A stretch of DNA of 64,000 bases, from contig NZ_CP157794.1 in NCBI RefSeq assembly GCF_040111675.1, forward strand, positions 4,299,501 to 4,363,500. The letters run 5' to 3'. Of this stretch, positions 1 through 64,000 are shown in pieces. The stretch's first letter is position 1. Each line of letters begins with the position of its first letter. The translations under genes were made by a program, and so were the position numbers. The notes under the pieces are model-generated. The model had not been told where the DNA came from. It saw only the letters and a program-made list of their open reading frames with translations, and ran no database searches. This DNA is from Salinarimonas sp. Lineage in GTDB: Bacteria; Pseudomonadota; Alphaproteobacteria; Rhizobiales; Beijerinckiaceae.

Positions 1-1
1 C

Positions 2-697
2 GCGCTCGAGGCGCTCGTCGCGACCGCCCTCGACGCCGCGCCGGAGCTCGCCGGCTGGCGGCTGTTCCCCTTCCACGGCTATTCCGACAACGCGATCTTC
101 GCCGCGGGTCCCTTCGCCGCGCCGACCGTCCAGCTCTGCCACGACCGCGACGCCTACAACCACACCGACGGGGACGCCCCGGAGCGGCTCGACCTCGCCG
201 TCCTGCACGCGGCGGCCGGGGCGGCCGCGCGCGCGGCGGCGTGGGCGGCCGCGCCCGACCTTCGGGAAGAGAGCTCGGCGCATGCGGCGGTGCGGCGTCA
301 CCGCCGCCGCTGTGCGCGGCGCGTGGAGGCCGTCGCCGGGCGGGCCGCCCGCGCCGGCGCGGAGGACTGGGCGCAGGCCTATCGGGCCGCGGCGACCGCT
401 CGTCTCGTGGACGGCGGCGAACGCCGCGAGCGGACCCCGCGCATCCGGCTGTCCGGCCCCCTCGACCTGCGCGGCATCCTCGCGGCGCTTCCCCCGGCGG
501 ACGCGGCGGAGATCGCGGCGGCGCGGGCGCGCGACAAGGCGACGCTCGCGCGCCTGACGAACGGCGTGGTGGCCTTGTGGGAGGGCGTGGAGCCGGCGGA
601 GGCGACGCGCGCCGCCTCGTTTGCGCTCGAGCAGCCCTTCGACGCGGGCACGACGGCGCTCGTGGAGCGGGTCCTGCACGCGATCAGCCGCCTGTGA
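2..697 (+). CDS. M28/DUF4910-like aminopeptidase, C-terminal part (5' end outside window)
   Basis: The open frame runs in from the left edge and gives 231 residues. The first part, with FHGYSDNAIFAAGP and then YNHTDGDAPERLD, resembles the end of M28-type zinc aminopeptidases of the DUF4910 group, where a histidine in an HTxxDxxExLD motif contributes to the metal site. The remaining 130 or so residues are Arg/Ala-rich and end in a compact helical segment, compatible with the winged-helix tail of this group. The catalytic domain proper is outside the window, so activity cannot be judged. It converges on the flavoprotein gene, and the two coding ends overlap by 14 bp. It may belong to the peptide cluster opposite, as a peptidase, but that is inference. 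Confidence 0.55.
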   Translation, partial: ALEALVATALDAAPELAGWRLFPFHGYSDNAIFAAGPFAAPTVQLCHDRDAYNHTDGDAPERLDLAVLHAAAGAAARAAAWAAAPDLREESSAHAAVRRHRRRCARRVEAVAGRAARAGAEDWAQAYRAAATARLVDGGERRERTPRIRLSGPLDLRGILAALPPADAAEIAAARARDKATLARLTNGVVALWEGVEPAEATRAASFALEQPFDAGTTALVERVLHAISRL

Positions 698-2672
698 GGC
701 CCCCTGCCCCGCCGCCGGCGCGGCCGACGACCGCCTGCGCCCAGGCGCCGAGCACGCCGGCCACGCCGCCGCTCGCGCCCGGGCGGGCGAGGCTCTCCTG
801 GAAGTAGCGCACGCCGTCGACGGGAGAGCCGACGAGGGTGAGGCGCGGGTCCGGCCGCCCGCGCGCGTCGAGGGCGTGATGACGGGGATCGATCGCGATC
901 GCTCCCGGCCGATAGCCGGGCTCCCCGTCCGCCCCGGGGTTCTCCCATTGCGTCACGAGCCCGCGATCGAGCAGCGCGCGGTAGAGCGGCGCGCGGCTGC
1001 GCCGCGGATCGAAGCGGCGGACACGCGCGCCGATCACCACGTCGGCGGCGACCCGACAGCCCGTCCGCGGGCCGATCACGGCGAAGCGCCCGCGCTCCGG
1101 GTCGAGCTCGACCCGCGCGCCCGGGCCGGCGGACAGGTCGAGGATGCCCGCCTCCGCGACGGCGAGGAGCTTCTCCATGGGCTCGACGGCGGAGCCGTTC
1201 GAGAGCCGGTTGTAGGCGCGCAGCCGCACGCGGCCGAAGCGCTCCTGCGAGGCGGCCGTGAGGCCCCCGAAGTCGAGCGCGGCCGCGAGCGCCGGCCGCA
1301 GCTCCCGCCAGGCGGCGTCGATGGCGGCCTTGAGCGGGTCGTCGAGATTGCCGACCCGCGCCCGCGCCAGATCGTCGGCGATCGCCGCGCGGGTGCGGGC
1401 CGCCCAGTCGCCGTCGCCCGGGGGAAGCGCGCCCTCCATCAGCGCGAGCCCGTCGAGACGGCGGGTCGATCCGCCGGCGCGCGCGGCCTCGTCCACGGCG
1501 GCGAGGAGCGCCGCCGACGCCTCGCCGGCAGACGCGGCCGGGGCGTCGAGGTAGCGCGCGAGCACGGTCGGGAGGGACGCGCGCAGGGCGCTCCCGACCG
1601 CGTCCGGCGCGGCGGCCGCGTGGTGGACGCAGGCCATCTCGGCGAGGACGAGGGGCAGCACGTCCCGGTCGAAATCGAGCTGCGCCGTCTCCCCGCGGCC
1701 GGGCAGGGTCGTCCATCGGCCGCGGCGCGCCCGCAGGCGCGCGACGGCGTCGATCGACAGGGCGTAGGCTTCATGCGGCGGCGCGCCGCGCGCGGCACGG
1801 ACGTCGCGGGCGCGGGCGAGGACCGGTCGCCCGGAGGGCGACACGCCGACGATCCGCCGCGGCTCGCGCCCGCCCGCCCGGTAGCGCAGCCGGCCGCTCG
1901 CGTCGCGCTCGAAGCCGCCGCCGCGCCCTTCCGTCAGGTGCAGCACGACGTCGATCGCCGACAGGCCGAGCCCGAGCAGCGCGACGGTCGCGCCGGCCGG
2001 CTCGAAGGCGTCGTCGAGCGCCGCGAGGGGGTACGGATCGTGGACGTAGGCGAGGCCGGCGCGCGCCTGCGCGAAGGCCGCGTACGCGCTCTCCGTCTCG
2101 TCGGGCGCGATGCGATCGTGGCCGGTGGCGAGGAGCGCGGCGCGGGTCGCGAGCCGCACGGGCGACCGGCCCTCGACCGTCACGACGAGCGGCGCGTCCG
2201 GACCCTCGCCCGCGGGCGCGATCGCGACCGCCTCGCCGGGGACGCGCGCCACCTCGCCGCCCCCGGCCTGCTCGAGGCGTGCGGCGTGGCTCGCGAAGGC
2301 GGCCGCGAGGGCGCGCCCGTGCAGGGCCCGCTCGGGGGTGTCGCCGCGCCCCAGCGCGGCGTCGAGGCGCCCCGCCGCGACCTCGCGCTCCTGCCAGGCG
2401 TGGAAGTCGGGCATCGGCCCCGAGCCGAGACCGAGCGCGACGTCGCCGGCCGCGCGGTTGAGGTAGCTCGTCGGCGCCTGGTCCCAGGCGTGGACCGCCC
2501 CGCAGCCGAAGGCGCCGTCGCGATCGACGACGGCGATCCGCAGCCCGCGCGGCGGCGCGAGCGTCTCCGCCGCCCAGGCGAGGCGCTCGAGCGCGTAGGT
2601 CGCGTGCGGCCCGCCGCCGACGACGACCGCGTCGTAGACGTCGTCCCATCCCTGATGTCGCGGACGGCTCAC
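684..2672 (-). CDS. FAD/NAD(P)-binding protein
   Basis: 662 residues. The N-terminus has a dinucleotide-binding fingerprint (DAVVVGGGPHATYALE, about residues 13-28) followed by an acidic strand end (IAVVDRDGAFGCG). A second glycine-rich element (VALLGLGLSAIDVV) lies further in, as in the FAD_NAD_binding_9 family of putative monooxygenases or oxidoreductases. There is no signal peptide or membrane segment, so it is cytoplasmic. The GTG start is chosen because it overlaps the stop of the upstream aminotransferase gene (GTGA) and the Rossmann motif begins soon after it. It is the last gene of the minus-strand operon headed by the small Cys-containing peptide. Substrate unknown; oxidation of a peptide or amino-acid intermediate is possible but unproven. 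Confidence 0.75.
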   Translation of the reverse strand: MSRPRHQGWDDVYDAVVVGGGPHATYALERLAWAAETLAPPRGLRIAVVDRDGAFGCGAVHAWDQAPTSYLNRAAGDVALGLGSGPMPDFHAWQEREVAAGRLDAALGRGDTPERALHGRALAAAFASHAARLEQAGGGEVARVPGEAVAIAPAGEGPDAPLVVTVEGRSPVRLATRAALLATGHDRIAPDETESAYAAFAQARAGLAYVHDPYPLAALDDAFEPAGATVALLGLGLSAIDVVLHLTEGRGGGFERDASGRLRYRAGGREPRRIVGVSPSGRPVLARARDVRAARGAPPHEAYALSIDAVARLRARRGRWTTLPGRGETAQLDFDRDVLPLVLAEMACVHHAAAAPDAVGSALRASLPTVLARYLDAPAASAGEASAALLAAVDEAARAGGSTRRLDGLALMEGALPPGDGDWAARTRAAIADDLARARVGNLDDPLKAAIDAAWRELRPALAAALDFGGLTAASQERFGRVRLRAYNRLSNGSAVEPMEKLLAVAEAGILDLSAGPGARVELDPERGRFAVIGPRTGCRVAADVVIGARVRRFDPRRSRAPLYRALLDRGLVTQWENPGADGEPGYRPGAIAIDPRHHALDARGRPDPRLTLVGSPVDGVRYFQESLARPGASGGVAGVLGAWAQAVVGRAGGGAGGLTGG

Positions 2673-3733
2673 GGCGCGCCTCCGCCGAGGAGCGCGGCGA
2701 GCCGCGCCCGTCGATCCGCCCGCATCGGCGCGCTGAAGCGCGCGAGCGCGCCCGTCGCGCCGTCGTGGACCAGGTGCCGCTTGCCGTGGATGCCGAGGCG
2801 CGCGAGCCGGGCGACGGCGTCGCGGTGGAGCGGGTCGGCGTCGGGGTCGTAGAGGAGATAGGGCAAGGCCGGGTGGGAGGCGATCGGCGCGGGGAACCCG
2901 GCGGCCGCCAGCGCGTCGCAGGCGGCGCGCCGCGCCTGCGCGATCGCGTCCCGCAGCCGCGCCTCGACCGCGTCGGGGAGCGCCAGGATCGCCTCGGCGG
3001 CGGCGAGCGAGAGGCTCGAGACCTGAAGCGGCGGCAGCGCGGCGGCGATGCGCGCGACGGCGTCGCGCCCCCCCGCCGCGTAGCCGCAGCGCAGGCCACC
3101 CATGCCGTAGGCCTTGCTCAGCCCGCGCAGGACCACGAGATTCGGCGGCATCGGCGCGATCCCGAGCGCGCTTTCGGCGGCTTGCATGTAGTTCGCGTTC
3201 GATTCGTCGACGACCACCGCCTCGAAGCCGCGCCGGCACAGATCCACGATCGCGGCTGGATCGGGCGCATCCGCGCTCGCGCGCAGGGAGGGATGCTCGA
3301 GGAAGACGACGTCGGCCCGCGCGGGCCCGAGCGTTCCGGCGACGGGGTCGACGGGGTCGACCGGGGCGGTCCCGAGCCGCGCGAGCCAGGCCGGCAGGTC
3401 GGGGTAGACGGAGCCCAGAACCGCCACACGCCGCGTCGCGAAGGCGCGCGCGGTCGCCGCCACGAGGGCGCCGACGCCGGCGCCGCAGACGAGATCGACA
3501 TCCTCCCCGAGCGCGAAGCGGCGGGCGACCGCCGGAGACAGGCGTGCGCGCCCGTAGGGATCGCCGACCGGGTAGATCGCGATGTGGCGGGCGGCGTCGG
3601 CGAGGACCGGCGCGAGCGCCTGCGAGAGCTCCGGCTCGAGCGCGTCGCGCTCGTCGCTCGTCCAGGAGAGATCGAGCCGTCCGGGCCCGTCCGCGAGCGC
3701 GAGGCCGCGATAGCTGTCGACGGCGAGCTTCAT
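2669..3733 (-). CDS. PLP-dependent aminotransferase, class I/II (histidinol-phosphate aminotransferase-like)
   Basis: 354 residues, usual length for fold-type I aminotransferases of the HisC/CobD type. The PLP-binding lysine lies in GLSKAYGMGGLRCGY (about Lys207). The aspartate contacting the pyridine nitrogen is in VVVDESNANY (about Asp176). The N-terminal part carries the substrate-binding YPVGDPYGR segment. It would transfer an amino group to or from an alpha-keto acid, or act as a related PLP lyase or decarboxylase. It sits between the phosphatase-like and flavoprotein genes with 4-bp overlaps on both sides, so it is co-translated with the peptide-associated cluster. Methanobactin operons also carry an aminotransferase (MbnN), a loose parallel only. 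Confidence 0.8.
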   Translation of the reverse strand: MKLAVDSYRGLALADGPGRLDLSWTSDERDALEPELSQALAPVLADAARHIAIYPVGDPYGRARLSPAVARRFALGEDVDLVCGAGVGALVAATARAFATRRVAVLGSVYPDLPAWLARLGTAPVDPVDPVAGTLGPARADVVFLEHPSLRASADAPDPAAIVDLCRRGFEAVVVDESNANYMQAAESALGIAPMPPNLVVLRGLSKAYGMGGLRCGYAAGGRDAVARIAAALPPLQVSSLSLAAAEAILALPDAVEARLRDAIAQARRAACDALAAAGFPAPIASHPALPYLLYDPDADPLHRDAVARLARLGIHGKRHLVHDGATGALARFSAPMRADRRARLAALLGGGAP

Positions 3734-4812
3734 CGGGCCTCCCAGACGGCGAAGGGGACGCGCCGCTCGGCCGGCGAGCCGCCGCCGTGGTCGTGGGTGT
3801 AGAGCGGGTCGGTCAGGAACCGGGTCCCGGTCGCCAGGAGGACGAGCGGGCCGACGCGCGCGCGATACGGCCCGGCGGGAAACAGCGCCTCGCGCCGCAC
3901 GAGCCGCACGTCCTCGGGCAGGAGGGTGCGCAGGGCCCGCTCGATCCGCGGGTCGTCGGCATCGTAGAGCCAGCGCATCCGCCCGGCCCCGCCGACGGCG
4001 AGCCCCTCGCGCTCGCAGAAGGCCGCGAGCCGCGCGGCGAGCCCGGGGTCGTGCCGGGTCGGGACGAGGCCGTGATCGGCATAGGCCACGACCCGCGCGC
4101 GCCTCGCGAGCCGCCCGGCCGCCGCGTCCAGCCGGGCGAGGAGGTCCTCCACCCAGGGGTCGACCCCGTGATGGTGGATGGCGAGGTCGATGTCGACATG
4201 GCACCAGACGAAGGCGGGCGCCGCCTCGTCGAGGGTGCGCGCGAGCGCGCTCTCCAGGGTCTCCACCAGCTCCCCCGGCTCGGGCCGCTCGACCGCGCGC
4301 CCGGCCAGGAGCCGCGGCCCCTCGCGGATCTCGGCGCCCGCGAGAAGCCGCGACCGCCAGGGGCCGTCGAGGTCGAGGAGATCCCCCGTGAGCGCGATCG
4401 CCCGCCGGCCGAGGCGCGCCGCGTCCTCGAACGCCGTCGCGACGGGGGGCAGAGCGAGGTCCGGATCGGGCGAGAGCACGAAGCGCGCGACCCGATCCGC
4501 CTCCGCGCGCTGCACGACGCCGAGCGCGCCGTGCTCGACGGGCGCGAGCCCCGTGAGGCTCGAGAGCCAGCCGGTCGACGAGGTCGTCGGCAGCTCCGCG
4601 GACATGGCGGAGATCCGCGCGCCGCGCCACAGGCGCCGCGCATCGGCGAGGCCGACGCCGTCGGCGCCGATCACGACGAGCGAACGGCCCCGCTCCTCCT
4701 CCCGGTCCATGAGAGCCGCGAGGCGCGCGCGCACCCCGCGCACGAGGGGCGCGCCGGCGCTCCCTCGGCGGCGCGCGCCGGGCGCATTCCAAGGAAGATC
4801 ACGCGCGCGCAC
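3730..4812 (-). CDS. Alkaline-phosphatase-superfamily protein (type I phosphodiesterase-like)
   Basis: 360 residues from a GTG start. Superfamily signatures are SLVVIGADGVG (metal-binding Asp), TTSSTGWLSSLTGLAP with a following HG (nucleophile Thr/Ser region), VDIDLAIHHHG, YADHGLV and THDHGG (metal-binding Asp/His). This pattern fits enzymes cleaving phosphomonoesters or phosphodiesters with two divalent metals. No signal peptide is seen, unlike many secreted members, which suggests an intracellular substrate. A start at 4710 (ATG, just before the first metal motif) is the alternative. I prefer 4812 because it slightly overlaps the preceding gene and has GAGG six bases upstream. It may process a phosphorylated or nucleotidylated intermediate together with the NDP-kinase-like neighbour. 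Confidence 0.7.
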   Translation of the reverse strand: MRARDLPWNAPGARRRGSAGAPLVRGVRARLAALMDREEERGRSLVVIGADGVGLADARRLWRGARISAMSAELPTTSSTGWLSSLTGLAPVEHGALGVVQRAEADRVARFVLSPDPDLALPPVATAFEDAARLGRRAIALTGDLLDLDGPWRSRLLAGAEIREGPRLLAGRAVERPEPGELVETLESALARTLDEAAPAFVWCHVDIDLAIHHHGVDPWVEDLLARLDAAAGRLARRARVVAYADHGLVPTRHDPGLAARLAAFCEREGLAVGGAGRMRWLYDADDPRIERALRTLLPEDVRLVRREALFPAGPYRARVGPLVLLATGTRFLTDPLYTHDHGGGSPAERRVPFAVWEAR

Positions 4813-5734
4813 CGGCGGCCTCGATCTCGCCGGCGAGCCCGGCGATGTCGCGATCGATGAAGTGGGAGCCGAAGGCGAAGACGTCGAGCGGATCGGGCTC
4901 GAGCCCGAGCGCCGCGATCGCCGCCTCCAGCGCGTGCAGGTCGAGGCGCGACCGGCCGGAGAGCGTCGCGTCGATCCGCTCCACCAGGTCGCGCGTGGCC
5001 GCCCCGGGCATCTCCGCGGCGGCGGCGCGCAGGCGCAGGGCCGCGGCCCGGGGATCCGCGTCGTGCTCGGGGATGCGGGCCGCGAGATCCGCGAGGACCG
5101 GCGCGAGATCGCCCGCGTCGGCGCCCGTTCGAACGGCGGAGAGGAGGCGGGGCCGAATGTCGGCGTCGGCGAGGATCGGCAGCTCGCGCAGCACGTCCAC
5201 CGTCTCGTCGGCGGAATGCAGGAAATTGAGGATGCTGTTGGGGCTGCCGAGCCGGGTGCGCAGATGCCACGGCTCGCGCCGCTCGACGAGGGCCGGCCCC
5301 TTCGCCGCGCTCATCCGCGCCGCGCCGCGCAGCGCACGGCCATCGGCCTCGTCGCGGAACAGGACGAGCAGCGCCGGCACGCGCGAGGCCCAGCGCGTGT
5401 ACAACCGGATCTTGTCGATCGTGTTGCGCCGGATCTGGTAGCGCCACAGCGCATGGATCACGGGCCCGGTGAAGGCGAGCGGCGCCGCCGCGACGGGCGC
5501 GAAGCCGTCTTCGCGCAGGAGCGCCAGGGCGGGCGCGACCTTGCGCGCGGCGACCGCGTCCGGCTTGAACAGGACGAGCGCGATCGGCGCCAGCGCCGGT
5601 GCGAGCGCGTCGCCCAGCGCGACGCGGGCCTCGGAGAGCCCTTCGCGGAAGAAGCTGTCCTCGGAATACAGCGCGCGCTTGCCGGAGTGCTCGGTGAGGG
5701 CGTCGAGGGCCCGCGCGGTCTCCTCGGGGCTCAC
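4799..5734 (-). CDS. Nucleoside-diphosphate-kinase-like protein with C-terminal extension
   Basis: 311 residues, about twice a normal NDP kinase. Residues 50-190 follow the NDK fold: IALVLFKPDA with the conserved Lys57, and a distal block GSPNSILNFLHSADET whose His173 matches the phospho-histidine of NDP kinases (HGSD in classic enzymes), followed by an REL segment. The middle differs from housekeeping Ndk and includes an Arg-rich insertion. Residues 195-311 are an Ala/Arg-rich helical extension without recognised motifs. The GTG start overlaps the monooxygenase stop (GTGA). Because the nucleophilic His is kept, phosphoryl transfer is plausible, but its place in an operon with a precursor-like peptide suggests a dedicated rather than housekeeping role. 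Confidence 0.65.
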   Translation of the reverse strand: MSPEETARALDALTEHSGKRALYSEDSFFREGLSEARVALGDALAPALAPIALVLFKPDAVAARKVAPALALLREDGFAPVAAAPLAFTGPVIHALWRYQIRRNTIDKIRLYTRWASRVPALLVLFRDEADGRALRGAARMSAAKGPALVERREPWHLRTRLGSPNSILNFLHSADETVDVLRELPILADADIRPRLLSAVRTGADAGDLAPVLADLAARIPEHDADPRAAALRLRAAAAEMPGAATRDLVERIDATLSGRSRLDLHALEAAIAALGLEPDPLDVFAFGSHFIDRDIAGLAGEIEAAGARA

Positions 5735-7059
5735 GGCGCGACCCGCCGTTCGGGGCGCGCGAGCCCGAGATGCTCGCGCAGCGTCGTTCCCTCGTAGCGC
5801 TCGCGGACGAGCCCGCGGCGGCGCAGCTCCGGAACGCACAGGTCGATGAAGGCCTCGAGCCCGCCGGGCAGCGCGGCGGGCATGACGTTGAAGCCGTCGG
5901 CGGCCCCCTCGACCACCCAGCGCTCCAGCTCGTCGACGACGCCGACGGCATCGCCGACGAGGAGGAGGTGGCCACGCGAGGCCGCGACCTCCCGGTAGAG
6001 ATCCTGCAGGGTGAGGCCGGCGGCGCGGGCGCGCTCCAGCAGGAGCGCGGGCCGGCTGCGGCTCGCGTCGGTCCGCAGCGTCTCGGGGAGCTCCGGCAGC
6101 GGGGCGTCGACGGCGAGGCCGGACAGGTCGATCTCGCCGAGCTGGCCGGCGAGCAGGGCGAGCCCGACCTCGGGCGTGATCAGCGCCTGCAGGCGCTCGA
6201 AGGCGGCGCGCGCCTCGGCCGCGGTGGGCGCGACGATCGGCATGACGCCGGGGAGGACCCGGATCGTGTCGGGGTCGCGGCCGAAGCCGGCGGCGCGCGC
6301 GCGCATGTCCTCGCGGAAGGCCCGCGCGGCGCCGATCTCGTTCTGCGCGCAGAACACGACGTCCGCCGTCCTTCCGGCGAGCGCGCGACCGGGCGGCGAC
6401 GCGCCCGCCTGGAGCACGACCGGCCGTCCCTGGGGCGAGCGCGGGACGTTGAGCGGGCCCCGGACGCGGAAATGCTCGTCCGCATGGTCCAGCGCACGCA
6501 GCTTGCCCGGGTCGAAGAAGCGTCCCGCCGGCTTGTCGCAGACGAAGGCGTCGTCAGCGAAGCTGTCCCACAGGCCCGTCACGACGTCGACGAAGGCTTC
6601 GGCGCGCGCGTAGCGGGCGTCGTGGGCGACATGCGCCTCGCGCCCGAAATTGCCGGCCTCGTGCACGTTCTGTGAGGTGACGAGATTCCAGCCGGCGCGC
6701 CCCGCGGCGACGTGGTCCAGCGAGAGGATCTGGCGGGCGACCGTGAAGGGATGGTTGTAGGTCGTCGAGGCGCTCGCCACGACGCCGATCCGCTCGGTCG
6801 CGGCGCACAGGCTCGCCGCGAGCGTCAGCGGCTCGAGCTGCGCGACGTAGTTGATCGCCGACCGGGACAGGATGTCGACGTCGCTGCCGCGCATCGCCAT
6901 GCTGTCGGGAAGGAAGACGAAGTCGAAGCAGGCGCGCTCGCAGGCGCGCGCCATCTCGCGATAGGCGGCGGGCTCGGCGCCCATTCGTGCGCGCGTCTCC
7001 GGCAGGCGCCAGGCGGCGACGTGGTATCCCGTCGGGTAGAGGAACGCCGCGAGGTGCAT
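5731..7059 (-). CDS. NtaA/SnaA/DszA-family FMN-dependent monooxygenase
   Basis: 442 residues. Motifs typical of the nitrilotriacetate / dibenzothiophene-sulfone monooxygenase branch of the bacterial luciferase superfamily are present: FVFLPDSMAM, the TTYNHPFTVARQ segment, and GRAGWNLVTSQNVHEAGNFG, followed by PQGRPVVLQAGASPPGR (flavin/phosphate-binding region). Such enzymes use FMNH2 from a separate reductase plus O2 to oxidise C-N or C-S bonds. No reductase gene is next to it. ATG 7059 is preferred over GTG 7065 because GGGAGG lies eight bases before the ATG. It follows the PP-loop gene by 31 bp and overlaps the NDK-like gene, so it belongs to the peptide cluster; oxidation of a Cys-derived group is a reasonable guess. 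Confidence 0.85.
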   Translation of the reverse strand: MHLAAFLYPTGYHVAAWRLPETRARMGAEPAAYREMARACERACFDFVFLPDSMAMRGSDVDILSRSAINYVAQLEPLTLAASLCAATERIGVVASASTTYNHPFTVARQILSLDHVAAGRAGWNLVTSQNVHEAGNFGREAHVAHDARYARAEAFVDVVTGLWDSFADDAFVCDKPAGRFFDPGKLRALDHADEHFRVRGPLNVPRSPQGRPVVLQAGASPPGRALAGRTADVVFCAQNEIGAARAFREDMRARAAGFGRDPDTIRVLPGVMPIVAPTAAEARAAFERLQALITPEVGLALLAGQLGEIDLSGLAVDAPLPELPETLRTDASRSRPALLLERARAAGLTLQDLYREVAASRGHLLLVGDAVGVVDELERWVVEGAADGFNVMPAALPGGLEAFIDLCVPELRRRGLVRERYEGTTLREHLGLARPERRVAP

Positions 7060-7090
7060 CGCCACCGCCTCCCCTCGAGCCGGGCTCGCC

Positions 7091-8305
7091 TCAGGTGGCG
7101 TCGGCGGGTTTCAGCAGCCGCCGGAACTTGACGAGCAGCGGAAACGGGACGAAGCGCTCGACGTGGAAGCCGAGATCCTCGTTGTACTCGTAGGTCGTCG
7201 GCACCTGCTCCGCGATCTGGGCGTAGCCCTGGACCATCCGCTCCGCCATGCCGGGAAACTGCGACTGCAGCGCGTACGCCATCGCGTAGTAGGTGTTGCG
7301 GCCGAGGGAAAAGCACGGGTAGCGCGCGTCGTAGTTCTCCCGCGAGTAGGTCGGGAAGCATCCGTCGATGATCTTCTTGGGGCACATCCACAGCGGCATG
7401 ACGAGATTGACCGGACCGATCGGCCGCAGCGGATGGCGCGCGGGCGCGAGGCCCTGCGACACCCGGTACAGCGACTCGCACAGGATGTCCTCGAGGTTGA
7501 TGCCCGTCGCGACGTAGGTCGCACCGAGCTCGGCGGCCCGCTTGCTCAGGGCGAGACGGATCAGCAGGGTGCCGAGGAACTCGAAGTCGTCGCCCGGGAA
7601 CTCGCGCTCGAACCGCTCGACCAGGCCGTCGCGGCCGGGCTCCATGCCGAGCAGGCGCATGACGTCGCCCTCCTCCACGACGTCGAGCGCGAGGCCGTAG
7701 CGGTCGCACAGGGCCTGCGCGCGCGGCACGCCGAGATCCCAGTCGGGAATGCCCTTGATGATCATGGGCCGGATCGTCGGGCCGTCCTCGCCGAGCCGCG
7801 TCAGGCCGTGCAGCATGGCGTTGCTGTCGCCGCCGCCGCTGACCCCGACCACGAGCGTCTCGCCGGCGGGGACGTGCGCCCGGATCGTCTCCGCGACGCG
7901 ATCGGCGATGATGCCGCGGCACTCCTCGGGGGTCAGCTTCTTCAGCAGCGTCTCGACGCGGGCGCCGTCGTTGTCCATGCGCTGGTAGATGAACTCCGTC
8001 GACTCGGCGCCCTCCACCTCGTCGGCGACGAGCGTGGGGTTCTTGATGTCGAACAGGAACGGGTTGATGTTCCGGTTGAAGTACAGGAACAGCTCCGCGC
8101 CGGCGGGGAAGCTGTCCAGGCGCCGGTCGAGGCCGGCGGCGAGGGCGAGGCTCTCGCCCGGCGCGGCGCGCAGGTACATCGAGACCGCGGACCAGGGAAC
8201 GCCGTTGCGCACCAGAACGTCCAGGATCCTGTCGGAGGGCGCGCCGGTCAGCGCCTCGCGTCCGTGCGTGGTGACGACCCAGATGGCGGGGGTCTCGGCG
8301 GACAT
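7091..8305 (-). CDS. PP-loop ATP pyrophosphatase-type enzyme with an unassigned N-terminal domain
   Basis: 404 residues. Residues 150-170 contain the PP-loop VVGVSGGGDSNAML (SGGxDS-type), so the enzyme probably adenylates a carbonyl oxygen, as TilS, TtcA, GuaA or asparagine synthetases do, before attack by N or S. The PP-loop domain continues with DWDLG and a GATYVATGINLEDILCESLYR segment resembling the TtcA/TilS core. The CxxC pairs of TtcA-type thiolases are not evident; two cysteines sit in MCPKKIIDGCF. Residues 1-110 (ending ELFLYFNRNINPF) are not part of the PP-loop fold and I cannot assign them. It is the first enzyme gene after the small peptide gene, 91 bp downstream, making it the prime candidate for activating the peptide. 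Confidence 0.8.
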   Translation of the reverse strand: MSAETPAIWVVTTHGREALTGAPSDRILDVLVRNGVPWSAVSMYLRAAPGESLALAAGLDRRLDSFPAGAELFLYFNRNINPFLFDIKNPTLVADEVEGAESTEFIYQRMDNDGARVETLLKKLTPEECRGIIADRVAETIRAHVPAGETLVVGVSGGGDSNAMLHGLTRLGEDGPTIRPMIIKGIPDWDLGVPRAQALCDRYGLALDVVEEGDVMRLLGMEPGRDGLVERFEREFPGDDFEFLGTLLIRLALSKRAAELGATYVATGINLEDILCESLYRVSQGLAPARHPLRPIGPVNLVMPLWMCPKKIIDGCFPTYSRENYDARYPCFSLGRNTYYAMAYALQSQFPGMAERMVQGYAQIAEQVPTTYEYNEDLGFHVERFVPFPLLVKFRRLLKPADAT

Positions 8306-8349
8306 GGCGCGCTCCTGCTGATGCGACCGGGTACTCGGCTACGCCACCC

Positions 8350-8387
8350 GAGCGCGCACCGCGCGCCGAAGCGCCCGGAGCGCGCTC
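8350..8387 (-). terminator. GC-rich stem-loop between peptide and PP-loop genes (possible attenuator)
   Basis: On the transcribed strand GAGCGCGC and GCGCGCTC form 8-bp arms around a 22-nt loop. That loop contains a perfect GCGC-TTCG-GCGC hairpin (8363-8374), i.e. a C(UUCG)G tetraloop. No U-tract follows, so it is not a textbook intrinsic terminator. Such structures between a small first gene and its downstream enzyme genes often limit read-through or protect the upstream mRNA; that role here is inference. Confidence 0.5.
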
Positions 8388-8396
8388 TTCGACGAC

Positions 8397-8597
8397 TTAC
8401 TGCGCGCCCGTCTCGCAGCTCGCGCCGCAGATCACCTCGAGCCCGAACTTGGACGCGGGGACGCTCTGACGCCCGACGCGGGCCGCCTCGAGATCCGCGA
8501 GCGAGACCACCTTCGTGCGAGCCGTGGTCGCCCGGGCGACGACGATCCGCTTGAGGTCGAAGTTGCTCTGGGTGGAGACATTCGCCTTGATGTTCAT
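8397..8597 (-). CDS. Small Cys-containing peptide, candidate RiPP-like precursor
   Basis: 66 residues, starting MNIKANVSTQSNFDLKRI and ending FGLEVICGASCETGAQ. An SD-like AAGGGG lies seven bases before the ATG; an upstream in-frame ATG would add 14 unconvincing residues. The first 45 or so residues are polar and charged like a leader (mixed Lys/Arg and Asp/Glu, with VVSLADLEAARVG). Only the tail holds cysteines, two in CGASC, with Gly and a C-terminal Gln. I recognise no named family. The gene has its own sigma70-like promoter and stands first before a PP-loop ATPase and oxidative, PLP and phosphoryl-transfer enzymes. A modified-peptide precursor is the simplest reading. Methanobactin cores also use Cys in CGSC-type motifs, but MbnB/MbnC are absent. 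Confidence 0.65.
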   Translation of the reverse strand: MNIKANVSTQSNFDLKRIVVARATTARTKVVSLADLEAARVGRQSVPASKFGLEVICGASCETGAQ

Positions 8598-8646
8598 CGC
8601 GTTACCCCTTCTCGCCGGTGGCAGCCCCATGCTGGCCACCTTCAGA

Positions 8647-8676
8647 AGTAGAACCTAGCGATTGCTTATCTGTCAA
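8647..8676 (-). promoter_or_regulatory. Sigma70-like promoter of the peptide operon
   Basis: Reading the minus strand, a perfect TTGACA (-35, 8671-8676) is followed after 18 bp by TCTACT (-10, 8647-8652, 4 of 6 matches to TATAAT). It lies about 50 bp before the peptide start, with its -35 at the very end of the amidase gene. This suggests the peptide cluster can be transcribed separately from the amidase pair upstream. Confidence 0.45.
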
Positions 8677-10124
8677 GCTGGAATAGCGCCAGCTTCAGAT
8701 CGACGATCGCTGGTCGATTCGTGATTTAGCGATGCGGCGATCATGGGTTTCGGGAAGGGCCAGGTACCGGCTGTGGCGAGCGCCTCCTGCAGCCAGCGCG
8801 CGGCATCCAGGAGGCGTCGATCCGCCATCGGCGCGCCCATGAGCTGCATGCCGAGGGGCAGGCCCTCGGGCGAGAGGCCGGTCGGCAGGCTCGCGGCCGG
8901 TGCGCCGAGCACGTTGGCGACGATCGTTCGCGTCGCCGTGAGGGCCGGCGGCGGGGGCCAATCCCGCGTGAAGGCCGAGAGGAGCGGCGCCGGGTGCAGC
9001 GAGCCCGGATAGATCACCGCGTCGAGCCCGGCGAGCCGCGGACGCGACGCCGCGACGAGCTCCGCGCGCAGGCGCTGCGCGTCGACGTAGTCGGCGGCGG
9101 TCAGGAAGGCGCCGGGCGCGACGCGCTGATAGGTGTAGCGGCCGAACCCCTCGGGCGCCTCGGCGATGGCCCGGGCGTGAATGGCGTAGGCCTCCGCCGT
9201 CATGAGGACCCGGCCGCAGGCGTCGAAGAGCTCGAAGGCCGGCAGCGCGACGTCCTCGACCGCGATGCCGGCCCCCTCGCACAGGCCGATCGCGGCCTCG
9301 ATCGCCGTCGCGACCGCCGGATCCATCGTCGGAGCGCGCTCGAGATGCCCGCGAACGACGCCGATCCGCAGCCGCGCGGGCTCGGCGGGCGCGGGCCCGT
9401 GGAAGGCGATCGCGCGGGCGACGCTCGCCGGGTCGTCCGGGTCGTGCCCGGCGACGACGTCGAGCACGTGCGCGCAATCCTCGACGCGCTCCGCCAGGAC
9501 GCCGACGTGGTCGAGCGCCCAGGAGAGCGGGAACATGCCGCGCCGCGACACGAGGCCGAAGCTCGGCTTGACGCCGCTCACCCCGCACAGGCTCGCCGGT
9601 CCGCGCACGGAGCCGCTCGTGTCCGACCCGAGCGCGAAGACCGCGAGCCCGGCCGCGACGGCGGCGCCGCTCCCGGACGACGACGCGCCGGTGAAGCGCT
9701 CGGGGTCCCAGGGATTGCGCGCGGGCGGGTACGGGCAGTCCGGGCTCGGCCCGCCGAGCGCGTATTCGTGGGTGGCGAGCTTGCCGAGGCACACCGCCCC
9801 CGCGGCGGACAGGCGCGCGATCATCGGGGCGTCGTGGCGAGCGGGCCCGCTCGGCTCCAGCCGCGCGTTGCAGGTCGTGGGCGCGCCCGCGACGTCGATG
9901 ATGTCCTTGACCGCGTAGGGAATGCCGTGGAGCGGCCCGAGGTCGACGCCCTCCGCGAGCAAGCGATCGGCCGCCGCCGCCTCGGCGCGGGCGCGCGCCT
10001 GCGTCACGTGGATGAAGCTGTGCAGCGTGGGATCGAGCGCGGCGATGCGGGCGAGCCTGGCCTCGACGAGCGCGGTCGCGGTGGTGCGGCCCGCGCGCAG
10101 GTCCGCCGCGAGCGCGCGGATCAT
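8673..10124 (-). CDS. Amidase-signature hydrolase (GatA/AtzE-like)
   Basis: 483 residues. The Ser-cisSer-Lys triad of amidase-signature enzymes is visible: Lys73 in IPYAVKDIID, the GASSSGSGAAVAAG loop near residue 147 (cis-Ser), and the nucleophilic Ser near 172 in SDTSGSVRGP. The loop reads GASSSG rather than the usual GGSSGG. The ATG overlaps the stop of the small GatC/AtzG-like gene (ATGA), the same pairing as AtzG-AtzE and GatC-GatA. It probably hydrolyses a carboxylated urea-type or other amide. The last 20 or so residues are charged and differ from the family. Its 3' end holds the -35 of the peptide promoter, so it may be transcribed into the next cluster. Confidence 0.85.
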   Translation of the reverse strand: MIRALAADLRAGRTTATALVEARLARIAALDPTLHSFIHVTQARARAEAAAADRLLAEGVDLGPLHGIPYAVKDIIDVAGAPTTCNARLEPSGPARHDAPMIARLSAAGAVCLGKLATHEYALGGPSPDCPYPPARNPWDPERFTGASSSGSGAAVAAGLAVFALGSDTSGSVRGPASLCGVSGVKPSFGLVSRRGMFPLSWALDHVGVLAERVEDCAHVLDVVAGHDPDDPASVARAIAFHGPAPAEPARLRIGVVRGHLERAPTMDPAVATAIEAAIGLCEGAGIAVEDVALPAFELFDACGRVLMTAEAYAIHARAIAEAPEGFGRYTYQRVAPGAFLTAADYVDAQRLRAELVAASRPRLAGLDAVIYPGSLHPAPLLSAFTRDWPPPPALTATRTIVANVLGAPAASLPTGLSPEGLPLGMQLMGAPMADRRLLDAARWLQEALATAGTWPFPKPMIAASLNHESTSDRRSEAGAIPA

Positions 10125-10369
10125 CGCGGCGGCTCCGCGCCGTCGCGGGGCTCCGCGACGCCGGCGACCGCGCCGTCCGCGACGAAGACGCAAGCCGGCT
10201 CGATCCTCGCGTCCCTGGACGCGCGCACCAGGGCGACCTTCTCCGAAAGCGCGGCGACGTTCGCCGCGAGGGGGGCCAGCTGATCGTCGGGGACGCGCAG
10301 GCCGAGCGCGGCGCAGCGCGCTGCGAAGGCGTCGCGTCCAGCGTCCGGCGGCTCGCCGTGATGGGACAT
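10121..10369 (-). CDS. AtzG/GatC-like small amidase partner
   Basis: 82 residues. The core RCAALGLRVPDDQLAPLAANVAALSEKVALVRA is a two-helix segment like the N-terminal part of AtzG (DUF4089) and GatC, which wrap around the amidase subunit and are needed for its stability. The tail IEPACVF replaces the usual EPAPVF-type segment. It is translationally coupled to the amidase gene by ATGA. It is the first gene leftward from the divergent promoter region 10370-10579, so the pair is likely an operon. A second, more typical AtzG-AtzE pair lies at 20929-22535. Confidence 0.6.
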   Translation of the reverse strand: MSHHGEPPDAGRDAFAARCAALGLRVPDDQLAPLAANVAALSEKVALVRASRDARIEPACVFVADGAVAGVAEPRDGAEPPR

Positions 10370-10579
10370 GCCGCACCCTTTCCATCGCCGAGATGCTACT
10401 TTAAGTTCCTCTCGACTGGCGACGTTGTCAACCCGAGCGTGAGGTTCGCCGGCCTGTGCGCCCGACGCACCGTCCGCGTCCTCGAGAGCGAGGTCGTCCA
10501 GCGGGGGTCACCCGGTGGACCCGGCGCGATCGCGCGCTATCCTGGCGCGGCGCCGGACGGCGCGAGGGGATGGGGCGGA

Positions 10580-10846
10580 ATGCGCGACGAGCGGATCATC
10601 GCGGCGCGTCTCGAGGTCCGCGGCAGCGGGCTCGGCGCGGTCTTTCGCGGCTTCGCGGAGGATCGCCTGCGCCGCTACGGGCTCGAGGGCGCGGTGTCCG
10701 CCGGCGCGACGCGGGCCGAGATCCGCGTGCGCGGGCCCGCGGCGCTCGTCGACATGCTGGAGGTCGCCTGCCTGCTCGGGCCGGCGCAGAGCCTCGTCGA
10801 GAGCTGCGCCGTCGTCCCTGATCCCCACGGCACGCCGCTTGCCTGA
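10580..10846 (+). CDS. Acylphosphatase-fold small protein, possibly inactive
   Basis: 88 residues, the usual acylphosphatase length. The pattern LEVRGSGLGAVFRGFAEDRLRRYGLEGAVS, then AEIRVRGPA and LLGPAQSLVES, follows acylphosphatase (GxVQGVGFR ... GxVxN ... VEV ... GP). The phosphate-binding Arg in VFRGF is present, but the catalytic Asn of the GxVxN strand is not found (AVSAGA), so activity is doubtful. An SD-like GGGGCGGA precedes the ATG. It is the first plus-strand gene out of the divergent region and lies 34 bp before the Rieske gene, suggesting a shared operon with the split oxygenase. Role unknown. Confidence 0.55.
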   Translation: MRDERIIAARLEVRGSGLGAVFRGFAEDRLRRYGLEGAVSAGATRAEIRVRGPAALVDMLEVACLLGPAQSLVESCAVVPDPHGTPLA

Positions 10847-10880
10847 GCGGCGGCGCGGGTCGCAGGAGGAGGGCGAGACG

Positions 10881-11498
10881 GTGAGCGCAAGGTGGCATCC
10901 GATCGCGCTGTCGCAGGACGTCCCGGCCGGCGTCGCCGCGCCGGTCCTGCTCGCCGGGCGCGAGCTCGTCCTCTGGCGCACCGAGGCGGGGCTGCTGCGC
11001 CTCTTCGTCGACCGCTGCCCGCATCGCGGCATGCGGCTCTCCTTCGGCTTCGTGCGGGGAGACGCGCTGGTCTGCCTCTATCACGGCTGGCGCTGGGGCG
11101 CGGACGGCGCCTGCCGGGCGATCCCCGCGCATCCCGATCTCGAGCCGCCGCGCTCCATCGCCGTCGAGGGGTTCCTCGTGCGCGAGGCGGCGGGGCTCGT
11201 CTGGGCGGCGCTCGCCGAGCCCGGCGGACCGCCGCCGGAGACGCCCGCCGCGGCGCGCCCCCTCGCGACGCTCGCGGTCGAGCGCCCCGCATCCGTCCTC
11301 GCGCATGCCCTCGGCGAGGGCCCGCTCGTCGGGGCCGAGGCGGACGGGATCGCCCTCCTCCTCGGCCTCCAGCCCGTCGACGATCATCGCGCCGCCCTGC
11401 ACGCCTTCGCCGCCGATCCGGACGTCGCGCCCCTGCGGGCGCTCGGCGCCGCGGAGGCGCTGCGCGCGCGCCTCGAACGCCAGGGAGACGCCGCGTGA
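10881..11498 (+). CDS. Stand-alone Rieske [2Fe-2S] protein (part of a split oxygenase)
   Basis: 205 residues from a GTG start with GGAGGAGGG upstream. The Rieske cluster ligands are complete: Cys46-x-His48 in DRCPHRG and Cys65-x2-His68 in CLYHGW. The N-terminal WHPIALSQDV segment matches the beginning of Rieske oxygenase alpha subunits. After about residue 115 the sequence becomes an Ala/Pro-rich linker and a short helical tail, with no mononuclear-iron catalytic domain. That domain is encoded by the next gene, which overlaps by 4 bp (GTGA). It most likely passes electrons to that partner. No reductase gene is in the window. Confidence 0.85.
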   Translation: MSARWHPIALSQDVPAGVAAPVLLAGRELVLWRTEAGLLRLFVDRCPHRGMRLSFGFVRGDALVCLYHGWRWGADGACRAIPAHPDLEPPRSIAVEGFLVREAAGLVWAALAEPGGPPPETPAAARPLATLAVERPASVLAHALGEGPLVGAEADGIALLLGLQPVDDHRAALHAFAADPDVAPLRALGAAEALRARLERQGDAA

Positions 11499-12352
11499 CG
11501 ACCGACCTCGAGCCCGCGCTCCGCGACGCCTGGCAAGTCCTGTGCCGCGGCGACGACCTGCCGCCGGGGCGCGCCGCGCGCCTGCGCCTCCTCTCCCGCG
11601 ACGTCGCGGTCGCCCGCGAGGCCGACGGCGCCCTCGCCGCGAGCGGGCCCGACGGCGCGCCGCTCGCCGTCGCAGAGGCCTACGGCCACGTCTTCGCCTG
11701 CCTCGGCGCGCCCGCGCGCCCGCTCTTCGCCATTCCCGAATTCGCCGAGCCCGGCCGGCGGCTCGCCGCCTGCGGCGCCGTGCGGGTGCGCGCCTCGGGT
11801 TTGCGCCTCGTCGAGAACTTCCTCGACATGGCGCATTTCCCCTTCGTCCACACCGATCTCCTCGGCGTCGAGGAGCGCCCCGAAGTGCCGCGCTACGACG
11901 TCGAGATCCGCCGCGACGTCGACGAGGTCTGGGCCGTGAATTGCCGCTTCTGGCAGCCGAAGGCGGCGGCGTCCTCGTCGCAGGGGCAGATGAGCGAATA
12001 TCTCTACCGCGTCGCCACGCCCTTTACGGTGATGCTCTACAAGACCTGCCCGGCCGACCCCGCCCGCTTCGACGTGATCGGCCTCCTGATCCGGCCCGCC
12101 GAGCCGGACCTGTCATACGCCTACGCCTTCGTCCTCGTGCTCGACGACGCGAGCGCCCACACCGCGATCGTGCATTTCCAGCAGACGATCTTCCTGCAGG
12201 ACCGGATCGTGCTCGAGAACCAGCGCCCACGCCTCCTGCCGCTCACGCCCGCCGCGGAGACGCCGACGCGGGCCGACATGTCCTCCGTCGCCTATCGCCG
12301 CTGGCTGAAGCAGAAGGGCGTGCGCTTCGGCACCGTGGAGGGCGCGCCGTGA
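11495..12352 (+). CDS. Rieske-type oxygenase catalytic subunit lacking its own Rieske cluster
   Basis: 285 residues. The mononuclear non-heme iron motif is intact: ENFLDMAHFPFVH (Glu107-Asn108, Asp111, His114, His119), the N-x2-D-x2-H-x4-H arrangement of Rieske oxygenases. Residues 10-72 (DAWQVLCRGDDLPPG through AYGHVFACLG) look like a Rieske domain shortened so that the CxH and CxxH ligands are missing. This recalls caffeine demethylase subunit NdmC, which lacks a Rieske domain and borrows one from NdmD. It is coupled to the Rieske gene before it and the GST-like gene after it by 4-bp overlaps. The substrate may be an N-methylated or N-containing heterocycle; this is inference from context. 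Confidence 0.8.
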   Translation: MTTDLEPALRDAWQVLCRGDDLPPGRAARLRLLSRDVAVAREADGALAASGPDGAPLAVAEAYGHVFACLGAPARPLFAIPEFAEPGRRLAACGAVRVRASGLRLVENFLDMAHFPFVHTDLLGVEERPEVPRYDVEIRRDVDEVWAVNCRFWQPKAAASSSQGQMSEYLYRVATPFTVMLYKTCPADPARFDVIGLLIRPAEPDLSYAYAFVLVLDDASAHTAIVHFQQTIFLQDRIVLENQRPRLLPLTPAAETPTRADMSSVAYRRWLKQKGVRFGTVEGAP

Positions 12353-12978
12353 GCCTCGTCCTGCACGACTGGGAGATCTCCGCCGACTGCTACCGGGCGC
12401 GGCTCCTCGCCGGCGCCCTCGGCCTCGCCTATGCGCGCGTCCCCGTCGACGTGATCCCCGGGCGAGAGACCGAGGCGCCCGCCTTCCGCGCGCTTTCGCC
12501 CGCCGGCGCGCTCCCCGTCCTGGTCGACGGCGACCTCGTCCTCTGCGAGATCGGCGCGATCCTGGTCCATCTCGCCGAGCGCCATGATCCCGCGGGCCTC
12601 TGGCTGCCGCGCGAGCCGGCGCGCCGCGCCCGCGCCCTCGAGAGGCTGGTCTTCGCGCTGGGCCCGCTTCGCGCCTGCGACGCCGCGCGGGAGGCCGCCT
12701 TGTTCGAGACGCCGCAGCCCCTCGCCGACCCGCCCGCCGCGGCGCGGGCCGCGCTGCGGACGCTCGAATCCCTCCTCGCCCGCCAGGCGCTGGCGGGCGA
12801 GCCCTTCCTCGTCGACGGCGGCCCCACCCTCGCCGATCTCGCCGCCTTCCCCGCGGCCGCGCTCGCGATCGACTGGGGCGAGGACCTCGCCCTCCTGCCG
12901 AAGACGCGGCTGTGGACCCGCCGCGTCCGCGCGCTGCCGGGCTTCGTCACCACGCCGGGGGTTCCCGAATTCCTCTGA
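12349..12978 (+). CDS. Glutathione S-transferase-like protein
   Basis: 209 residues. The N-terminal thioredoxin-like domain (LVLHDWEISADCYRAR, cis-Pro in SPAGALPVLVDG, then CEIGAILVHLAERH) and the all-helical C-terminal domain (PFLVDGGPTLADLAAFPAA) fit cytosolic GSTs. The glutathione-contacting ES pair is replaced by CEIG, so classical glutathione binding is uncertain. The GTG start overlaps the catalytic oxygenase gene. In the caffeine N7-demethylase a GST-like protein, NdmE, holds NdmC and NdmD together; the same gene set here suggests a structural role. Detoxification or reductive cleavage remain alternatives. Confidence 0.8.
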   Translation: MSLVLHDWEISADCYRARLLAGALGLAYARVPVDVIPGRETEAPAFRALSPAGALPVLVDGDLVLCEIGAILVHLAERHDPAGLWLPREPARRARALERLVFALGPLRACDAAREAALFETPQPLADPPAAARAALRTLESLLARQALAGEPFLVDGGPTLADLAAFPAAALAIDWGEDLALLPKTRLWTRRVRALPGFVTTPGVPEFL

Positions 12979-13052
12979 GGCGGCGCCCGGCGGCCCTGCT
13001 CCTGGCGCGAGACTTGCTGAGCCGCACGCATCGCGACAGCGGGAGCAGCGCC

Positions 13053-14387
13053 ATGCGGACGTGGATCAAGGACCCCCTCGCCATTCTGGCCGAGGGCGCG
13101 GAGCGGGGTGTGGTGGTCGAGGGATCGCGGATCGTCGCGCTCGTGCCGTCCGGCGGCGAGCCGGAGGAACCCCTGGACGCGGTATTCGACGCCTCGCGGC
13201 ACGTGGTGCTGCCGGGGCTGATCAACACCCACCACCACTTCTTCCAGACGCTGGCGCGGGCGCATCCGCAGGGCATCGACAAGGAGCTGTTTCCCTGGCT
13301 GCAGAGCCTCTACCCGATCTGGGGGCGGATCGACCCGGACATGTTCCGGCTCGGCGTGCGGCTGGCGCTGACCGAACTCCTGATGTCGGGCTGCACCACG
13401 GCCATGGACCACCACTACCTCTTCGCCCGCGGCCTGGAGGACGCGATCGACGTCGAGATCGAGGAGGCGCAGGCGCTCGGCCTCCGCGCGGTGATGGCGC
13501 GCGGCTCGCTCACCCTCGGGCAGTCGGAAGGGGCCGCGCCGCCGGACCATTGCGTCCAGGACGAGGACACGATCCTCGCCGATTCCGAGCGGCTGCTGAA
13601 CCGCTATCACGACACGTCCGAGGGCGCGATGACCCAGATCGCGCTCGCGCCCTGCGCGCCCTTCGTGGTCTCGCTCTCGATCATGCGCCAGTCGGCGCGG
13701 CTCGCCGAGCGTTTCGATTGCCGGCTCCACACCCACCTCGCCGAGACCACCGACGAGGAGGCCTATTGCCAGGAGCGCTTCGGCCTGCGCCCGCTCGACT
13801 GGCTGGAGGAGGCCGGCTGGCTCGGACCGCGCACCTGGCTCGCCCACGGCGTGCACTTCACCTGCGAGGAATGCGATCGCCTCGGCCGCGCCGGCGTGGG
13901 CGTCTGCCATTGCCCCACCTCGAACGCCACGCTCGCCTCCGGCTTCTGCAAGACCCGCGAGCTGGAGGCCGCCGGCAGCCCCGTCGGGCTCGGCGTCGAC
14001 GGCTCGGCCTCGAACGATTCGTCCAACCTGATGGAGGAGGTGCGCCACGCGGTGATGGTCAACCGGCTGCACTATCGCTCGTCCTCCGCCGTGACGCATC
14101 GCGACGCCCTGCGCTGGGCCACCGAGGGCTCGGCGCGCTGCCTCGGGCGCGACGACATCGGGCGGATCGCCCCCGGCAAGCAGGCGGATCTCGCGCTCTT
14201 CACCCTCGACGAGCTGCGCTTTTCCGGCGCGCACGACCCGATCGCGGCCCTCGTCCTGTGCGGCGCGAACCGGGCCGACCGGGTGATGGTCGCGGGCGTC
14301 TGGCGCATCGTCGACGGCGTGCCGCCGGGCGTCGACCTCCTTGCCCTGATCGCGGCGCATTCCGCCGCGGCGCGGAAGTTCGCGTGA
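13053..14387 (+). CDS. 8-oxoguanine deaminase-like amidohydrolase
   Basis: 444 residues, standard for the AtzB/TrzN/8-oxoguanine deaminase branch of the amidohydrolase superfamily. Metal and catalytic motifs are complete: LINTHHHFFQ (HxH), LHTHLAETTDEE (His and Glu), HGVHF, and GVDGSASND (Asp). The HHFFQTLAR and CTTAMDHHYLF segments are typical of enzymes annotated as 8-oxoguanine deaminase (8-oxoguanine to urate plus ammonia). Hydroxyatrazine or guanine deamination are alternatives. It is cytoplasmic. It begins 75 bp after the GST-like gene and precedes a purine-type BMP transporter operon, supporting a purine-salvage role. Confidence 0.85.
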   Translation: MRTWIKDPLAILAEGAERGVVVEGSRIVALVPSGGEPEEPLDAVFDASRHVVLPGLINTHHHFFQTLARAHPQGIDKELFPWLQSLYPIWGRIDPDMFRLGVRLALTELLMSGCTTAMDHHYLFARGLEDAIDVEIEEAQALGLRAVMARGSLTLGQSEGAAPPDHCVQDEDTILADSERLLNRYHDTSEGAMTQIALAPCAPFVVSLSIMRQSARLAERFDCRLHTHLAETTDEEAYCQERFGLRPLDWLEEAGWLGPRTWLAHGVHFTCEECDRLGRAGVGVCHCPTSNATLASGFCKTRELEAAGSPVGLGVDGSASNDSSNLMEEVRHAVMVNRLHYRSSSAVTHRDALRWATEGSARCLGRDDIGRIAPGKQADLALFTLDELRFSGAHDPIAALVLCGANRADRVMVAGVWRIVDGVPPGVDLLALIAAHSAAARKFA

Positions 14388-14392
14388 TCGAG

Positions 14393-14404
14393 ATGTATAC
14401 AATA
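14393..14404. promoter_or_regulatory. Palindromic operator-like site upstream of BMP transporter
   Basis: ATGTATACAATA contains the palindrome TGTATACA and reads TATTGTATACAT on the other strand. A nearly identical TATTGTATGCAT (11 of 12) occurs at 25610-25621. TACAAT inside it could serve as a -10 element, so a repressor bound here would block transcription toward 14592. TTGTATACAA-type sites are used by many GntR-family regulators; which protein binds here is unknown. Confidence 0.45.
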
Positions 14405-14467
14405 GCGCCAGAGCTGCCGCTCCCGTAGGCAGATCGTGGCGGCCCGCCGCCCCCGACCCGCGGCGCG

Positions 14468-14512
14468 ATGCCAGGCGCGCCATGGCGAAGCGGGCTGCGG
14501 CGATCCTGGCAT
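14468..14512 (+). other. Inverted repeat in the leader of the BMP transporter operon
   Basis: ATGCCAGG (14468-14475) and CCTGGCAT (14505-14512) are perfect 8-bp complementary arms separated by 29 nt, within the approximately 200-nt region between the deaminase stop and the binding-protein start. It could form an RNA stem-loop or be a second protein-binding site. I recognise no known riboswitch in it. Confidence 0.35.
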
Positions 14513-14591
14513 AGGCATTGCGTCACGAGCCCTCGCGCGGCGCGCCCGGCGCCGCGCCCGGCCCGTCCGCCGATCCAGGGAGCGCCCACCC

Positions 14592-15698
14592 ATGCTGAAG
14601 ACCGATCTCTCCCGCCGCTCGTTGCTCAAGGCCGGCGCCGCCGGCCTCGCCGCCGCCGCTCTTCCCGCGGGCCTCGCCCGCGCCCAGGGCTCCGTCGTGA
14701 TCGGCGCCGTCTATGTCGGCCCGCGCGCCGATTTCGGCTGGAACCAGGCGCACGCGGTCGCCATGGACATCATCAAGGGCGTCTCCGGCGTCAGCGTCAT
14801 CGAGGAGGAGAACGTCCCCGAGACCGACGCCGTGGCCCAGACCATGGAGTCGATGATCAATCTCGACGGCGCGAACGTCATCCTCGGCACCTCCTTCGGC
14901 TATTTCGACCCCTTCATGGTCGACCTCGCCGCGAAGTATCCGGACGTGCAGTTCCGCCACGCGGCGCCGCTGTGGAGCGCCGACACGCACCCGGCCAATC
15001 TCGGCTCGTATTTCTGCTATCTCAACCAGGCGCATTTCGTGAACGGCGTCGCCGCCGGCCTGTCCTCGGCCTCCGGCAAGATCGGCTTCGTCGCGGCCAA
15101 GCCCATCCCGAGCGTGCTGTCCAACATCAACTCGGTCCTGCTCGGCGCCCGCTCGGTGAACCCGAACGCCACCGTGCAGCTGATCTTCACCGGCGACTGG
15201 TCGATGCCCGTGCGCGAGGCGGAGGCGGCGAACGCGCTGGTCGACGCCGGCTGCGACGTCATCACCTGCCACGTCGACGGGCCGAAGGTGGTCATCGAGA
15301 CGGCGGAGGGGCGCGGCGTGAAGAGCTGCGGCCACAACGCCTCCCAGGCGGAGCTCGCGCCGAGCGGCTTCATCACCGGCGCCGAGTACAAGTGGGAGAC
15401 GATCTACCGCCTCTACGCCGACGCCTTCGCCGCGGGCGAGCCCCTGCCCAACGTCGTCGTGGGCGGCTACCACAACGACATGGTCCGCAACACGCCCTTC
15501 GGCGCCGGCGCGACGCCCGAGGCGATCGCCGCCGCGGAGGCCGCCATCGAGGCCCTGAAGGCCGGCAAGCCGATCTATGTCGGCCCGCTCTCGGACAACG
15601 AGGGCAACCTCGTGATCGAGGGCGAGAAGGACAATTACGACCCCGAGCTCGACGGCATGAACTACCTGCTCGAGGGCGTGGTCGGCTCGATCACCTGA
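14592..15698 (+). CDS. BMP-family (nucleoside/purine-type) ABC transporter substrate-binding protein
   Basis: 368 residues. The N-terminus has a twin-arginine signal (SRRSLLKAGAAGLAAA, cleavage likely after LARAQ), so it is exported folded to the periplasm. The mature part begins VVIGAVYVGPRADFGWNQAH and has the BMP/PnrA lipoprotein-family fold features (INLDGANVILGTSFGYFDP, GVAAGLSSASGKIGFVAAKPIPS). Partners are the two permeases and the duplicated ATPase downstream. Relatives bind nucleosides, purine bases or urate-like compounds. Context with a deaminase and ureide hydrolases fits a purine or ureide ligand, not shown directly. Confidence 0.88.
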   Translation: MLKTDLSRRSLLKAGAAGLAAAALPAGLARAQGSVVIGAVYVGPRADFGWNQAHAVAMDIIKGVSGVSVIEEENVPETDAVAQTMESMINLDGANVILGTSFGYFDPFMVDLAAKYPDVQFRHAAPLWSADTHPANLGSYFCYLNQAHFVNGVAAGLSSASGKIGFVAAKPIPSVLSNINSVLLGARSVNPNATVQLIFTGDWSMPVREAEAANALVDAGCDVITCHVDGPKVVIETAEGRGVKSCGHNASQAELAPSGFITGAEYKWETIYRLYADAFAAGEPLPNVVVGGYHNDMVRNTPFGAGATPEAIAAAEAAIEALKAGKPIYVGPLSDNEGNLVIEGEKDNYDPELDGMNYLLEGVVGSIT

Positions 15699-15757
15699 GC
15701 GCGAGCCGCGGCCTTCATCGGAGGTCGTGGCACTTCTCGAAGCGGAGCGACAGGCTC

Positions 15758-16870
15758 ATGGCAGACACCGCCGCCGCCGTCCCGAAATCCGCGTCGCGCG
15801 CCCGCGCCGGCGGGCTGCGGCTCGGGCCGGCGGCGGAGGTCGTCTGCATCGTCGCGCTGGCGCTCGTCGCGTCGGCGGCGATCTTCTCGGCCTTCCTGCT
15901 CGCCATCGGCCATTCGCCGGCGCAGTTCTTCGGCCTCGTCTGGCTCGGCGGCTTCGGGACGTCGTTCTCCTTCCAGAACACGCTCCAGCGCGCGGCGCCG
16001 CTGATCCTGACGGGGCTCGCCTTCGCCATCCCCGCCCGGCTCGGGCTCACCATGATCGGCGCGGAGGGCTCGCTCGTCATCGGCGGCTTCGCCGCGGCGG
16101 CGATCGCGATCCCGCTCGTCACCAACGCCGCCCCGCCGGTCCTGACGCTCTCGCTGATGGCCTGCGCGGCCATGATCGCCGGCGGGTTGTGGACCGCGCT
16201 CGCCGGCTGGCTGCGGCAGGCGCGCGGCGTCAACGAGACCATCTCGACCCTGCTCCTCACCTACATCGCGATCGCGATCATGTCCTTCTTCGTCGAGGGC
16301 GCACTGCGCGATCCGGGCTCGGCGAACCGGCCCTCGACCCTGCCCATCGGGCGCGAGACCATGATCGGCGACATCCCGGGAACCAGCGTGCACTGGGGCC
16401 TCGCGGTAGGCATCGTGCTGGCCGGCGCGCTCTGGGTGCTGATGGCGCGCACCACCTTCGGCTTCGCCGCGCGGCTCACCGGCGGCAACCCGCGCGCGGC
16501 CCTCGCCCAGGGGCTCCCCGTCGGCGGGCTGATCGTCGCCTGCTCCGCCATCGCCGGCGCCTGCGCCGGGCTCGCCGGCTTCTTCGAGGTCGCCGCCGTG
16601 CACGGTCAGGCGAACGCGGCTCTGGTGGCGGGCTACGGCTTCACCGGCATCCTCGTCGCCTTCCTGGCGCGCCAGAACCCGCTCGCGGTGGTGCCGGTGG
16701 CGATCCTGTTCGGCGCCCTCGCCGCCGCCGGCGGGCTGATCCAGCGGCGCATGGGCCTGCCCGACGCGAGCGTGCTCGTGCTCCAGGGCATCCTCTTCGT
16801 CGTGCTGCTGGCTTCCGAGACGCTCTACGGCCGCTTCCGGATCTTCCGGCCGGCGGGGGAGAAGGCCTGA
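15758..16870 (+). CDS. BMP-type ABC transporter permease 1 (NupP/YufP-like)
   Basis: 370 residues with about ten hydrophobic segments starting at EVVCIVALALVASAAIF. Features of the branched-chain/nucleoside permease family BPD_transp_2 are visible: GLAFAIPARLGLTMIGAEG, RGVNETISTLLLTYIAIAI, and GGNPRAALAQGLPV (the cytoplasmic loop that contacts the ATPase). It forms the membrane channel with the next permease. It starts 60 bp after the binding-protein gene and its stop overlaps the next start. Confidence 0.9.
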   Translation: MADTAAAVPKSASRARAGGLRLGPAAEVVCIVALALVASAAIFSAFLLAIGHSPAQFFGLVWLGGFGTSFSFQNTLQRAAPLILTGLAFAIPARLGLTMIGAEGSLVIGGFAAAAIAIPLVTNAAPPVLTLSLMACAAMIAGGLWTALAGWLRQARGVNETISTLLLTYIAIAIMSFFVEGALRDPGSANRPSTLPIGRETMIGDIPGTSVHWGLAVGIVLAGALWVLMARTTFGFAARLTGGNPRAALAQGLPVGGLIVACSAIAGACAGLAGFFEVAAVHGQANAALVAGYGFTGILVAFLARQNPLAVVPVAILFGALAAAGGLIQRRMGLPDASVLVLQGILFVVLLASETLYGRFRIFRPAGEKA

Positions 16871-17799
16871 TGGACGCCCTCGTCGACACCGCGGGCTTCA
16901 CCCTCCTCGTCGCGCTGATCGGCGGCGCGATCCGGGTCTCCACGCCCTTCATGTTCGTGGCGCTGGGCGAGTGCCTCACCGAGAAGTCCGGGCGCATCAA
17001 TCTCGGGCTCGAGGGCAACCTCGTGCTCGGCGCCATGGTGGCCTACGCGATCTCCTTCCACACCGGCTCGCCCTGGACCGGCGTCCTCGCCGCGGGCGTC
17101 TCGGGCCTCTTCCTCGGCGCGATCCACGGCTTCGTCTGCAAGCTGCCGCGGGTGAACGACATCGCGGTCGGCATCGCCATGATGGCCTTCGGCACCGGGC
17201 TCGCCTTCTATCTCGGCAAGCCCTACATCCAGCCCTCCGCCCCGCGGCTCGACGCCATCCCGCTCGCCGACTGGACGGGAATCCCCAGCCTCGCCCAGGC
17301 GCTCGCCATCAACCCGCTCTTCTTCGTCGGCATCGCGCTGGCGCTCGCCATGAGCTGGTTCTTCCGCAACACCCGGCTCGGCCTCGTCGTGCGCACCACC
17401 GGCGACAGCGCCCCCGCGGCCAAGGCGATGGGCGTCTCGGTCGACCTCGTGCGCTTCCTCGCCACCGCCGCGGGCGGCTTTCTCGCAGGCGTCGGCGGCT
17501 CGTTCCTGTCGCTCTCCTATCCGGGCTCGTGGAACGAGGGCCTGTCCTCCGGCCAGGGCCTGATGGCGGTGGCGCTCGTCATCTTCGCGCGCTGGGACCC
17601 GATCCGTTGCGTCTTCGCCGCGCTGCTGTTCGGCGCCGCCGGCGCCATCGGCCCGGCCATGCAGGCGATCGGGATCACCCAGGGCTTCTACTTCTTCAAC
17701 GCCGCGCCCTACATCCTGACGCTGCTGATCATGGCCTCCTCCGCCCGCTCCCGCTTCTCCGGCCGCGACGCGCCGGGCGAGCTCTCGATCGTGAAGTGA
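16870..17799 (+). CDS. BMP-type ABC transporter permease 2 (NupQ/YufQ-like)
   Basis: 309 residues with about eight membrane segments. GECLTEKSGRINLGLEGNLVLGA is the hallmark of the second permease in BMP-type nucleoside transporters. RTTGDSAPAAKAMGVSVD is the ATPase-coupling loop. The start overlaps the stop of permease 1 by one base (TGATG), so the two are translationally coupled. A 252-bp gap with a palindromic repeat element follows, before the hydrolase and ATPase genes of the same direction. Confidence 0.9.
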   Translation: MDALVDTAGFTLLVALIGGAIRVSTPFMFVALGECLTEKSGRINLGLEGNLVLGAMVAYAISFHTGSPWTGVLAAGVSGLFLGAIHGFVCKLPRVNDIAVGIAMMAFGTGLAFYLGKPYIQPSAPRLDAIPLADWTGIPSLAQALAINPLFFVGIALALAMSWFFRNTRLGLVVRTTGDSAPAAKAMGVSVDLVRFLATAAGGFLAGVGGSFLSLSYPGSWNEGLSSGQGLMAVALVIFARWDPIRCVFAALLFGAAGAIGPAMQAIGITQGFYFFNAAPYILTLLIMASSARSRFSGRDAPGELSIVK

Positions 17800-17825
17800 G
17801 GAGAATCGGATGAGACGCGCGAGCA

Positions 17826-18017
17826 CTGTCATCCCCGGCCGGAGCGCCGAAGGCGCGCAGGGGAAGGGGATCCAGCACGACGTGTCGCGCCGCAGGCGCT
17901 CCTTGCGGCGGCGACCAGCCGCCTCGTCGGCGGCATGCGGCGCGCCTTCGGCGCACAGTCTCTCGCTGGGTCCCCTTCCCCTCCGGTCGCTTCGCGACCT
18001 CCGGCCGGGGATGACAG
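17826..18017. repeat. 192-bp palindromic intergenic element
   Basis: Perfect 17-bp terminal inverted repeats (CTGTCATCCCCGGCCGG and its complement) bound the element. Inside them further complementary stretches (GGGGAAGGGGATC facing GGTCCCCTTCCCC) extend the symmetry. It carries no gene and sits between permease 2 and the first isochorismatase-like gene. It looks like a dispersed, non-coding palindromic repeat of the type common between genes in GC-rich alphaproteobacteria, and would fold into a long RNA hairpin when transcribed. Confidence 0.7.
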
Positions 18018-18051
18018 GGTTGCGCTCGGCCCTCTCGCGCGGAGGCCCGCG

Positions 18052-18729
18052 ATGCCCCTGATCGACGCCGATCCCTATCCCTGGCCCTTCGACGGCGCGC
18101 TCGCGCCGGAGAACACGGCGCTCGTCGTCATCGACATGCAGACCGATTTCTGCGGCCCCGGCGGCTACGTCGACGCCATGGGCTACGACCTCTCGCTCAC
18201 CCGCGCGCCGATCGCGCCGATCTCCCGCGTCCTCGCCGCGATGCGGGAGCGCGGCTATGCCATCGTGCATACCCGCGAGGGCCACAGGCCGGATCTCGCC
18301 GACCTGCCCGCCAACAAGCGCTGGCGCTCGCGGCGCATCGGCGCGGGCATCGGCGATCCGGGGCCGTGCGGGCGCATCCTGGTGCGCGGCGAGCCGGGCT
18401 GGGAGATCGTCCCCGAGCTCGCGCCGCTGCCCGGCGAGACCGTGATCGACAAGCCCGGGAAGGGCTCGTTCCACGCCACCGACCTCGAGCTCGTGCTGCG
18501 CACCCGCGGCGTGCGCAACCTCGTCCTCACCGGCATCACCACGGACGTGTGCGTCCACACCACCATGCGCGAGGCGAACGATCGCGGCTTCGAATGCCTG
18601 ATCCTCGCCGATTGCTGCGGGGCGACGGATCGCGGCAACCACGAGGCCGCGCTGAAGATGGTGACCATGCAGGGCGGCGTCTTCGGCGCCGTCGCCACCG
18701 CCGACGCGCTGATCGGAGGCCTCGCATGA
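18052..18729 (+). CDS. Isochorismatase-fold cysteine hydrolase 1 (biuret/triuret/ureidoacrylate hydrolase-like)
   Basis: 225 residues. The Asp-Lys-Cys triad is complete: Asp in [10 protein letters not shown], Lys in IDKPGKGSF, nucleophilic Cys in [11 protein letters not shown], with the cis-peptide before it. This is the arrangement of amide-hydrolysing members such as biuret hydrolase, triuret hydrolase and RutB, not isochorismate lyases of siderophore pathways. GGAGG precedes the ATG by seven bases. It overlaps the transporter ATPase gene by 4 bp. Context (allophanate hydrolase, AtzE/AtzH-like proteins) favours a ureide substrate such as triuret or biuret; which of the two paralogues handles which cannot be told from sequence. 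Confidence 0.85.
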
Positions 18730-20270
18730 CCGCGCTCGCCAAGTCGCCGGTCGCCGCGCGCGCCCCCTCCCTCGAGGCTTTGGGCATGACCAAGGTCTTC
18801 GGCTCCCTCGTCGCGCTCGACGACGTCTCGCTGTCCGTGCGGGCGGGCTCGGTGCATGCGCTGCTGGGCGAGAACGGCGCGGGCAAGTCGACGCTGGTGA
18901 AGTGCATCATGGGCTTCTACCGGCAGGACCGCGGCGCGGTCCTGCTCGACGGCGCCGAGACCGCGATCCGCTCGCCGCGGGATGCGCAGGGCGCCGGCAT
19001 CGGCATGGTCTACCAGCATTTCACCCTGGTGCCGTCCCTCACCGCGGCGGAGAACCTCGTCGTCGCCCGCGCCGACGCGCCCTCCGTCATCGACTGGGCG
19101 GCGGAGAAGGCGAAGCTTTCCGCCTTCATGGCGCGCATGCCCTTCCAGGTGCCGCTCGACGTGCCCGTGGCCGACCTCTCGGCGGGCGAGAAGCAGAAGC
19201 TCGAGATCCTCAAGCTGCTCGCCCTCGACCAGCGCTTCCTCATCCTCGACGAGCCGACCTCGGTGCTCACGCCCGACGAGGCGGACGAGGTGCTGGGCCT
19301 CCTCGGCGCCATGGCCCGGCGCGGCGAGATCACGGTCCTGATGATCACCCACAAGTTCCGCGAGGTGACCGCCTATGCGGACGACGTCACGATCCTGCGC
19401 CGCGGCAGGCGCGCCGGCGGCGGCGCCACCGCCGCGCTCTCGGTCGAGGACATGTCGCGGCTGATGATCGGCGACACGCCGATCCGCGAGCGCGCCGCCC
19501 GCGCGCCGGTGGGCGGCGAGACCGTGCTCGAGCTCGCAGGGCTCTTCGCCGACAACCCGGACGGGACGCGCGCCGTCGCCGAGATCAGCCTCAAGGTGAA
19601 AGCCGGCGAGATCGTCGGCATCGCCGGGGTCTCGGGCAACGGCCAGTCGGCGCTGGTCGAGGCGCTGGCCGGCCAGCGGCCGCTCTCCGACGGGCGCGTC
19701 TTCATCAGCGGCGCGCCCTTCGAGCCGACGCGCGACGCCTACCACCGCTTCAAGGTCTTCGGCCTGCCCGAGGAGCCCTTGAAGAACGCCGCCGTGCCGC
19801 GCATGAGCGTCGCCGAGAACATCGCCTTCCGCTCGTTCGACAGGCCGCCGCTGGCGAGCCTCGGCTGGTGGCTCTCGCCCGGCCCGATGCGGGAGAAGGC
19901 GCGCGACCTGATCGAGCGCTACCGCGTGAAGACGCCCTCGCCCGACACGCCCATCGCCAACCTGTCGGGCGGCAACGTCCAGCGCGCCATCCTCGCCCGC
20001 GAGCTCTCGGGGGACGTCGACGTGCTCATCGTGGCGAACCCGTGCTTCGGGCTCGACTTCGCCTCCGTCTCCGAGATCCGCTCGCAGATCCTCGAGGCGC
20101 GCAATCGCGGCGCGGCGGTGCTGCTCGTCTCGGAGGATCTCGACGAGATCCTCGAGCTCGCCGACCGGGTGGCGGTGATGTCCGAGGGGAAGATCGTCCA
20201 CGTCGCGCCCATCGTCGAGACGGACCGCACCACGATCGGCAAGCATATGGCGGGGCACGGAGCGCATTGA
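18726..20270 (+). CDS. BMP-type ABC transporter ATP-binding protein (two fused domains)
   Basis: 514 residues with two ABC domains. Domain 1 has Walker [10 protein letters not shown], a signature degenerated to [13 protein letters not shown], and Walker [14 protein letters not shown]. Domain 2 has a degenerate Walker A ([10 protein letters not shown], lacking the Lys) and signature [14 protein letters not shown], as is usual in this nucleoside/monosaccharide group where one site is weak. It energises permeases 15758-17799. The gene is separated from them by the palindromic element and the hydrolase gene but lies in the same orientation, so it is taken as the same operon. It overlaps the hydrolases on both sides. 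Confidence 0.92.
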
Positions 20271-20932
20271 TGGTCGAGATCCCCGCCGAGCCCTACCCCT
20301 ATCCGCTGGCGCCGGGCGCGACCGCCCTCGTCGTCATCGACATGCAGCGGGACTTCGTCGAGCCCGGCGGCTTCGGCGCGGCGCTGGGCAACGACGTCTC
20401 GCGGCTTCTCGCCATCGTGCCCGTCGTCGCCCGGCTGATCGCGCTCTTCCGCGAGCACCGCTGGCCGATCGTCCACACCCGCGAGGCGCACCGGCCCGAC
20501 CTCTCCGACTGCCCGCCCGCGAAGCGCGCCCGCGGGAACGCGCCCACGCGGATCGGCGACGAGGGCCCGATGGGCCGCCTCCTCGTCCGCGGCGAGCCGG
20601 GCAACCAGATCCTCCCCGACCTCGCCCCGGAGCCCGGCGAGATCGTGATCGACAAGCCCGGCAAGGGCATGTTCTGGGCGACCGGCCTGCACGAGACGCT
20701 GCAGGCGCGGGGGATCACCCATCTCGTCTTCGCCGGCGTGACCACCGAGGTCTGCGTCCAGACCTCGATGCGGGAGGCCAACGATCGCGGCTACGAGTGC
20801 CTCGTGATCGAGGACGCGACCGAGAGCTATTTTCCGCAGTTCAAGGCGGCGACGCTCGCCATGATCCGCGCCCAGGGCGGCATCGTCGGCTGGACGACGC
20901 CGCTCGCCGCGCTGGAGGGCGCCCTGCGATGA
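20270..20932 (+). CDS. Isochorismatase-fold cysteine hydrolase 2 (biuret/triuret hydrolase-like)
   Basis: 220 residues, a paralogue of the 18052-18729 protein. The triad is kept: Asp in [15 protein letters not shown], Lys in [12 protein letters not shown], Cys in [11 protein letters not shown]. Differences around the active site ([10 protein letters not shown] instead of [17 protein letters not shown] instead of TTDVCVH) suggest a different but related amide. It overlaps the ATPase gene before it and the AtzG-like gene after it. Biuret to allophanate, or triuret to carboxybiuret, would connect directly to the AtzE/AtzH/AtzF-like proteins next door. Confidence 0.85.
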
Positions 20933-21138
20933 CCCCGCCCGCCGACCCGAACGCGATCATCGACGCGATGGCGCCCCTCCTCGGCCTCGAGGTCGCGGAG
21001 GAGGACCGGGCGAGCGTCGCCTTTCATCTCGCCACCGCCGCGCGACTCGACGCCCTCGTCGAGGCCGTGGCGATCCCGGACGCGGAGGAGCCGGCCCCGG
21101 TCTTCACGCCCGCCCCCGTCGGGGAGGACGCTGCGTGA
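20929..21138 (+). CDS. AtzG-like (GatC-like, DUF4089) amidase small subunit
   Basis: 69 residues. The sequence [18 protein letters not shown], then [17 protein letters not shown] and the PAPVFTPAP tail match AtzG/HpxX proteins, which bind and stabilise the adjacent AtzE-type amidase. It overlaps the hydrolase before it (ATGA) and the amidase after it (GTGA). It has no catalytic residues of its own. Confidence 0.8.
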
Positions 21139-22535
21139 TCGGGCCCGGCTCCTCGGCGACCACGATCGCGGCGGCGGTCCGGGCGGGCGAGGTCCGCGCC
21201 GCGGACGTGGTCGAGGCGGCCCTCGCGCGCATCGCGGCGGCATCCGACCTCGGCGCCTTCACCGACGTCACCGCCGCGCGGGCGCGGGCGAAGGCGGCGG
21301 CGATCGACGCGGCCGTCGCGCGCGGGGCGGATCCCGGCCCGCTCGCCGGCGCGCCCTTCGCGGTGAAGAACCTCTTCGACGTCGCGGGCCTTCCCACCCG
21401 CGCCGGCTCGGCGATCAACCGCGACCTGCCCCCGGCCGCGCGCGACGCGGTCCTCGTCGCGCGGCTCGAGGCCGCCGGCGCCGTCCTCGTCGGCGCGCTG
21501 AACATGGGCGAGTACGCCTACGACTTCACCGGCGAGAACGTCCACGACGGCCCCTCGCGCAATCCGCATCACCCCGCCCGCATGTCGGGCGGCTCGTCGG
21601 GCGGCTCGGGAAGCGCGGTCGCGGCGGGGCTCGTGCCGCTGGCGCTCGGCTCGGACACCAACGGCTCGATCCGCGTCCCCTCGGCGCTGTGCGGCCTCTT
21701 CGGCCTGAAGCCCACCTACGGCCGCCTGCCGCGCACCGGGACCTTCCCCTTCGTCGCGAGCCTCGATCATCTCGGGCCCATGGCGCGCTCCGTCGCCGAT
21801 CTCGCCGCCGCCTACGACGCCATGCAGGGCGCGGATTCGGGCGACGCCGCCTGCGCCGGCCGCCCCGTCGAGCCAGCGACGCCCGCCCTCGCCCGCGGCG
21901 CGGCCGGCCTGCGCGTCGGCGTGCTCGGCGGCTGGTTCGCCCGCGGCGGCGCGCCGGAGGCCTTCGCCGCCGTGGCGCGGGCCGCGCAGGCGCTCGGCGC
22001 GACCGAGACGGTGGAGATCGCGGACGTCGAGGCCGCGCGGGCGGCGGCCTACGTGATCACCATGCAGGAGGGCGCGGCGCTCCATCTCGAACGGCTGCGC
22101 GCCCGCGGCCCGGATTTCGACCCTGCGGTGCGCACCCGCCTCCTCGCCGGGGCGATGCTGCCGGGCGCCTGGGCGGTGCGCGCGCACAAGCTCCGGCGCG
22201 TCATGGCCGCGCGCTTCGCCGACGCCTTCTCCCGCTTCGACGCGCTGCTCGCCCCGGCGACGCCGTGCCGCGCGCCACGGATCGGCCAGGAGACGATGGT
22301 TCTCGACGGCGTCGCGATGCCGGTGCGGCCCAATCTCGGCCTCTACACCCAGCCGATCTCCTTCGTCGGCCTCCCCGTCGTCGCCGCGCCCCGGTTCGAG
22401 GCCGGCGAGCGCCTCCCGCTCGGCGTGCAGATCGTCGCCCCGCCCTGGCGGGAGGACGTGTGCCTGCGTCTCGCCGCGGCGTTGGAGGAAGCCGGCGTCG
22501 CGCATTCGCCTGTCGCGCAGGAGTTCGCCGCATGA
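21135..22535 (+). CDS. AtzE-like amidase (1-carboxybiuret hydrolase family)
   Basis: 466 residues from a GTG start. Amidase-signature residues are Lys78 in PFAVKNLFDVAG, the cis-Ser loop SGGSSGGSGSAVAAG and the nucleophile in SDTNGSIRVPSALCG. AFTDVTAARARAKA and PYGR-type substrate-loop segments resemble AtzE and HpxY. In cyanuric acid catabolism AtzE converts 1-carboxybiuret to 1,3-dicarboxyurea together with AtzG; HpxX-HpxY-HpxZ is the similar set in purine-degrading enterics. It is coupled to the AtzG-like gene and to the MTHFS-like gene by 4-bp overlaps. The exact substrate here is inferred. Confidence 0.85.
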   Translation: MIGPGSSATTIAAAVRAGEVRAADVVEAALARIAAASDLGAFTDVTAARARAKAAAIDAAVARGADPGPLAGAPFAVKNLFDVAGLPTRAGSAINRDLPPAARDAVLVARLEAAGAVLVGALNMGEYAYDFTGENVHDGPSRNPHHPARMSGGSSGGSGSAVAAGLVPLALGSDTNGSIRVPSALCGLFGLKPTYGRLPRTGTFPFVASLDHLGPMARSVADLAAAYDAMQGADSGDAACAGRPVEPATPALARGAAGLRVGVLGGWFARGGAPEAFAAVARAAQALGATETVEIADVEAARAAAYVITMQEGAALHLERLRARGPDFDPAVRTRLLAGAMLPGAWAVRAHKLRRVMAARFADAFSRFDALLAPATPCRAPRIGQETMVLDGVAMPVRPNLGLYTQPISFVGLPVVAAPRFEAGERLPLGVQIVAPPWREDVCLRLAAALEEAGVAHSPVAQEFAA

Positions 22536-23305
22536 GCACCGTCTCCGAGGGCCGCTGGGCCGGCCGCAACCCGGACAAGGACGCGGTCCGCGCCGCCGCC
22601 TGGGCCCGCCTCGCCGAGAGCGGGATGGGGGTGGGCCCGCTCGTCTCCCACATCCCCAATTTCGTCGGCGCCGACGTCGCCGCCTGGCGTCTCGCCCAGA
22701 CGCCGGAATGGCGGGTGGCGCGCACGGTGAAGTGCAATCCCGATCCGCCGCAGATCCCCGTGCGGCTGCGCGCGCTCCTCGACGGCAAGATCCTCTACGC
22801 GCCGGTGCCCTACCTGACGAAGGACTTCCCCTACCTGCGCATCGACCCGGCGCGCCTTCTCGAGAAGGGCGTCTCCTTCGAGCTCGCCGCCACCTCCGAG
22901 GGCTACCTCATGCACGGCGAGCGCATCGGCTTCGAGGAGGTCGAGCCCCTCGACTTCTGCGTCGTCGGCTCGGTGGCGGTGGGCCGCGGCGGCGGGCGCA
23001 CCGGCAAGGGCGCGGGCTTCGCCGACCTCGAGACCGGCATCTTCCGCGCGCTCGGCACGATCGGCCCCGCGACGCCGCTCGCGACGACGGTGCATTCCGT
23101 CCAGCTCGTCCCGGACGAGGACGTGGTGCTGGAGCCTCACGACAGCCCTCTCGACTACATCGCCACCGAGGCCGAGCTGATCGCGACGGGAAACACGGAT
23201 CCGCGCCCGGCGGGCGTCGCCTGGGAGCGGGTGCGGCCCGACCAGTTCGAAGACATCCCCTTCCTCGCCGCCCTGCGCGAGCGCATGACCGGAGGCGCGG
23301 CATGA
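22532..23305 (+). CDS. 5-formyltetrahydrofolate cyclo-ligase-like (MTHFS/MTHFSD-type) protein
   Basis: 257 residues. Family pattern: VARTVKCNPDPPQIPVR, LLDGKILYAPVPYL, then DFCVVGSVAVGRGGGRTGKGAGFADLE, which is the ATP/folate-binding GxRxGKGxGxxDLE block. True cyclo-ligases convert 5-formyl-THF to methenyl-THF with ATP. This longer branch is of uncertain activity. It is locked in the operon by 4-bp overlaps between the amidase and the AtzH-like gene. Formaldehyde or formyl release from an N-methyl or formamide substrate would explain a folate protein here, but this is speculative. Confidence 0.75.
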   Translation: MSTVSEGRWAGRNPDKDAVRAAAWARLAESGMGVGPLVSHIPNFVGADVAAWRLAQTPEWRVARTVKCNPDPPQIPVRLRALLDGKILYAPVPYLTKDFPYLRIDPARLLEKGVSFELAATSEGYLMHGERIGFEEVEPLDFCVVGSVAVGRGGGRTGKGAGFADLETGIFRALGTIGPATPLATTVHSVQLVPDEDVVLEPHDSPLDYIATEAELIATGNTDPRPAGVAWERVRPDQFEDIPFLAALRERMTGGAA

Positions 23306-23745
23306 ACGCGGCCGAGACCGACATCCCCCGGATCGACATCCCCCAGATCGACATCCCCGAGGTGAAGGAAGAGGTCGAGGCCGTGTTCGCGGCCTACGAG
23401 GCGGCGCTCGTCGGAAACGACGTCGAGACCCTCGACCGGCTGTTCTGGGACGACGCGCGCACCATCCGCTACGGCGGCGGCGAGAACCTCCACGGCATCG
23501 AGGAGATCCGCGCCTTCCGCCGCGCCCGCTCCCCCGCCGGCCTCGCGCGCAGCCTCGCGATGACGCGGATCACCACCTTCGGCCGCGACATGGCGGTGGC
23601 CGCGACGCTCTTCCACCGCGACAGCGCGCCGGGCAAGGTCGGCCGCCAGATGCAGACTTGGCTGCGCACCCCCGACGGCTGGAAGGTGGTGGCCGCCCAT
23701 GTCAGCGTGATCGACGACCCCGATCACCCGCACGCCGCGCGGTAG
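23302..23745 (+). CDS. AtzH-like (HpxZ, DUF3225/SnoaL-like) protein
   Basis: 147 residues. It has a small NTF2-like alpha+beta fold: EEVEAVFAAYEAALVGNDVETLDRLFWDD, GIEEIRAFRRARSPAGLAR, FGRDMAVAATLF and GRQMQTWLRTPDGWKVVAAHVSVID. This matches AtzH, which turns 1,3-dicarboxyurea into allophanate, and HpxZ. An N-terminal repeat (IDIPQIDIP type) is extra. The gene ends the plus-strand ureide operon, and its last 22 bp overlap the converging allophanate hydrolase fragment gene. Confidence 0.85.
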   Translation: MNAAETDIPRIDIPQIDIPEVKEEVEAVFAAYEAALVGNDVETLDRLFWDDARTIRYGGGENLHGIEEIRAFRRARSPAGLARSLAMTRITTFGRDMAVAATLFHRDSAPGKVGRQMQTWLRTPDGWKVVAAHVSVIDDPDHPHAAR

Positions 23746-24119
23746 GCGCGCCAGCCGCCGTATGCCGTGATGTCGCGCGCGCCCTCGAGGCCGGCGGGCT
23801 CGCACAGGAAGCCCTTCGGCGTCGTGCCGTCGGCCAGCACGAGGGTGCCGATGCAGAGCGGCGACGGCACGCCGGCGACGAAGCCGCCGAACCCGGCCGG
23901 ATCGAGCGCCCAGACCTCCGTGTCGATCGCCGCGCCGCCCTGCCCGACGCGCAGGAGCCCCGGCCGCTCCGGCGGGCCGCCGGCCAGCGCGTGCAGGCGA
24001 TAGAGCGGGGCGGTCGCCACGGCGCGCAGGAGGACGCCGCCGCGCTCCGTCAGCTCGCGGTTGAGCGGCATGCCCGACAGATGCGCGCCGACGACGGCGA
24101 TCTCGATGGCGTCCCTCAT
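23724..24119 (-). CDS. Allophanate hydrolase C-terminal domain as a separate protein
   Basis: 131 residues. VVGAHLSGMPLNRELTERG, APLYRLHAL, TEVWALDP, SPLCIGTLVLADG and GFLCEP with TAYGGWRAY correspond to the C-terminal domain of allophanate hydrolase (AtzF/DUR1,2), which removes CO2 from the N-carboxycarbamate intermediate. In characterised enzymes it is fused to the amidase domain. Here the ATG overlaps the amidase stop (ATGA) in another frame, so the two domains are made as separate chains from coupled genes. The proteins look intact at both junctions, arguing against a simple mutation. Confidence 0.85.
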   Translation of the reverse strand: MRDAIEIAVVGAHLSGMPLNRELTERGGVLLRAVATAPLYRLHALAGGPPERPGLLRVGQGGAAIDTEVWALDPAGFGGFVAGVPSPLCIGTLVLADGTTPKGFLCEPAGLEGARDITAYGGWRAYRAACG

Positions 24120-25474
24120 GCGAGGCGCTCGCCGGCGACGCCGCCGGCGCCGGGGAAGAGCCGCGCGCCGAGATCGGCGAGGCGGTGGTCGTGGCCGCGG
24201 GGCCCGACCAGCGTGAGACCCGCCGGCAGCCCGTCCGGCCGGAACGGCCCGGGCACCGCGAGCGCCGCGAGGTCGAGCAGGTTGACGAAATTCGTGTAGG
24301 TCCCGAGCCGGCTGTTCGGCCCGATCGGGTCCGCCTCGAGCTCGGCGAGCGTCGGGAACAGCGGCGCGGTGGGCACGACGAGGGCGTCGACCTCGGCGAA
24401 CAGGGCCTCGGCGACCCGGGCATAGCCCTTCAGCGCGTAGAGCCCCTCGAACGCGTCCACGGCCGAGAACCTTTCCGCGCCCGACACGATGGCGCGGGTC
24501 ACCGGGTGCATGGCCTCCCCGTGCGCGTCGAGGAAGCGGCCGACCGCGGCGCGCCGCTCGGCGACCCACGGCCCGTCGTAGAGCAGCTTCGCGCAGGCGA
24601 CGAGCGGCGCGATCTCGGCCTCGACAACGTCGACGCCCAGGTCCCGCAGCCGCGCGACGCCGGCCTCGAAGGCCGCCTGCGCCGCCGCGTCGCCGAAGAA
24701 GGCGAGATCCGCCGCGTGCGGGATCGCCACCCGCGCGATCGGCGCGCCGCCGGCCGGCTTGTAGGGGCGCGAGAACGGATCGGCGGCGTCGAAACCGCAG
24801 GCGACGTCGAAGACGCGCCGGGCGTCGTCGACGGACAGCGCGAAGACCGAGACGCAATCGAGGCTCCGGCAGGCCGGCACGACGCCACGCGTCGACAGCG
24901 CCCCGAGCGAGGGCTTGAGGCCCACGAGGTGGTTCAGCCCCGCCGGCACGCGGCCGGAGCCCGCCGTGTCCGTGCCGAGCGCGAAAGCGCACAGGTTCCG
25001 CGCCACCGCCACCGCCGAGCCCGAGGACGAGCCGCCGGGCACCCGGCTCGGGTCGAAGGCGTTGCGCGGAACCGGATGGGGCGTGCGCACGCCGACGAGG
25101 CCGGTGGCGAACTGGTCGAGATTGGTCTTGCCGATCATCAGCGCGCCGGCGGCGAGGAGCCGCTCCACCACCGGCGCGGTCGCCGCCGGCGCATAGGCGA
25201 AGGCCGGGCAGGCGGCCGTGGTCGGCAGGCCGGCGACATCGATGTTGTCCTTCACCGCGAAGGGAACGCCCCAGAGCGGATGGGTGTGCGGGTCGAACGG
25301 CGGCAGCGCCTGCGCCGCCGCGCGGAGCGCCGCGGGATCCGGGCGGGAGAGAAAGACGCCGGGATCGTCGAGGCGTGCGATCGCCGCCTCGATCTCGTCG
25401 AGAACCGCGAGCGGGCTCTCGCCGGCCCTGTAGCGGGCGTGGAGAGCGGCGATGGTCGGGGGATTTGCGGGCAC
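24116..25474 (-). CDS. Allophanate hydrolase, amidase domain (AtzF-like)
   Basis: 452 residues from GTG 25474. Allophanate-hydrolase-type amidase motifs are GVPFAVKDNIDVAGLPTTAACPAFAY (catalytic Lys), PGGSSSGSAVAVA (cis-Ser) and GTDTAGSGRVPAG (nucleophile). It would hydrolyse allophanate to ammonia and N-carboxycarbamate; the next gene supplies the second domain. ATG 25621 would add 49 low-complexity residues (Pro/Glu/Arg) and fall in the operator, so the GTG is preferred; ribosome-binding evidence for it is weak. It is transcribed toward the ureide operon, converging with it. Confidence 0.88.
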   Translation of the reverse strand: MPANPPTIAALHARYRAGESPLAVLDEIEAAIARLDDPGVFLSRPDPAALRAAAQALPPFDPHTHPLWGVPFAVKDNIDVAGLPTTAACPAFAYAPAATAPVVERLLAAGALMIGKTNLDQFATGLVGVRTPHPVPRNAFDPSRVPGGSSSGSAVAVARNLCAFALGTDTAGSGRVPAGLNHLVGLKPSLGALSTRGVVPACRSLDCVSVFALSVDDARRVFDVACGFDAADPFSRPYKPAGGAPIARVAIPHAADLAFFGDAAAQAAFEAGVARLRDLGVDVVEAEIAPLVACAKLLYDGPWVAERRAAVGRFLDAHGEAMHPVTRAIVSGAERFSAVDAFEGLYALKGYARVAEALFAEVDALVVPTAPLFPTLAELEADPIGPNSRLGTYTNFVNLLDLAALAVPGPFRPDGLPAGLTLVGPRGHDHRLADLGARLFPGAGGVAGERLA

Positions 25475-25609
25475 GGGCGATCTCTCGGGGTCGGGCGGGT
25501 TCTCGGGCTCGGGCGGTTTCTCGGCGATCGAGGCTCTCCGCGCCCCTCGCGAAGGCCGTGCCAGAGCGCGGCCTCGACCGCGGGCCGATACCGCGCTCGT
25601 ATCGGCCCG

Positions 25610-25621
25610 TATTGTATGCAT
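25610..25621. promoter_or_regulatory. Second copy of the TATTGTAT-R-CAT operator-like site
   Basis: TATTGTATGCAT matches 11 of 12 positions of the reverse complement of the site at 14393-14404. It lies about 135 bp before the start of the allophanate hydrolase gene on the minus strand. A shared site before the purine-transporter operon and before allophanate hydrolase would let one regulator control both arms of the pathway. Confidence 0.45.
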
Positions 25622-25683
25622 CCGCGCACTTCATGCTCAATCGAGAGGCATATCGCTTTGATTTCAGCATCGGCGCTCGGGGA

Positions 25684-25698
25684 CATCCACTCTGGACA
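25684..25698. promoter_or_regulatory. Operator-like palindrome, copy 1, upstream of sugar ABC operon
   Basis: CATCCACTCTGGACA shows TCCA-CTC-TGGA symmetry and matches the perfect palindrome at 25756-25770 at 11 of 15 positions. The surrounding 20 bp (25681-25700) match 25753-25772 at 16 positions. Centre-to-centre spacing is 72 bp, close to seven helical turns. Confidence 0.5.
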
Positions 25699-25755
25699 AA
25701 CCCTGGCGGGACCACGCCTGGAGCAGCCTCGACGGGCTCGATTCTCCAAGTCGGA

Positions 25756-25770
25756 TATCCATTCTGGATA
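25756..25770. promoter_or_regulatory. Operator-like perfect palindrome, copy 2, upstream of sugar ABC operon
   Basis: TATCCA-TTC-TGGATA is a perfect 6-bp inverted repeat with a 3-bp centre, 108 bp before the binding-protein ATG. Together with copy 1 it forms a tandem operator. Possible binders include the winged-helix/solute-binding fusion regulator encoded at 32097-33908 in the same operon, or a LacI/IclR-type protein elsewhere. Confidence 0.55.
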
Positions 25771-25877
25771 AAGTACGGGGGGCAGCCGGACCCGGTCGAT
25801 GTATTCTCCCACGTCGAGGGGGCCGCGGGCCTCGCCGCAAACGGCCGCGCGAACCGCGGCGAACAGGGAGGAAAACC

Positions 25878-26813
25878 ATGAAACGCGCTCTGATCACGTC
25901 GCTTCTGGCTTCGGTCGCGCTCGCTGGCGCAGCCGTCGCGGAGGAGCCCATCCGCATCGGCATCACCCAGAACAACGTCGGCGTCGACAGCTACCAGACG
26001 ACCTACGAGAAGGCCTTCATCGAGGCGGCCGAGGCCGATCCGATGGTCGAGGCCGTCGTCCTCGACGCCGGCGGCGACGTCGCGCGCCAGATCGGCCAGG
26101 TGCAGGATCTCGTCCAGCAGGGCGTCGACGCCATCATCATCTGGCCGACCAACGGCCAGGCCGTCGTGCCGGTGGTGCGCCAGGCGCATCAGGCCGGCAT
26201 TCCGGTCGTCGTCACCAACAGCCAGATCGCGGAGGCGGGCTTCGACTTCATCGCCTCCTTCTCCGGCCCCGACAACATCACCCAGGGCCAGTACGCCGCG
26301 GAGATGATGTGCGATGCGCTCGACGGCTCCGGCCGCGTCGTGCAGATCGCCGGCCAGCCGGGCTACACGACCGCCATCGAGCGCCAGAAGGGCTTCGAGG
26401 ACGCGCTCGCCGAGCAGTGCCCCGACATCGAGATCGTCGAGACGCAGCCCGGCGACTGGAACCGCGAGAAGGCCCAGCGGGTGATGGAGAACTTCCTCAC
26501 CAAGTACGACGACATCGACGGCGTCTATTCCGGCGACGACAACATGGGCGTGGGCGCCCTCAACGCCGCCAAGGCGGCGGGCCGCGACGACCTCGTCTTC
26601 ATCGGCGCGACCAACTTCGCGGTGGGCTACGATGCGATGGGCCGGGGCGAATACTGGGGCTCGGTCTACCAGTCTCCGGTGGAGGACGCCCGCAACGCGC
26701 TCGCCACCGCCAAGTCCGTGGTGATGGGCGAGGAAGTGCCCTTCCTCAACTACTTCGATACTCCGAAGATCACCCAGGACAACATGAGCGAGTACGACCG
26801 GCCGGTCTTCTGA
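25878..26813 (+). CDS. Ribose-type (CUT2) sugar ABC transporter substrate-binding protein
   Basis: 311 residues. A Sec signal peptide (MKRALITSLLASVALAGAAVA) is followed by a periplasmic-binding-protein type I (LacI-like) fold: IRIGITQNNVGVDSYQTTYEKAF, QGVDAIIIWPTNGQAVVPVVRQA, and IDGVYSGDDNMGVGALNAAKAAG. This group binds monosaccharides and polyols. A strong GGGAGG lies before the ATG. The downstream 167-bp gap with a stem-loop before the permease gene would favour excess binding protein. The ligand cannot be read from sequence. Confidence 0.9.
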   Translation: MKRALITSLLASVALAGAAVAEEPIRIGITQNNVGVDSYQTTYEKAFIEAAEADPMVEAVVLDAGGDVARQIGQVQDLVQQGVDAIIIWPTNGQAVVPVVRQAHQAGIPVVVTNSQIAEAGFDFIASFSGPDNITQGQYAAEMMCDALDGSGRVVQIAGQPGYTTAIERQKGFEDALAEQCPDIEIVETQPGDWNREKAQRVMENFLTKYDDIDGVYSGDDNMGVGALNAAKAAGRDDLVFIGATNFAVGYDAMGRGEYWGSVYQSPVEDARNALATAKSVVMGEEVPFLNYFDTPKITQDNMSEYDRPVF

Positions 26814-26835
26814 TCGGTTCCCGGGCGGGAGCGGG

Positions 26836-26852
26836 CGCCGGTTCGGCCGGCG
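26836..26852 (+). terminator. Short stem-loop between binding-protein and permease genes
   Basis: CGCCGG (26836-26841), a 5-nt loop TTCGG, and CCGGCG (26847-26852) form a hairpin just after the binding-protein stop. There is no T-run. It probably protects the upstream mRNA end or causes partial termination, giving more binding protein than permease. Confidence 0.4.
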
Positions 26853-26980
26853 TCCGCGACCTGTCCGTTTCGGACAATCGAATCGCTCGCTCGAGCCGCG
26901 CGACGGGGCGCAGATCCCGGGCGTCGGCGAGCGCGTCGCGAGCCCGGGCGGGCTCGACGGGGCGTCGGAGGAAACGGATC

Positions 26981-28009
26981 ATGGCGAAGACCGAGGTGAA
27001 GACCGGCGGCGCGCTCGCCGTCCCCGCGCGGCGCGACCTTCGGCCGACGCGCGAGAGCGTGGTGCATCTCCTGCAGACGAAGGGGCTCGTGATCGCCTTC
27101 GCGCTCTTCCTCGTCGCGTTCTCGCTGGCGAGCGACCGCTTCGCGAGCGTCGACAACGTCTCCACCGTGCTGCGCCAGATGGCGATCGTCGGCACCATCG
27201 CGGTGGGCGTCACCATCGTCGTCATCGGCGGCAATCTCGATCTCTCGGTCGGCTCGCTCCTCTCCTTCACGACGGTGCTGGTGGTCGACCTGCACGACAA
27301 GATCGGCCCCGGCCCGGCGATCGTGATCATGTTCGCCGCCGCCCTGGCGGTCGGCTGCGTCAACGGCTTGCTCGTCGGCTTCGCGCGGCTCAACTCGCTG
27401 ATCGTCACGCTCGGCATGCTCTCGGCCATCCAGGGGCTGACGCTGATCTATTCCGGCGGGCAGAACGTCGACATCGTCGATCAGGAAGGGACCTGGTTTT
27501 CCTTCTTCGGGCGCGACTTTCTCCTCGGCCTCGCGGTGCCCACCTGGATCTTTCTCACGCTCGCCGTCGTCTTCCACGTCGTGCTGACCCGCACGAGCTT
27601 CGGGCGCAAGGTCTTCGCTGTGGGCGGCAACCCGACGGCGGCGGCCTTCTCGGGCGTGCGCCGGGCGCGGGTCGTGTTCTCCACCTACCTGATCTCGGCC
27701 TTCTGCGTCGCCTGCGCGGCGCTCATCCTGGGCAGCCGCGTCATGGGCAGCCAGAACAACGTCGGCCAGGGCTACGAGCTGATCGTGCTCGCCGGCGTGA
27801 TCCTGGGGGGCACCTCGCTCCTCGGCGGCTCGGGCTCGATCCCCAAGACCGTGGTGGGCGTGCTGATCCTGGGCTTCATCCAGAATGGCCTCCTGCTGCT
27901 CGGCTATCCCTACTACACGCAGTGGCTCGTCACCTGGGTCGTCATCATCCTCGCGGTCTGGCTCGACGTGGCGTCGAAGCGCGGCCGCCTGTTCACCACG
28001 ACGAGTTGA
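26981..28009 (+). CDS. CUT2 sugar ABC transporter permease 1 (RbsC-like)
   Basis: 342 residues with about ten membrane segments. The signature GVTIVVIGGNLDLSVGSLLSF is diagnostic of RbsC/XylH-type permeases, and VFAVGGNPTAAAFSGVR is the ATPase-contact loop. GGTSLLGGSGSIPKTVVGVLILGFIQNG closes the domain. GGAGGAAACGG precedes the ATG. A second, different permease follows 11 bp later, so the channel is likely a heterodimer, unlike the homodimeric ribose system of E. coli. Confidence 0.92.
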   Translation: MAKTEVKTGGALAVPARRDLRPTRESVVHLLQTKGLVIAFALFLVAFSLASDRFASVDNVSTVLRQMAIVGTIAVGVTIVVIGGNLDLSVGSLLSFTTVLVVDLHDKIGPGPAIVIMFAAALAVGCVNGLLVGFARLNSLIVTLGMLSAIQGLTLIYSGGQNVDIVDQEGTWFSFFGRDFLLGLAVPTWIFLTLAVVFHVVLTRTSFGRKVFAVGGNPTAAAFSGVRRARVVFSTYLISAFCVACAALILGSRVMGSQNNVGQGYELIVLAGVILGGTSLLGGSGSIPKTVVGVLILGFIQNGLLLLGYPYYTQWLVTWVVIILAVWLDVASKRGRLFTTTS

Positions 28010-28020
28010 GGGAGGCCGAC

Positions 28021-28977
28021 ATGACCACGAGCCCGTATCGCCTCCTCTCCCGCGTGCCCCCGATCTGGCTGATCCTGATCGCCTGCACGGCCTTCTTCTC
28101 GGTCTTCGCGGACAGCTTCTTCGACATCGGCAACTTCACCAACATCCTGATCCAGACCTCGACGATCGGCCTGATCGCGCTGGGCATGACGGTGGTGATG
28201 ATCAACGGCAACATCGACCTCTCGGTCGGCGCCGTGGTCGCGCTCGCGGCGAGCCTCGCGGTGGGGCTCCAGGCCGATCTCGGCATCTGGCCGGCGGTCC
28301 TGGTGGGGCTCGGCGCCGGGATGGCGCTCGGCTTCCTCAACGGCATGATCGTTTGGAAGACCGGCGTCGACGCCTTCATCGTCACGCTCGGCGCGATGAT
28401 GGGCGTGCGCGGCCTGGTGTTCCTCTACACCGGCGAGCAGTCCTTCTTCTCGATGGACTTCGCCTATGCCGATTTCGGCATGTCGTCCGTCGCCGGCGTG
28501 CCGACGCTCGCCTGGATCTTCCTCGCGCTGACCCTCGTCATGCACGTGGTGATGACGCGCACGAGCCACGGCCGCAACGCCTATGCGGTGGGCGGCAATC
28601 GCGAGGCGGCGGAGAACGCCGGCATCCGCGTCGGCTGGCACATGGTGGCGAACTTCGTCGTCGTCGGCTTCTTCGCGGCGCTCGCCGGGATCACGCTCTC
28701 GACCCAGATGGGCGCCTCGACCCCCAATCTGGGCACGAACTACGAGCTGTGGGTCATCACCGCCGTCGTGCTCGGCGGCACCAAGCTCACCGGCGGGGCG
28801 GGCACGATCCTCGGCACGCTCGGCGGCGTGCTCACCATCGGCGTCTTGCGCAACGGCATGAACCTGATGCAGGTGCCCGCCTTCTACGTCCTCGTCGTGA
28901 TGGGCGTCATCCTGATCGCGGTCCTGCTCGTCGACGCGCGCATCAACCGCCGCGAGGCGGGGGAGGTGAAGCTGTGA
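28021..28977 (+). CDS. CUT2 sugar ABC transporter permease 2 (RbsC-like)
   Basis: 318 residues with about ten hydrophobic segments. GMTVVMINGNIDLSVGAVVAL is the family signature, and AYAVGGNREAAENAGIRVGWH the coupling loop. It resembles permease 1 but diverges over most of its length, consistent with two distinct channel halves. The stop overlaps the GTG of the ATPase gene (GTGA). Confidence 0.92.
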   Translation: MTTSPYRLLSRVPPIWLILIACTAFFSVFADSFFDIGNFTNILIQTSTIGLIALGMTVVMINGNIDLSVGAVVALAASLAVGLQADLGIWPAVLVGLGAGMALGFLNGMIVWKTGVDAFIVTLGAMMGVRGLVFLYTGEQSFFSMDFAYADFGMSSVAGVPTLAWIFLALTLVMHVVMTRTSHGRNAYAVGGNREAAENAGIRVGWHMVANFVVVGFFAALAGITLSTQMGASTPNLGTNYELWVITAVVLGGTKLTGGAGTILGTLGGVLTIGVLRNGMNLMQVPAFYVLVVMGVILIAVLLVDARINRREAGEVKL

Positions 28978-30509
28978 GAACGCTCGCCCACCACACCCCC
29001 GCCGAGCTCTCCGAGCTCGCGTCCCGCGCCCCGCTGCTGCACATCGACGGCGTCACCAAGACGTTCCCCGGCGTGAAGGCGCTCGACGACGTCTCGCTCG
29101 AGGTCCGCGCCGGCGAGGTCCACGCGCTGCTCGGCGAGAACGGCGCCGGCAAGTCCACCCTGATGAAGGTGCTCGCCGGCAACCACCAGGCCGATCGCGG
29201 CCAGATCCACCTCGGGGGCGAGCCGATCCGGGTCTCGAACCCGCACGAGGCCAAGCATCTCGGCATCGTGCTGATCCACCAGGAGCTCTCGCTCGCGCCA
29301 GAGATGACGGTCGCGGAGAACATCTTCCTCGGCTCGCTGCCGCGCCGCGCGCTGGGCTTCGTGGACTTCCGCAAGCTCTATGCGGACGCGGGCCGCATCC
29401 TCGACCGGCTGGGCTGCCGGTTCGAGGCCTCCGACAAGGTCGAGACCCTCTCCATCGCCAACCGGCAGATGGTCGAGATCGCCCGCGCGCTGGTGTTCAC
29501 GCCCAAGATCGTCGTCTTCGACGAGCCCACCGCCTCGCTCACGGACGCGGAGAAGGTGGTGCTGTTCGACGTCATCCGCTCGCTCCAGGCGGAGAACGTC
29601 GGCATCGTCTACATCTCGCACCGGATGGACGAGATCTTCACGCTGTCCGACCGCATCACCGTCCTGCGCGACGGCGCGGTGCGCGGGACGCTCGTCACCG
29701 CGGAGACGAACGAGGAGGAGGTCACCCGGCTGATGATCGGCCGGGACCTCGAGCCGCGCGCCCACGCCCGCGCCCGCGAGCCGGGGCCGGTCGCGCTCGA
29801 GGTGAAGGGCCTGTCCTGCGCCGACCTGTTCCGCGACGTCTCCTTCAGCGTGCGCGAGGGCGAGGTGGTGGGCATGTACGGCCTCATCGGCGCCGGGCGC
29901 ACCGAGATCGCCGAGACGATCTTCGGCCTGCGCGCGCCCGACGCCGGCGAGATCCGGCGCGATGGGGAGGTGGTCGCGATCGCGTCCCCGCCGGACGCCA
30001 TCGCCCACGGCATCGCGCTCGCGCCCGAGAGCCGCAAGGAGCAGGGGCTCGTGCTGGGCATGAGCTGCCGGGACAACATGTCCCTCTCCCAGCTCGGCGA
30101 GGTCTCCCGCGCCGGCTGGCTCGATCGCTCCGCCGAGCAGGCGATCTACGACCGCTACGCCGAGCGCCTCGCGCTGAAGTCGCCGAGCTGGCGCACGCCG
30201 GTCGTCAACCTCTCGGGCGGCAACCAGCAGAAGGTCGTGCTCGGCAAGTGGCTCGGCACCGCGCCGAAGGTGCTGATCATCGACGAGCCGACGCGGGGCA
30301 TCGACGTCGGCTCCAAGTCGGAGATCCACAAGCTGATCCGCGAGCTCGCCGCGAGTGGCATGGCGGTCCTGATGATCTCCTCCGAGATGCCCGAGGTGCT
30401 CGGCGTCTCGGACCGCATCCTCGCTCTCTATCACGGGCGCGTCGCCGCGGAGTTCGACGCGCAGACGGTGACGGAGGACGCCCTCGTGCAGGCGATCTCG
30501 GGGCTATGA
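28974..30509 (+). CDS. CUT2 sugar ABC transporter ATPase (RbsA-like, two domains)
   Basis: 511 residues. Domain 1 has Walker [10 protein letters not shown], a signature region reading LSIANRQMVEIARAL, and Walker B IVVFDEPTASLTDAEK. Domain 2 has a degenerate P-loop (GLIGAGRTEIAE), signature LSGGNQQKVVLGKW and VLIIDEPTRGIDVG. This two-domain layout with one weak site is typical of RbsA/MglA/XylG. It energises the two permeases before it and ends overlapping the dehydrogenase gene (ATGA). Confidence 0.93.
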   Translation: MRTLAHHTPAELSELASRAPLLHIDGVTKTFPGVKALDDVSLEVRAGEVHALLGENGAGKSTLMKVLAGNHQADRGQIHLGGEPIRVSNPHEAKHLGIVLIHQELSLAPEMTVAENIFLGSLPRRALGFVDFRKLYADAGRILDRLGCRFEASDKVETLSIANRQMVEIARALVFTPKIVVFDEPTASLTDAEKVVLFDVIRSLQAENVGIVYISHRMDEIFTLSDRITVLRDGAVRGTLVTAETNEEEVTRLMIGRDLEPRAHARAREPGPVALEVKGLSCADLFRDVSFSVREGEVVGMYGLIGAGRTEIAETIFGLRAPDAGEIRRDGEVVAIASPPDAIAHGIALAPESRKEQGLVLGMSCRDNMSLSQLGEVSRAGWLDRSAEQAIYDRYAERLALKSPSWRTPVVNLSGGNQQKVVLGKWLGTAPKVLIIDEPTRGIDVGSKSEIHKLIRELAASGMAVLMISSEMPEVLGVSDRILALYHGRVAAEFDAQTVTEDALVQAISGL

Positions 30510-31396
30510 CCATGGCGACGCGCATCGGTTTCGCCGGGCTGGGACGGATGGGCGCGCCCATGGCGGCGCGCCTCGCGGGCGCGGGCTTCCCGCTGACGCT
30601 GTGGAACCGCACCGCCGCGACGGCGCGGGACCTCGCCCGCGAGATCGGCGCCGCTGTCGCCGCGACGCCGGTCGCGCTGGCGGGCGCGAGCGACGTGGTC
30701 GTCACCATGGTGGCGGACGACGAGGCCTCACGCGCGCTCCATCTCGACCCGGGCGGCCTGGCCGAGGCGGCGGAGGGGCGGCTCTTCGTCTCGATGGCGA
30801 CCCTCTCCCCGGACCACGTCCGTGCGCTCGGCGCGGCCCTCGCGGCGCGCGGCGGAGCGCTGATCGACGCGCCGGTCTCGGGCAGCGTCGACGCGGCGCG
30901 CGCGGGCGCGCTCGCCGTGATGACCGGAGGCGCGCCGCAGGACGTCGCACGCGCGCGGCCCGTGCTCCAGGCAATGAGCCGCGTCGTGCTGGAGACCGGC
31001 CCGCTCGGGACCGGCGCGACCATGAAGATCGTCGTCAACAGCCTCATCCACGGCCTCAACCAGACCCTCGCCGAAGCGCTGACGCTCGCCGAGAGCGCCG
31101 GGATCGCGACGCGCGACGCCTTCGCGGTGATCGAGCATTCCGCGGCGGCGGCGCCGATGCTCGGCTACCGCAAGCCGCTCTACCTCGAGCCGCAGGCGCA
31201 CCCCGTCACCTTCGCGCTCGACCTCGCGCTCAAGGACATGGGGCTCGCGCTCGCCCTCGCCGAGGCGGGGGGCGTCGCGACCCCGCAGGCGCGCGTCACC
31301 CGCGCCGTGCTCGAGGAGGCCTCCGCGGCCGGCCTCGGCGGCGAGGACATGGCCGCCATCGTTCCGTTCATGCGTCGTCTCGGGAGGCCCTCGTGA
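30506..31396 (+). CDS. NAD-dependent beta-hydroxyacid dehydrogenase (3-hydroxyisobutyrate dehydrogenase/GarR-like)
   Basis: 296 residues. The N-terminal Rossmann motif is IGFAGLGRMGAPMAARLAGAG. DAPVSGSVDAARAGALAVMTGG is the substrate-binding signature, and the catalytic lysine lies in GATMKIVVNSLIHGLNQTLAEAL. The family includes tartronate semialdehyde reductase, 3-hydroxyisobutyrate and L-threonate dehydrogenases. As it follows a sugar ABC transporter with coupled translation, a sugar-derived 3-hydroxyacid is likely. The exact substrate is not readable. Confidence 0.88.
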   Translation: MTMATRIGFAGLGRMGAPMAARLAGAGFPLTLWNRTAATARDLAREIGAAVAATPVALAGASDVVVTMVADDEASRALHLDPGGLAEAAEGRLFVSMATLSPDHVRALGAALAARGGALIDAPVSGSVDAARAGALAVMTGGAPQDVARARPVLQAMSRVVLETGPLGTGATMKIVVNSLIHGLNQTLAEALTLAESAGIATRDAFAVIEHSAAAAPMLGYRKPLYLEPQAHPVTFALDLALKDMGLALALAEAGGVATPQARVTRAVLEEASAAGLGGEDMAAIVPFMRRLGRPS

Positions 31397-32100
31397 AAGC
31401 CATGCTCTTCGTCGGCGGCTGGGAGGGCCACGCGCCCGAAGCCTTCCGCAAATGGGCCGACGACCTCCTCGCGGCGAACGGCTTCACGGTCGAGAGCCAC
31501 GAGACCCTCGCGCCGCTCGAGGACGCCGAGGCCATGCGCGACGTCGATCTCGTCGTGCCGATCTGGTCCTCCGCGCGCTCGGCCCACCGGCCCGAATTCG
31601 GGAACATGACGAAGGCGCAGGAGGACGGCCTCCTCGCCGCGATCGCGAGCGGGACCGGCATCGCCGGCTGGCACGGCCATATGGGCGACGCCTTCCGCGA
31701 CCGGCCGACCTACCATTTCCTGATCGGCGGCCAGTTCGTCGCCCACCCGCCGGGCTGGCCGGACAATCCCGTCCCGTCGGACGACTTCGTCGACTACGAC
31801 GTGACGATCACCCGGCCCGACCACCCGATCGTGGAGGGGATCGACTCGTTCCGGCTCCATTCCGAGCAGTACTACATGCTCGTCGACCCCTCGAACGAGG
31901 TGCTGGCCACGACGACCTTCTCCGGCGAGCACCTCTGGTGGATCGAGGGCGCGACCATCCCCGTCGTCTGGACGCGGCGCTGGGACAAGGGCCGGGTGTT
32001 CTACTGCTCGATCGGCCACACGGTCGCGGATCTCGAGACGCCGCAGGTGACGGAGATCATCCGGCGCGGGATGATCTGGGCCGCGCGGGGGTCCGCATGA
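31393..32100 (+). CDS. ThuA-like domain protein
   Basis: 235 residues from GTG 31393 (4-bp overlap with the dehydrogenase gene). MLFVGGWEGHAPEAFRKW, GTGIAGWHGHMGDAF, YDVTITRPDHPIVEGIDSF, WTRRWDKGRVFYCSIGH and a closing RGMIWAARG are characteristic of ThuA (trehalose-utilisation) proteins, which have a class I glutamine-amidotransferase-like fold without its Cys. ThuA is linked to oxidation of disaccharides or sugars to keto forms in rhizobia, but its biochemistry is poorly defined. Cytoplasmic. Confidence 0.85.
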   Translation: MKAMLFVGGWEGHAPEAFRKWADDLLAANGFTVESHETLAPLEDAEAMRDVDLVVPIWSSARSAHRPEFGNMTKAQEDGLLAAIASGTGIAGWHGHMGDAFRDRPTYHFLIGGQFVAHPPGWPDNPVPSDDFVDYDVTITRPDHPIVEGIDSFRLHSEQYYMLVDPSNEVLATTTFSGEHLWWIEGATIPVVWTRRWDKGRVFYCSIGHTVADLETPQVTEIIRRGMIWAARGSA

Positions 32101-33908
32101 GCACGATGCGCCGCGTCAAAAGGCAGGAGGAAGGCTTCGGCGCCGCGCCGCCGCGGCCGCGCCCGCGCCGGGAGGCGGGCGCGCTCCCGGCGGACGAGCG
32201 CCTGGCCTTCACGCCCGACGAGATGCTGGCCTTCATGGACTTCCTCGAGGAGATCGAGGCGGAGGGCGAGAGCGTGCTGCCGCTGTTCACGCCCGATCCG
32301 TACCTGAGCATGAGCCTGTTCCTCATGCGCAACCATCTGGAGGGCAAGCTCACGACGCTCTCCTCCCTCGCGGCGGCCTCCGGCGCGCCCTATGCGACGG
32401 CCATGCGGCGCATCGCCGACATGACCGAGCGCGGCCTCATAGACCAGCGGCCCCGCTCGGCCTCGGGCAAGACCTTCTCCCTCCACCCGAGCCCGGCGCT
32501 GATCGAGGCTTTCGCGGACTACGCGCACCGCATCAAGCTCTCGATCGGGCGCGCGCTCGGGCTCGCCGCCAAAGGCGGCGTCGCGGATTACTATTTCGGC
32601 GGCACCTATCTGAGAGCGCAGGTGATCCCGATGCCGGCGGCGAGCACCGAGCCGCTCGGCATCAGCGGACCGCTGCGCATCCTGGTCCACGCCGACCCGA
32701 CCTTCATGGCGATGGACAGCCTGAAGCGGCAATTCGAGCAGCTGCTCGGCGTCTCGATCCGCAATCGCGCGCTCTCCATCGACCGGCTGCGGCTGGAGGC
32801 GCTGGCCAACGCCGAGCGGGCGTCCTCGGCCTACGACATCATCGCCGTCGACCTGCCCTGGATCGGCGAGTTCGCCGAGAAGGGCGTGCTCGCCCCGCTC
32901 GAGGACTGCGTCGCGCGCGAGGATTTCCATCTCGGCGACTTCCACCAGGCCGGCTGGCACGGCTGCCTGCACCGCGGCAAGCCCTACGGCATGCCGATCC
33001 AGACGACGCCCGAGCTCCTGTTCTACCGAAGGGACCTGTTCGACGAGGCCGGGCTCGAGGCGCCGCGCACCACGGTCGATCTGCTCGCCGCCGCGCGCGC
33101 CCTGCACCGGCCCGCGCGCAACCTGCGCGGCATCGCCTGGAACGGCGCGCGCGGCACGCCGCTCGGCCACACCTTCATCTTCGCCATGGCCGATTTCGGC
33201 CAGCCCGTGGTGAACCTGCGCCCGCGCGGCGACGGCTTCGACCCGTTCGATCTCACCGGCGAGCGCCTGCGCCCGATGATCGACAGCGAGGGCGGCCGGC
33301 GGGCGGCCGACTTCCTGATGGAGCTCCTCGACGTCTCCGCGCCGGGCGTCCTGACCATGTCCTGGTTCGAGCGCGTCAAGGCCTACGCTTCCGGCGAGGT
33401 CGCGATGGCCTACGGCTACTCGCTGCTCGCGCCCTATTTCGAGCTCGATCCGGCCTCGCCGGCGCACGGAACGACGGAATACGTCCCCCACCCGGGCGCG
33501 CCGGGCCGGCGCCCGATCGCGCCGGTGGGCGGCTACGTGCTCGGCATCCCCGCCAACCTCTCGCAGGAGCGCCGGCTCGCGACCGAGAACGCCGTGCGGC
33601 TGCTCACCTCGGCGGAAGCCTGCAAGCTCTACATCACCAACGGCTCGCGGGTGTGCCCGCGCTACAGCGTCTGCGCCGACCCGGACGTGCGCGGGCTCTC
33701 GCCCATCGTCGGCGTGGTCGACGACATGGCGCGGGCCGGCGCGCTGCAGCTGTGGCCGCGACCGCCGGCGCCCGAGTTCGCCGAGATCACCGCGATCCTC
33801 GGCGAGGAGATCCACGACATGCTCTGCCGCCGCAAGACGCCGGCGGCGGCGCTGGAAGACGCCCAGGCCCGCGCCGACGCGCTGATGCGCGCGGCCGGGC
33901 GCTACTGA
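32097..33908 (+). CDS. Winged-helix regulator fused to an SBP_bac_1-type solute-binding domain
   Basis: 603 residues, no signal peptide. Residues 60-130 form a winged helix (LTTLSSLAAASGAPYATAMRRI as the recognition helix region, then ERGLIDQRPRSASGKTFSLHPS as wing). Residues 185-600 are an extracellular-solute-binding-protein family 1 fold in a cytoplasmic setting (ASSAYDIIAVDLPWIGEFAEKGVLAPL, GKPYGMPIQTTPELLFYRRDLFDEAGLEAP, AYASGEVAMAYGYS). E. coli SgrR has the same idea with an SBP_bac_5 domain. It probably senses the transported carbohydrate or its product and controls this operon, perhaps through the twin palindromes at 25684-25770. Confidence 0.85.
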   Translation: MSTMRRVKRQEEGFGAAPPRPRPRREAGALPADERLAFTPDEMLAFMDFLEEIEAEGESVLPLFTPDPYLSMSLFLMRNHLEGKLTTLSSLAAASGAPYATAMRRIADMTERGLIDQRPRSASGKTFSLHPSPALIEAFADYAHRIKLSIGRALGLAAKGGVADYYFGGTYLRAQVIPMPAASTEPLGISGPLRILVHADPTFMAMDSLKRQFEQLLGVSIRNRALSIDRLRLEALANAERASSAYDIIAVDLPWIGEFAEKGVLAPLEDCVAREDFHLGDFHQAGWHGCLHRGKPYGMPIQTTPELLFYRRDLFDEAGLEAPRTTVDLLAAARALHRPARNLRGIAWNGARGTPLGHTFIFAMADFGQPVVNLRPRGDGFDPFDLTGERLRPMIDSEGGRRAADFLMELLDVSAPGVLTMSWFERVKAYASGEVAMAYGYSLLAPYFELDPASPAHGTTEYVPHPGAPGRRPIAPVGGYVLGIPANLSQERRLATENAVRLLTSAEACKLYITNGSRVCPRYSVCADPDVRGLSPIVGVVDDMARAGALQLWPRPPAPEFAEITAILGEEIHDMLCRRKTPAAALEDAQARADALMRAAGRY

Positions 33909-33935
33909 GGCCGCAATACGGGAAGGAGAAGACCC

Positions 33936-34742
33936 ATGGATCGCGAACGACTGAAGGGCAAGAACGTGCTGATCACCGGCGCCGCCCAGGGCATGGGCGC
34001 GGCGATCGCCGAGCACTACGCGGCCCAGGGCGCGAACGTCTGCCTCGGCGACGTCAACGAGGCGGGCGCGCATGGTGTCGCCGAGCGGATCAACGCCGAG
34101 GGCAACGGCCGCGCCATCGCGGTGAAGCTCGACGTGACGAAGCGCGCCGACAACGCCGCCGCCGTGGCCGCGACGGTCGAGGCCTTCGGCTCGCTCAACG
34201 TCGCCCTCCTCAACGCCGGCCTGAACAAGCCCAAGTTCTTCATGGACATCGACGAGGAGAACTGGGACCTGATCATGAACGTCAACGCCAAGGGCGTGCT
34301 CTTCGGCATGCAGGAGGCGGCGCGCCAGATGATCGCCCAAGGCAAGGAGCACGGGCCCTACAAGATCATCAACGTCGGCTCCATCGCCTCGCGCACCACC
34401 TTCGACGACGTGGTGCCCTATTGCTGCTCGAAGCACGCGGTGCTCGCCATGATCACCGGCGGGGCGCGCGCGCTGGTCGACCACAACATCACGGTGAACG
34501 GCTACGGGCCGGGCGTGGTGCGCACCGAGCTCTGGGAGCAGCTCGACAAGGACCTCGTCGAAATCGGCAAGTTCGAGAAGCCCGGCGAGTCCATGGACAG
34601 CCTCGCGCGCAACATGATCCTGATGAAGCGCTATTCCTACCCCGAGGACGTGGTGGGCACCGCCTCGTTCCTGGCGAGCAAGGATTCCGACTACATGACC
34701 GGCCAGCTCATTCTCATCGACGGCGGCATGGTCATGCAGTGA
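33936..34742 (+). CDS. Short-chain dehydrogenase/reductase
   Basis: 268 residues. NAD(P)-binding TGAAQGMGAAIAEHYA, the LLNAG element, catalytic Ser in NVGSIASRTTF and Tyr-x3-Lys in VPYCCSKHAVLAM. PGVVRTELWEQLDKDLVE and ILIDGGMVMQ complete a classical SDR. GGAAGGAG precedes the ATG. It resembles polyol/sugar-alcohol dehydrogenases (sorbitol, meso-butanediol type). Given the transporter and kinase genes nearby, oxidation of a sugar alcohol or acid is likely; substrate not identifiable. Confidence 0.88.
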   Translation: MDRERLKGKNVLITGAAQGMGAAIAEHYAAQGANVCLGDVNEAGAHGVAERINAEGNGRAIAVKLDVTKRADNAAAVAATVEAFGSLNVALLNAGLNKPKFFMDIDEENWDLIMNVNAKGVLFGMQEAARQMIAQGKEHGPYKIINVGSIASRTTFDDVVPYCCSKHAVLAMITGGARALVDHNITVNGYGPGVVRTELWEQLDKDLVEIGKFEKPGESMDSLARNMILMKRYSYPEDVVGTASFLASKDSDYMTGQLILIDGGMVMQ

Positions 34743-34850
34743 CCTGAACGCCCGCGGCGCGCCCGCACGCGCCGCGCTCTCCCCACGATCCGCGAAGCGT
34801 CCGCCCAGGGCGGACCACGCGCCCTCGAGACGGGCGCGAAGGAGATCCTC

Positions 34851-36155
34851 ATGCCCGAAACGTCCGCTCTCAGCCCGCGCATCCTCCAGCCCGGCGACCT
34901 CGATCCGAACTGGCGCTGGGACCGCCACATCCCCGCGCTCGGCCACACCGCCGTCGATTTCGAGCGGCGCGTCGACCACGATCGCCTGCGCCGCTACCGG
35001 CTCTCGCGGGCCCGCCAGGCGCTGAAGAACTCGCCCTGCGGCGCGCTGATCCTGTTCGACGTCAACAACATCCGCTACGTCTCCGGCACCAAGATCGGCG
35101 AGTGGGAGCGGGACAAGATGTGCCGCTTCGCGCTGCTCGCCGGCGACGAGGAGCCCTGGGTCTGGGACTTCGGCTCCGCCGCCGTGCATCACCGCGAATA
35201 TTGCGACTGGCTGAACCCGGACCATTGCCTCGCCGGCGTGGTCGGCATGCGCGGCACGATCCCGCCCTCCTTCGGGCTGATGAAGCGCTACGCCGAGGAG
35301 ATCGCGAGCCTGATCCGCAAGGCCGGCGTCGGCGACATGCCGGTGGGCCTCGACTACGCCGAGACGGCGATGATGTTCGAGCTGCAGCAGGCGGGGCTCG
35401 ACATCGTCGACGGCCAGCAGGTCATGCTCGACGCGCGCGAGATCAAGAACGTCGACGAGATCCACCTGCTCAACCAGGCGGCCTCCATGGTCGACGGCGT
35501 GTATCACATGATCTGGGAGGAGATGAAGCCGGGCGTGCGCGAGAACGACATCGTCGCGATGGCCAACAAGATGCTCTACGAGATGGGCTCGGACGACGTC
35601 GAAGCCATCAACGCCATCGCCGGCGAGCGCTGCAACCCGCACCCGCACAATTTCACCGACCGCTACTTCCGCCCCGGCGACCAGGCCTTCTTCGACATCC
35701 TGCAGAGCTACCAGGGCTACCGCACCTGCTACTACAGGACCTTCAACGTCGGCCGCTCCACGCCCGCGCAGCGCGACGCCTACGTCAAGTGCCGCGACTG
35801 GCTCGACGCCGCGATCGCCCTGATCAAGCCGGGCGTGGGCACCGACGTCGTCGCCCGCGCCTTCCCCGAGGCGCACGAGTTCGGCTTCCCCGACGAGCTC
35901 TCCGCCTTCGGCCTGCAGTTCGGCCACGGGCTCGGCCTCGCGCTGCACGAGCGCCCGATCATCAGCCGGGTCGTCTCGCTGGAGAACCCGATGGAGATCC
36001 AGACCGGCATGGTCTTCGCGCTCGAGACCTACTGCCCGGCGACCGACGGCTATTCCGCCGCGCGCATCGAGGAGGAGGTCGTCGTCACCGACAAGGGCTG
36101 CCAGGTGATCAGCCTGTTCCCGGCCGAGGAGCTGCCGATCGCCAACCGCTACTGA
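34851..36155 (+). CDS. M24 (pita-bread fold) metallopeptidase-like protein with altered metal ligand
   Basis: 434 residues. N-terminal creatinase-like domain (GALILFDVNNIRYVSGTKIGEW), then the pita-bread domain: FFDILQSYQGYRTCYYRTFNVG, FGHGLGLALHERP, FALETYCPAT and RIEEEVVVTDKG. First Asp, His and both Glu ligands are present, but the second Asp (GYxSDxxRTF in normal members) is Cys. M24 proteins include Xaa-Pro peptidases, creatinase and the DMSP lyase DddP, so this need not be a peptidase. It sits before a 2-oxoacid dehydrogenase in the same run, suggesting it makes or processes a small carboxylic acid. Confidence 0.8.
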   Translation: MPETSALSPRILQPGDLDPNWRWDRHIPALGHTAVDFERRVDHDRLRRYRLSRARQALKNSPCGALILFDVNNIRYVSGTKIGEWERDKMCRFALLAGDEEPWVWDFGSAAVHHREYCDWLNPDHCLAGVVGMRGTIPPSFGLMKRYAEEIASLIRKAGVGDMPVGLDYAETAMMFELQQAGLDIVDGQQVMLDAREIKNVDEIHLLNQAASMVDGVYHMIWEEMKPGVRENDIVAMANKMLYEMGSDDVEAINAIAGERCNPHPHNFTDRYFRPGDQAFFDILQSYQGYRTCYYRTFNVGRSTPAQRDAYVKCRDWLDAAIALIKPGVGTDVVARAFPEAHEFGFPDELSAFGLQFGHGLGLALHERPIISRVVSLENPMEIQTGMVFALETYCPATDGYSAARIEEEVVVTDKGCQVISLFPAEELPIANRY

Positions 36156-36184
36156 CGCCCGGCGCACCCGAACCCGAGGACGAC

Positions 36185-37201
36185 ATGAACGCCACCGACA
36201 ACACGGCCGAGTACCTGCGCCTCTACGAGCAGATGGCCCGCATCCGCGCCTTCGAGGACAACGCCAACCAGCTCTACCTCTCGGCCAAGATGCCGGGCCT
36301 CACCCACATGTACACCGGCCAGGAGGCGGTCGCGGTGGGGATCTGCGAGGCGCTGGAGCAGAGCGACCAGATCACCTCCACCCACCGCGGCCACGGCCAT
36401 TGCGTGGCCAAGGGCGCGGATTTCAAGGAGATGTTCTGCGAGCTGCTGGGGAAGGCGGAGGGCTATTGCCGCGGCAAGGGCGGGTCCATGCACATCGCCG
36501 ACCAGGCCAACGGCAATCTCGGCGCCAACGCCATCGTCGGCGGCTCGGCCGGGATCGCCACCGGCGCGGCGCTCTCGGCCAAGCGGCTGGGCAGCGACGC
36601 GGTGACGGTGTGCTTCTTCGGCGACGGGGCGCTCGGCCAGGGGCTGCTCTACGAGGTGATGAACATGGCGGCTTTGTGGAAGCTGCCGGTCATCTACGCC
36701 TGCGAGAACAACCATTACGGCGAGTACACCCGCACCGACGAGATGGCGGCGGGGGACCTGTGCGCCCGCGCCGCCGCCTTCGGCATCGAGACCCACCAGG
36801 TCGACGGCCAGGACGTGCTCGCGGTGAACCGCCTCGCCCGCGATCTCGTGGGCCGCGCCCGCAAGGGCGAGGGGCCGTTCTTCGTGCTGCTCGACACCTA
36901 TCGCTGGCACGGCCACCACGTCGGCGACATCAACCGCGCCTACTACCGGCCCAAGGACGAGGAAGCGCTCTGGAAGGAGACGCGCGACCCGATCCTCAAC
37001 TTCGGCAAGTGGCTGGAGGGCGAGGGCATCGTCGGCGCCGACGACCTCGTCGCCATCGGCGAGCGCGTGCGCCGCGAGGCGGAGGCGGCCGTCGCCTACG
37101 CCGAGGCCGCCGCCTACCCGCCGGCCCACGAGGTCGACATGCACGTCTACGCCACGCCCGGCACGGCCGACGGACGCCGCGAGGAGCTCCATCATGCGTG
37201 A
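36185..37201 (+). CDS. Thiamine-diphosphate-dependent 2-oxoacid/acetoin dehydrogenase E1 alpha
   Basis: 338 residues. ThDP/Mg motif GDGALGQGLLYEVMNMAALWKLPVIYACENN written as GDG...NN over about 30 residues (starting FFGDGALGQG), THRGHGHCVAKG, YCRGKGGSMHI and YRWHGHHVGD (phosphorylation-loop-like region) are those of PdhA/AcoA. It decarboxylates a 2-oxoacid or cleaves acetoin with the beta subunit, whose gene overlaps by 8 bp. The YCRGKGGSMH version is common to PdhA and AcoA, so the substrate remains open. Confidence 0.9.
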   Translation: MNATDNTAEYLRLYEQMARIRAFEDNANQLYLSAKMPGLTHMYTGQEAVAVGICEALEQSDQITSTHRGHGHCVAKGADFKEMFCELLGKAEGYCRGKGGSMHIADQANGNLGANAIVGGSAGIATGAALSAKRLGSDAVTVCFFGDGALGQGLLYEVMNMAALWKLPVIYACENNHYGEYTRTDEMAAGDLCARAAAFGIETHQVDGQDVLAVNRLARDLVGRARKGEGPFFVLLDTYRWHGHHVGDINRAYYRPKDEEALWKETRDPILNFGKWLEGEGIVGADDLVAIGERVRREAEAAVAYAEAAAYPPAHEVDMHVYATPGTADGRREELHHA

Positions 37202-38189
37202 GATCACCCTGGCCAAGGCCGTCAACGAGGCGATCGCCGAGGAGATGCGCCGCGACCCGACGGTCTTCCTCCTGGGCGAGGACGTCGCGGAGGCCGGCAC
37301 GCCCTTCAAGGTGCTCTCCGGGCTCGTGGAGGAGTTCGGCCCCGAGCGCATCATCGACACCCCGATCTCCGAGCCCGGCTTCGTCGGGATCGCCGTGGGG
37401 GCGGCGCTGACCGGCTCGCGGCCGATCGTCGACTTGATGTTCGGCGACTTCCTGTTCCTGGTCATGGACCAGCTCTGCAACCAGGCGGCCAAAGCCCGCT
37501 ACATGTCCGGCGGCAAGCTGAACGTGCCGATGGTGCTGCGCACCAATCTCGGCGCCACCCGCCGCTCCGCCGCGCAGCATTCGCAGTCGCTCCACGCCCT
37601 CGTCGCCCATATCCCCGGGCTGAAGGTCGCGATGCCGTCCTCCGCCTACGAGGCCAAGGGGCTGATGAAGACCGCCATCCGGGACGACGACCCGGTGGTG
37701 ATCTTCGAGGACAAGCTGATGTACCAGGACAAGGCGCCGGTGCCGGAGGAGGAATACCTCATTCCGTTCGGCGAGGCCGCCGTCCTGCGCGCGGGGCGCG
37801 ACGTGACGCTGGTGGCCACCTCGTCGATGGTGCAGGTCTCGCTCGCCGCCGCCGAGATGCTGGCGCGCGAGGGCGTCTCGGCCGAGGTGGTCGACCCGCG
37901 CACCATCGTGCCGCTGGACGAGGACACGATCCTCGCCTCGGTGCGCAAGACGAGCCGCGCCATCGTCGTCGACGAGGGCCACCGCAGCTACGGCGTCTCG
38001 GCGGAGATCGCCGCGCGCATCTCGGAGAAGGCGTTCTACCACCTCGACGCGCCGGTCGCGCGGCTCGCCGCGATGGACGTGCCGATCCCGTTCTCGCCGG
38101 CGCTCGAGGACCTCACCGTGCCGACGCCCGACGACGTCGTCGCCGCCGCGCGCCGCATGCTGCGCGGGGAGGTTCGCGATGCCGCATGA
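37194..38189 (+). CDS. 2-oxoacid/acetoin dehydrogenase E1 beta
   Basis: 331 residues. FLLGEDVAEAGTPFKVLSGLVEEFG, PISEPGFVGIAVGAALTG, MSGGKLNVPMVLRTNLG, AAQHSQSLHALVAHIPGLKV and VVDPRTIVPLDEDT are standard PdhB/AcoB signatures. It completes the ThDP site of the alpha subunit. It overlaps E1 alpha by 8 bp and the lipoyl protein by 11 bp, so stoichiometric expression is expected. Confidence 0.92.
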   Translation: MREITLAKAVNEAIAEEMRRDPTVFLLGEDVAEAGTPFKVLSGLVEEFGPERIIDTPISEPGFVGIAVGAALTGSRPIVDLMFGDFLFLVMDQLCNQAAKARYMSGGKLNVPMVLRTNLGATRRSAAQHSQSLHALVAHIPGLKVAMPSSAYEAKGLMKTAIRDDDPVVIFEDKLMYQDKAPVPEEEYLIPFGEAAVLRAGRDVTLVATSSMVQVSLAAAEMLAREGVSAEVVDPRTIVPLDEDTILASVRKTSRAIVVDEGHRSYGVSAEIAARISEKAFYHLDAPVARLAAMDVPIPFSPALEDLTVPTPDDVVAAARRMLRGEVRDAA

Positions 38190-39216
38190 GGTGATCATGC
38201 CCGCCCTCGGGATGGCGCAGGACACGGGGCTCATCGTCTCCTGGGCCAAGGCGCCGGGCGATGCGATCGCCGCCGGCGAGGTGCTGCTCGAGGTCGAGAC
38301 CGACAAGTCGACCATGGAGATCGAGGCGCAGTCGGGCGGCTTCGTCGCCGAGATCCGCTCAATCGCCGGCGCCACCGTGCCCGTCGGCGAGGTGATCGCG
38401 GTGATCTCCGCCGAGAAGCCCGCAGCGCCGACGGGGCCCGCCGGGGCGTCCGCTGCGCCGGAGGCGGAGCCGGCGGCCGAGCCCGCGCCCGCGGCGAAAC
38501 CGGAGCCCCCTCCCGTCGCCGCTGCGCTTCCCGCCCCTGTCGACGGCCGCGTGCTCGCCTCGCCGAAGGCGCGGCGGCTCGCCGCCGAGCGCGGGCTCGA
38601 CCTCGCCGCACTCGTCGCCGAGGGCGCGGGCCAGCCGATCCATGTGCGGGACCTCGACGCGCTCGCCGCGCGGGCCGCGGCGGCCCGGTCGACGATCCCC
38701 GCCGCGGCCCCCGCCGCGTCCCCCGTGGCCACCTCCCACGCCGCGCGGCTCGAGGCGCGCGCCCCTGCGGCGGCGCTCGACGCCTTCGCGGCCTGGCTCG
38801 CCGCGGAAAACGGCGGCGCGAACCAGCGCGCGGCCGTGCTCGCCGCCTTCGCCGCCGCCGGGCTGCGCGCGGGGCGCGAGGACGCGGGCGCGCTCGTCGT
38901 CGCCGTCGAGGCCGCGGACGGCGCGGGTCCCGTCCGCTACATCGATGCCGACCGCGTGCGCCTCGCCGCGCTCGCGCCCTGCGACGCGGACGACCCGGCC
39001 GCGCCGGTCCTCACCGTGCGCGACCTCCTCGGCACGCCGATCGTCGCGGCCAGGGCCGGCGGGCTCGCCACGCCCGTCCTCACCCTCGTGCCTGCGGGAG
39101 ACGCGATCGCGCTCGCCCTCGACTACACGGCAGACAAGCTCGACGACCGCGCGGCGGTCGCGCTCGTAACCGCCCTCGCCGGCCGTTTGTCCGAGCCGCT
39201 GCGCCACCTCCTCTGA
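38179..39216 (+). CDS. Lipoyl-domain protein with E3-binding motif and a degenerate E2 core
   Basis: 345 residues. Residues 1-78 are a lipoyl domain with the lipoylated Lys43 in VETDKSTMEIE. A Pro/Ala/Glu-rich flexible linker follows, then a peripheral-subunit-binding motif (VLASPKARRLAAERGLDLAAL, about 120-158). The last 170 or so residues resemble the end of an acyltransferase core (LTVRDLLGTPI, ALALDYTADKLDD, AGRLSEPLRHLL), but the catalytic HRxxDG is replaced by DYTADK, so it cannot transfer acyl groups. The active core is encoded separately at 40675-41580, making this a split E2. Confidence 0.85.
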   Translation: MPHEVIMPALGMAQDTGLIVSWAKAPGDAIAAGEVLLEVETDKSTMEIEAQSGGFVAEIRSIAGATVPVGEVIAVISAEKPAAPTGPAGASAAPEAEPAAEPAPAAKPEPPPVAAALPAPVDGRVLASPKARRLAAERGLDLAALVAEGAGQPIHVRDLDALAARAAAARSTIPAAAPAASPVATSHAARLEARAPAAALDAFAAWLAAENGGANQRAAVLAAFAAAGLRAGREDAGALVVAVEAADGAGPVRYIDADRVRLAALAPCDADDPAAPVLTVRDLLGTPIVAARAGGLATPVLTLVPAGDAIALALDYTADKLDDRAAVALVTALAGRLSEPLRHLL

Positions 39217-39232
39217 CAGTCTGGATCGCATC

Positions 39233-40663
39233 ATGGACCACACCGACCTCTACATCGACGGCGCCTGGCGCCCCGGCTCGGAGGGCGAGCGCTTCGACGT
39301 GATCAACCCCGCCGACGAGAGCGTGCTCGCCTCCGTCGCCTCGGCCACCACCGACGACGCCGACGCCGCGCTCGACGCGGCCGCGCGCGCCTTCGGCCCC
39401 TGGGCCGCGCGCACCCCGCGCGAGCGCGCCGAGATCCTGCGCAAGGCCTTCGAGCTGATGAGCGCGCGCCTCGATCATTTCGCCCGGCTGATCACGCTGG
39501 AGAACGGCAAGGCCGGCGCCGACGCGCGCGGCGAGGCGGCCTATGCCGCGGAGTTCTTCCGCTGGTTCTCCGAGGAGGCCGTGCGCGCCGACGGGCTCGT
39601 CTCCCGCGCGCCGGCCTCGGGCGCGCGCATCCTGGTCCAGCACAAGCCCGCGGGGATCGCGGTGCTGGTCACGCCCTGGAACTACCCGGCCGCCATGGGC
39701 ACACGCAAGATCGCCCCGGCGCTCGCCGCCGGCTGCCCCGTCGTCATCAAGCCCGCCTCCGAGACGCCGCTGACCATGCTCGCGCTGATGCCGCTGCTCG
39801 AGGAGGCGGGCGTGCCGCCGGGCGTCGTCAACGTGCTGCCCTCGCGCCGCACGGGCGCCGTCGTCGATCGCATGCTGCACGATCCGCGCGTGCGGGTCGT
39901 GTCCTTCACCGGCTCCACCGGCGTCGGGCGCACGCTCCTGCGCAGCGCCGCCGACCAGGTGCTCAAGCCCGCGATGGAGCTCGGCGGCAACGCGCCGCTG
40001 CTCGTGCTGCGCGACGCCGACGTCGACGTCGCGGTCGAAGGGGCGATGCTCGCCAAGATGCGCAATCTCGGCGAGGCCTGCACGGCGGCGAACCGCTTCT
40101 ACGTCCACGAGAGCGTGGCGGAGGCCTTCGTCGCGCGCTTCACCGAGCGCATGGCGGCCCTCACCGTCGGTAACGGCCTGGACCCGGCGGTGGACGTCGG
40201 CCCGCTGGTGAACGCCGACACGCGCGACAAGGTCGCCGCCTTCGTCGAGGACGCGGTGGCCAAGGGCGCACGGGTGCGCCTCGGCGGCCGACGTCCCGAC
40301 GGGCCGGGCTTCTTCTATCCGCCGACGGTGCTCACCGACGTGCCGGACGACGCCGAGTGCCTGCGCGACGAGATCTTCGGCCCCGTCGCCGCGATCCAGA
40401 CCTTCAGCGACGAGGAGGACGCGATTCGACGCGCCAACGACACCGAATACGGCCTCGTCGCCTACGTCTTCACCAAGGACATGAAGCGCGGCCTCGGCGT
40501 CTGCGAGCGGCTCGACTACGGCATGGTGGGGCTCAACCGCGGGCTCGTCTCGGATCCGGCGGCGCCCTTCGGCGGGGTGAAGCAGTCCGGGCTCGGCCGC
40601 GAGGGCGGGCACGAGGGCATGCTGGAATTCATGGAAAGCCAGTACGTCTCGGCGAGCTGGTGA
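39233..40663 (+). CDS. NAD(P)-dependent aldehyde dehydrogenase (succinate-semialdehyde dehydrogenase-like)
   Basis: 476 residues, normal family length. Motifs: PWNYPAAMGTRKIAPALAAGCPVV with the cofactor-binding KPASETP, FTGSTGVGRTLL, general base Glu in MELGGNAPLLVL, and the nucleophilic Cys in NLGEACTAANRF. The C-terminal GLNRGLVSDPAAPFGGVKQSGLGREGG is GabD-like. It oxidises an aldehyde to the acid. It lies between the two halves of the E2, 16 bp after the lipoyl protein, so it acts on an aldehyde in the same pathway. Confidence 0.92.
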   Translation: MDHTDLYIDGAWRPGSEGERFDVINPADESVLASVASATTDDADAALDAAARAFGPWAARTPRERAEILRKAFELMSARLDHFARLITLENGKAGADARGEAAYAAEFFRWFSEEAVRADGLVSRAPASGARILVQHKPAGIAVLVTPWNYPAAMGTRKIAPALAAGCPVVIKPASETPLTMLALMPLLEEAGVPPGVVNVLPSRRTGAVVDRMLHDPRVRVVSFTGSTGVGRTLLRSAADQVLKPAMELGGNAPLLVLRDADVDVAVEGAMLAKMRNLGEACTAANRFYVHESVAEAFVARFTERMAALTVGNGLDPAVDVGPLVNADTRDKVAAFVEDAVAKGARVRLGGRRPDGPGFFYPPTVLTDVPDDAECLRDEIFGPVAAIQTFSDEEDAIRRANDTEYGLVAYVFTKDMKRGLGVCERLDYGMVGLNRGLVSDPAAPFGGVKQSGLGREGGHEGMLEFMESQYVSASW

Positions 40664-40674
40664 GGAGGACCGCC

Positions 40675-41580
40675 ATGACCGACGTGATCGCCAGCCCCTC
40701 CGTGCGGGCCCATGCCGGGAGGAACGGCGTCGATCTCGACGCGCTCGGCCACGAGCTCGGGCGCACCAGCATCGCCCGCGAGGACGTCGACCGGAAGCTG
40801 TCGGGCGGCTCCGCGCCCGCCAAGCCGGCCGCCGCTCCCACCGAGGACACGCACGCCCGCCATTGGGCCATCGAGCACGAGGCCTACGGGCCGGCGACCC
40901 GCGAGCCGCTCTCGCGCTTCGCCAAGGTCTCGGCGGCGGCGATGGCGGCCGCGCAGGCGCGCATCCCGGCGGTGACCCACCACGACCGCGCCGACGTGAC
41001 CGCGCTCGAGGCCTTCCGCGCCGCGATGAAGGGCGAGGCCGCCGCCCGCGGCATGCGGCTCACCGCGCTCGCCTTCCACGTCAAGGCGCTGGCGCGCGCG
41101 CTGGAGGACTTCCCGCGCTTCAACGCCTCCCTCTCGGAGGACGGCGAGACGCTGATCCTCAAGCACTGGGTCGACATCGGCATCGCGGTCGACGCGCCCC
41201 ATGGGCTCAGCGTGCCGGTCGTGCGCGGGGCGGATCGCAAGGGCCTGTGGGCGATCGCCGAGGAGATCGCCGATCTCGCGGCGCGCGCGCAGGCGCGCAA
41301 GCTGCGCCCCGACGAGATGGGCGGCGCGGGCATGACGATCTCGAACCTCGGCGGCATCGGCGGCAGCGGGTTCTCGCCGATCGTCAACCCGCCGGAAGTG
41401 GCGATCCTCGGGCTCACCCGCACCGAGACGGTTCCCGTCTGGGACGGCGAGCGCTTCGTCCCGCGCCCGATGGTCCCGCTCGATCTCAGCTACGACCACC
41501 GCGTGATCAACGGGGCGGACGCGGCGCGCTTTCTCGCGCATCATGCGCGCCTCATCGAGGATCCCCGCCGGCTGCTGTAA
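40675..41580 (+). CDS. 2-oxoacid dehydrogenase E2 catalytic domain without lipoyl domain
   Basis: 301 residues. Residues 5-41 are a peripheral-subunit-binding domain (IASPSVRAHAGRNGVDLDALG). Residues 75-301 are the CoA acyltransferase core, ending LDLSYDHRVINGADAARF with the catalytic His near 275. The motif reads HRVING instead of the common HRxxDG. There is no lipoyl domain; the substrate must come from the lipoyl protein at 38179-39216. GAGGAGG precedes the ATG. Acyl transfer to CoA produces acetyl-CoA or another acyl-CoA. No E3 gene is nearby. Confidence 0.87.
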   Translation: MTDVIASPSVRAHAGRNGVDLDALGHELGRTSIAREDVDRKLSGGSAPAKPAAAPTEDTHARHWAIEHEAYGPATREPLSRFAKVSAAAMAAAQARIPAVTHHDRADVTALEAFRAAMKGEAAARGMRLTALAFHVKALARALEDFPRFNASLSEDGETLILKHWVDIGIAVDAPHGLSVPVVRGADRKGLWAIAEEIADLAARAQARKLRPDEMGGAGMTISNLGGIGGSGFSPIVNPPEVAILGLTRTETVPVWDGERFVPRPMVPLDLSYDHRVINGADAARFLAHHARLIEDPRRLL

Positions 41581-41610
41581 GCCGGCGCACGCGTACCGAA
41601 AGACTCGCTC

Positions 41611-42381
41611 ATGACGATCGCCGCCCTGTTCGACCTCACGGGCAAGACCGCCCTCGTCACCGGCTGCCGACGCGGCATCGGCCGCGCCATGGCGGTCGCG
41701 CTCGCGGAGGCGGGCGCCGACGTCGTCGGCGTCAGCGCCGGGCTCGAGCCCGACGGAGGCGACGTCGGCGCGGACGTCGCCGCGACGGGCCGCCGCTTCA
41801 CGGCCGAGCGCTGCGATCTCGGCGACCGCGCCGCGCTCGACGCCCTGGTCGAGCGCCTCGACGCGGGCCCGCCGATCGACATCCTCGTCAACAATGCCGG
41901 CATCATCCGCCGCGCGCCCGCCGCGGAGCATTCGGACGCCGACTGGGACGCCGTTCTCGACGTGAACCTCACCGCGCCCTTCCGGCTGTCCCGCGCCGTG
42001 GGCAGCCGCATGATCGCACGCGGGAACGGCGGCAAGATCGTCTTCACCGCCTCGGTCCTGTCGTTCCAGGGCGGCATCCTGGTGCCCGGCTACGCGGCGT
42101 CGAAGGGCGCGATCGCGCAAGTGACCAAGGCGCTCGCCAACGAGTGGGCGGGCCACGGCGTCAACGTCAACGCCATCGCCCCGGGCTACATCGCCACCGA
42201 CAACACGGCCGCGCTCCAGGCCGACGAGGCGCGCACGGCGGCGCTGCTCGCGCGCGTTCCCGCCGGCCGCTGGGGCGCGCCGCGGGACCTCGCGGGCGTC
42301 ACGGTGTTCCTCTGCTCGCAAGCCGCCGACTTCGTCCACGGCGCCGTGATCCCGGTCGACGGCGGCTGGCTCGCGCGTTGA
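41611..42381 (+). CDS. kduD: 2-dehydro-3-deoxy-D-gluconate 5-dehydrogenase-like SDR
   Basis: 256 residues. A very KduD-like pattern: FDLTGKTALVTGCRRGIGRAMA, IDILVNNAGIIRRAPAAEHS, TASVLSFQGGILVPGYAASK (catalytic Ser, Tyr, Lys), and VNAIAPGYIATDNTAALQAD, ending VIPVDGGWLAR. KduD interconverts 5-keto-4-deoxyuronate-derived DKII and KDG; related enzymes act on gluconate or other sugar acids. It is the last plus-strand gene of the carbohydrate run and converges with the kinase gene 19 bp away. Confidence 0.8.
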   Translation: MTIAALFDLTGKTALVTGCRRGIGRAMAVALAEAGADVVGVSAGLEPDGGDVGADVAATGRRFTAERCDLGDRAALDALVERLDAGPPIDILVNNAGIIRRAPAAEHSDADWDAVLDVNLTAPFRLSRAVGSRMIARGNGGKIVFTASVLSFQGGILVPGYAASKGAIAQVTKALANEWAGHGVNVNAIAPGYIATDNTAALQADEARTAALLARVPAGRWGAPRDLAGVTVFLCSQAADFVHGAVIPVDGGWLAR

Positions 42382-42400
42382 GAGCAGGCGCGCCGCCCCG

Positions 42401-44017
42401 TCAGGCGAGGCCCTCGAGCAGCCGCGCCACGGCCTCCGCGCCGGGATCGTTGTGCCCGGCGAGCTTGCCCTCGCCGAGATAGGCCGCGCGCCCGGCCTTG
42501 GCGCGGGTGATCGCCGCCGTGCGATCGGCGCCGGCGCGCGCCGCCGCGGCCGCTGCGGGCAGCCCGTTCGGCAAGGCCTCGAGCGCGGGCGCGAGCGCGT
42601 CGATCATGGTGCGGTCCCCCGGCTGCGCGCCGCCGACCTGCATGATGCGATCGAGCCCCGCGGAGAGCGCACCGATCCAGCTCTTGCCGGAGGCGGAGGC
42701 GTCGCCGGCGGCGGCGAAAAAGATCGCGAGCAGCACGCCCGACGACCCGCCCATCGTCTGCGAGAGCTCGATGCCGATGGCGCGATAGAGCTGCGTCGGG
42801 TCGGCGAGGGGCATGCGATCGAGCGAGGCGCGCAGCGCCCGCGCGGCGCCGGCGAGGGTCGAGCCGGTGTCGCCGTCGCCGGACTTGGCGTCGAGCGCGT
42901 TGAGGTCCGCCTCCGCCGCGATCAGGAGATCGCAGCAGCGCTCGATCAGGGCGCGGTTCGCCGGGTGCTCGGACGCCATCGGCTGGATCGGCGTGACGCC
43001 GTCGGGAATGGGCAGCACCGTCGGCTCGTCGAGCCGGTCGAGGCCCGGCCAGGCCCGCGGGGCGACGGGGGCGTCGAGCGCCTTCATCTGCCCCGCGCCG
43101 ACCGGCAGGAGCGAGAGCGAGAAGCCGTGCATGTCGAGCGAGGTCATCAGCGGCGCGGGGCCGACGAGCCACTTCACCCGCGCGCCGATGTCGGAGCGGG
43201 CGAGCTCCTCGGTGAGGACCGACATCTCGAGCGGCGTCGCCCCGCCCAGATTGTTCATCAGCGCCACGTGATCGCCCGCGCCGAGATGCGGCCGCAGCCG
43301 ATCGACCACCATCGCCATCGCGGCGCGCGCGCCGGCGAACTCCACCTGCTCGATGCCGGCCTCGCCGTGGATGCCGAGGCCGAGCTCGGCCTTGCCGAAG
43401 GCGATCCGGTCCTCCTTGGGCGAGCCCGGCACGGTGCAGGTGTCGAGCGACATGCCGATGGAGATCGCGCCGTCGATGACGCGCTGCGCCGCCGCGGCGA
43501 CGGTCTCGAGATCGGCGCCCTCCTCGGCGAGCGCGCCGGCGATCTTGTGCACGAACAGCGTGCCGGCCACGCCGCGCGCCTGCGGCAGGTCGGGGAGCGC
43601 CACGTCGTCGTCGACGATCACCATGGCGACGTTGAGCCCGAAGGCGCGGGCGCGCTCGGCGGCGAGGCCGAAGTTCAGCCGATCGCCCGTGTAGTTCTTG
43701 ACGACGAGCAGGCAGCCGGACTTGCCGGTCACGGCGAGGATGCCGGCGAGGACGGCGTCGACCGAGGGCGAGGCGAAGACGTCGCCGCATACGGCCGCCG
43801 TCAGCATGCCGCGCCCGACGAAGCCCGCATGGCTCGGTTCGTGCCCGGAGCCGCCGCCGGAGACCAGCGCGACCTTCGAGCGGTCCCAGTCGGTGCGCAC
43901 CACGACCTTCACATGCGGATAGCCGTCGAGCCGCGCCAGCCGGCCGGAGGAGGCCCGCACCAGGCCGTCGATCGCCTCGGTGACGAGGGTGTCCTTGCTG
44001 TTGATGAATTGCTTCAC
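42401..44017 (-). CDS. Dihydroxyacetone-type kinase, DhaK-DhaL fusion (ATP-dependent)
   Basis: 538 residues from GTG 44017 with GGGAGGTGA upstream. The K domain (1-330) has SGGGSGHEPSHAGFVGRGML and the substrate-binding His217 in LGLGIHGEAG, which forms a hemiaminal with the ketose. The L domain (350-538) has NALDAKSGDGDTGSTLAGAARAL (Mg-binding Asp) and QTMGGSSGVLLAIFF (nucleotide site). Fused DAK kinases use ATP and act on dihydroxyacetone, or on erythrulose and related ketoses. It is transcribed with the CUT1 transporter behind it, suggesting that the imported compound ends as a small ketose phosphate. Confidence 0.9.
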   Translation of the reverse strand: MKQFINSKDTLVTEAIDGLVRASSGRLARLDGYPHVKVVVRTDWDRSKVALVSGGGSGHEPSHAGFVGRGMLTAAVCGDVFASPSVDAVLAGILAVTGKSGCLLVVKNYTGDRLNFGLAAERARAFGLNVAMVIVDDDVALPDLPQARGVAGTLFVHKIAGALAEEGADLETVAAAAQRVIDGAISIGMSLDTCTVPGSPKEDRIAFGKAELGLGIHGEAGIEQVEFAGARAAMAMVVDRLRPHLGAGDHVALMNNLGGATPLEMSVLTEELARSDIGARVKWLVGPAPLMTSLDMHGFSLSLLPVGAGQMKALDAPVAPRAWPGLDRLDEPTVLPIPDGVTPIQPMASEHPANRALIERCCDLLIAAEADLNALDAKSGDGDTGSTLAGAARALRASLDRMPLADPTQLYRAIGIELSQTMGGSSGVLLAIFFAAAGDASASGKSWIGALSAGLDRIMQVGGAQPGDRTMIDALAPALEALPNGLPAAAAAARAGADRTAAITRAKAGRAAYLGEGKLAGHNDPGAEAVARLLEGLA

Positions 44018-44021
44018 GGTC

Positions 44022-45026
44022 TCACCTCCCGGACGGGACGCGCGCGCCGGCGGCGTCGAAATAGAGGGGTTCCTTCGGGCTGACGGCGATCGTGTCGCCG
44101 GGCGTCAGGCGCGTGTGCACCTCGGCGAGCGTGACGATCTCGTGCCCGTCGAGCGTCAGGTGCAGGCGGGTCTGGTCGCCGAGCCGCTCGATGCGCCCGA
44201 CCCGCGCCTCGCGGCCCTCCCCGAGCCGGATGTGCTCTGGCCGCAGCCCGATCGTCGCGGCGCCGGCGGGCGCGGGGCCGAACAGGCCCGCCGGCAGCGT
44301 GTTGATGCGCGGCTGGCCCAGCCGCTCGGCGACGTAGACGCTCACCGGGTTCTCGTAGATCTCGCGCGGCGCGCCGACCTGGACCAGACGGCCGCGGTCG
44401 AGCACGCCGACATGCGTCGCCATGGTCATGGCCTCGATCTGGTCGTGGGTGACGTAGAGCAGCGTCGCGCCGAGCTCCTGCTGGATGCGCTTGAGCTCGA
44501 TGCGCAGCTCCGAGCGCAGCTTGGCGTCGAGCGAGGAGAGCGGCTCGTCCATCAGGTAGATCTGCGGGCGGCGCACCAGCGCGCGGCCGATCGAGACGCG
44601 CTGCATCTCGCCGCCCGACAGCTGCGTCGCCTTGTTGTCGAGCTTGTGGGAGATGCGCAGCACCTCCGCCACCTCGCCGACGCGCTTTCCGATCGCCGCC
44701 TCGTCCCAGCGCAGGATCGGCGAGCGCAATGGGAAGGCGAGATTGTCGCGCACGCTCATGTGCGGATAGAGCGAGTATTGCTGGAACACCATCGCGACGT
44801 CGCGCTGCGCGGGCGTGTGGGCGAGAACGCTGCGCCCGCCGATCTGGATGTCGCCGGCATCGGGACGCTCGAGCCCGGCGACGAGGCGCAGCGTCGTCGT
44901 CTTGCCGGCGCCGGTCGGCCCCAGAAGCACGACGAAGGCGCCGTCGGGCACGGCGAGGCTGACGTCCTCGACGGCGCGGATCTTGCCGAACGCCTTCGAC
45001 AGGTTGCGCAGGACCACCTCAGCCAC
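44022..45026 (-). CDS. CUT1 ABC transporter ATPase 2 (GlpT/UgpC-like)
   Basis: 334 residues from GTG 45026, overlapping the first ATPase gene by 8 bp. Walker A GPTGAGKTT, signature LSGGEMQRVSIGRAL, Walker B IYLMDEPLSSLDAKLRSEL, His-loop VTHDQIEAM, and a C-terminal TOBE domain (TIGLRPEHIRLGEG). Note GPTGAGKT rather than GPSGCGKT, as in the second ATPase of glycerol-type GlpST pairs. It works with the partner at 45019-46122 as a heterodimer. Confidence 0.9.
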   Translation of the reverse strand: MAEVVLRNLSKAFGKIRAVEDVSLAVPDGAFVVLLGPTGAGKTTTLRLVAGLERPDAGDIQIGGRSVLAHTPAQRDVAMVFQQYSLYPHMSVRDNLAFPLRSPILRWDEAAIGKRVGEVAEVLRISHKLDNKATQLSGGEMQRVSIGRALVRRPQIYLMDEPLSSLDAKLRSELRIELKRIQQELGATLLYVTHDQIEAMTMATHVGVLDRGRLVQVGAPREIYENPVSVYVAERLGQPRINTLPAGLFGPAPAGAATIGLRPEHIRLGEGREARVGRIERLGDQTRLHLTLDGHEIVTLAEVHTRLTPGDTIAVSPKEPLYFDAAGARVPSGR

Positions 45027-46122
45027 GGCGCACCCCCTCGTTCGCGTCGGTGACGAACGCGCGCCCCGTGCCGGCATCGAACAGCGAGAGCGTACGCGCG
45101 TCGAAGGAGAGCCCGGCGATCTCGCCGGGCCGGACCACCTCGCTCGCGGGCACGCGCGCCCGCAGCGGGCCGTTGACGGTGGAGAGCGTCACGATCTGCG
45201 TCGTCCCGAGATATTCCACCGCCTCCACCCGCCCGCGCAGGGGCGCGTCGGAATCGTCCGTGAGGTGGACGTGCTCGGGCCGGACGCCCAGCGCGAGGCG
45301 CCGCCCCTCCGCCTCCTCGCGCAGGGTCGGCACGGCGATGTCGGCGCCCGCGACGTGGACCCTCGCGTCGCCGGGGCGGAAGCCGCCCTCGAAGCGGATC
45401 ATGTTCATCGGCGGCGAGCCGATGAAGTCGGCGACGAACATGGTCGCCGGGTGGTCGTAGATCTCCTGCGGCGTGCCGAACTGCTCGACCACGCCGTGGT
45501 TCATCACCACGATCTTGTCGCCCATCTGCATGGCTTCCAGCTGGTCGTGGGTCACGTAGACGGTGGTGGCGCGCATGCGGTCGTGGAGCGCGCGCAGCTC
45601 CTCGGCCATGCGCTCGCGGAACTCGGCATCGAGCGCGCCGAGCGGCTCGTCCATCATGAAGGCCTTCGGCTCGCGCACGATGGCGCGCCCCAGCGCCACG
45701 CGCTGACGATCGCCGCCCGAGAGGCCGCCGACCGGCAGATCGAGGATCTCCTCGATGCCGAGGATGCGCGCCACCTCCGCCACCTTCGCCTTGACCTGCG
45801 CCCGCGGCATGCCCTGCGAGACCAGCGGATAGGCGATGTTGCGGCGCACGTTCATGTGCGGGTAGAGCGCGAACATCTGGAAGACGAAGGCGATGTCGCG
45901 CCGCGAGGCGGGCTCGTGGGTGACGTCCTCGCCGTCGATCAGGATCTCGCCCGAGGTCGGCAATTCGAGGCCCGCGATCATGCGCAGCGTCGTCGTCTTG
46001 CCGCAGCCGGAGGGGCCGAGCAGCATGAAGAACTCGCCGTCGCCGATGGTGAAGGTCGAGTCCCGAACCGCGACGAAGTCCCCGAACGTCTTGCGGAGAT
46101 TGCGAATGACGATCTCGGCCAC
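45019..46122 (-). CDS. CUT1 ABC transporter ATPase 1 (GlpS/MalK-like)
   Basis: 367 residues. Walker A GPSGCGKTTTLRM, signature LSGGDRQRVALGRAIV, Walker B AFMMDEPLGALDAEFRERM, and a TOBE/OB C-terminal domain (LALGVRPEHVHL). Two distinct ATPases, rather than a homodimer, serve this transporter, as in glycerol GlpSTPQUV systems of rhizobia. The GTG start lies 3 bp after the small membrane-protein stop. Confidence 0.92.
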   Translation of the reverse strand: MAEIVIRNLRKTFGDFVAVRDSTFTIGDGEFFMLLGPSGCGKTTTLRMIAGLELPTSGEILIDGEDVTHEPASRRDIAFVFQMFALYPHMNVRRNIAYPLVSQGMPRAQVKAKVAEVARILGIEEILDLPVGGLSGGDRQRVALGRAIVREPKAFMMDEPLGALDAEFRERMAEELRALHDRMRATTVYVTHDQLEAMQMGDKIVVMNHGVVEQFGTPQEIYDHPATMFVADFIGSPPMNMIRFEGGFRPGDARVHVAGADIAVPTLREEAEGRRLALGVRPEHVHLTDDSDAPLRGRVEAVEYLGTTQIVTLSTVNGPLRARVPASEVVRPGEIAGLSFDARTLSLFDAGTGRAFVTDANEGVRRG

Positions 46123-46125
46123 GGT

Positions 46126-46314
46126 CTACTCCGGGAAATGGCTGACGACGAGGAACATCACCGTGCCCGCCAGCGTCACGAGAAACGACCAGGTGTAGGC
46201 CCACAGGAAAAGCGGCTGCATCAGCATCACGACGCCGAGCGCGATCAGCACGGTCGCGACCATCTCCCAGGGCCCGCGGCGCAGGCGGACGATTCCGTCG
46301 AGGAAGCCTCTCAT
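46126..46314 (-). CDS. Small two-helix membrane protein in the CUT1 operon (GlpU-like position)
   Basis: 62 residues. A short basic N-terminus (MRGFLDGIVRLRRGPW) precedes two hydrophobic stretches (MVATVLIALGVVMLMQPLFL and FLVTLAGTVMFLVVSHF). The ATG overlaps the permease stop (ATGA). Small membrane proteins occupy this place between permeases and ATPases in glycerol/polyol ABC operons (GlpU, DUF2160), but this one is shorter. I do not recognise a named family; an accessory role in the transporter is inferred from position. Confidence 0.7.
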   Translation of the reverse strand: MRGFLDGIVRLRRGPWEMVATVLIALGVVMLMQPLFLWAYTWSFLVTLAGTVMFLVVSHFPE

Positions 46315-47252
46315 TTGCGCACCGCCCCGAAGGTGATGCCGCGGAGCAGGTGCTTGCGCAGCAGGATGGTGAAGATCAGGACCGGCAGCAGGAACAAGGT
46401 CGCGCCCGCCGCCACCGCCGGCCAGTCCTGGCCGCCGACCCCGATGATGGTCGGGATGAAGGGCGGCGCCGTCTGCGCGGTGCCCGACGTCAGCAGCACG
46501 GCGAAGGCGTATTCGTTCCAGGCGAAGATCAGGCAGAAGATCGCAGTGGAGGCGATGCCGGTCGCGGCCTGCGGCAGCACGACCTTCACGAAGGCCTGGA
46601 AGCGCGTGTAGCCGTCGATGAGGGCCGCCTCCTCGTATTCGCGCGGGATCTCGTCGATGAAGCCCTTGAGCAGCCAGACCGCGAGCGAGATGTTCACCGC
46701 CGTGTAGAGGAGGATCATGCCCAGATGCGTGTCCGAGAGCCCGAGCTGCCGGTACATCAGGAAGATCGGGATCGCCACAGCGATCGGCGGCATCATCCGC
46801 GTCGACAGGATGAAGAACAGGAGGTCGTCCTTGAGCGGGATCTTGAAGCGCGAGAAGGCGTAGGCCGCGAGCGTGCCGAGGAAGACCGAGAGGAAGGTCG
46901 ACCCGAACCCGATGATCACCGAGTTGAGGAACCGCTCCCCGAAGCGCGAGGGCCCGGCGATCACCATGTCGTAGGAGCGCACGATCTCCTCGGCGAAGTT
47001 CGCCGGCGGGGGAAGCGCCTCGAGCTGCTCGGGCGTCACGCGCGTGCGCGTGGTGAAGAGGTTGACGTAGCCCTCGAGCGTCGGGTCGAAGACGACCTTG
47101 GGCGGATAGCTGATCGCGTCCGCCGGCGTCTTGAAGCCGGTGGCGACGATCCACAGGAGCGGGATCAGCGTGATCACCGCATAGGCGACGACGAGGCCGC
47201 CCGAGATCCATTTCGTCGTCGCCGACGGCTCGGTGATGGAATGCGCGCTCAT
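46311..47252 (-). CDS. CUT1 ABC transporter permease 2 (MalG-like)
   Basis: 313 residues with six membrane segments. The coupling motif EYEEAALIDGYTRFQAFVKVVLPQA (EAA loop) identifies a binding-protein-dependent permease. A large periplasmic segment follows the first helix (residues 45-100). It is translationally coupled to the other permease (ATGA) and to the small membrane protein. Confidence 0.92.
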   Translation of the reverse strand: MSAHSITEPSATTKWISGGLVVAYAVITLIPLLWIVATGFKTPADAISYPPKVVFDPTLEGYVNLFTTRTRVTPEQLEALPPPANFAEEIVRSYDMVIAGPSRFGERFLNSVIIGFGSTFLSVFLGTLAAYAFSRFKIPLKDDLLFFILSTRMMPPIAVAIPIFLMYRQLGLSDTHLGMILLYTAVNISLAVWLLKGFIDEIPREYEEAALIDGYTRFQAFVKVVLPQAATGIASTAIFCLIFAWNEYAFAVLLTSGTAQTAPPFIPTIIGVGGQDWPAVAAGATLFLLPVLIFTILLRKHLLRGITFGAVRK

Positions 47253-48196
47253 CTCGCCTTCACCTTGTTCAGCGCCTTCACGTAGATCGAGGCGAGGCCG
47301 AAGATCGTCACGAACAGGATCACGGCGTAGGCGGAGGAGTAGCCGGTGCGCCACTTCTCGAAGGCCTCGCGCTTCAGGTTGATCGAGGCGAGCTCCGTGA
47401 TCGAGCCCGGCCCGCCGCCGGTGAGCTGCACGACGAGATCGAACATCTTGAAGTTCTCGATGCCGCGGAACAGCACCGCCAGCATCAGGAACGGCAGCAC
47501 CATCGGGACCGTGATGGTCCAGAACTGCCGCCATTTGGAGGCGCGATCGATCTCGGCGGCCTCGTAGATGTAATCGGGGATGGATCGCAGGCCCGCGAGG
47601 CAGATCAGCATCACGAACGGCGTCCACATCCAGGTGTCGACGATGACGATCGCCCAGGGCGCCAGAGTCACCGAGCCGAGCATCGAGAAGCTCGAGGCCG
47701 GGATGCCGGTGAAGAACTCGACCATGTAGTTGATCAGGCCGATCTGCGGCTGGTAGAGGAACGTCCAGAAATTCCCCACCACCGCGGGCGAGAGCATCAT
47801 CGGCAGGACGATGATCGTCGTCCACAGCGCGCTGCCCTTGAACTTCTTGTTGATCAGGTAGGCGAGCGCGAAGCCGATCAGAACCTGGAAGACGATGGTC
47901 CACACCAGGAAGTGCGCCGTCGCCTGCATGTTCATCCAGATGCCGTCGTCGGTGAGGATGCGCTCGTAATTGCGCAGCCCCACCCACTCGACCTCACGGT
48001 TCAAGCGATTGGCGCGGTAATCGGTGAAGGAGAGCTGCACCGTCCAGATCAGCGGGAAGATGTTGATCGCCAGCAGCAGGAAGATCGTCGGCGCGACGAA
48101 GATCCACGCGATGGCCCGGTCGGAGAGGCCGCGGATGCGCCGGGCCACCGTCGGCGGCGTCGCCTTGGCGGCGGCGGTGATCACGCTGTTCGTCAT
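47249..48196 (-). CDS. CUT1 ABC transporter permease 1 (MalF/UgpA-like)
   Basis: 315 residues with six membrane segments. FVAPTIFLLLAINIFPLIWTVQLSFTDY is the typical first helix, and YEAAEIDRASKWRQFWTITVPM the EAA loop. ATG 48196 is chosen; the frame stays open upstream but runs through the repeat-rich gap and gives unlikely residues. It is separated from the binding-protein gene by 244 bp of repeats. Confidence 0.92.
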   Translation of the reverse strand: MTNSVITAAAKATPPTVARRIRGLSDRAIAWIFVAPTIFLLLAINIFPLIWTVQLSFTDYRANRLNREVEWVGLRNYERILTDDGIWMNMQATAHFLVWTIVFQVLIGFALAYLINKKFKGSALWTTIIVLPMMLSPAVVGNFWTFLYQPQIGLINYMVEFFTGIPASSFSMLGSVTLAPWAIVIVDTWMWTPFVMLICLAGLRSIPDYIYEAAEIDRASKWRQFWTITVPMVLPFLMLAVLFRGIENFKMFDLVVQLTGGGPGSITELASINLKREAFEKWRTGYSSAYAVILFVTIFGLASIYVKALNKVKAR

Positions 48197-48233
48197 GGAG
48201 AAGACCGTTTTTCGTCTGGTAGCCCGCGGCGAC

Positions 48234-48255
48234 CCCTCTCCCGGACGGGAGAGGG
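48234..48255. repeat. Inverted repeat in the binding-protein/permease gap (left)
   Basis: CCCTCTCCCG and CGGGAGAGGG are perfect 10-bp arms with a 2-bp centre. On the minus-strand transcript it forms a strong hairpin upstream of the permease gene. Confidence 0.65.
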
Positions 48256-48260
48256 ACAGG

Positions 48261-48314
48261 GGTGAGGGCGCGCCCTTCGGTGAGGGCATGCCTTAGGGTG
48301 AGGGCGTGCCCTTT
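48261..48314. repeat. Three 18-bp imperfect tandem repeats
   Basis: Copies at 48261-48278, 48279-48296 and 48297-48314 all begin GGTGAGGGC and differ at a few positions (GCGCCCTTC, ATGCCTTAG, GTGCCCTTT as the second half). They lie between the two inverted repeats of the 244-bp gap. Period 18 bp, so a slippage-prone or protein-binding array is possible. Confidence 0.65.
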
Positions 48315-48394
48315 GGCAGACGCGCGCCACGCGGCGATCGCCGCCGGGAGCCGAGCGCGTCGCGCGTGGATCCCTCACCCCAGGCCCCTCACGC

Positions 48395-48418
48395 CCCCTC
48401 TCCCTCGCGGGAGAGGGG
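48395..48418. repeat. Inverted repeat in the binding-protein/permease gap (right)
   Basis: CCCCTCTCCC and GGGAGAGGGG are 10-bp arms around TCGC, just after the binding-protein stop on the minus strand. Nearly the same arms occur at 48234-48255, so the two hairpins can also pair with each other. The likely role is protecting the upstream binding-protein message and lowering permease expression. Confidence 0.6.
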
Positions 48419-48440
48419 GACGCGTCTCACATCGGGGGCG

Positions 48441-49760
48441 TCACAGCTTGCCGTCGTCCTCGAAGACCTCGGTCCAGTCCTCGATCAGGAGATCGAGCGC
48501 CTCCTGGGCGGTGCCCTGGTCGGCCACGATGTAGTTGTGCAGCCGCTCCTGCATGGCGAGCAGCAGCTCGGCATAGGTGGGCTCCTGCCAGAAGTCCTGG
48601 ACGCCGGCCATGGCCTCGAGGAAGTCGCCGGCGAAAGGCTGGCTCTCGACGAAGCCGGGGTCGTTCAGCACCGAGTTGTGGGCCGAATAACCGCCGAGCG
48701 CCCACCACTTGGCCTGCACCTCGGGCTGCGCGAACCACGCGATGTATTCGAGCGCGGCGTCCTGCTTCTGGGAGTAGGAGACGACCGAGATGCCCTGGCC
48801 GCCGAGCGTGGAGGCGGCGACGTTCTGCGGCGGGTTCACGAAGAAGTCGATCTTGTCGCCGCCGACGTTCGGGTCGGCGTAGAGGCCGGGGAAGAAGGCG
48901 AACCAGTTCATCGCCATCGCCACCTGGCCGGATTTGAACGCGTCGAGCGACTGCTCCATGTAGGCGTTGGTGTAGCCGGGCGGGGTGCAGCACTCGTAGA
49001 GCTCCTTGTAGAACTCCAGCGCCTCGATCGCCTCCGGCGAGTTCACCGCGCCCACCATGTCGTAGGAGCCCGGCTCGTTCTCGTACTTGAAGCCCCAGGC
49101 GTAGAGCGCGCCGGTCGCGCCCATGGTGATGCCCTCCGAGCCGCGCTCGGTGAAGATCGAGACGCCGTAGACGGTCTGGCCGTCGATCTCGCGGCCCTGG
49201 AAGAACTTCGCGACCTCCATCAGCTCGCGCTGGGTCGTCGGCTCCGCGAGCGGGCGGCCGTACTCGGCCTGGAAGGCCTCCTGCAGCTCGGGACGGGAGA
49301 ACCAGTCCTTGCGGTAGAACCATCCGTTGGCGTCGCCCATGGCGGGGAGCGCGTAGTAGTTCGGCGTGCCCTTGGGCCAGGTCGAGTAGGCGTAGACCGT
49401 CGCGGGCGCGAAATCGTCCATGCTGATGCCCGCTTCCTCGAAGAAGTCGTTCAGCTTGACGTAGTGCCCGTTCTCGGCGCCGCCGCCGATCCACTGGCTG
49501 TCGCCGATGAGCAGGTCGCACAGGCGCCCGCCCGAGTTCAGCTCGTTGAGCATGCGGTCGGCGAAGTTCGGCCACGGCACGAACTCGAACCGCATCGTGT
49601 GACGGGACTGCGCCTCGAACTCCTTGGAGAGCTCGACGAGCGCGTTGGCCGGATCCCAGGCCGCCCAGCACAGGGTCAGCTCCTCGGATTGCGCGGCGTT
49701 GGAGCCGGCCGTCAGCGCGAGGGCGGCGACGGTCGCGGCGAGGTACGTCCTTCTCTTCAT
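48441..49760 (-). CDS. CUT1 ABC transporter substrate-binding protein (family 1)
   Basis: 439 residues. A Sec signal peptide (MKRRTYLAATVAALALTAGSNA) precedes the SBP_bac_1 fold: LTLCWAAWDPANALVELSKEF, LLIGDSQWIGGGAENGHYVKL, YALPAMGDANGWFYRKDWF, SGQVAMAMNWFAFFPGLYADP, GGQGISVVSYSQKQDAALEYI. With two permeases, two ATPases and a small membrane protein it matches GlpSTPQUV-like polyol importers. A palindromic operator lies about 95 bp upstream of its start. Ligand not identifiable; polyol or triose is suggested by the linked kinase. Confidence 0.9.
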   Translation of the reverse strand: MKRRTYLAATVAALALTAGSNAAQSEELTLCWAAWDPANALVELSKEFEAQSRHTMRFEFVPWPNFADRMLNELNSGGRLCDLLIGDSQWIGGGAENGHYVKLNDFFEEAGISMDDFAPATVYAYSTWPKGTPNYYALPAMGDANGWFYRKDWFSRPELQEAFQAEYGRPLAEPTTQRELMEVAKFFQGREIDGQTVYGVSIFTERGSEGITMGATGALYAWGFKYENEPGSYDMVGAVNSPEAIEALEFYKELYECCTPPGYTNAYMEQSLDAFKSGQVAMAMNWFAFFPGLYADPNVGGDKIDFFVNPPQNVAASTLGGQGISVVSYSQKQDAALEYIAWFAQPEVQAKWWALGGYSAHNSVLNDPGFVESQPFAGDFLEAMAGVQDFWQEPTYAELLLAMQERLHNYIVADQGTAQEALDLLIEDWTEVFEDDGKL

Positions 49761-49853
49761 CTCATCCTCCCTGTCATCGGCGGCCCGGCTGGCGGCCGCT
49801 TCCCCTTTTTTCCCGACGTTAGCCGCACAGGCGCGAAGCTGTCCACGACTTTT

Positions 49854-49869
49854 TGAGGTGCGTACCTCA
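49854..49869. promoter_or_regulatory. LacI-type operator upstream of CUT1 operon
   Basis: TGAGGT-GCGT-ACCTCA is a perfect 6-bp palindrome, 94 bp upstream of the binding-protein start and downstream of the LacI gene. Half-site ACCTCA recurs near the LacI start (51006-51017). Position and symmetry fit repression by the adjacent LacI protein. Confidence 0.65.
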
Positions 49870-49934
49870 TTTTGCGTCGCAACACGTTCGCGGAGGGCGC
49901 GAGCGCGTCGCGTCCGCCGCCGCCGCCGCCGCGC

Positions 49935-50966
49935 TCACCCGAACGGCGGCAGGTTCTCGCGCAGAAGGATCTCGATGCGGATCTGTTCCTGGCCGGGGTC
50001 GAGCGGCGTGCCGTCGATCGCCGCGCGCAGCACGCGCAGGGCGCTGCGCGCGACGTGCCCCACGTCCTGGGTGATCACGGCGTCGATCAGGCCCTCCTCC
50101 AGCCCGGCGCGGGTCGCCGGCGTCAGCTCGTGGGCGACGACGGTGAGGCGCCGCGGCCGCTCCAGCGCGCGCAGGGTCCCGACGAGCCCCCGATGGCCGG
50201 CGCCCGGCGCGTACAGCGCCTCGACCCGGGGATGGGCGGCCAGCGCCGCCGGCAGCACCCGCGCCACCGTCTCCGAATCGTCGCGCCCCTCGAGCGAGGG
50301 CAGGACCGTCATGCCGGGGAAGTCGCGCAGCATCACCTCGTCGAAGCCCAGACGCCGCTCCATCTGGTCGCGCGCCATCATCGAGCCGGCGAGCACCATC
50401 ACGGTGGCGTCCGGCTTCGCCGTGAAGCGGCCCACGAGCTGGGCCGCCGTGCGCCCGGCCGCGAGATTGTTGATGCCGACGAAGCGCGCGCGCGCCGAGT
50501 TCGGCTGGTCGGAGACGATGGCGACGACCGGCGTTCCCGCCTCGCGCAGACGGAAGATGGCGTCGCGCGCCTGCGGCGTCTCCGGCGCCATCACCGCGAC
50601 GCCGTCGACGTCGGTCAGGGACGCCATCGCGTGGACCGTCGCCGTGGGGTCGAGAGCGGGGACGGTCGCGATCGCGATCGTCGTCCGGTCGTAGGCGGCG
50701 AGCGCGCCGGCGCTCTCGATCGCGCCGCGAAGCGCTCGCATGAACGCGGTCTCGCTGTCCGGGAGCACGAACGCCAGCCGGTAGCTGCGCCGCCGGGCGA
50801 GGTTCGCCGCGCCCACGTCCCGGACGTAGCCGAGCCGGGCGATGGCCTCGTTGACCCGCACGATCGTCTTCTCGCGCACGCCGGGCCGGGCGTTGAGGAC
50901 GCGATCGACGGTCGCGAGGCTCACGCCCGCTTCCCTTGCGATGTCGTTGACGGTCGGACGCGACAC
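49935..50966 (-). CDS. LacI-family transcriptional regulator
   Basis: 343 residues from GTG 50966. The N-terminal LacI helix-turn-helix and hinge are clear (TVNDIAREAGVSLATVDRVLNA, then VREKTIVRVNEAIARLGYVRD). A sugar-binding periplasmic-like domain follows (YRLAFVLPDSETAFMRAL, VDGVAVMAPETPQARDAI, FVGINNLAAGRTAAQLVGRF). The ATVDRVLN recognition helix is of the AraC/LacI group for RbsR-like effectors. It lies directly before the transporter operon on the same strand and probably represses it in the absence of substrate. Confidence 0.92.
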   Translation of the reverse strand: MSRPTVNDIAREAGVSLATVDRVLNARPGVREKTIVRVNEAIARLGYVRDVGAANLARRRSYRLAFVLPDSETAFMRALRGAIESAGALAAYDRTTIAIATVPALDPTATVHAMASLTDVDGVAVMAPETPQARDAIFRLREAGTPVVAIVSDQPNSARARFVGINNLAAGRTAAQLVGRFTAKPDATVMVLAGSMMARDQMERRLGFDEVMLRDFPGMTVLPSLEGRDDSETVARVLPAALAAHPRVEALYAPGAGHRGLVGTLRALERPRRLTVVAHELTPATRAGLEEGLIDAVITQDVGHVARSALRVLRAAIDGTPLDPGQEQIRIEILLRENLPPFG

Positions 50967-51005
50967 AGGACCCTCCCGCTGGGCGGGCGACTATCCGCCC
51001 TGCGG

Positions 51006-51017
51006 TGAGGTACGTCA
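51006..51017. promoter_or_regulatory. Possible LacI autoregulatory half-palindrome
   Basis: TGAGGTACGTCA, 40 bp before the LacI start, shares TGAGGT with the operator at 49854-49869 and is near-palindromic (TGA-GTAC-TCA with one mismatch pair). It could mediate autoregulation. The rest of the 50967-51236 gap shows nothing else. Confidence 0.45.
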
Positions 51018-51236
51018 ATCAGGCGCGTGCGCCGCCCTCCCGCGCAGGGTGGGCGAGCGAGCGCGCGGGCGACGCCGCGCTCGGCGAGCCCGCGCAGGCG
51101 GCCGATGGCGGGGCGTGAACGCGCAGCTCGTCCGCCTGGCGATCGAACCGGCCATCGTCGCCGACGCCGCGCGGGCCTGGGACGGCGCCGGCGAGCGTGC
51201 GCTCGCGGCCCTTCAGGCCGCGGAGGCGTGAGGCGC

Positions 51237-51518
51237 TCAGGTCGCGGACGTGCGGGCCTTGCTCTTGCGCCTGGGCGCCGCATCGGCGCCGCCCGGCTTC
51301 TCGGCGGCCGGCTTCTCGGCGGCCGGCTTGGCGCGGCGGGCCGGCTTCTTCGCCGGCGCGGCGGGCGCGACCTCGACATCGAGGGCGCGCGTCAGCTCGG
51401 CATGGATCTCGCCCTCGGCGGCGTACCAATGCCCCTCGGCGTCGCCGGCGCGACCGTCCCGTTCCCAGAGTTCGTACGCGCGGACGCGGATCTTGTCCTC
51501 GAGCTCGTGCATGTTCAT
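51237..51518 (-). CDS. DUF2934-domain protein
   Basis: 93 residues. The first half (IRVRAYELWERDGRAGDAEGHWYAAEGEI) is the DUF2934 motif found in many rhizobial genomes. The second half is a Lys/Ala/Pro-rich basic tail with repeated PAAEKPAAEKP units, suggesting a disordered, possibly nucleic-acid-binding end. Function unknown. It stands alone on the minus strand. Confidence 0.8.
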   Translation of the reverse strand: MNMHELEDKIRVRAYELWERDGRAGDAEGHWYAAEGEIHAELTRALDVEVAPAAPAKKPARRAKPAAEKPAAEKPGGADAAPRRKSKARTSAT

Positions 51519-51597
51519 GGCCTCCGAATCAGCATCCGAAGGCCTAGCATGAAGAGCCGTCTCGTATCAGCAGTATTTTGACCGCCGTGACGGCACC

Positions 51598-51657
51598 GAG
51601 CCGGCCGGTGTTGCAGAAAAGCGTCGGCGTTTACTGCCGAGCTTACCCGACCGGCTC
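51598..51657 (-). terminator. Weak structured region after the XRE gene
   Basis: GAGCCGG (51598-51604) pairs with CCGGCTC (51651-51657). Inside, TCGGC and GCCGA form a small hairpin followed on the minus strand by CGCTTTT. Located just after the XRE stop, it may act as a terminator, though the T-run is short. Confidence 0.35.
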
Positions 51658-51663
51658 GTTTCC

Positions 51664-52041
51664 TCAGTAGCTGCGCTCTGCGACGACGATCGCCTTGACG
51701 GCATCGAGCGCCGCCTTGCGCAGGGTCGGGCTGTTCAGCCGCGCGAACTCCGCCGCGAGCGTCATCGCCATCTCGTCGAGGAGCGGCACCGCCTCCGTCT
51801 CCGTCTCGGCGAGCAGGGCCGACGGCGTGACCTCGAGAAACTTCGCGATCTGGACCAGGCGGGATGCGGCGACGCGATCGGTGCCGTTCTCGTACTTCTG
51901 CACCTGCTGGTACGTCACCCCGATCGCCTGGCCGAGCTCGGTCTGTGAAAGCTTCGACTTCTTGCGAGCGAGCCTGATCCGCTGCCCGATGAGCTGATCG
52001 ATCCCGGTCGCGGCGCGGGGTTCCGACTTGACTGCATCCAT
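51664..52041 (-). CDS. XRE-family transcriptional regulator
   Basis: 125 residues. A Cro/C1-type helix-turn-helix occupies 18-75 (IGQRIRLARKKSKLSQTELG, then GVTYQQVQKYENGTDRVAASRL and FLEVTPSALLAE). A short acidic linker and a helical C-terminus (MTLAAEFARLNSPTLRKAALDAVKAI) follow, as in small rhizobial regulators of this type. It stands alone; the target is unknown. Confidence 0.9.
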   Translation of the reverse strand: MDAVKSEPRAATGIDQLIGQRIRLARKKSKLSQTELGQAIGVTYQQVQKYENGTDRVAASRLVQIAKFLEVTPSALLAETETEAVPLLDEMAMTLAAEFARLNSPTLRKAALDAVKAIVVAERSY

Positions 52042-52175
52042 ACTCTTTCTCCGACCCGCATTTCCATTGCGGAAACCGGAGCATACACAGGGGGCAGCTG
52101 GGGAAAAGGACGCAAAAACTCGGCGTGCGCCCGCTCCACGCGCATGCACGTCCGGCGCCGGACGATCGGCAGTCG

Positions 52176-53090
52176 TTAAGCGGAGCATCCGAGGTTCTCC
52201 GCCCGCACCTCCCGGATCACCTCCGCGAAGGCTTCGGCGAGGGCGCGCGAGCCGGCCCGGGCGGGGTAGACCACGAGGAAGCGGTGCGCGATGCCGATGT
52301 CGACGGGGCGGATGACGACGTCCGTCCGGGTCATCGCGTCGGCGAACCAGTCCGGGGTGAGCGCGACGCCGAAGCCCGCCGCCGCGAAGCCCACCGCCGA
52401 CGCCACCGACTGCGTCTCGACCGCGACGCGCACGGGCAGGCGCCGGCGGCGAAAGGCGACGTCGATCTCGTCCCGCCAGGGCCGGCCGCGGCCGATCATG
52501 ATCAGCGGCTCGCCGGCGAGGTCGTCGAGCCGCAGGACCGGCCGCGCGGCCAGCGGCGAGCCCGCGGCCGCCACCGCGACGAGCCCGCTCTCGCCGATCT
52601 CGACCGCCTCGACGCCCGGCGCCAGCAGCGGCGCCTTGGCGATGCCGAGATCGACCTCGCGCGCCGCGACCATGCCGACGATGCTCTCGTAGCGCCCGAG
52701 CCGCACGTCGAAGCGCAGGCGCTCGCGCCCCGCCGCGAGCCGCTGGAGCGCCCGCGGCAGGAGCCCGCCGGCAGTCGAATGCGGGGCGGCCACCCGCAGC
52801 AACCCGCGCTCCAGCCCGCGGATGTCGCGCGCGAGATTGACCACGCGCTCCAGCCCGTCGAAGGCGTGGCTCGCCTCCTCGTAGAGGACGAGCGCGCTTT
52901 CCGTGGGGGACATCCGCCCGTTGGCGCGCGCGAACAGCACGAGACCGAGCTCCTCCTCCAGCCGGGCGATCTGCTGGCTCACCGCCGGCTGCGACAGCGA
53001 CAGCCTGGCCGCCGCCTGCGTCGCGCCGCCGGCCTCGATCACGGCGCAGAAGATCTCGAGGCGGCGCAGGATCGCAGGCGTCATCGGCAT
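52176..53090 (-). CDS. LysR-family transcriptional regulator
   Basis: 304 residues. N-terminal winged helix (LRRLEIFCAVIEAGGATQAA, then LSLSQPAVSQQIARLEEELG) and a type 2 periplasmic-like effector domain (LLRVAAPHSTAGGLLPRALQRL, VDLGIAKAPL, GFGVALTPDWFADA). Starts at 53084 (MTPAIL), 53090 and 53099 are possible; the palindrome at 53088-53104 would cover the latter two. It is divergent from the dipeptide-type ABC operon and is its likely regulator. Confidence 0.9.
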   Translation of the reverse strand: MPMTPAILRRLEIFCAVIEAGGATQAAARLSLSQPAVSQQIARLEEELGLVLFARANGRMSPTESALVLYEEASHAFDGLERVVNLARDIRGLERGLLRVAAPHSTAGGLLPRALQRLAAGRERLRFDVRLGRYESIVGMVAAREVDLGIAKAPLLAPGVEAVEIGESGLVAVAAAGSPLAARPVLRLDDLAGEPLIMIGRGRPWRDEIDVAFRRRRLPVRVAVETQSVASAVGFAAAGFGVALTPDWFADAMTRTDVVIRPVDIGIAHRFLVVYPARAGSRALAEAFAEVIREVRAENLGCSA

Positions 53091-53104
53091 AAGTCCCACT
53101 TATG
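53088..53104. promoter_or_regulatory. LysR-box palindrome overlapping the regulator start
   Basis: CATAAGT-CCC-ACTTATG is a perfect 7-bp inverted repeat with the T-N11-A layout of LysR boxes. It lies at the LysR start and about 110 bp before the permease ATG at 53213, so one dimer or tetramer could both repress lysR and control the operon. Confidence 0.65.
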
Positions 53105-53212
53105 GCTCGAGACCATCAGACAATAAGATTGCGCGTGTGGGAAGGCTGCCGCACAGATTTTTCGGAAACGACGCGAAAACGCGCGGCAGGCAGGCGGGGA
53201 GCGAGCCGGTCC

Positions 53213-54186
53213 ATGGTCCTGTTCATCGTCAGGCGGGCGCTGCAGGCGGGGCTCGTGCTCCTCGCGGTGTCGCTCGTCGTCTTCATCGGCCTCTACGCCG
53301 TAGGCGACCCGGCCGACATCCTGCTGCCGGACGACGCCACCGCCGCGGAGCGCGAGGCGGCGATCGTCGCGCTCGGGCTCGACCGGCCGATCTGGACGCA
53401 ATACGGCATCTTCCTCGTCAACGCGCTCCAGGGCGACCTCGGCACCTCCTTCGTCTACAACGTCCCGTCCATCTCGCTGATCGTCCAGCGCATGCCGGCG
53501 ACGCTGGAGCTCGCGCTGTGCGCCATGCTCATCGCGCTCGTCGTCGGCGTGCCGCTCGGCCTCTATGCCGGCCTCAGGCCCGGATCGCGCGCCGATTCGG
53601 CGATCGTCACGGGCTCGATTCTCGGCTTCTCCCTGCCGAACTTCTGGCAGGGGCTGATGCTGATCCTGATCTTCTCGATCTTCCTCGGCTGGCTGCCGTC
53701 GAGCGGGCGCGGCGAGACGGGCACGATCCTCGGCATCGAGACGAGCCTCGCCACCTGGGACGGGATCCGGCACCTGATCCTGCCCGCGACCAATCTCGCC
53801 CTGTTCAAGGTCGCGCTGATGATCCGGCTAACCCGCGCCCAGGTGCGCGAGACGATGCCGCTCGACTTCGTCAAGTTCGCCCGCGCCAAGGGGCTCGGCG
53901 AGAGGCGCATCGTCGGACTCCACGTCGGCAAGACCGTCGCGGCGCCGATCGTCACGGTGCTCGGCATGGAGCTCGGCTCGGTCATCGCCTTCGCGGTGAT
54001 CACGAATCGATCTTCGCCTGGCCGGGCATGGGCAAGCTCATCATCGATTCGATCAACGATCTCGACCGCCCCGTCGTCGCCGCCTACCTGCTCGTCGTCA
54101 CCTTCCTGTTCATCGTCATCAACCTCGTCGTCGACGTGCTCTATTCCGTGCTCGATCCGCGGGTGCGGCTGGGGAGGCGCGCGTGA
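53213..54186 (+). pseudogene. Dipeptide-type ABC permease 1 (DppB-like), disrupted by a 1-nt deletion
   Basis: The frame starting MVLFIVRRALQAGLVLLAVSL encodes a DppB-type permease with the coupling loop FVKFARAKGLGERRIVGLHVGK. At about 54004 the frame changes. The expected ITESIFAWPGMGKLI continues in the next frame to the stop at 54186, while the original frame runs on into nonsense (NRSSPGRAW). Restoring one base (a G after ACG) would give a 324-residue intact protein. Either the operon lost its first permease recently, or this is a sequence error; the downstream genes look intact. Confidence 0.85.
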
Positions 54187-55112
54187 CGGCGCCGACCCCG
54201 CAGAAGGCGGCCGCGGGCGTCGAGCCGGCGCCGAAGACCGCCCCCTCGCCGCTCGGCGCGGCGTGGCGGGACTTCGCCGAGAGCCGCGGCGCCGTGGTCG
54301 CGCTCGGCGTGTGCGCGCTCTTCCTCGTGGCCGCGATCGTCGGTCCGTGGATCGCGCCGCAGGACCCCTACGACCTGCGCGCCATCAGCTTCCTCGATTC
54401 GCGCCTGCCGCCCTTGTCGGTGACGCCGGAGGGCACGCTCTACCTCCTCGGCACCGACGGCCAGGGTCGCGACATGCTCTCGGCCATGCTCTACGGGCTG
54501 CGCACGAGCCTGTTCGTCGGCGTCTTCTCGGGCGCGCTCGCGATCGTGGTGGGCGTCTCGCTCGGCCTCGTCGCGGCCTATGCGGGAGGCGTCGTCGACG
54601 CGGCGATCATGCGCCTCGTCGACTTCATGCTCGGCTTCCCGACCATCCTCGTCGCGCTGATGATCCTCGCCATCCTGGGCCAGGGCGTCGAGAAGGTGAT
54701 CTTCGCGCTCGTGCTGGTGCAATGGGCCTATTTCGCCCGCGCGGTGCGCGCGACCGCCCTCTCCGAGCGGGCGAAGGAATACGTCGAGGCGGCGCGCTCG
54801 CTGGGGCTCTCGCACGCGCGCATCGTCTTCGGCCACCTCGCGCCCAACTGCTTGCCGCCGATCATCGTGATCGCGACCATGCAGGTGGCGAGCGCCATCT
54901 CGGCGGAGGCCACGCTCTCCTTCCTCGGCCTCGGCCTGCCGATCACCGAGCCCTCGCTCGGCCTGCTGATCTCCAACGGCTTCGACGTCATGCTGGCCGG
55001 GCTCTACTGGATCAGCGTCTTCCCCGGCCTGCTGCTGCTCGCCCTCGTCTTCGCCATCAACGTCGTCGGCGACCGGCTGCGCGACGTGCTCGACCCGAGG
55101 GCGGCGCGATGA
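54183..55112 (+). CDS. Dipeptide-type ABC permease 2 (DppC-like)
   Basis: 309 residues from GTG 54183, overlapping the preceding stop. Six membrane segments; LLGTDGQGRDMLSAMLYGLRTSL is the DppC signature, and EYVEAARSLGLSHARIVFGHLAPN the EAA loop. The N-terminal 30 residues are Pro/Ala-rich and cytoplasmic. It needs the DppB partner, which is frameshifted here. Confidence 0.92.
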   Translation: MTAPTPQKAAAGVEPAPKTAPSPLGAAWRDFAESRGAVVALGVCALFLVAAIVGPWIAPQDPYDLRAISFLDSRLPPLSVTPEGTLYLLGTDGQGRDMLSAMLYGLRTSLFVGVFSGALAIVVGVSLGLVAAYAGGVVDAAIMRLVDFMLGFPTILVALMILAILGQGVEKVIFALVLVQWAYFARAVRATALSERAKEYVEAARSLGLSHARIVFGHLAPNCLPPIIVIATMQVASAISAEATLSFLGLGLPITEPSLGLLISNGFDVMLAGLYWISVFPGLLLLALVFAINVVGDRLRDVLDPRAAR

Positions 55113-56086
55113 CGGCGCTCCTCGAGATCACGGGCCTGCGGACCCATTTCCTCACCCGCGCGGGCGTGGTGCGCGCGGTGGACGGGCTCGACCTCTCGGT
55201 GAGCCCCGGGGAGATCGTGGGCATCGTCGGGGAGAGCGGCTCGGGCAAGTCGGTCGCGAGCTTCTCGGTGCTCGGCCTCGTCGATCCGCCCGGACGCATC
55301 GTCGAGGGCTCGATCCGCTTTCGCGGGGAGGAGCTCGTCGGCGCCGATCCGGCGCGCCTGCGCCGGATCAGGGGGCGGGAGATCGCCATGATCTTCCAGG
55401 ACCCGCTGATGACGCTCACCCCCGTCCTGCGCATCGAGACGCAGATGGTGGAGGCGATCCGCGCGCACGAGCGGGTCTCGGCCAAGGCCGCCCGGGCGCG
55501 GGCGATCGAAGCGCTGGCGCGCGTCGGCATCCCGGCGCCGGCCGAGCGCATCCGCGCCTATCCGCACCAGTTCTCCGGGGGCATGCGCCAGCGGGTGGCG
55601 ATCGCCATCGCCCTCCTGCACGGCCCGGCGCTGATCCTCGCCGACGAGCCGACGACGGCGCTCGACGTCACCATCCAGGGCCAGATTCTCTACGAGATGC
55701 AGCGCCTCGTCGCCGAGACCGGCGCGGCGCTGGTCTGGGTGAGCCACGATCTCGCCGTGGTGGAGAGCCTCGCCGACCGGGTCTGCGTCATGTATGCGGG
55801 CAGCATCGTCGAGGAGGGGCCGGCGGCGCAGGTCGTCGCCGCGCCGGCGCATCCCTACACGCGCGGGCTCCTCGATTCGATCCCGAACCGGGCGCTCGCG
55901 GGCTCGCGCCTGCGGCAGATCCCGGGCATGACGCCCTCGCTCCTCGACCTGCCGCCGGGCTGCCCGTTCGCGCCGCGCTGCCCGGTCGCGACCGCCGCCT
56001 GCGCCGCCGAGCCGCCGATCGTCCCCGTCGCGCCAGCGCGCACGGCGCGCTGCCATGCGCCCCTTCTGCGGGAGGAGGCTGCATGA
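55109..56086 (+). CDS. Dipeptide-type ABC ATPase 1 (DppD-like)
   Basis: 325 residues. Walker [16 protein letters not shown], signature [16 protein letters not shown], Walker [21 protein letters not shown] and His-loop VSHDLAVVE. The C-terminal Cys-rich oligopeptide-transporter extension ([14 protein letters not shown] and a later Cys) is of the type that binds an iron-sulfur cluster in DppD/OppD. It overlaps both neighbours by 4 bp. Confidence 0.93.
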
Positions 56087-57126
56087 GCGCGCTCGCGACC
56101 TCGCCCGCCCCCGCGACACTCGCGGACGCGCGGACCCCGCATCTCGAGGTGCGCGGCGTCACCAAGCATTTCGTGCGGACGCCGGACATCGTCGAGCGGG
56201 CGGCGATCGCGCTCGGTCTCCTGCCGCCGCCGCCGGTGCTGCGGGCGGTCGACGGCGTCTCCTTCGCGGTCGCGCGCGGCGAGGCGCTCGGGCTCGTCGG
56301 CGAATCCGGCTGCGGCAAGTCCACGCTCGGGCGCATCCTCGCCGGCGTCCACGCCAAGACCGGCGGCGACTTCCTGTTCGAGGGCGTGGAGGAGGCGGGC
56401 TGGGACGCGGCCCGGGCGAAACGCGCGCGGCTCGAGGTCCAGATGATCTTCCAGGACCCGATGTCGTCGCTCAACCCGAGGAAGCGCGTCGGCGCGGCCA
56501 TCGGCGAGGCGCCCCTCGCCCACGGCCTCGTGTCGCGCGGCGCGCGCGACGACCTCGTGGCGGGGCTGATGCGCGAGGTCGGGCTCGACCCGAGCTACAT
56601 GCGCCGCTACCCGCACCAGTTCTCCGGCGGCCAGCGCCAGCGCATCGGCATCGCCCGCGCGCTCGCGGTCTCCCCCGCCGCGCTCGTCTGCGACGAGGCG
56701 GTGGCGGCGCTCGACGTCTCGATCCAGGCGCAGATCCTCAACCTGTTCATGGACCTGCGCGAGCGGCGGGGCCTCACCTACCTGTTCATCTCGCACGACC
56801 TGGGCGTCGTCGAGCACCTGACCGACCGCGTCGCGATCATGTATCTGGGCCGCATCGTCGAGATCGGCCCGACGCCCGAGATCTTCGCCGCGCCCGCGCA
56901 TCCCTACACCCGCGCGCTCCTCGCCGAGGCGCCGCGGGTGGGGCAGGGCCGGCGCGTCTACGCGCCGCTGACGGGGGAGATCCCCTCCCCGCTCGCGCCG
57001 CCGCAGGGCTGCGCCTTCCACACGCGCTGCCCCCGCGCCTTCGCCCGCTGCCGGGAGGAGACGCCTGCGCTCATCGACGTCGCGCCCGGGCGCGCCGCCG
57101 CGTGCCACCTCGACCAACAAGCATGA
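56083..57126 (+). CDS. Dipeptide-type ABC ATPase 2 (DppF-like)
   Basis: 347 residues. Walker [17 protein letters not shown], signature [17 protein letters not shown], Walker [20 protein letters not shown], His-loop [11 protein letters not shown]. Walker B has DEAVAALD instead of DEPxSALD, a common OppF variation. The C-terminal Cys motif ([14 protein letters not shown]) is present. It forms a heterodimer with the DppD-like protein. Confidence 0.92.
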
Positions 57127-57137
57127 CGGAGGAACGG

Positions 57138-58706
57138 ATGAAGCCCCTTTCCAGCCTTCTCCTCGCCGCGGCGCTCGCGGCCGCGAGCCTGCCCGCGCTC
57201 GCGCAGGATCTCACCATCGGCCGCGGCAACGAGCCCCAGTCGATCGACCCGCAATTCTCCCGCACCGGCCCCAACCAGATGACGGCCCTGCACGTCTTCG
57301 ACCGGCTGCTGCTCACCGACGCCAACGTGCGCGCGCGCCCCGGCCTCGCCGTGAGCTGGGAGGCGCTCGACGACCTCACCTGGGAGGTGAAGCTGCGCGA
57401 GGGCGTCACCTTCCACGACGGGACGCCCTTCACGGCCGCCGACGTCGTCTACTCGCTCGAGCGCGCGCCGAACGTGCCGAGCTCGCCCGCCTCCTTCGCC
57501 CAGTCGGTGGCGGACGTCGCGGCGATGGAGATCGTCGACGACCACACGATCCGCTTCACGACGAAGGCGCCCACCCCCCTGTTCATGGAGACGATCGGCA
57601 CCGTCTACATCGTCTCGAAGGCGGCGACCGAGGGCCGCGAGAGCGCCGACTTCAACTCCGGCGAGGCCGCGGTCGGCACGGGCCCGTACCGCTTCGTCTC
57701 CTGGACGCCGGGCGATCGGCTCGAGCTTTCGCGCAACGAGGACTATTGGGGCGAGAAGCCGCATTTCGCCAACGTCACCATGCGCTTCATCGACAACGAC
57801 GCCGCCCGCGTCGCGGCGCTGCTCTCGGGCGCGGTGGACCTCATCGACCTCGTCCCGCCCGCCGACCTGCCGGCGCTGCGGGCGAACGAGAGCATCGACG
57901 TGTTCGAGACGCCGACCGTGCGCCTGGTCTATCTCGCGCTGAACCAGCGCGACGACGCGCCCTACCTCACGGACGCCGCCGGCGCCCCTCTGCCGGAGAA
58001 CCCCTTCCAGGACGCGCGGGTGCGCAACGCCGTCTCGCTGATGATCGACCGCGAGGCGCTGATCGATCGCGTGCTCTACGGCTCGGGCGGCGCGGCGAGC
58101 CAGATCGTGCCGGAGGGCGTCTTCGGCTACAACCCGGACGTCCCGGTCCCGCAGCCCGACCTCGAGAAGGCGCGCGCGCTCCTCGCGGAGGCCGGCTATC
58201 CGGACGGGTTCGGCATCACGCTGCACGGCTCGAACGACCGCTTCAGCCAGGACGGCGACGTCGCCCAGGCGGTGGGGCAGCTCCTCGCCCGCGGCGGGCT
58301 GACCGTCAACGGCGTCGAGACGCTGCCCTACAGCGTGTTCGCCAAGGCGGCGGGCGACAACCAATACGGCGCCTTCCTGTTCTCCTACGGCAACTCGACG
58401 GGCGAGGCCTCGCGCGGCCTGGAAAGCGTGCTGCACTCCTACGACAAGGAGAACGACCGCGGCACGCTCAACCGCTTCCGCTATTCCAACCCGGACTTCG
58501 ACGCCGCCATCACCGCGGCGAAGCAGATCTTCGATCCGGCCGAGCGCGAGGCGGCGCTGCAGGACGCGGCGGCGATCGCCTTCGGGGAATCGGGGCTCGT
58601 GCCGCTCTACTTCCAGTCCCTCGCCTGGGCGGCGCGCGACGGCATCGTCTTCGAGCCGCGGCGCGACGAGCGCACCCTCGCCATGGGCGCGCGGGAGGCC
58701 GAGTGA
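57138..58706 (+). CDS. Dipeptide-type ABC substrate-binding protein (family 5)
   Basis: 522 residues. A Sec signal peptide (MKPLSSLLLAAALAAASLPALAQ) precedes the SBP_bac_5 fold: EPQSIDPQFSRTGPNQMTALHVFDRLL, DLTWEVKLREGVTFHDGTPFTAADVVYSLE, GTGPYRFVSWTPGDRLEL, DARVRNAVSLMIDREALIDRVL (each quoted in part). GGAGGAACGG precedes the ATG. Here the binding protein comes last in the transport genes. The ligand is probably a peptide or acylated amino compound, given the hydrolase that follows. Confidence 0.9.
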   Translation: MKPLSSLLLAAALAAASLPALAQDLTIGRGNEPQSIDPQFSRTGPNQMTALHVFDRLLLTDANVRARPGLAVSWEALDDLTWEVKLREGVTFHDGTPFTAADVVYSLERAPNVPSSPASFAQSVADVAAMEIVDDHTIRFTTKAPTPLFMETIGTVYIVSKAATEGRESADFNSGEAAVGTGPYRFVSWTPGDRLELSRNEDYWGEKPHFANVTMRFIDNDAARVAALLSGAVDLIDLVPPADLPALRANESIDVFETPTVRLVYLALNQRDDAPYLTDAAGAPLPENPFQDARVRNAVSLMIDREALIDRVLYGSGGAASQIVPEGVFGYNPDVPVPQPDLEKARALLAEAGYPDGFGITLHGSNDRFSQDGDVAQAVGQLLARGGLTVNGVETLPYSVFAKAAGDNQYGAFLFSYGNSTGEASRGLESVLHSYDKENDRGTLNRFRYSNPDFDAAITAAKQIFDPAEREAALQDAAAIAFGESGLVPLYFQSLAWAARDGIVFEPRRDERTLAMGAREAE

Positions 58707-58710
58707 CGCC

Positions 58711-60594
58711 ATGGACGCGAGCGCGCCGCCCGCCGCCGAGCCGCAAGGCGACGAGACCGAGATCGTCGTGATGCGGGACGTCATGGTGCCGATGCGCGAC
58801 GGCGTGCGGCTCGCGACCGACGTGACCCTGCCGGCCCGGGACGGCGCGCCGCTCCCCGGGCCCCATCCGACGCTCCTCCACCGCACGCCCTACGGCAAGG
58901 CGGAGGCGCGGCTCTCCGAGATCAGCGTCGCCGACCCGGTCCCGCGCCCCAACGGCCTGATCGCGGCCGATCTGGCGCGGGCGGGCTACGCCGTCGTCAT
59001 GCAGGATTGCCGCGGGCGCTACGGCTCGGAGGGCGTCTTCGCCAAGTATCTCGGCGAGGGGGAGGACGGGGTCGACACGCTCGCCTGGATCCGGGCGCAG
59101 CCCTGGTCGGACGGGCGGGTCGGCACCTTCGGCCTCTCCTATTCGGCCCACGTCCAGACCGCGCTCGCGGCGCTGCGGCCGCCGGGCCTGGCTGCGATGT
59201 TCCTCGACTCGGGGGGCTTCTGGAACGCCTACCAGGGCGGCGTGCGCAAGGGCGGCGCCTTCGAGCTCAAGCAGGCGACCTGGGCCTTCAAGCACGCCCG
59301 CCTCTCGCCCGCGGCGATGGCGGACCCGGTCGTGGCGGCTGCGCTCGACGCGGAGGACATCGAGGCCTGGTTCCGGGCGATGCCGTGGAAGCGCGGGCAG
59401 TCGCCCCTGCGCCACGTGCCGGAATACGAGGACTATCTCTTCGATCAATGGGAACGCGGCGCCTTCGACGCCTCGTGGCGGCGCCCGGAGCTCTACGCCG
59501 CGGCTCACTACGCCGCGCTCGCCGCGGCGCCGACCTTCCTGATCTGCGGCTGGTACGACCCCTATGCCGAGACGATGTGCGAGCACTTCCGCGGCATCGC
59601 CGCGGCCGGCGGGCGCGTCGAGATGGTGATGGGCCCCTGGCTCCACGGCCGGCGCAGCCAGACGCATGCGGGGGACGTCGATTTCGGCGAGGCCTCCACC
59701 CTCGATGCTGCGATCGGCGCGGATTACGGCGCGCTGCGCCTCGCCTGGTTCGACCGCTGGATGAAGCCGGAGCGCGCGCAGGCCGCGCCGCCGCCGCCCG
59801 CCGCGCGCTGGTTCCGCATGGGCGGCGGCAGCGGACGGCGCAACGCGGACCATCGACGCGACCACGGCGGGCTCTGGCGCGAGGCGGCGGCCTTCCCCCC
59901 GCCGGACGCCGTCGAGACGGCGTACTTCCTCACCCGATCGGGCCTGCTGTGCGCCGATCCCGCACCGGAAGGCGCCGTCACGATCCAGACCGATCCCGCC
60001 GACCCGGTCCCCTCCATCGGCGGGGCGATCACGTCGGGCGCGCCGATCATGGAGGGCGGCGCCTACGACCAGACCCCCGGGCCGGAGACCTTCGGCGCGC
60101 GCCCGCCCTACCTGCCGCTGGCGGCGCGGCGCGACGTCCTCGTCTTCGCCACGCCGCCGCTGTCGCGCGACCTCGAGATCGCCGGGCCGGTGCGCGTGCA
60201 CCTGCGCGTCTCCACCGACGCACCCGACATCGACGTGACGGTGAAGCTCGTCGACTGGGCGCCGCCCTCGGCCGACTACCCGCAGGGCTACGCCATGAAC
60301 CTCACGGACGGCATCCTGCGCCTGCGCTACCGGCGCTCCTTCGCCGAGCCGCGGCTCATGGAGCCGGGCGAGATCGCCGAAATCGTGGTCACGGCGCCGC
60401 CGGTGGCGGCGCTGTTTCGCGCCGGCCATCGCATCCGCCTCGACGTCGCGGGCTCCAACTTCCCGCGCTTCGACGTCAACCCGCAGACCGGCGAGCCCGA
60501 GGGGCGGGCGCTCGGCCGGCGGATCGCGACGACGACGGTCCATCTCGGCGGGGCGGGCGGCCCGCCCCGGCTCGTCCTGAGCGTCCTGCCGTGA
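58711..60594 (+). CDS. CocE/NonD-type alpha/beta hydrolase (X-Pro dipeptidyl-peptidase/acylase family)
   Basis: 627 residues. N-terminal MVPMRDGVRLATDVTLPA, nucleophile in VGTFGLSYSAHVQ, YAVVMQDCRGRYGSEG, Asp in ICGWYDPYAETM and His in GPWLHGRRS form the triad of the S15/CocE family. The C-terminal jelly-roll domain (DLEIAGPVRVHLRVSTDAPDID, AGHRIRLDVAGSNFPRFDVNP) is present. No signal peptide, so it would act in the cytoplasm on the compound imported by the ABC system four bases upstream; family members cleave amide or ester bonds. Confidence 0.88.
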   Translation: MDASAPPAAEPQGDETEIVVMRDVMVPMRDGVRLATDVTLPARDGAPLPGPHPTLLHRTPYGKAEARLSEISVADPVPRPNGLIAADLARAGYAVVMQDCRGRYGSEGVFAKYLGEGEDGVDTLAWIRAQPWSDGRVGTFGLSYSAHVQTALAALRPPGLAAMFLDSGGFWNAYQGGVRKGGAFELKQATWAFKHARLSPAAMADPVVAAALDAEDIEAWFRAMPWKRGQSPLRHVPEYEDYLFDQWERGAFDASWRRPELYAAAHYAALAAAPTFLICGWYDPYAETMCEHFRGIAAAGGRVEMVMGPWLHGRRSQTHAGDVDFGEASTLDAAIGADYGALRLAWFDRWMKPERAQAAPPPPAARWFRMGGGSGRRNADHRRDHGGLWREAAAFPPPDAVETAYFLTRSGLLCADPAPEGAVTIQTDPADPVPSIGGAITSGAPIMEGGAYDQTPGPETFGARPPYLPLAARRDVLVFATPPLSRDLEIAGPVRVHLRVSTDAPDIDVTVKLVDWAPPSADYPQGYAMNLTDGILRLRYRRSFAEPRLMEPGEIAEIVVTAPPVAALFRAGHRIRLDVAGSNFPRFDVNPQTGEPEGRALGRRIATTTVHLGGAGGPPRLVLSVLP

Positions 60595-61589
60595 CGCGCC
60601 TCGTCGCCTTCGGGCAGGCCCTGATCCGGCGGCCGCTCGCCTGGCCCGAGGCGACCCGCGCGCTGGCCGCCGGGGCCGACGCCGTCTTCTGCAATCTCGA
60701 AGGCTGTCTGCCGCCGCCCGGCGCGACGCGGATGAAGACGAAGACGGTCCACCCCGCGCCGCCGGAGGCGCTCGCCGCACTCTGGGATCTCGGCGTCACC
60801 CACCTGTCCATCGCCAACAACCACGTCTGGGACTACGGCCATGCGGGCATCGTCGCGACGCGCGACGCGGCGGAGGCGGCGGGTTTCGCCGTGGCCGGCG
60901 CCGGGCGCGACGCCGCCGAGGCCGGGGGGCCCGCGACCCGCGGCGGCGTGGCGCTGATCGCGGCCGATTGCGGGCCGACGCCGGACTGGGCGATCGCGGG
61001 AGAGGCGCCGGGCGTCAACCCGCTCGCGGTGCGCCGCCGCCTCGTCCTGCCGCCCGAGGATCTCGCCCGGCTCGCGGCCATAGCCCGCGCCAGCGGCGAG
61101 GCGGAACGGGTCGCGCGCCGAATCGCGGTCGGCTACGACCCGCCCGTCGACGGGCCGCGCTTCTACGGGCTGGCGCTGGCTCCGGGCGACGGGCCACGCG
61201 AGGAGCACGCGGTCGACGAGGCCGACCTCGCGCGCCTCGCCGCGACGATCGCGGCGGCGCGGCGCGACGCCGACCGCGTCCTCGTCTCGCTGCATCACCA
61301 CCATTGGGCGCCCGACTGGGCGCGCCCGCCCGATTGGCTGGCGGAGGTCTCGCGACGGCTTCTCGCGCTGGGCGCGGACGTCGTCGCCGCGCACGGACCG
61401 CCGCTCGCCTACGGGCTCGTGTCGGCTGGCGACGGCGGCGGCGTCGCGGCGCTCGGCCTCGGCAACCTCGCCTTCCAGACCGCCCGCGCGGAGCGCTACG
61501 CCGACGCCGGGCTCGACGTCTGGACCGGCGCGGCGCTGGTCGTGGACAATGCGGGATCCCGCCTCGCGTCGGTCGCGGTCGCGCGCTGA
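60591..61589 (+). CDS. CapA-like metallophosphatase-fold protein
   Basis: 332 residues from GTG 60591 (4-bp overlap with the hydrolase gene). VFCNLEGCL, LSIANNHVWDYGHAGI, VLVSLHHHHWAPDW and VAAHGPPLAYGL are the metal-binding blocks of the PGA_cap/CapA branch of calcineurin-like proteins. No signal peptide or membrane anchor, unlike capsule CapA. It resembles the cytoplasmic CapA-like proteins often placed beside peptide transporters and amide hydrolases. Substrate unknown. Confidence 0.82.
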   Translation: MTRLVAFGQALIRRPLAWPEATRALAAGADAVFCNLEGCLPPPGATRMKTKTVHPAPPEALAALWDLGVTHLSIANNHVWDYGHAGIVATRDAAEAAGFAVAGAGRDAAEAGGPATRGGVALIAADCGPTPDWAIAGEAPGVNPLAVRRRLVLPPEDLARLAAIARASGEAERVARRIAVGYDPPVDGPRFYGLALAPGDGPREEHAVDEADLARLAATIAAARRDADRVLVSLHHHHWAPDWARPPDWLAEVSRRLLALGADVVAAHGPPLAYGLVSAGDGGGVAALGLGNLAFQTARAERYADAGLDVWTGAALVVDNAGSRLASVAVAR

Positions 61590-61869
61590 CGCGCCCGAGG
61601 ACGCCCTCCGCGTCGTTGCCGACCGATCCCGCGACGCCGCAGGCGCGCGCTGCGCGCCAGGCGTGCGGGCGGAAGCCCACGCCCTGGACCGGCCCCGCGA
61701 TCCTGATCCGCTCCGTGGACATCGGCCCGTCCGATACGTGCGAGAGGCGCGCGCTCAGCCGCCGGTCGAGCCCGGCGCGATCCGGATCACTCCGCGGGCG
61801 GGCGGGCGCGCACTGGTCCGGCCGACGCCCGCGTGCTAAGCGGACGGGACACGACCACGAGAGTTTCGA

Positions 61870-62538
61870 ATGGCGGCCCCGACCCGCGGCGCGGCGATCG
61901 TCTTCCAGCTGACGCGCGAGATCCTGTCCGGCGCCCTCGCGCCGGGAACGACGCTCGAGGAGATCGCCCTCGCCAGCCGGCTCGGCGCCTCGCGCACGCC
62001 GGTGCGCGAGGCCTTGCGCCAGCTCGCCGCGAGCGGGCTCGTCGAGCTGCGCCCGCATCGCCCGGCGCGGGTCGTCGCCATCGACGTCGACGGGCTGGGC
62101 GAGATGTTCGACGCCATGTCCGAGCTCGAGGCCCTGTGCGCCGCCCGGGCCGCGCGCCTGATGCCGCCCGCGCTGCGCCGCCGGCTGGAGGCGCAGCACG
62201 AGGCCATGGCGGCGCTCGTGCGCGCCGTCGACCTCCCCGGCTACCGAGCCGAGAACCTCGTCTTCCACACGCTGATCTACGACGGCGCGGCGAACCGCTA
62301 CCTCAAGGAGCTCGCCCTCGCCATCCGCGAGCGTCTCGCGCCGCATCGCGGGATGCAGCTCGATTCGGCCGAGCGCCTCGCCGGCTCCCATGCGGAGCAC
62401 GGGGCGGTCCTGCGCGCGATCCAGCGCGGGGAGGCCGAGACCGCGGCGGCGGCCATGCGCGCCCATCTCGACGCGACCCGGGCGGCGGTGGTGCGCATCG
62501 GGCAGCCGGCGGCCGATCCCGGCGCGGACCGTCCGTGA
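61870..62538 (+). CDS. GntR-family transcriptional regulator with FCD domain
   Basis: 222 residues. Winged helix at 10-72 (LTREILSGALAPGTTLEEIA, GASRTPVREALRQLAASGLV) followed by an FCD effector domain with metal-binding residues (FDAMSELEALCAARAARL, NLVFHTLIYDGAANRYL, SHAEHGAVLRAIQRGEAE). GntR/FCD proteins sense organic acids or amides. Preceded by a 280-bp gap (61590-61869) in which I see no further gene or clear signal. Its target could be the operon upstream or elsewhere. Confidence 0.92.
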   Translation: MAAPTRGAAIVFQLTREILSGALAPGTTLEEIALASRLGASRTPVREALRQLAASGLVELRPHRPARVVAIDVDGLGEMFDAMSELEALCAARAARLMPPALRRRLEAQHEAMAALVRAVDLPGYRAENLVFHTLIYDGAANRYLKELALAIRERLAPHRGMQLDSAERLAGSHAEHGAVLRAIQRGEAETAAAAMRAHLDATRAAVVRIGQPAADPGADRP

Positions 62539-62557
62539 GGCCGCCGCGGCCGCCGGA

Positions 62558-64000
62558 TCAGGCCGCCTCCGCCTGCGGGCGGGCCTTGGCGACCAGGCGC
62601 TCGATGCCCTCCCGGCGACCGAGCAGGGCCACGCACTCGGCGCGGCTCATCTCGGCGACGGCCTCCTCGACCGTCTCCGCCGCGTCGAGGCGGGCCAGCG
62701 CGACGACGTAGGCCGGGTCGATGCCGCGCGCGCCCGGCGCGGGGAGGCTCGCATGGTGGAAGCCGGCCAGCGCCGGGCTGTCCATCAGGCGCGCCACCGC
62801 GTCGCGCGGGGCGCCGAGCGCCGCCTCGATCTCGTCGCGGACGGCGCGGGCGCGCGTCAGCATCGGCGGCGGCGCACGCTCCTCGGGCGTGCGCAGGAGC
62901 CCGAGCCGAGCGAGGCGCGGCCACCGCGTCGCGGTGAGCGCCGAAAGCGGGATCGCCAGGCACAGCCCCACGATGGCCGGGCTCATCCAGACGAAGACCG
63001 CCGGCGAGACCGCGAAGGCGGCGACGCCGAGCGCCGCGCCGAGCGCCGTGTGCCAGCGGTGGCGCCGGGCTATCTCCGCCCACGGCACCGAGCCGTCGTC
63101 GCGGCGCTGCGCCTTCCAGCCGGCGTCGCGGCCGGCGAGGATCTGGAACACGGCGGCCGATTGCAGCGCCATCATCACCGGTGCCAGCAGCGCCGAGACC
63201 AGCGTCTCGAGCAGCATGCCGCCGGTCGCGCGCAGCGGTCCGCCGAGCCCCCGGCGCACGGGGCCGGACACGAGCGCGACCACGAGCCCGAACAGCTTCG
63301 GCAGCAGCAGCACCGCCATGGTCGCGGCGAAGAGGCCCAGCGCCCGCTCGCTGTCGATCACCGGCCAGGTCGGGAAGAGCGTGAAGTCGGCGGCGAAGTA
63401 GTCCGGCCGCACGAAATGCGCCTGGAGCGCCAGCAGCAGCCCCGAGACCAGGAAGGCGAGCCAGAGCGGGGCGGCGAGGTAGGACATGATGCCGGTGGCG
63501 AAATGCAGCCGGCTCACCGGGTGCAGGCCCGTCGCGACGACGAGGCGGGCGTGCTGAAGGTTGCCCTGGCACCAGCGCCGGTCGCGCTCGGCGAGGTCGA
63601 CGAGGGAGGGCGGGCTCTCCTCGTAGGACCCGGACAGGCCCGGATCGATCTCGATCGCCCAGCCAGCCCGGCGCATCAGCGCCGCCTCGACGAAATCGTG
63701 GCTCATCACCGGCCCGCCGAAAGGCGCGCGGCCGGGCAGGTGCGGCAGGCCGGCGCTCTCCGCGAAGGCGCGGGTGCGGATGATCGCGTTGTGACCCCAG
63801 TAGTTGCCGGCGTTCCCGGAGAAGACCGCGAGCCCCGTCGCCATCACGGGGCCATAGACCCGCGCCGCGTATTGCTGGAGGCGCGCGAACAGGCTCGAGC
63901 GGCCCACCAGCAGCGGCACGGTCTGGAGAAGGCCGAGCTCGGGCCGGCGCTCCAGGGCGAGCGTCATGCGCACCAGCGTGCGCGGGGTCATGACGCTGTC
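62558..64000 (-). CDS. opgH: Glucan biosynthesis glucosyltransferase H, C-terminal part (5' end outside window)
   Basis: About 480 residues of a larger inner-membrane protein; the frame continues past 64000 (D-S-V before MTPRTLVRM). GT2 features AGNYWGHNAIIRTRAF, MSHDFVEAALMRRAGWAIEIDP and the processive-synthase QxxRW-type ERDRRWCQGNLQH are present. They are followed by several membrane segments and the typical C-terminal cytoplasmic tail. OpgH/MdoH makes periplasmic beta-1,2-type glucans (osmoregulated). Converges with the GntR gene 19 bp away. Confidence 0.93.
   Translation of the reverse strand, partial: DSVMTPRTLVRMTLALERRPELGLLQTVPLLVGRSSLFARLQQYAARVYGPVMATGLAVFSGNAGNYWGHNAIIRTRAFAESAGLPHLPGRAPFGGPVMSHDFVEAALMRRAGWAIEIDPGLSGSYEESPPSLVDLAERDRRWCQGNLQHARLVVATGLHPVSRLHFATGIMSYLAAPLWLAFLVSGLLLALQAHFVRPDYFAADFTLFPTWPVIDSERALGLFAATMAVLLLPKLFGLVVALVSGPVRRGLGGPLRATGGMLLETLVSALLAPVMMALQSAAVFQILAGRDAGWKAQRRDDGSVPWAEIARRHRWHTALGAALGVAAFAVSPAVFVWMSPAIVGLCLAIPLSALTATRWPRLARLGLLRTPEERAPPPMLTRARAVRDEIEAALGAPRDAVARLMDSPALAGFHHASLPAPGARGIDPAYVVALARLDAAETVEEAVAEMSRAECVALLGRREGIERLVAKARPQAEAA

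What the first reader, a model, noticed from the sequence alone, without database searches (positions are those of the whole stretch)
684..8676. Unclassified peptide-modification (RiPP-like) operon with a CGASC-tailed precursor
A 66-aa peptide with a leader-like N-terminus and only two cysteines, both in its tail (CGASC), has its own promoter. It heads an operon of PP-loop ATPase, NtaA/DszA-type monooxygenase, NDP-kinase-like, alkaline-phosphatase-superfamily, aminotransferase and FAD/NAD(P) proteins, nearly all coupled by 4-bp overlaps. Hallmarks of known classes (YcaO, LanB/LanM, radical SAM, ATP-grasp, MbnB/MbnC, PEARL) are absent. Activation by the PP-loop enzyme followed by oxidation and transamination of a Cys-containing tail is a coherent hypothesis for a new natural-product or cofactor pathway.
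Basis: partly seen in the sequence, partly recalled or inferred. Interest (0 to 1): 0.88.

Follow-up and report, generated by a model that had tools for sequence, protein, structure and literature searches.

The report
Peptide-based gene cluster with spare enolase
A tiny, strongly conserved peptide gene sits in a shared set of enzyme genes found in bacteria of several phyla, often beside an altered spare copy of the sugar-burning enzyme enolase, which suggests an uncharacterised natural product that poisons enolase.

Summary
The 66-aa peptide recurs, with tail ASK(F/Y/H)GLExI(C/T)GASCETGAQ, in 18 of 19 loci of this type from Alpha-, Beta- and Gammaproteobacteria, Actinomycetota and Myxococcota; the 19th is cut at a contig end. 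The first Cys is Thr in 5 of 18. The PP-loop protein is TtuA-like, fused to a ubiquitin-fold domain, without NcsA's CxxC. Remote relatives have small upstream ORFs whose similarity is anchored at the C-terminus. The FAD protein is related to L-aspartate N-hydroxylase. Left of the window follow an M28 peptidase, an enolase and a second NDK. Of 18 cluster genomes, 12 have an enolase with Pro after the active-site Asp, 9 of them in or near the cluster; 6 have none. In a Myxococcus genus sample only the 2 of 15 genomes with the cluster have it; controls without cluster: 2 of 27. Best reading: a peptide-templated pathway, activated at the peptide's C-terminus, N-oxygenated and phosphorylated, whose product inhibits enolase. 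Chemistry, product and target are inferred.

The parts
8397..8597 (-). 66-aa precursor peptide; NFxLK leader-like motif, LE(A/S)xR motif, tail ASKFGLEVICGASCETGAQ
   Evidence: homologous small ORF in 18 of 19 loci of this type, this one included
7091..8305 (-). PP-loop protein: residues 1-92 ubiquitin/beta-grasp fold, 93-404 TtuA-like
5731..7065 (-). NtaA/DmoA-family FMN monooxygenase (LLM)
   Evidence: TIGR03860, 506.4 bits, cut-off 279.7
4799..5734 (-). NDK-like phosphotransferase, 311 aa from a GTG with a 4-bp overlap
   Evidence: His207 (numbering of the 345-aa translation) invariant in 16 of 16 rows; 2 of 3 relatives scanned pass Pfam's NDK cut-off; the window protein itself has no Pfam hit
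3730..4812 (-). alkaline-phosphatase-superfamily phosphodiesterase/phosphatase
   Evidence: PF01663; D51, S78, D209, H213, D246, H247 invariant and H342 nearly so in 11 rows; their role as metal site is recalled
2669..3733 (-). PLP enzyme, HisC/CobD-like aminotransferase
684..2672 (-). flavin N-monooxygenase related to L-aspartate N-hydroxylase (8cp2)
8673..10124 (-). amidase, AtzE-like (below NCBIfam's AtzE cut-offs), found in 11 of 19 loci
10121..10369 (-). 82-aa protein overlapping the amidase start by 4 bp; GatC/AtzG-like by position only
   Evidence: no family hit
1..697 (+). 3' part of the M28/DUF4910 peptidase gene (it begins left of the window), convergent with the FAD gene
   Evidence: family in 18 of 19 loci

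Best explanation
This is a mobile biosynthetic gene cluster of an undescribed peptide-templated (RiPP-like) class. The ribosomal peptide is recognised through its NFxLK / LExxR leader-like motifs and a fixed-length C-terminal block. A TtuA-type PP-loop enzyme, with a fused TtuB-like ubiquitin-fold domain, adenylates a carbonyl at or near the peptide's C-terminus, and so builds or attaches the residue that becomes the product. That group is then N-oxygenated (aspartate-N-hydroxylase-like flavoenzyme, NtaA/DmoA monooxygenase), transaminated and phosphorylated/dephosphorylated (NDK-like, alkaline-phosphatase-like), and set free by the M28 peptidase and the amidase. The small, anionic, N-oxidised product inhibits enolase; the producer survives through an enolase with Pro in place of the usual Cys, Val or Ala next to the active-site Asp. 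Shown: the conserved peptide, the enzyme families, their co-occurrence, the altered enolase. Inferred: site and order of chemistry, release, product and target.
For: Peptide beside the PP-loop gene or elsewhere in the cluster in 18 of 19 loci over several phyla. C-terminus-anchored similarity of 11 remote precursors: 22.1 against 14.1 +/- 1.0 for random shifts, 0 of 5000 as high; ORFs partly chosen by eye. TtuA first by fold, Z 21.9 over residues 93-404; N-domain list includes TtuB 5ztb_E and 5gha_F, E about 0.006. FAD protein matches aspartate N-hydroxylase, E 1.7e-28, with N62, R266, R409, R412 and R577 kept. NDK His invariant 16 of 16; likely metal-site residues of the M28 peptidase invariant in 15 rows. 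Enolase: 9 of 18 cluster genomes have it in the cluster or on the same contig, all 9 with the Pro. Pro also in an unlinked extra enolase of Pantoea G535 and in the only enolase found in the Siliceabacter MAG, and in the Myxococcus sample only in the 2 of 15 genomes with a full PP-loop match. Cluster enolases of actinobacteria group with those of proteobacterial clusters, not with their hosts' own.
Against: 6 of 18 cluster genomes show no Pro-enolase (G539, G540, G541, G543, G545, G546); some are MAGs or leaf-nodule symbionts. Pro also occurs in 2 of 27 readable alphaproteobacterial control enolases, both from genomes without the PP-loop gene. The two Myxococcus genomes are sisters, so that is one event, and the larger tree puts their enolases with cluster-free Myxococcus enolases rather than inside the mobile clade. 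No chemistry was measured. The enzyme set varies: LLM in 10, amidase in 11, NDK in 12, FAD in 14 of 19 loci, many contigs being short. No NDK-like gene was seen in the two Pantoea loci, where L005 has a PEP-utilising domain protein and a protein weakly like thymidylate kinase, below cut-off.
Confidence: 0.5

Rival explanations
1. Classical RiPP: the conserved tail itself (ICGASCETGAQ) is the core, modified by the enzymes and cut out by the M28 peptidase; the product is a modified peptide.
For: The tail is the most conserved part; minimal relatives show little more than peptide, PP-loop protein and an MFS-like protein, some with an AAA protein, so there the peptide itself is probably the product.
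Against: An 11-mer is an unlikely enolase active-site ligand; the N-hydroxylase, aminotransferase and NDK families usually act on small molecules (recalled); the first Cys varies to Thr.
Confidence: 0.3
2. The enolase (with the phosphohydrolase and, in Pantoea, a PEP-utilising protein) is a biosynthetic enzyme acting on a phosphorylated intermediate, not a resistance copy.
For: Phosphotransfer and phosphohydrolase genes lie in the same clusters.
Against: Its motifs are those of ordinary enolases; in Myxococcus dinghuensis it is the only enolase found in the genome, so it must serve glycolysis there; in 9 of 18 cluster genomes no enolase was found linked to the cluster on the same contig.
Confidence: 0.2
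3. TtuA-like thiolation: the PP-loop enzyme moves sulphur to the peptide (thioamide or thiocarboxylate).
For: Best structural matches are TtuA and NcsA; a TtuB-like domain is fused.
Against: The CxxC of NcsA aligns with non-Cys residues; TtuB's C-terminal Gly-Gly (recalled) is not seen at the end of the fused domain.
Confidence: 0.12
4. A metal-binding peptide (chalkophore) made by a route convergent with methanobactin.
For: Two Cys near the tail end; aminotransferase and flavoenzyme present (likeness to methanobactin clusters recalled).
Against: First Cys is Thr in 5 of 18, second is Gly in 1 of 18; the enolase association is left unexplained.
Confidence: 0.04
5. The peptide is a regulatory or structural small protein, not a substrate.
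For: No mass data exist here.
Against: Leader/tail layout, fixed distance to the C-terminus, constant partnership with an ATP-activating enzyme and, in 18 of 19 loci, a peptidase.
Confidence: 0.06

Closest known systems
PEARL/pearlin pathways (3-thiaglutamate, ammosamide; PMC9303977, PMC9016710, PMC11117183: search listing and start of abstract only)
   Same: A ribosomal scaffold peptide whose C-terminus carries the residue under construction; proteolytic release
   Different: No PEARL among the proteins scanned here; the activating enzyme is a TtuA-like PP-loop protein; product unknown
TtuA/TtuB and NcsA tRNA thiolation (5ztb, 5gha, 6scy)
   Same: PP-loop core fold over residues 93-404 and a TtuB-like ubiquitin-fold partner
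   Different: Partner is fused, CxxC absent, and the gene is paired with a peptide gene
Aspartate N-hydroxylases CreE/FzmM (8cp2; PMC10404684, passages read)
   Same: Sequence homology over 15-653; catalytic Asn and four of the Arg discussed kept
   Different: Arg276, Asn413 and Arg416 not kept, so the substrate probably differs
SF2312, a natural enolase inhibitor (PMC13302981, passages read)
   Same: Would share the target
   Different: SF2312 is a phosphonate; no PEP mutase reaches the curated cut-off in G000
Microcin C (recalled)
   Same: Small peptide gene, adenylating enzyme and MFS exporter, as in the minimal relatives
   Different: PP-loop protein instead of the ThiF-like MccB

Membership tests
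RiPP (peptide-templated natural product) | Conserved precursor gene in the cluster | tested here: met
   18 of 19 loci
RiPP (peptide-templated natural product) | Enzyme-catalysed modification of the peptide | not testable with these tools
   needs co-expression and mass spectrometry
RiPP (peptide-templated natural product) | Class-defining enzyme of a known class in the cluster | tested here: inconclusive
   Window proteins from 684 to 10369 scanned; hits are LLM, phosphodiesterase, aminotransferase, FAD-NAD(P) and amidase families, none class-defining. A Streptomyces locus holds an asparagine-synthase-like and a PqqD-domain protein. Not every cluster gene was scanned
TtuA/NcsA tRNA thiolase | PP-loop fold and SGGxDS motif | tested here: met
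TtuA/NcsA tRNA thiolase | CxxC of the iron-sulphur cluster site | tested here: not met
   NcsA CSFC aligns with a stretch without Cys in the profile; that these Cys bind the cluster is recalled
PEARL pathway | Peptide aminoacyl-tRNA ligase | tested here: inconclusive
   none among the proteins scanned; not every cluster gene was scanned
PEARL pathway | C-terminus of the scaffold is the reaction site | tested here: inconclusive
   fixed distance to the C-terminus in remote precursors; no chemistry
L-aspartate N-hydroxylase family | Catalytic Asn62 and Arg266, Arg409, Arg412, Arg577 | tested here: met
   N62 in 10 of 10 rows with a residue there (2 of 12 gapped); each Arg 12 of 12
L-aspartate N-hydroxylase family | Arg276, Asn413, Arg416 of the aspartate/sulphate sites | tested here: not met
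   0 of 12 for each; Arg13 could not be judged (9 of 12 gapped)
Self-resistance enolase | Extra or altered target copy in the cluster with catalytic motifs kept | tested here: met
   9 of 18 cluster genomes
Self-resistance enolase | Confers resistance to the product | not testable with these tools
   needs the product
Phosphonate natural product | PEP mutase in the genome | tested here: not met
   G000 and 7 more of 10 cluster genomes are below the curated cut-off or without a hit; 2 of 10 (G531, G541) are over it; in G531 it is on another contig, in G541 the contig was not compared
Methanobactin | MbnB/MbnC next to the precursor | tested here: inconclusive
   no such family among the window proteins scanned

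The most novel reading that the evidence does not exclude
A new class of peptide-templated biosynthesis: an enzyme of the tRNA-thiolase/ubiquitin-like-carrier lineage was turned to act on the C-terminus of ribosomal peptides. In minimal form (peptide, PP-loop protein, MFS-type exporter, sometimes a Clp-like AAA protein) it makes modified peptides in bacteria as far apart as Geobacillus and Xenorhabdus. In elaborated form it builds, on the peptide, an N-oxidised, phosphorylated mimic of the enolase reaction intermediate, and travels between phyla with its own resistant enolase.
Probability: 0.35. Interest if true: 0.95.

Novelty: new variant of a known kind. Interest (0 to 1): 0.85.

Why it matters
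It ties an uncharacterised precursor/PP-loop family to a concrete, testable target. If right, it gives a new class-defining enzyme for peptide-templated chemistry, a route to enolase inhibition other than the phosphonate SF2312 (the one natural enolase inhibitor met in the passages read), and a marker (the Asp-Pro enolase beside the cluster) for finding more such clusters.

Tried and rejected
Rejected: chance small ORF (18 of 19 loci); tRNA-thiolase function (CxxC missing); ordinary phosphonate pathway in the window's genome; known defence system (no PADLOC hit for 7 proteins); Cys-pair chelator (first Cys is Thr in 5 of 18).

Led nowhere: viral-contig scan, 83 stretches, none confirmed. Paper searches: searches found 0 papers; one search found 7 (6 listed); one search found 50 (20 listed, none about such a peptide by title); one search found 65 (20 listed); one search was too loose (7,262 papers, 20 listed); one search found 1. 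PDB profile search with the phosphodiesterase gave nothing at E 0.001. In the phylum sample 39 of 398 genomes matched the PP-loop profile, but only G000 over its length; the others are weak partial matches. The Clp question stays open: five actinobacterial genomes have a further full-length ClpX in the cluster region, adjacent to the enolase in the three Streptomyces and about 5 and 13 kb from it in G538 and G531; three minimal systems have a Clp-like AAA protein; role unknown.

Rows dropped or not used: L030 PP-loop (in two frames, left out of A3, not mended); L036 PP-loop (cut at contig end); L006-L008 PP-loops (not in A3); L033 and L034 (no upstream small ORF found); L040 and L041 (spurious tblastn matches); L038 in the test (twin of L039); L022 and L005 in the FAD alignment A4; L019 in A6; L015, L016 and L025 in the M28 alignment A8. 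The tree leaves out 4 of the 27 rows and uses 7 of 14 further Myxococcus and 16 of 28 alphaproteobacterial enolases. The remote precursors were picked by eye among small ORFs just upstream, partly by the look of the tail, so the significance is inflated to an unknown degree. In one search one of 28 control enolases could not be read (L115); for L097 and L110 the first regex match was a wrong place and their residues (C, S) were taken from the second match printed. Four further, divergent enolase places came without loci and were not read. In one search, 5 of 15 Myxococcus genomes have a match, but three are matches of about 34 residues at E about 7e-4 and were not counted as having the gene. 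The larger tree splits the single cluster clade: the Myxococcus pair groups with cluster-free Myxococcus enolases.
Full report
WHAT IS THERE. Pfam and NCBIfam give LLM (TIGR03860), phosphodiesterase, aminotransferase, FAD-NAD(P) and amidase families; nothing fits the peptide, the PP-loop protein, the NDK-like protein or the 82-aa protein. To the left of the window the own genome continues with an M28/DUF4910 peptidase (its end is at window 697, +), an enolase and a second NDK.

IS IT CONSERVED. The PP-loop gene is rare: 1 of 149 family genomes (its own), 4 of 385 class genomes (one a weak partial match), 1 full-length match in 398 phylum genomes. A scan of the 84,980-species collection gave 30 loci, 2 of them spurious, and the plasmid set 4. 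Nineteen loci (window, L005, L012-L028) are of the window's type. Eighteen contain the precursor; the 19th (L025) begins at a contig end. In L012, L020 and L021 the precursor is about 4-8 kb from the PP-loop gene. Five tail positions (A, S, E, G, S) are invariant in 18 of 18; the first Cys is Cys 13 / Thr 5, the second Cys 17 / Gly 1, the final residue Gln in 14 of 18. Codon positions 1, 2 and 3 vary in 18, 14 and 25 of 25 columns, as expected of a coding sequence.

THE PP-LOOP PROTEIN. A 27-row alignment gave a model with pLDDT 91.8. VIA-align puts TtuA first (5ztb, Z 21.9, residues 93-404), NcsA at 20.5 and TilS at 18.7. Residues 1-92 alone fold as a ubiquitin-like domain (pLDDT 86.7); Foldseek's list is led by Raf Ras-binding domains (one match at E under 0.001) and includes ubiquitins and TtuB (5ztb_E rank 10, 5gha_F rank 15, E about 0.006). 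The protein thus looks like TtuA fused to a TtuB-like domain, by fold only. The CxxC of NcsA is not kept. In TtuA the tail of TtuB delivers sulphur at the active site (recalled); by analogy the peptide's tail may enter here. That is inference.

C-TERMINUS ANCHOR. Twelve of fourteen remote PP-loop loci have a small ORF upstream on the same strand. Aligned at their C-termini, 11 of them score 22.1 bits over 14 columns against 14.1 +/- 1.0 for random shifts and 15.0 +/- 0.6 for shuffled tails, 0 of 5000 each. The choice of ORFs was partly by eye. In L006 and L032 peptide and PP-loop gene are followed by an MFS gene and a Clp-like AAA gene; in L029 and L030 by an MFS-like gene that scores below Pfam's cut-off; Geobacillus pGS18 has a phosphorylase, an MFS gene by annotation and a Clp-N/AAA protein.

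THE OTHER ENZYMES. The FAD protein matches L-aspartate N-hydroxylase 8cp2 over 15-653 (E 1.7e-28; profile E 5.2e-70). Of residues discussed in PMC10404684 (passages read), Asn62, Arg266, Arg409, Arg412 and Arg577 are kept; Arg276, Asn413 and Arg416 are not; Arg13 could not be judged. The NDK-like family keeps one His and a Lys in all 16 rows; of three relatives scanned, two pass Pfam's NDK cut-off. The phosphodiesterase and the M28 peptidase keep their likely metal-site residues (roles recalled). The M28 peptidase occurs in 18 of 19 loci, FAD in 14, NDK in 12, amidase in 11, LLM in 10; many contigs are short. A Streptomyces locus adds an asparagine-synthase-like protein, a PqqD-domain protein, an AurF-like oxygenase and a ClpX, with relatives in the two others. 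Pantoea L005 has a PEP-utilising domain protein, a protein weakly like thymidylate kinase and a nucleotidyltransferase; no NDK-like gene was seen in L005 or L017.

THE ENOLASE. Seven loci carry an enolase and in two Streptomyces it lies further along the same contig; a third Streptomyces has it on a contig that continues the cluster by gene order. Own genome: two enolases, LDCAATEF (elsewhere) and LDPASSEF (cluster). Of 18 cluster genomes (L005 is a plasmid record and was not tested), 12 have an enolase with Pro at this site: 9 linked, 1 on the continuing contig, 1 unlinked extra copy (Pantoea G535), 1 only copy found (G544); 6 have none. Controls: 2 of 27 readable alphaproteobacterial enolases have Pro, both from genomes without the PP-loop gene. 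In the genus of Myxococcus dinghuensis, 15 genomes gave one enolase each: Pro in the two with a full PP-loop match, Cys in 7 and Val in 6 of the rest; those two are sister lineages. Trees place the cluster enolases of Streptomyces, Saccharothrix and Actinokineospora with those of proteobacterial clusters and away from their own housekeeping enolases; the Myxococcus pair groups with cluster-free Myxococcus enolases, next to the other cluster enolases, in the larger tree, while in the smaller tree (without those rows) M. dinghuensis joins the cluster clade. Ordinary enolase motifs are kept, and in M. dinghuensis it is the only enolase found, so it is very likely an active glycolytic enzyme. A resistance copy is the simplest reading. 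That the Asp is a metal ligand is recalled.

MECHANISM. Shown: precursor, enzyme families, an altered enolase that travels with the cluster in several lineages. Inferred: adenylation at the C-terminus, N-oxygenation and phosphorylation of the group built there, release by peptidase and amidase, enolase as target. Nitro- and hydroxamate-type mimics of the enolase intermediate are known inhibitors (recalled), and SF2312 is a natural one (PMC13302981, passages read); this is why N-oxygenation, phosphoryl transfer and a spare enolase hang together.

KNOWN OR NEW. Nothing on it was seen in the open-access library with the searches named; lists were capped and subscription papers are not covered. 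The logic is nearest to pearlin pathways (listing and abstract starts only), but the activating enzyme is of another lineage.

Noticed in passing
L011:389-2572 and 2668-4014 (left of window): A second NDK-like gene and an enolase gene precede the M28 peptidase in the own genome.
   Followed up: yes
L070:7524-8888 (-); G531:C7, G533:C174, G534:C488, G538:C2: An additional full-length ClpX gene in the cluster region of five actinobacterial genomes; Clp-like AAA proteins also follow the exporter gene in L006 and L032.
   Followed up: partly
L070:6345-7436: AurF-like N-oxygenase in a Streptomyces cluster, a further hint of N-oxygenation.
   Followed up: no
L030:9938-11181: The Bordetella hinzii PP-loop gene is in two frames in this assembly; pseudogene or sequencing error.
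   Followed up: no
L006:22293-24260: Xenorhabdus plasmid II carries a gene annotated as an insecticidal delta-endotoxin family protein about 9 kb from the PP-loop gene (annotation only).
   Followed up: no
L023, L025: Two records named as Candidatus (Para)burkholderia carry the cluster but show no Pro-enolase.
   Followed up: no
L033-L035: Flavobacterial PP-loop genes are followed by a nucleotidyltransferase-like gene instead of an exporter gene.
   Followed up: no
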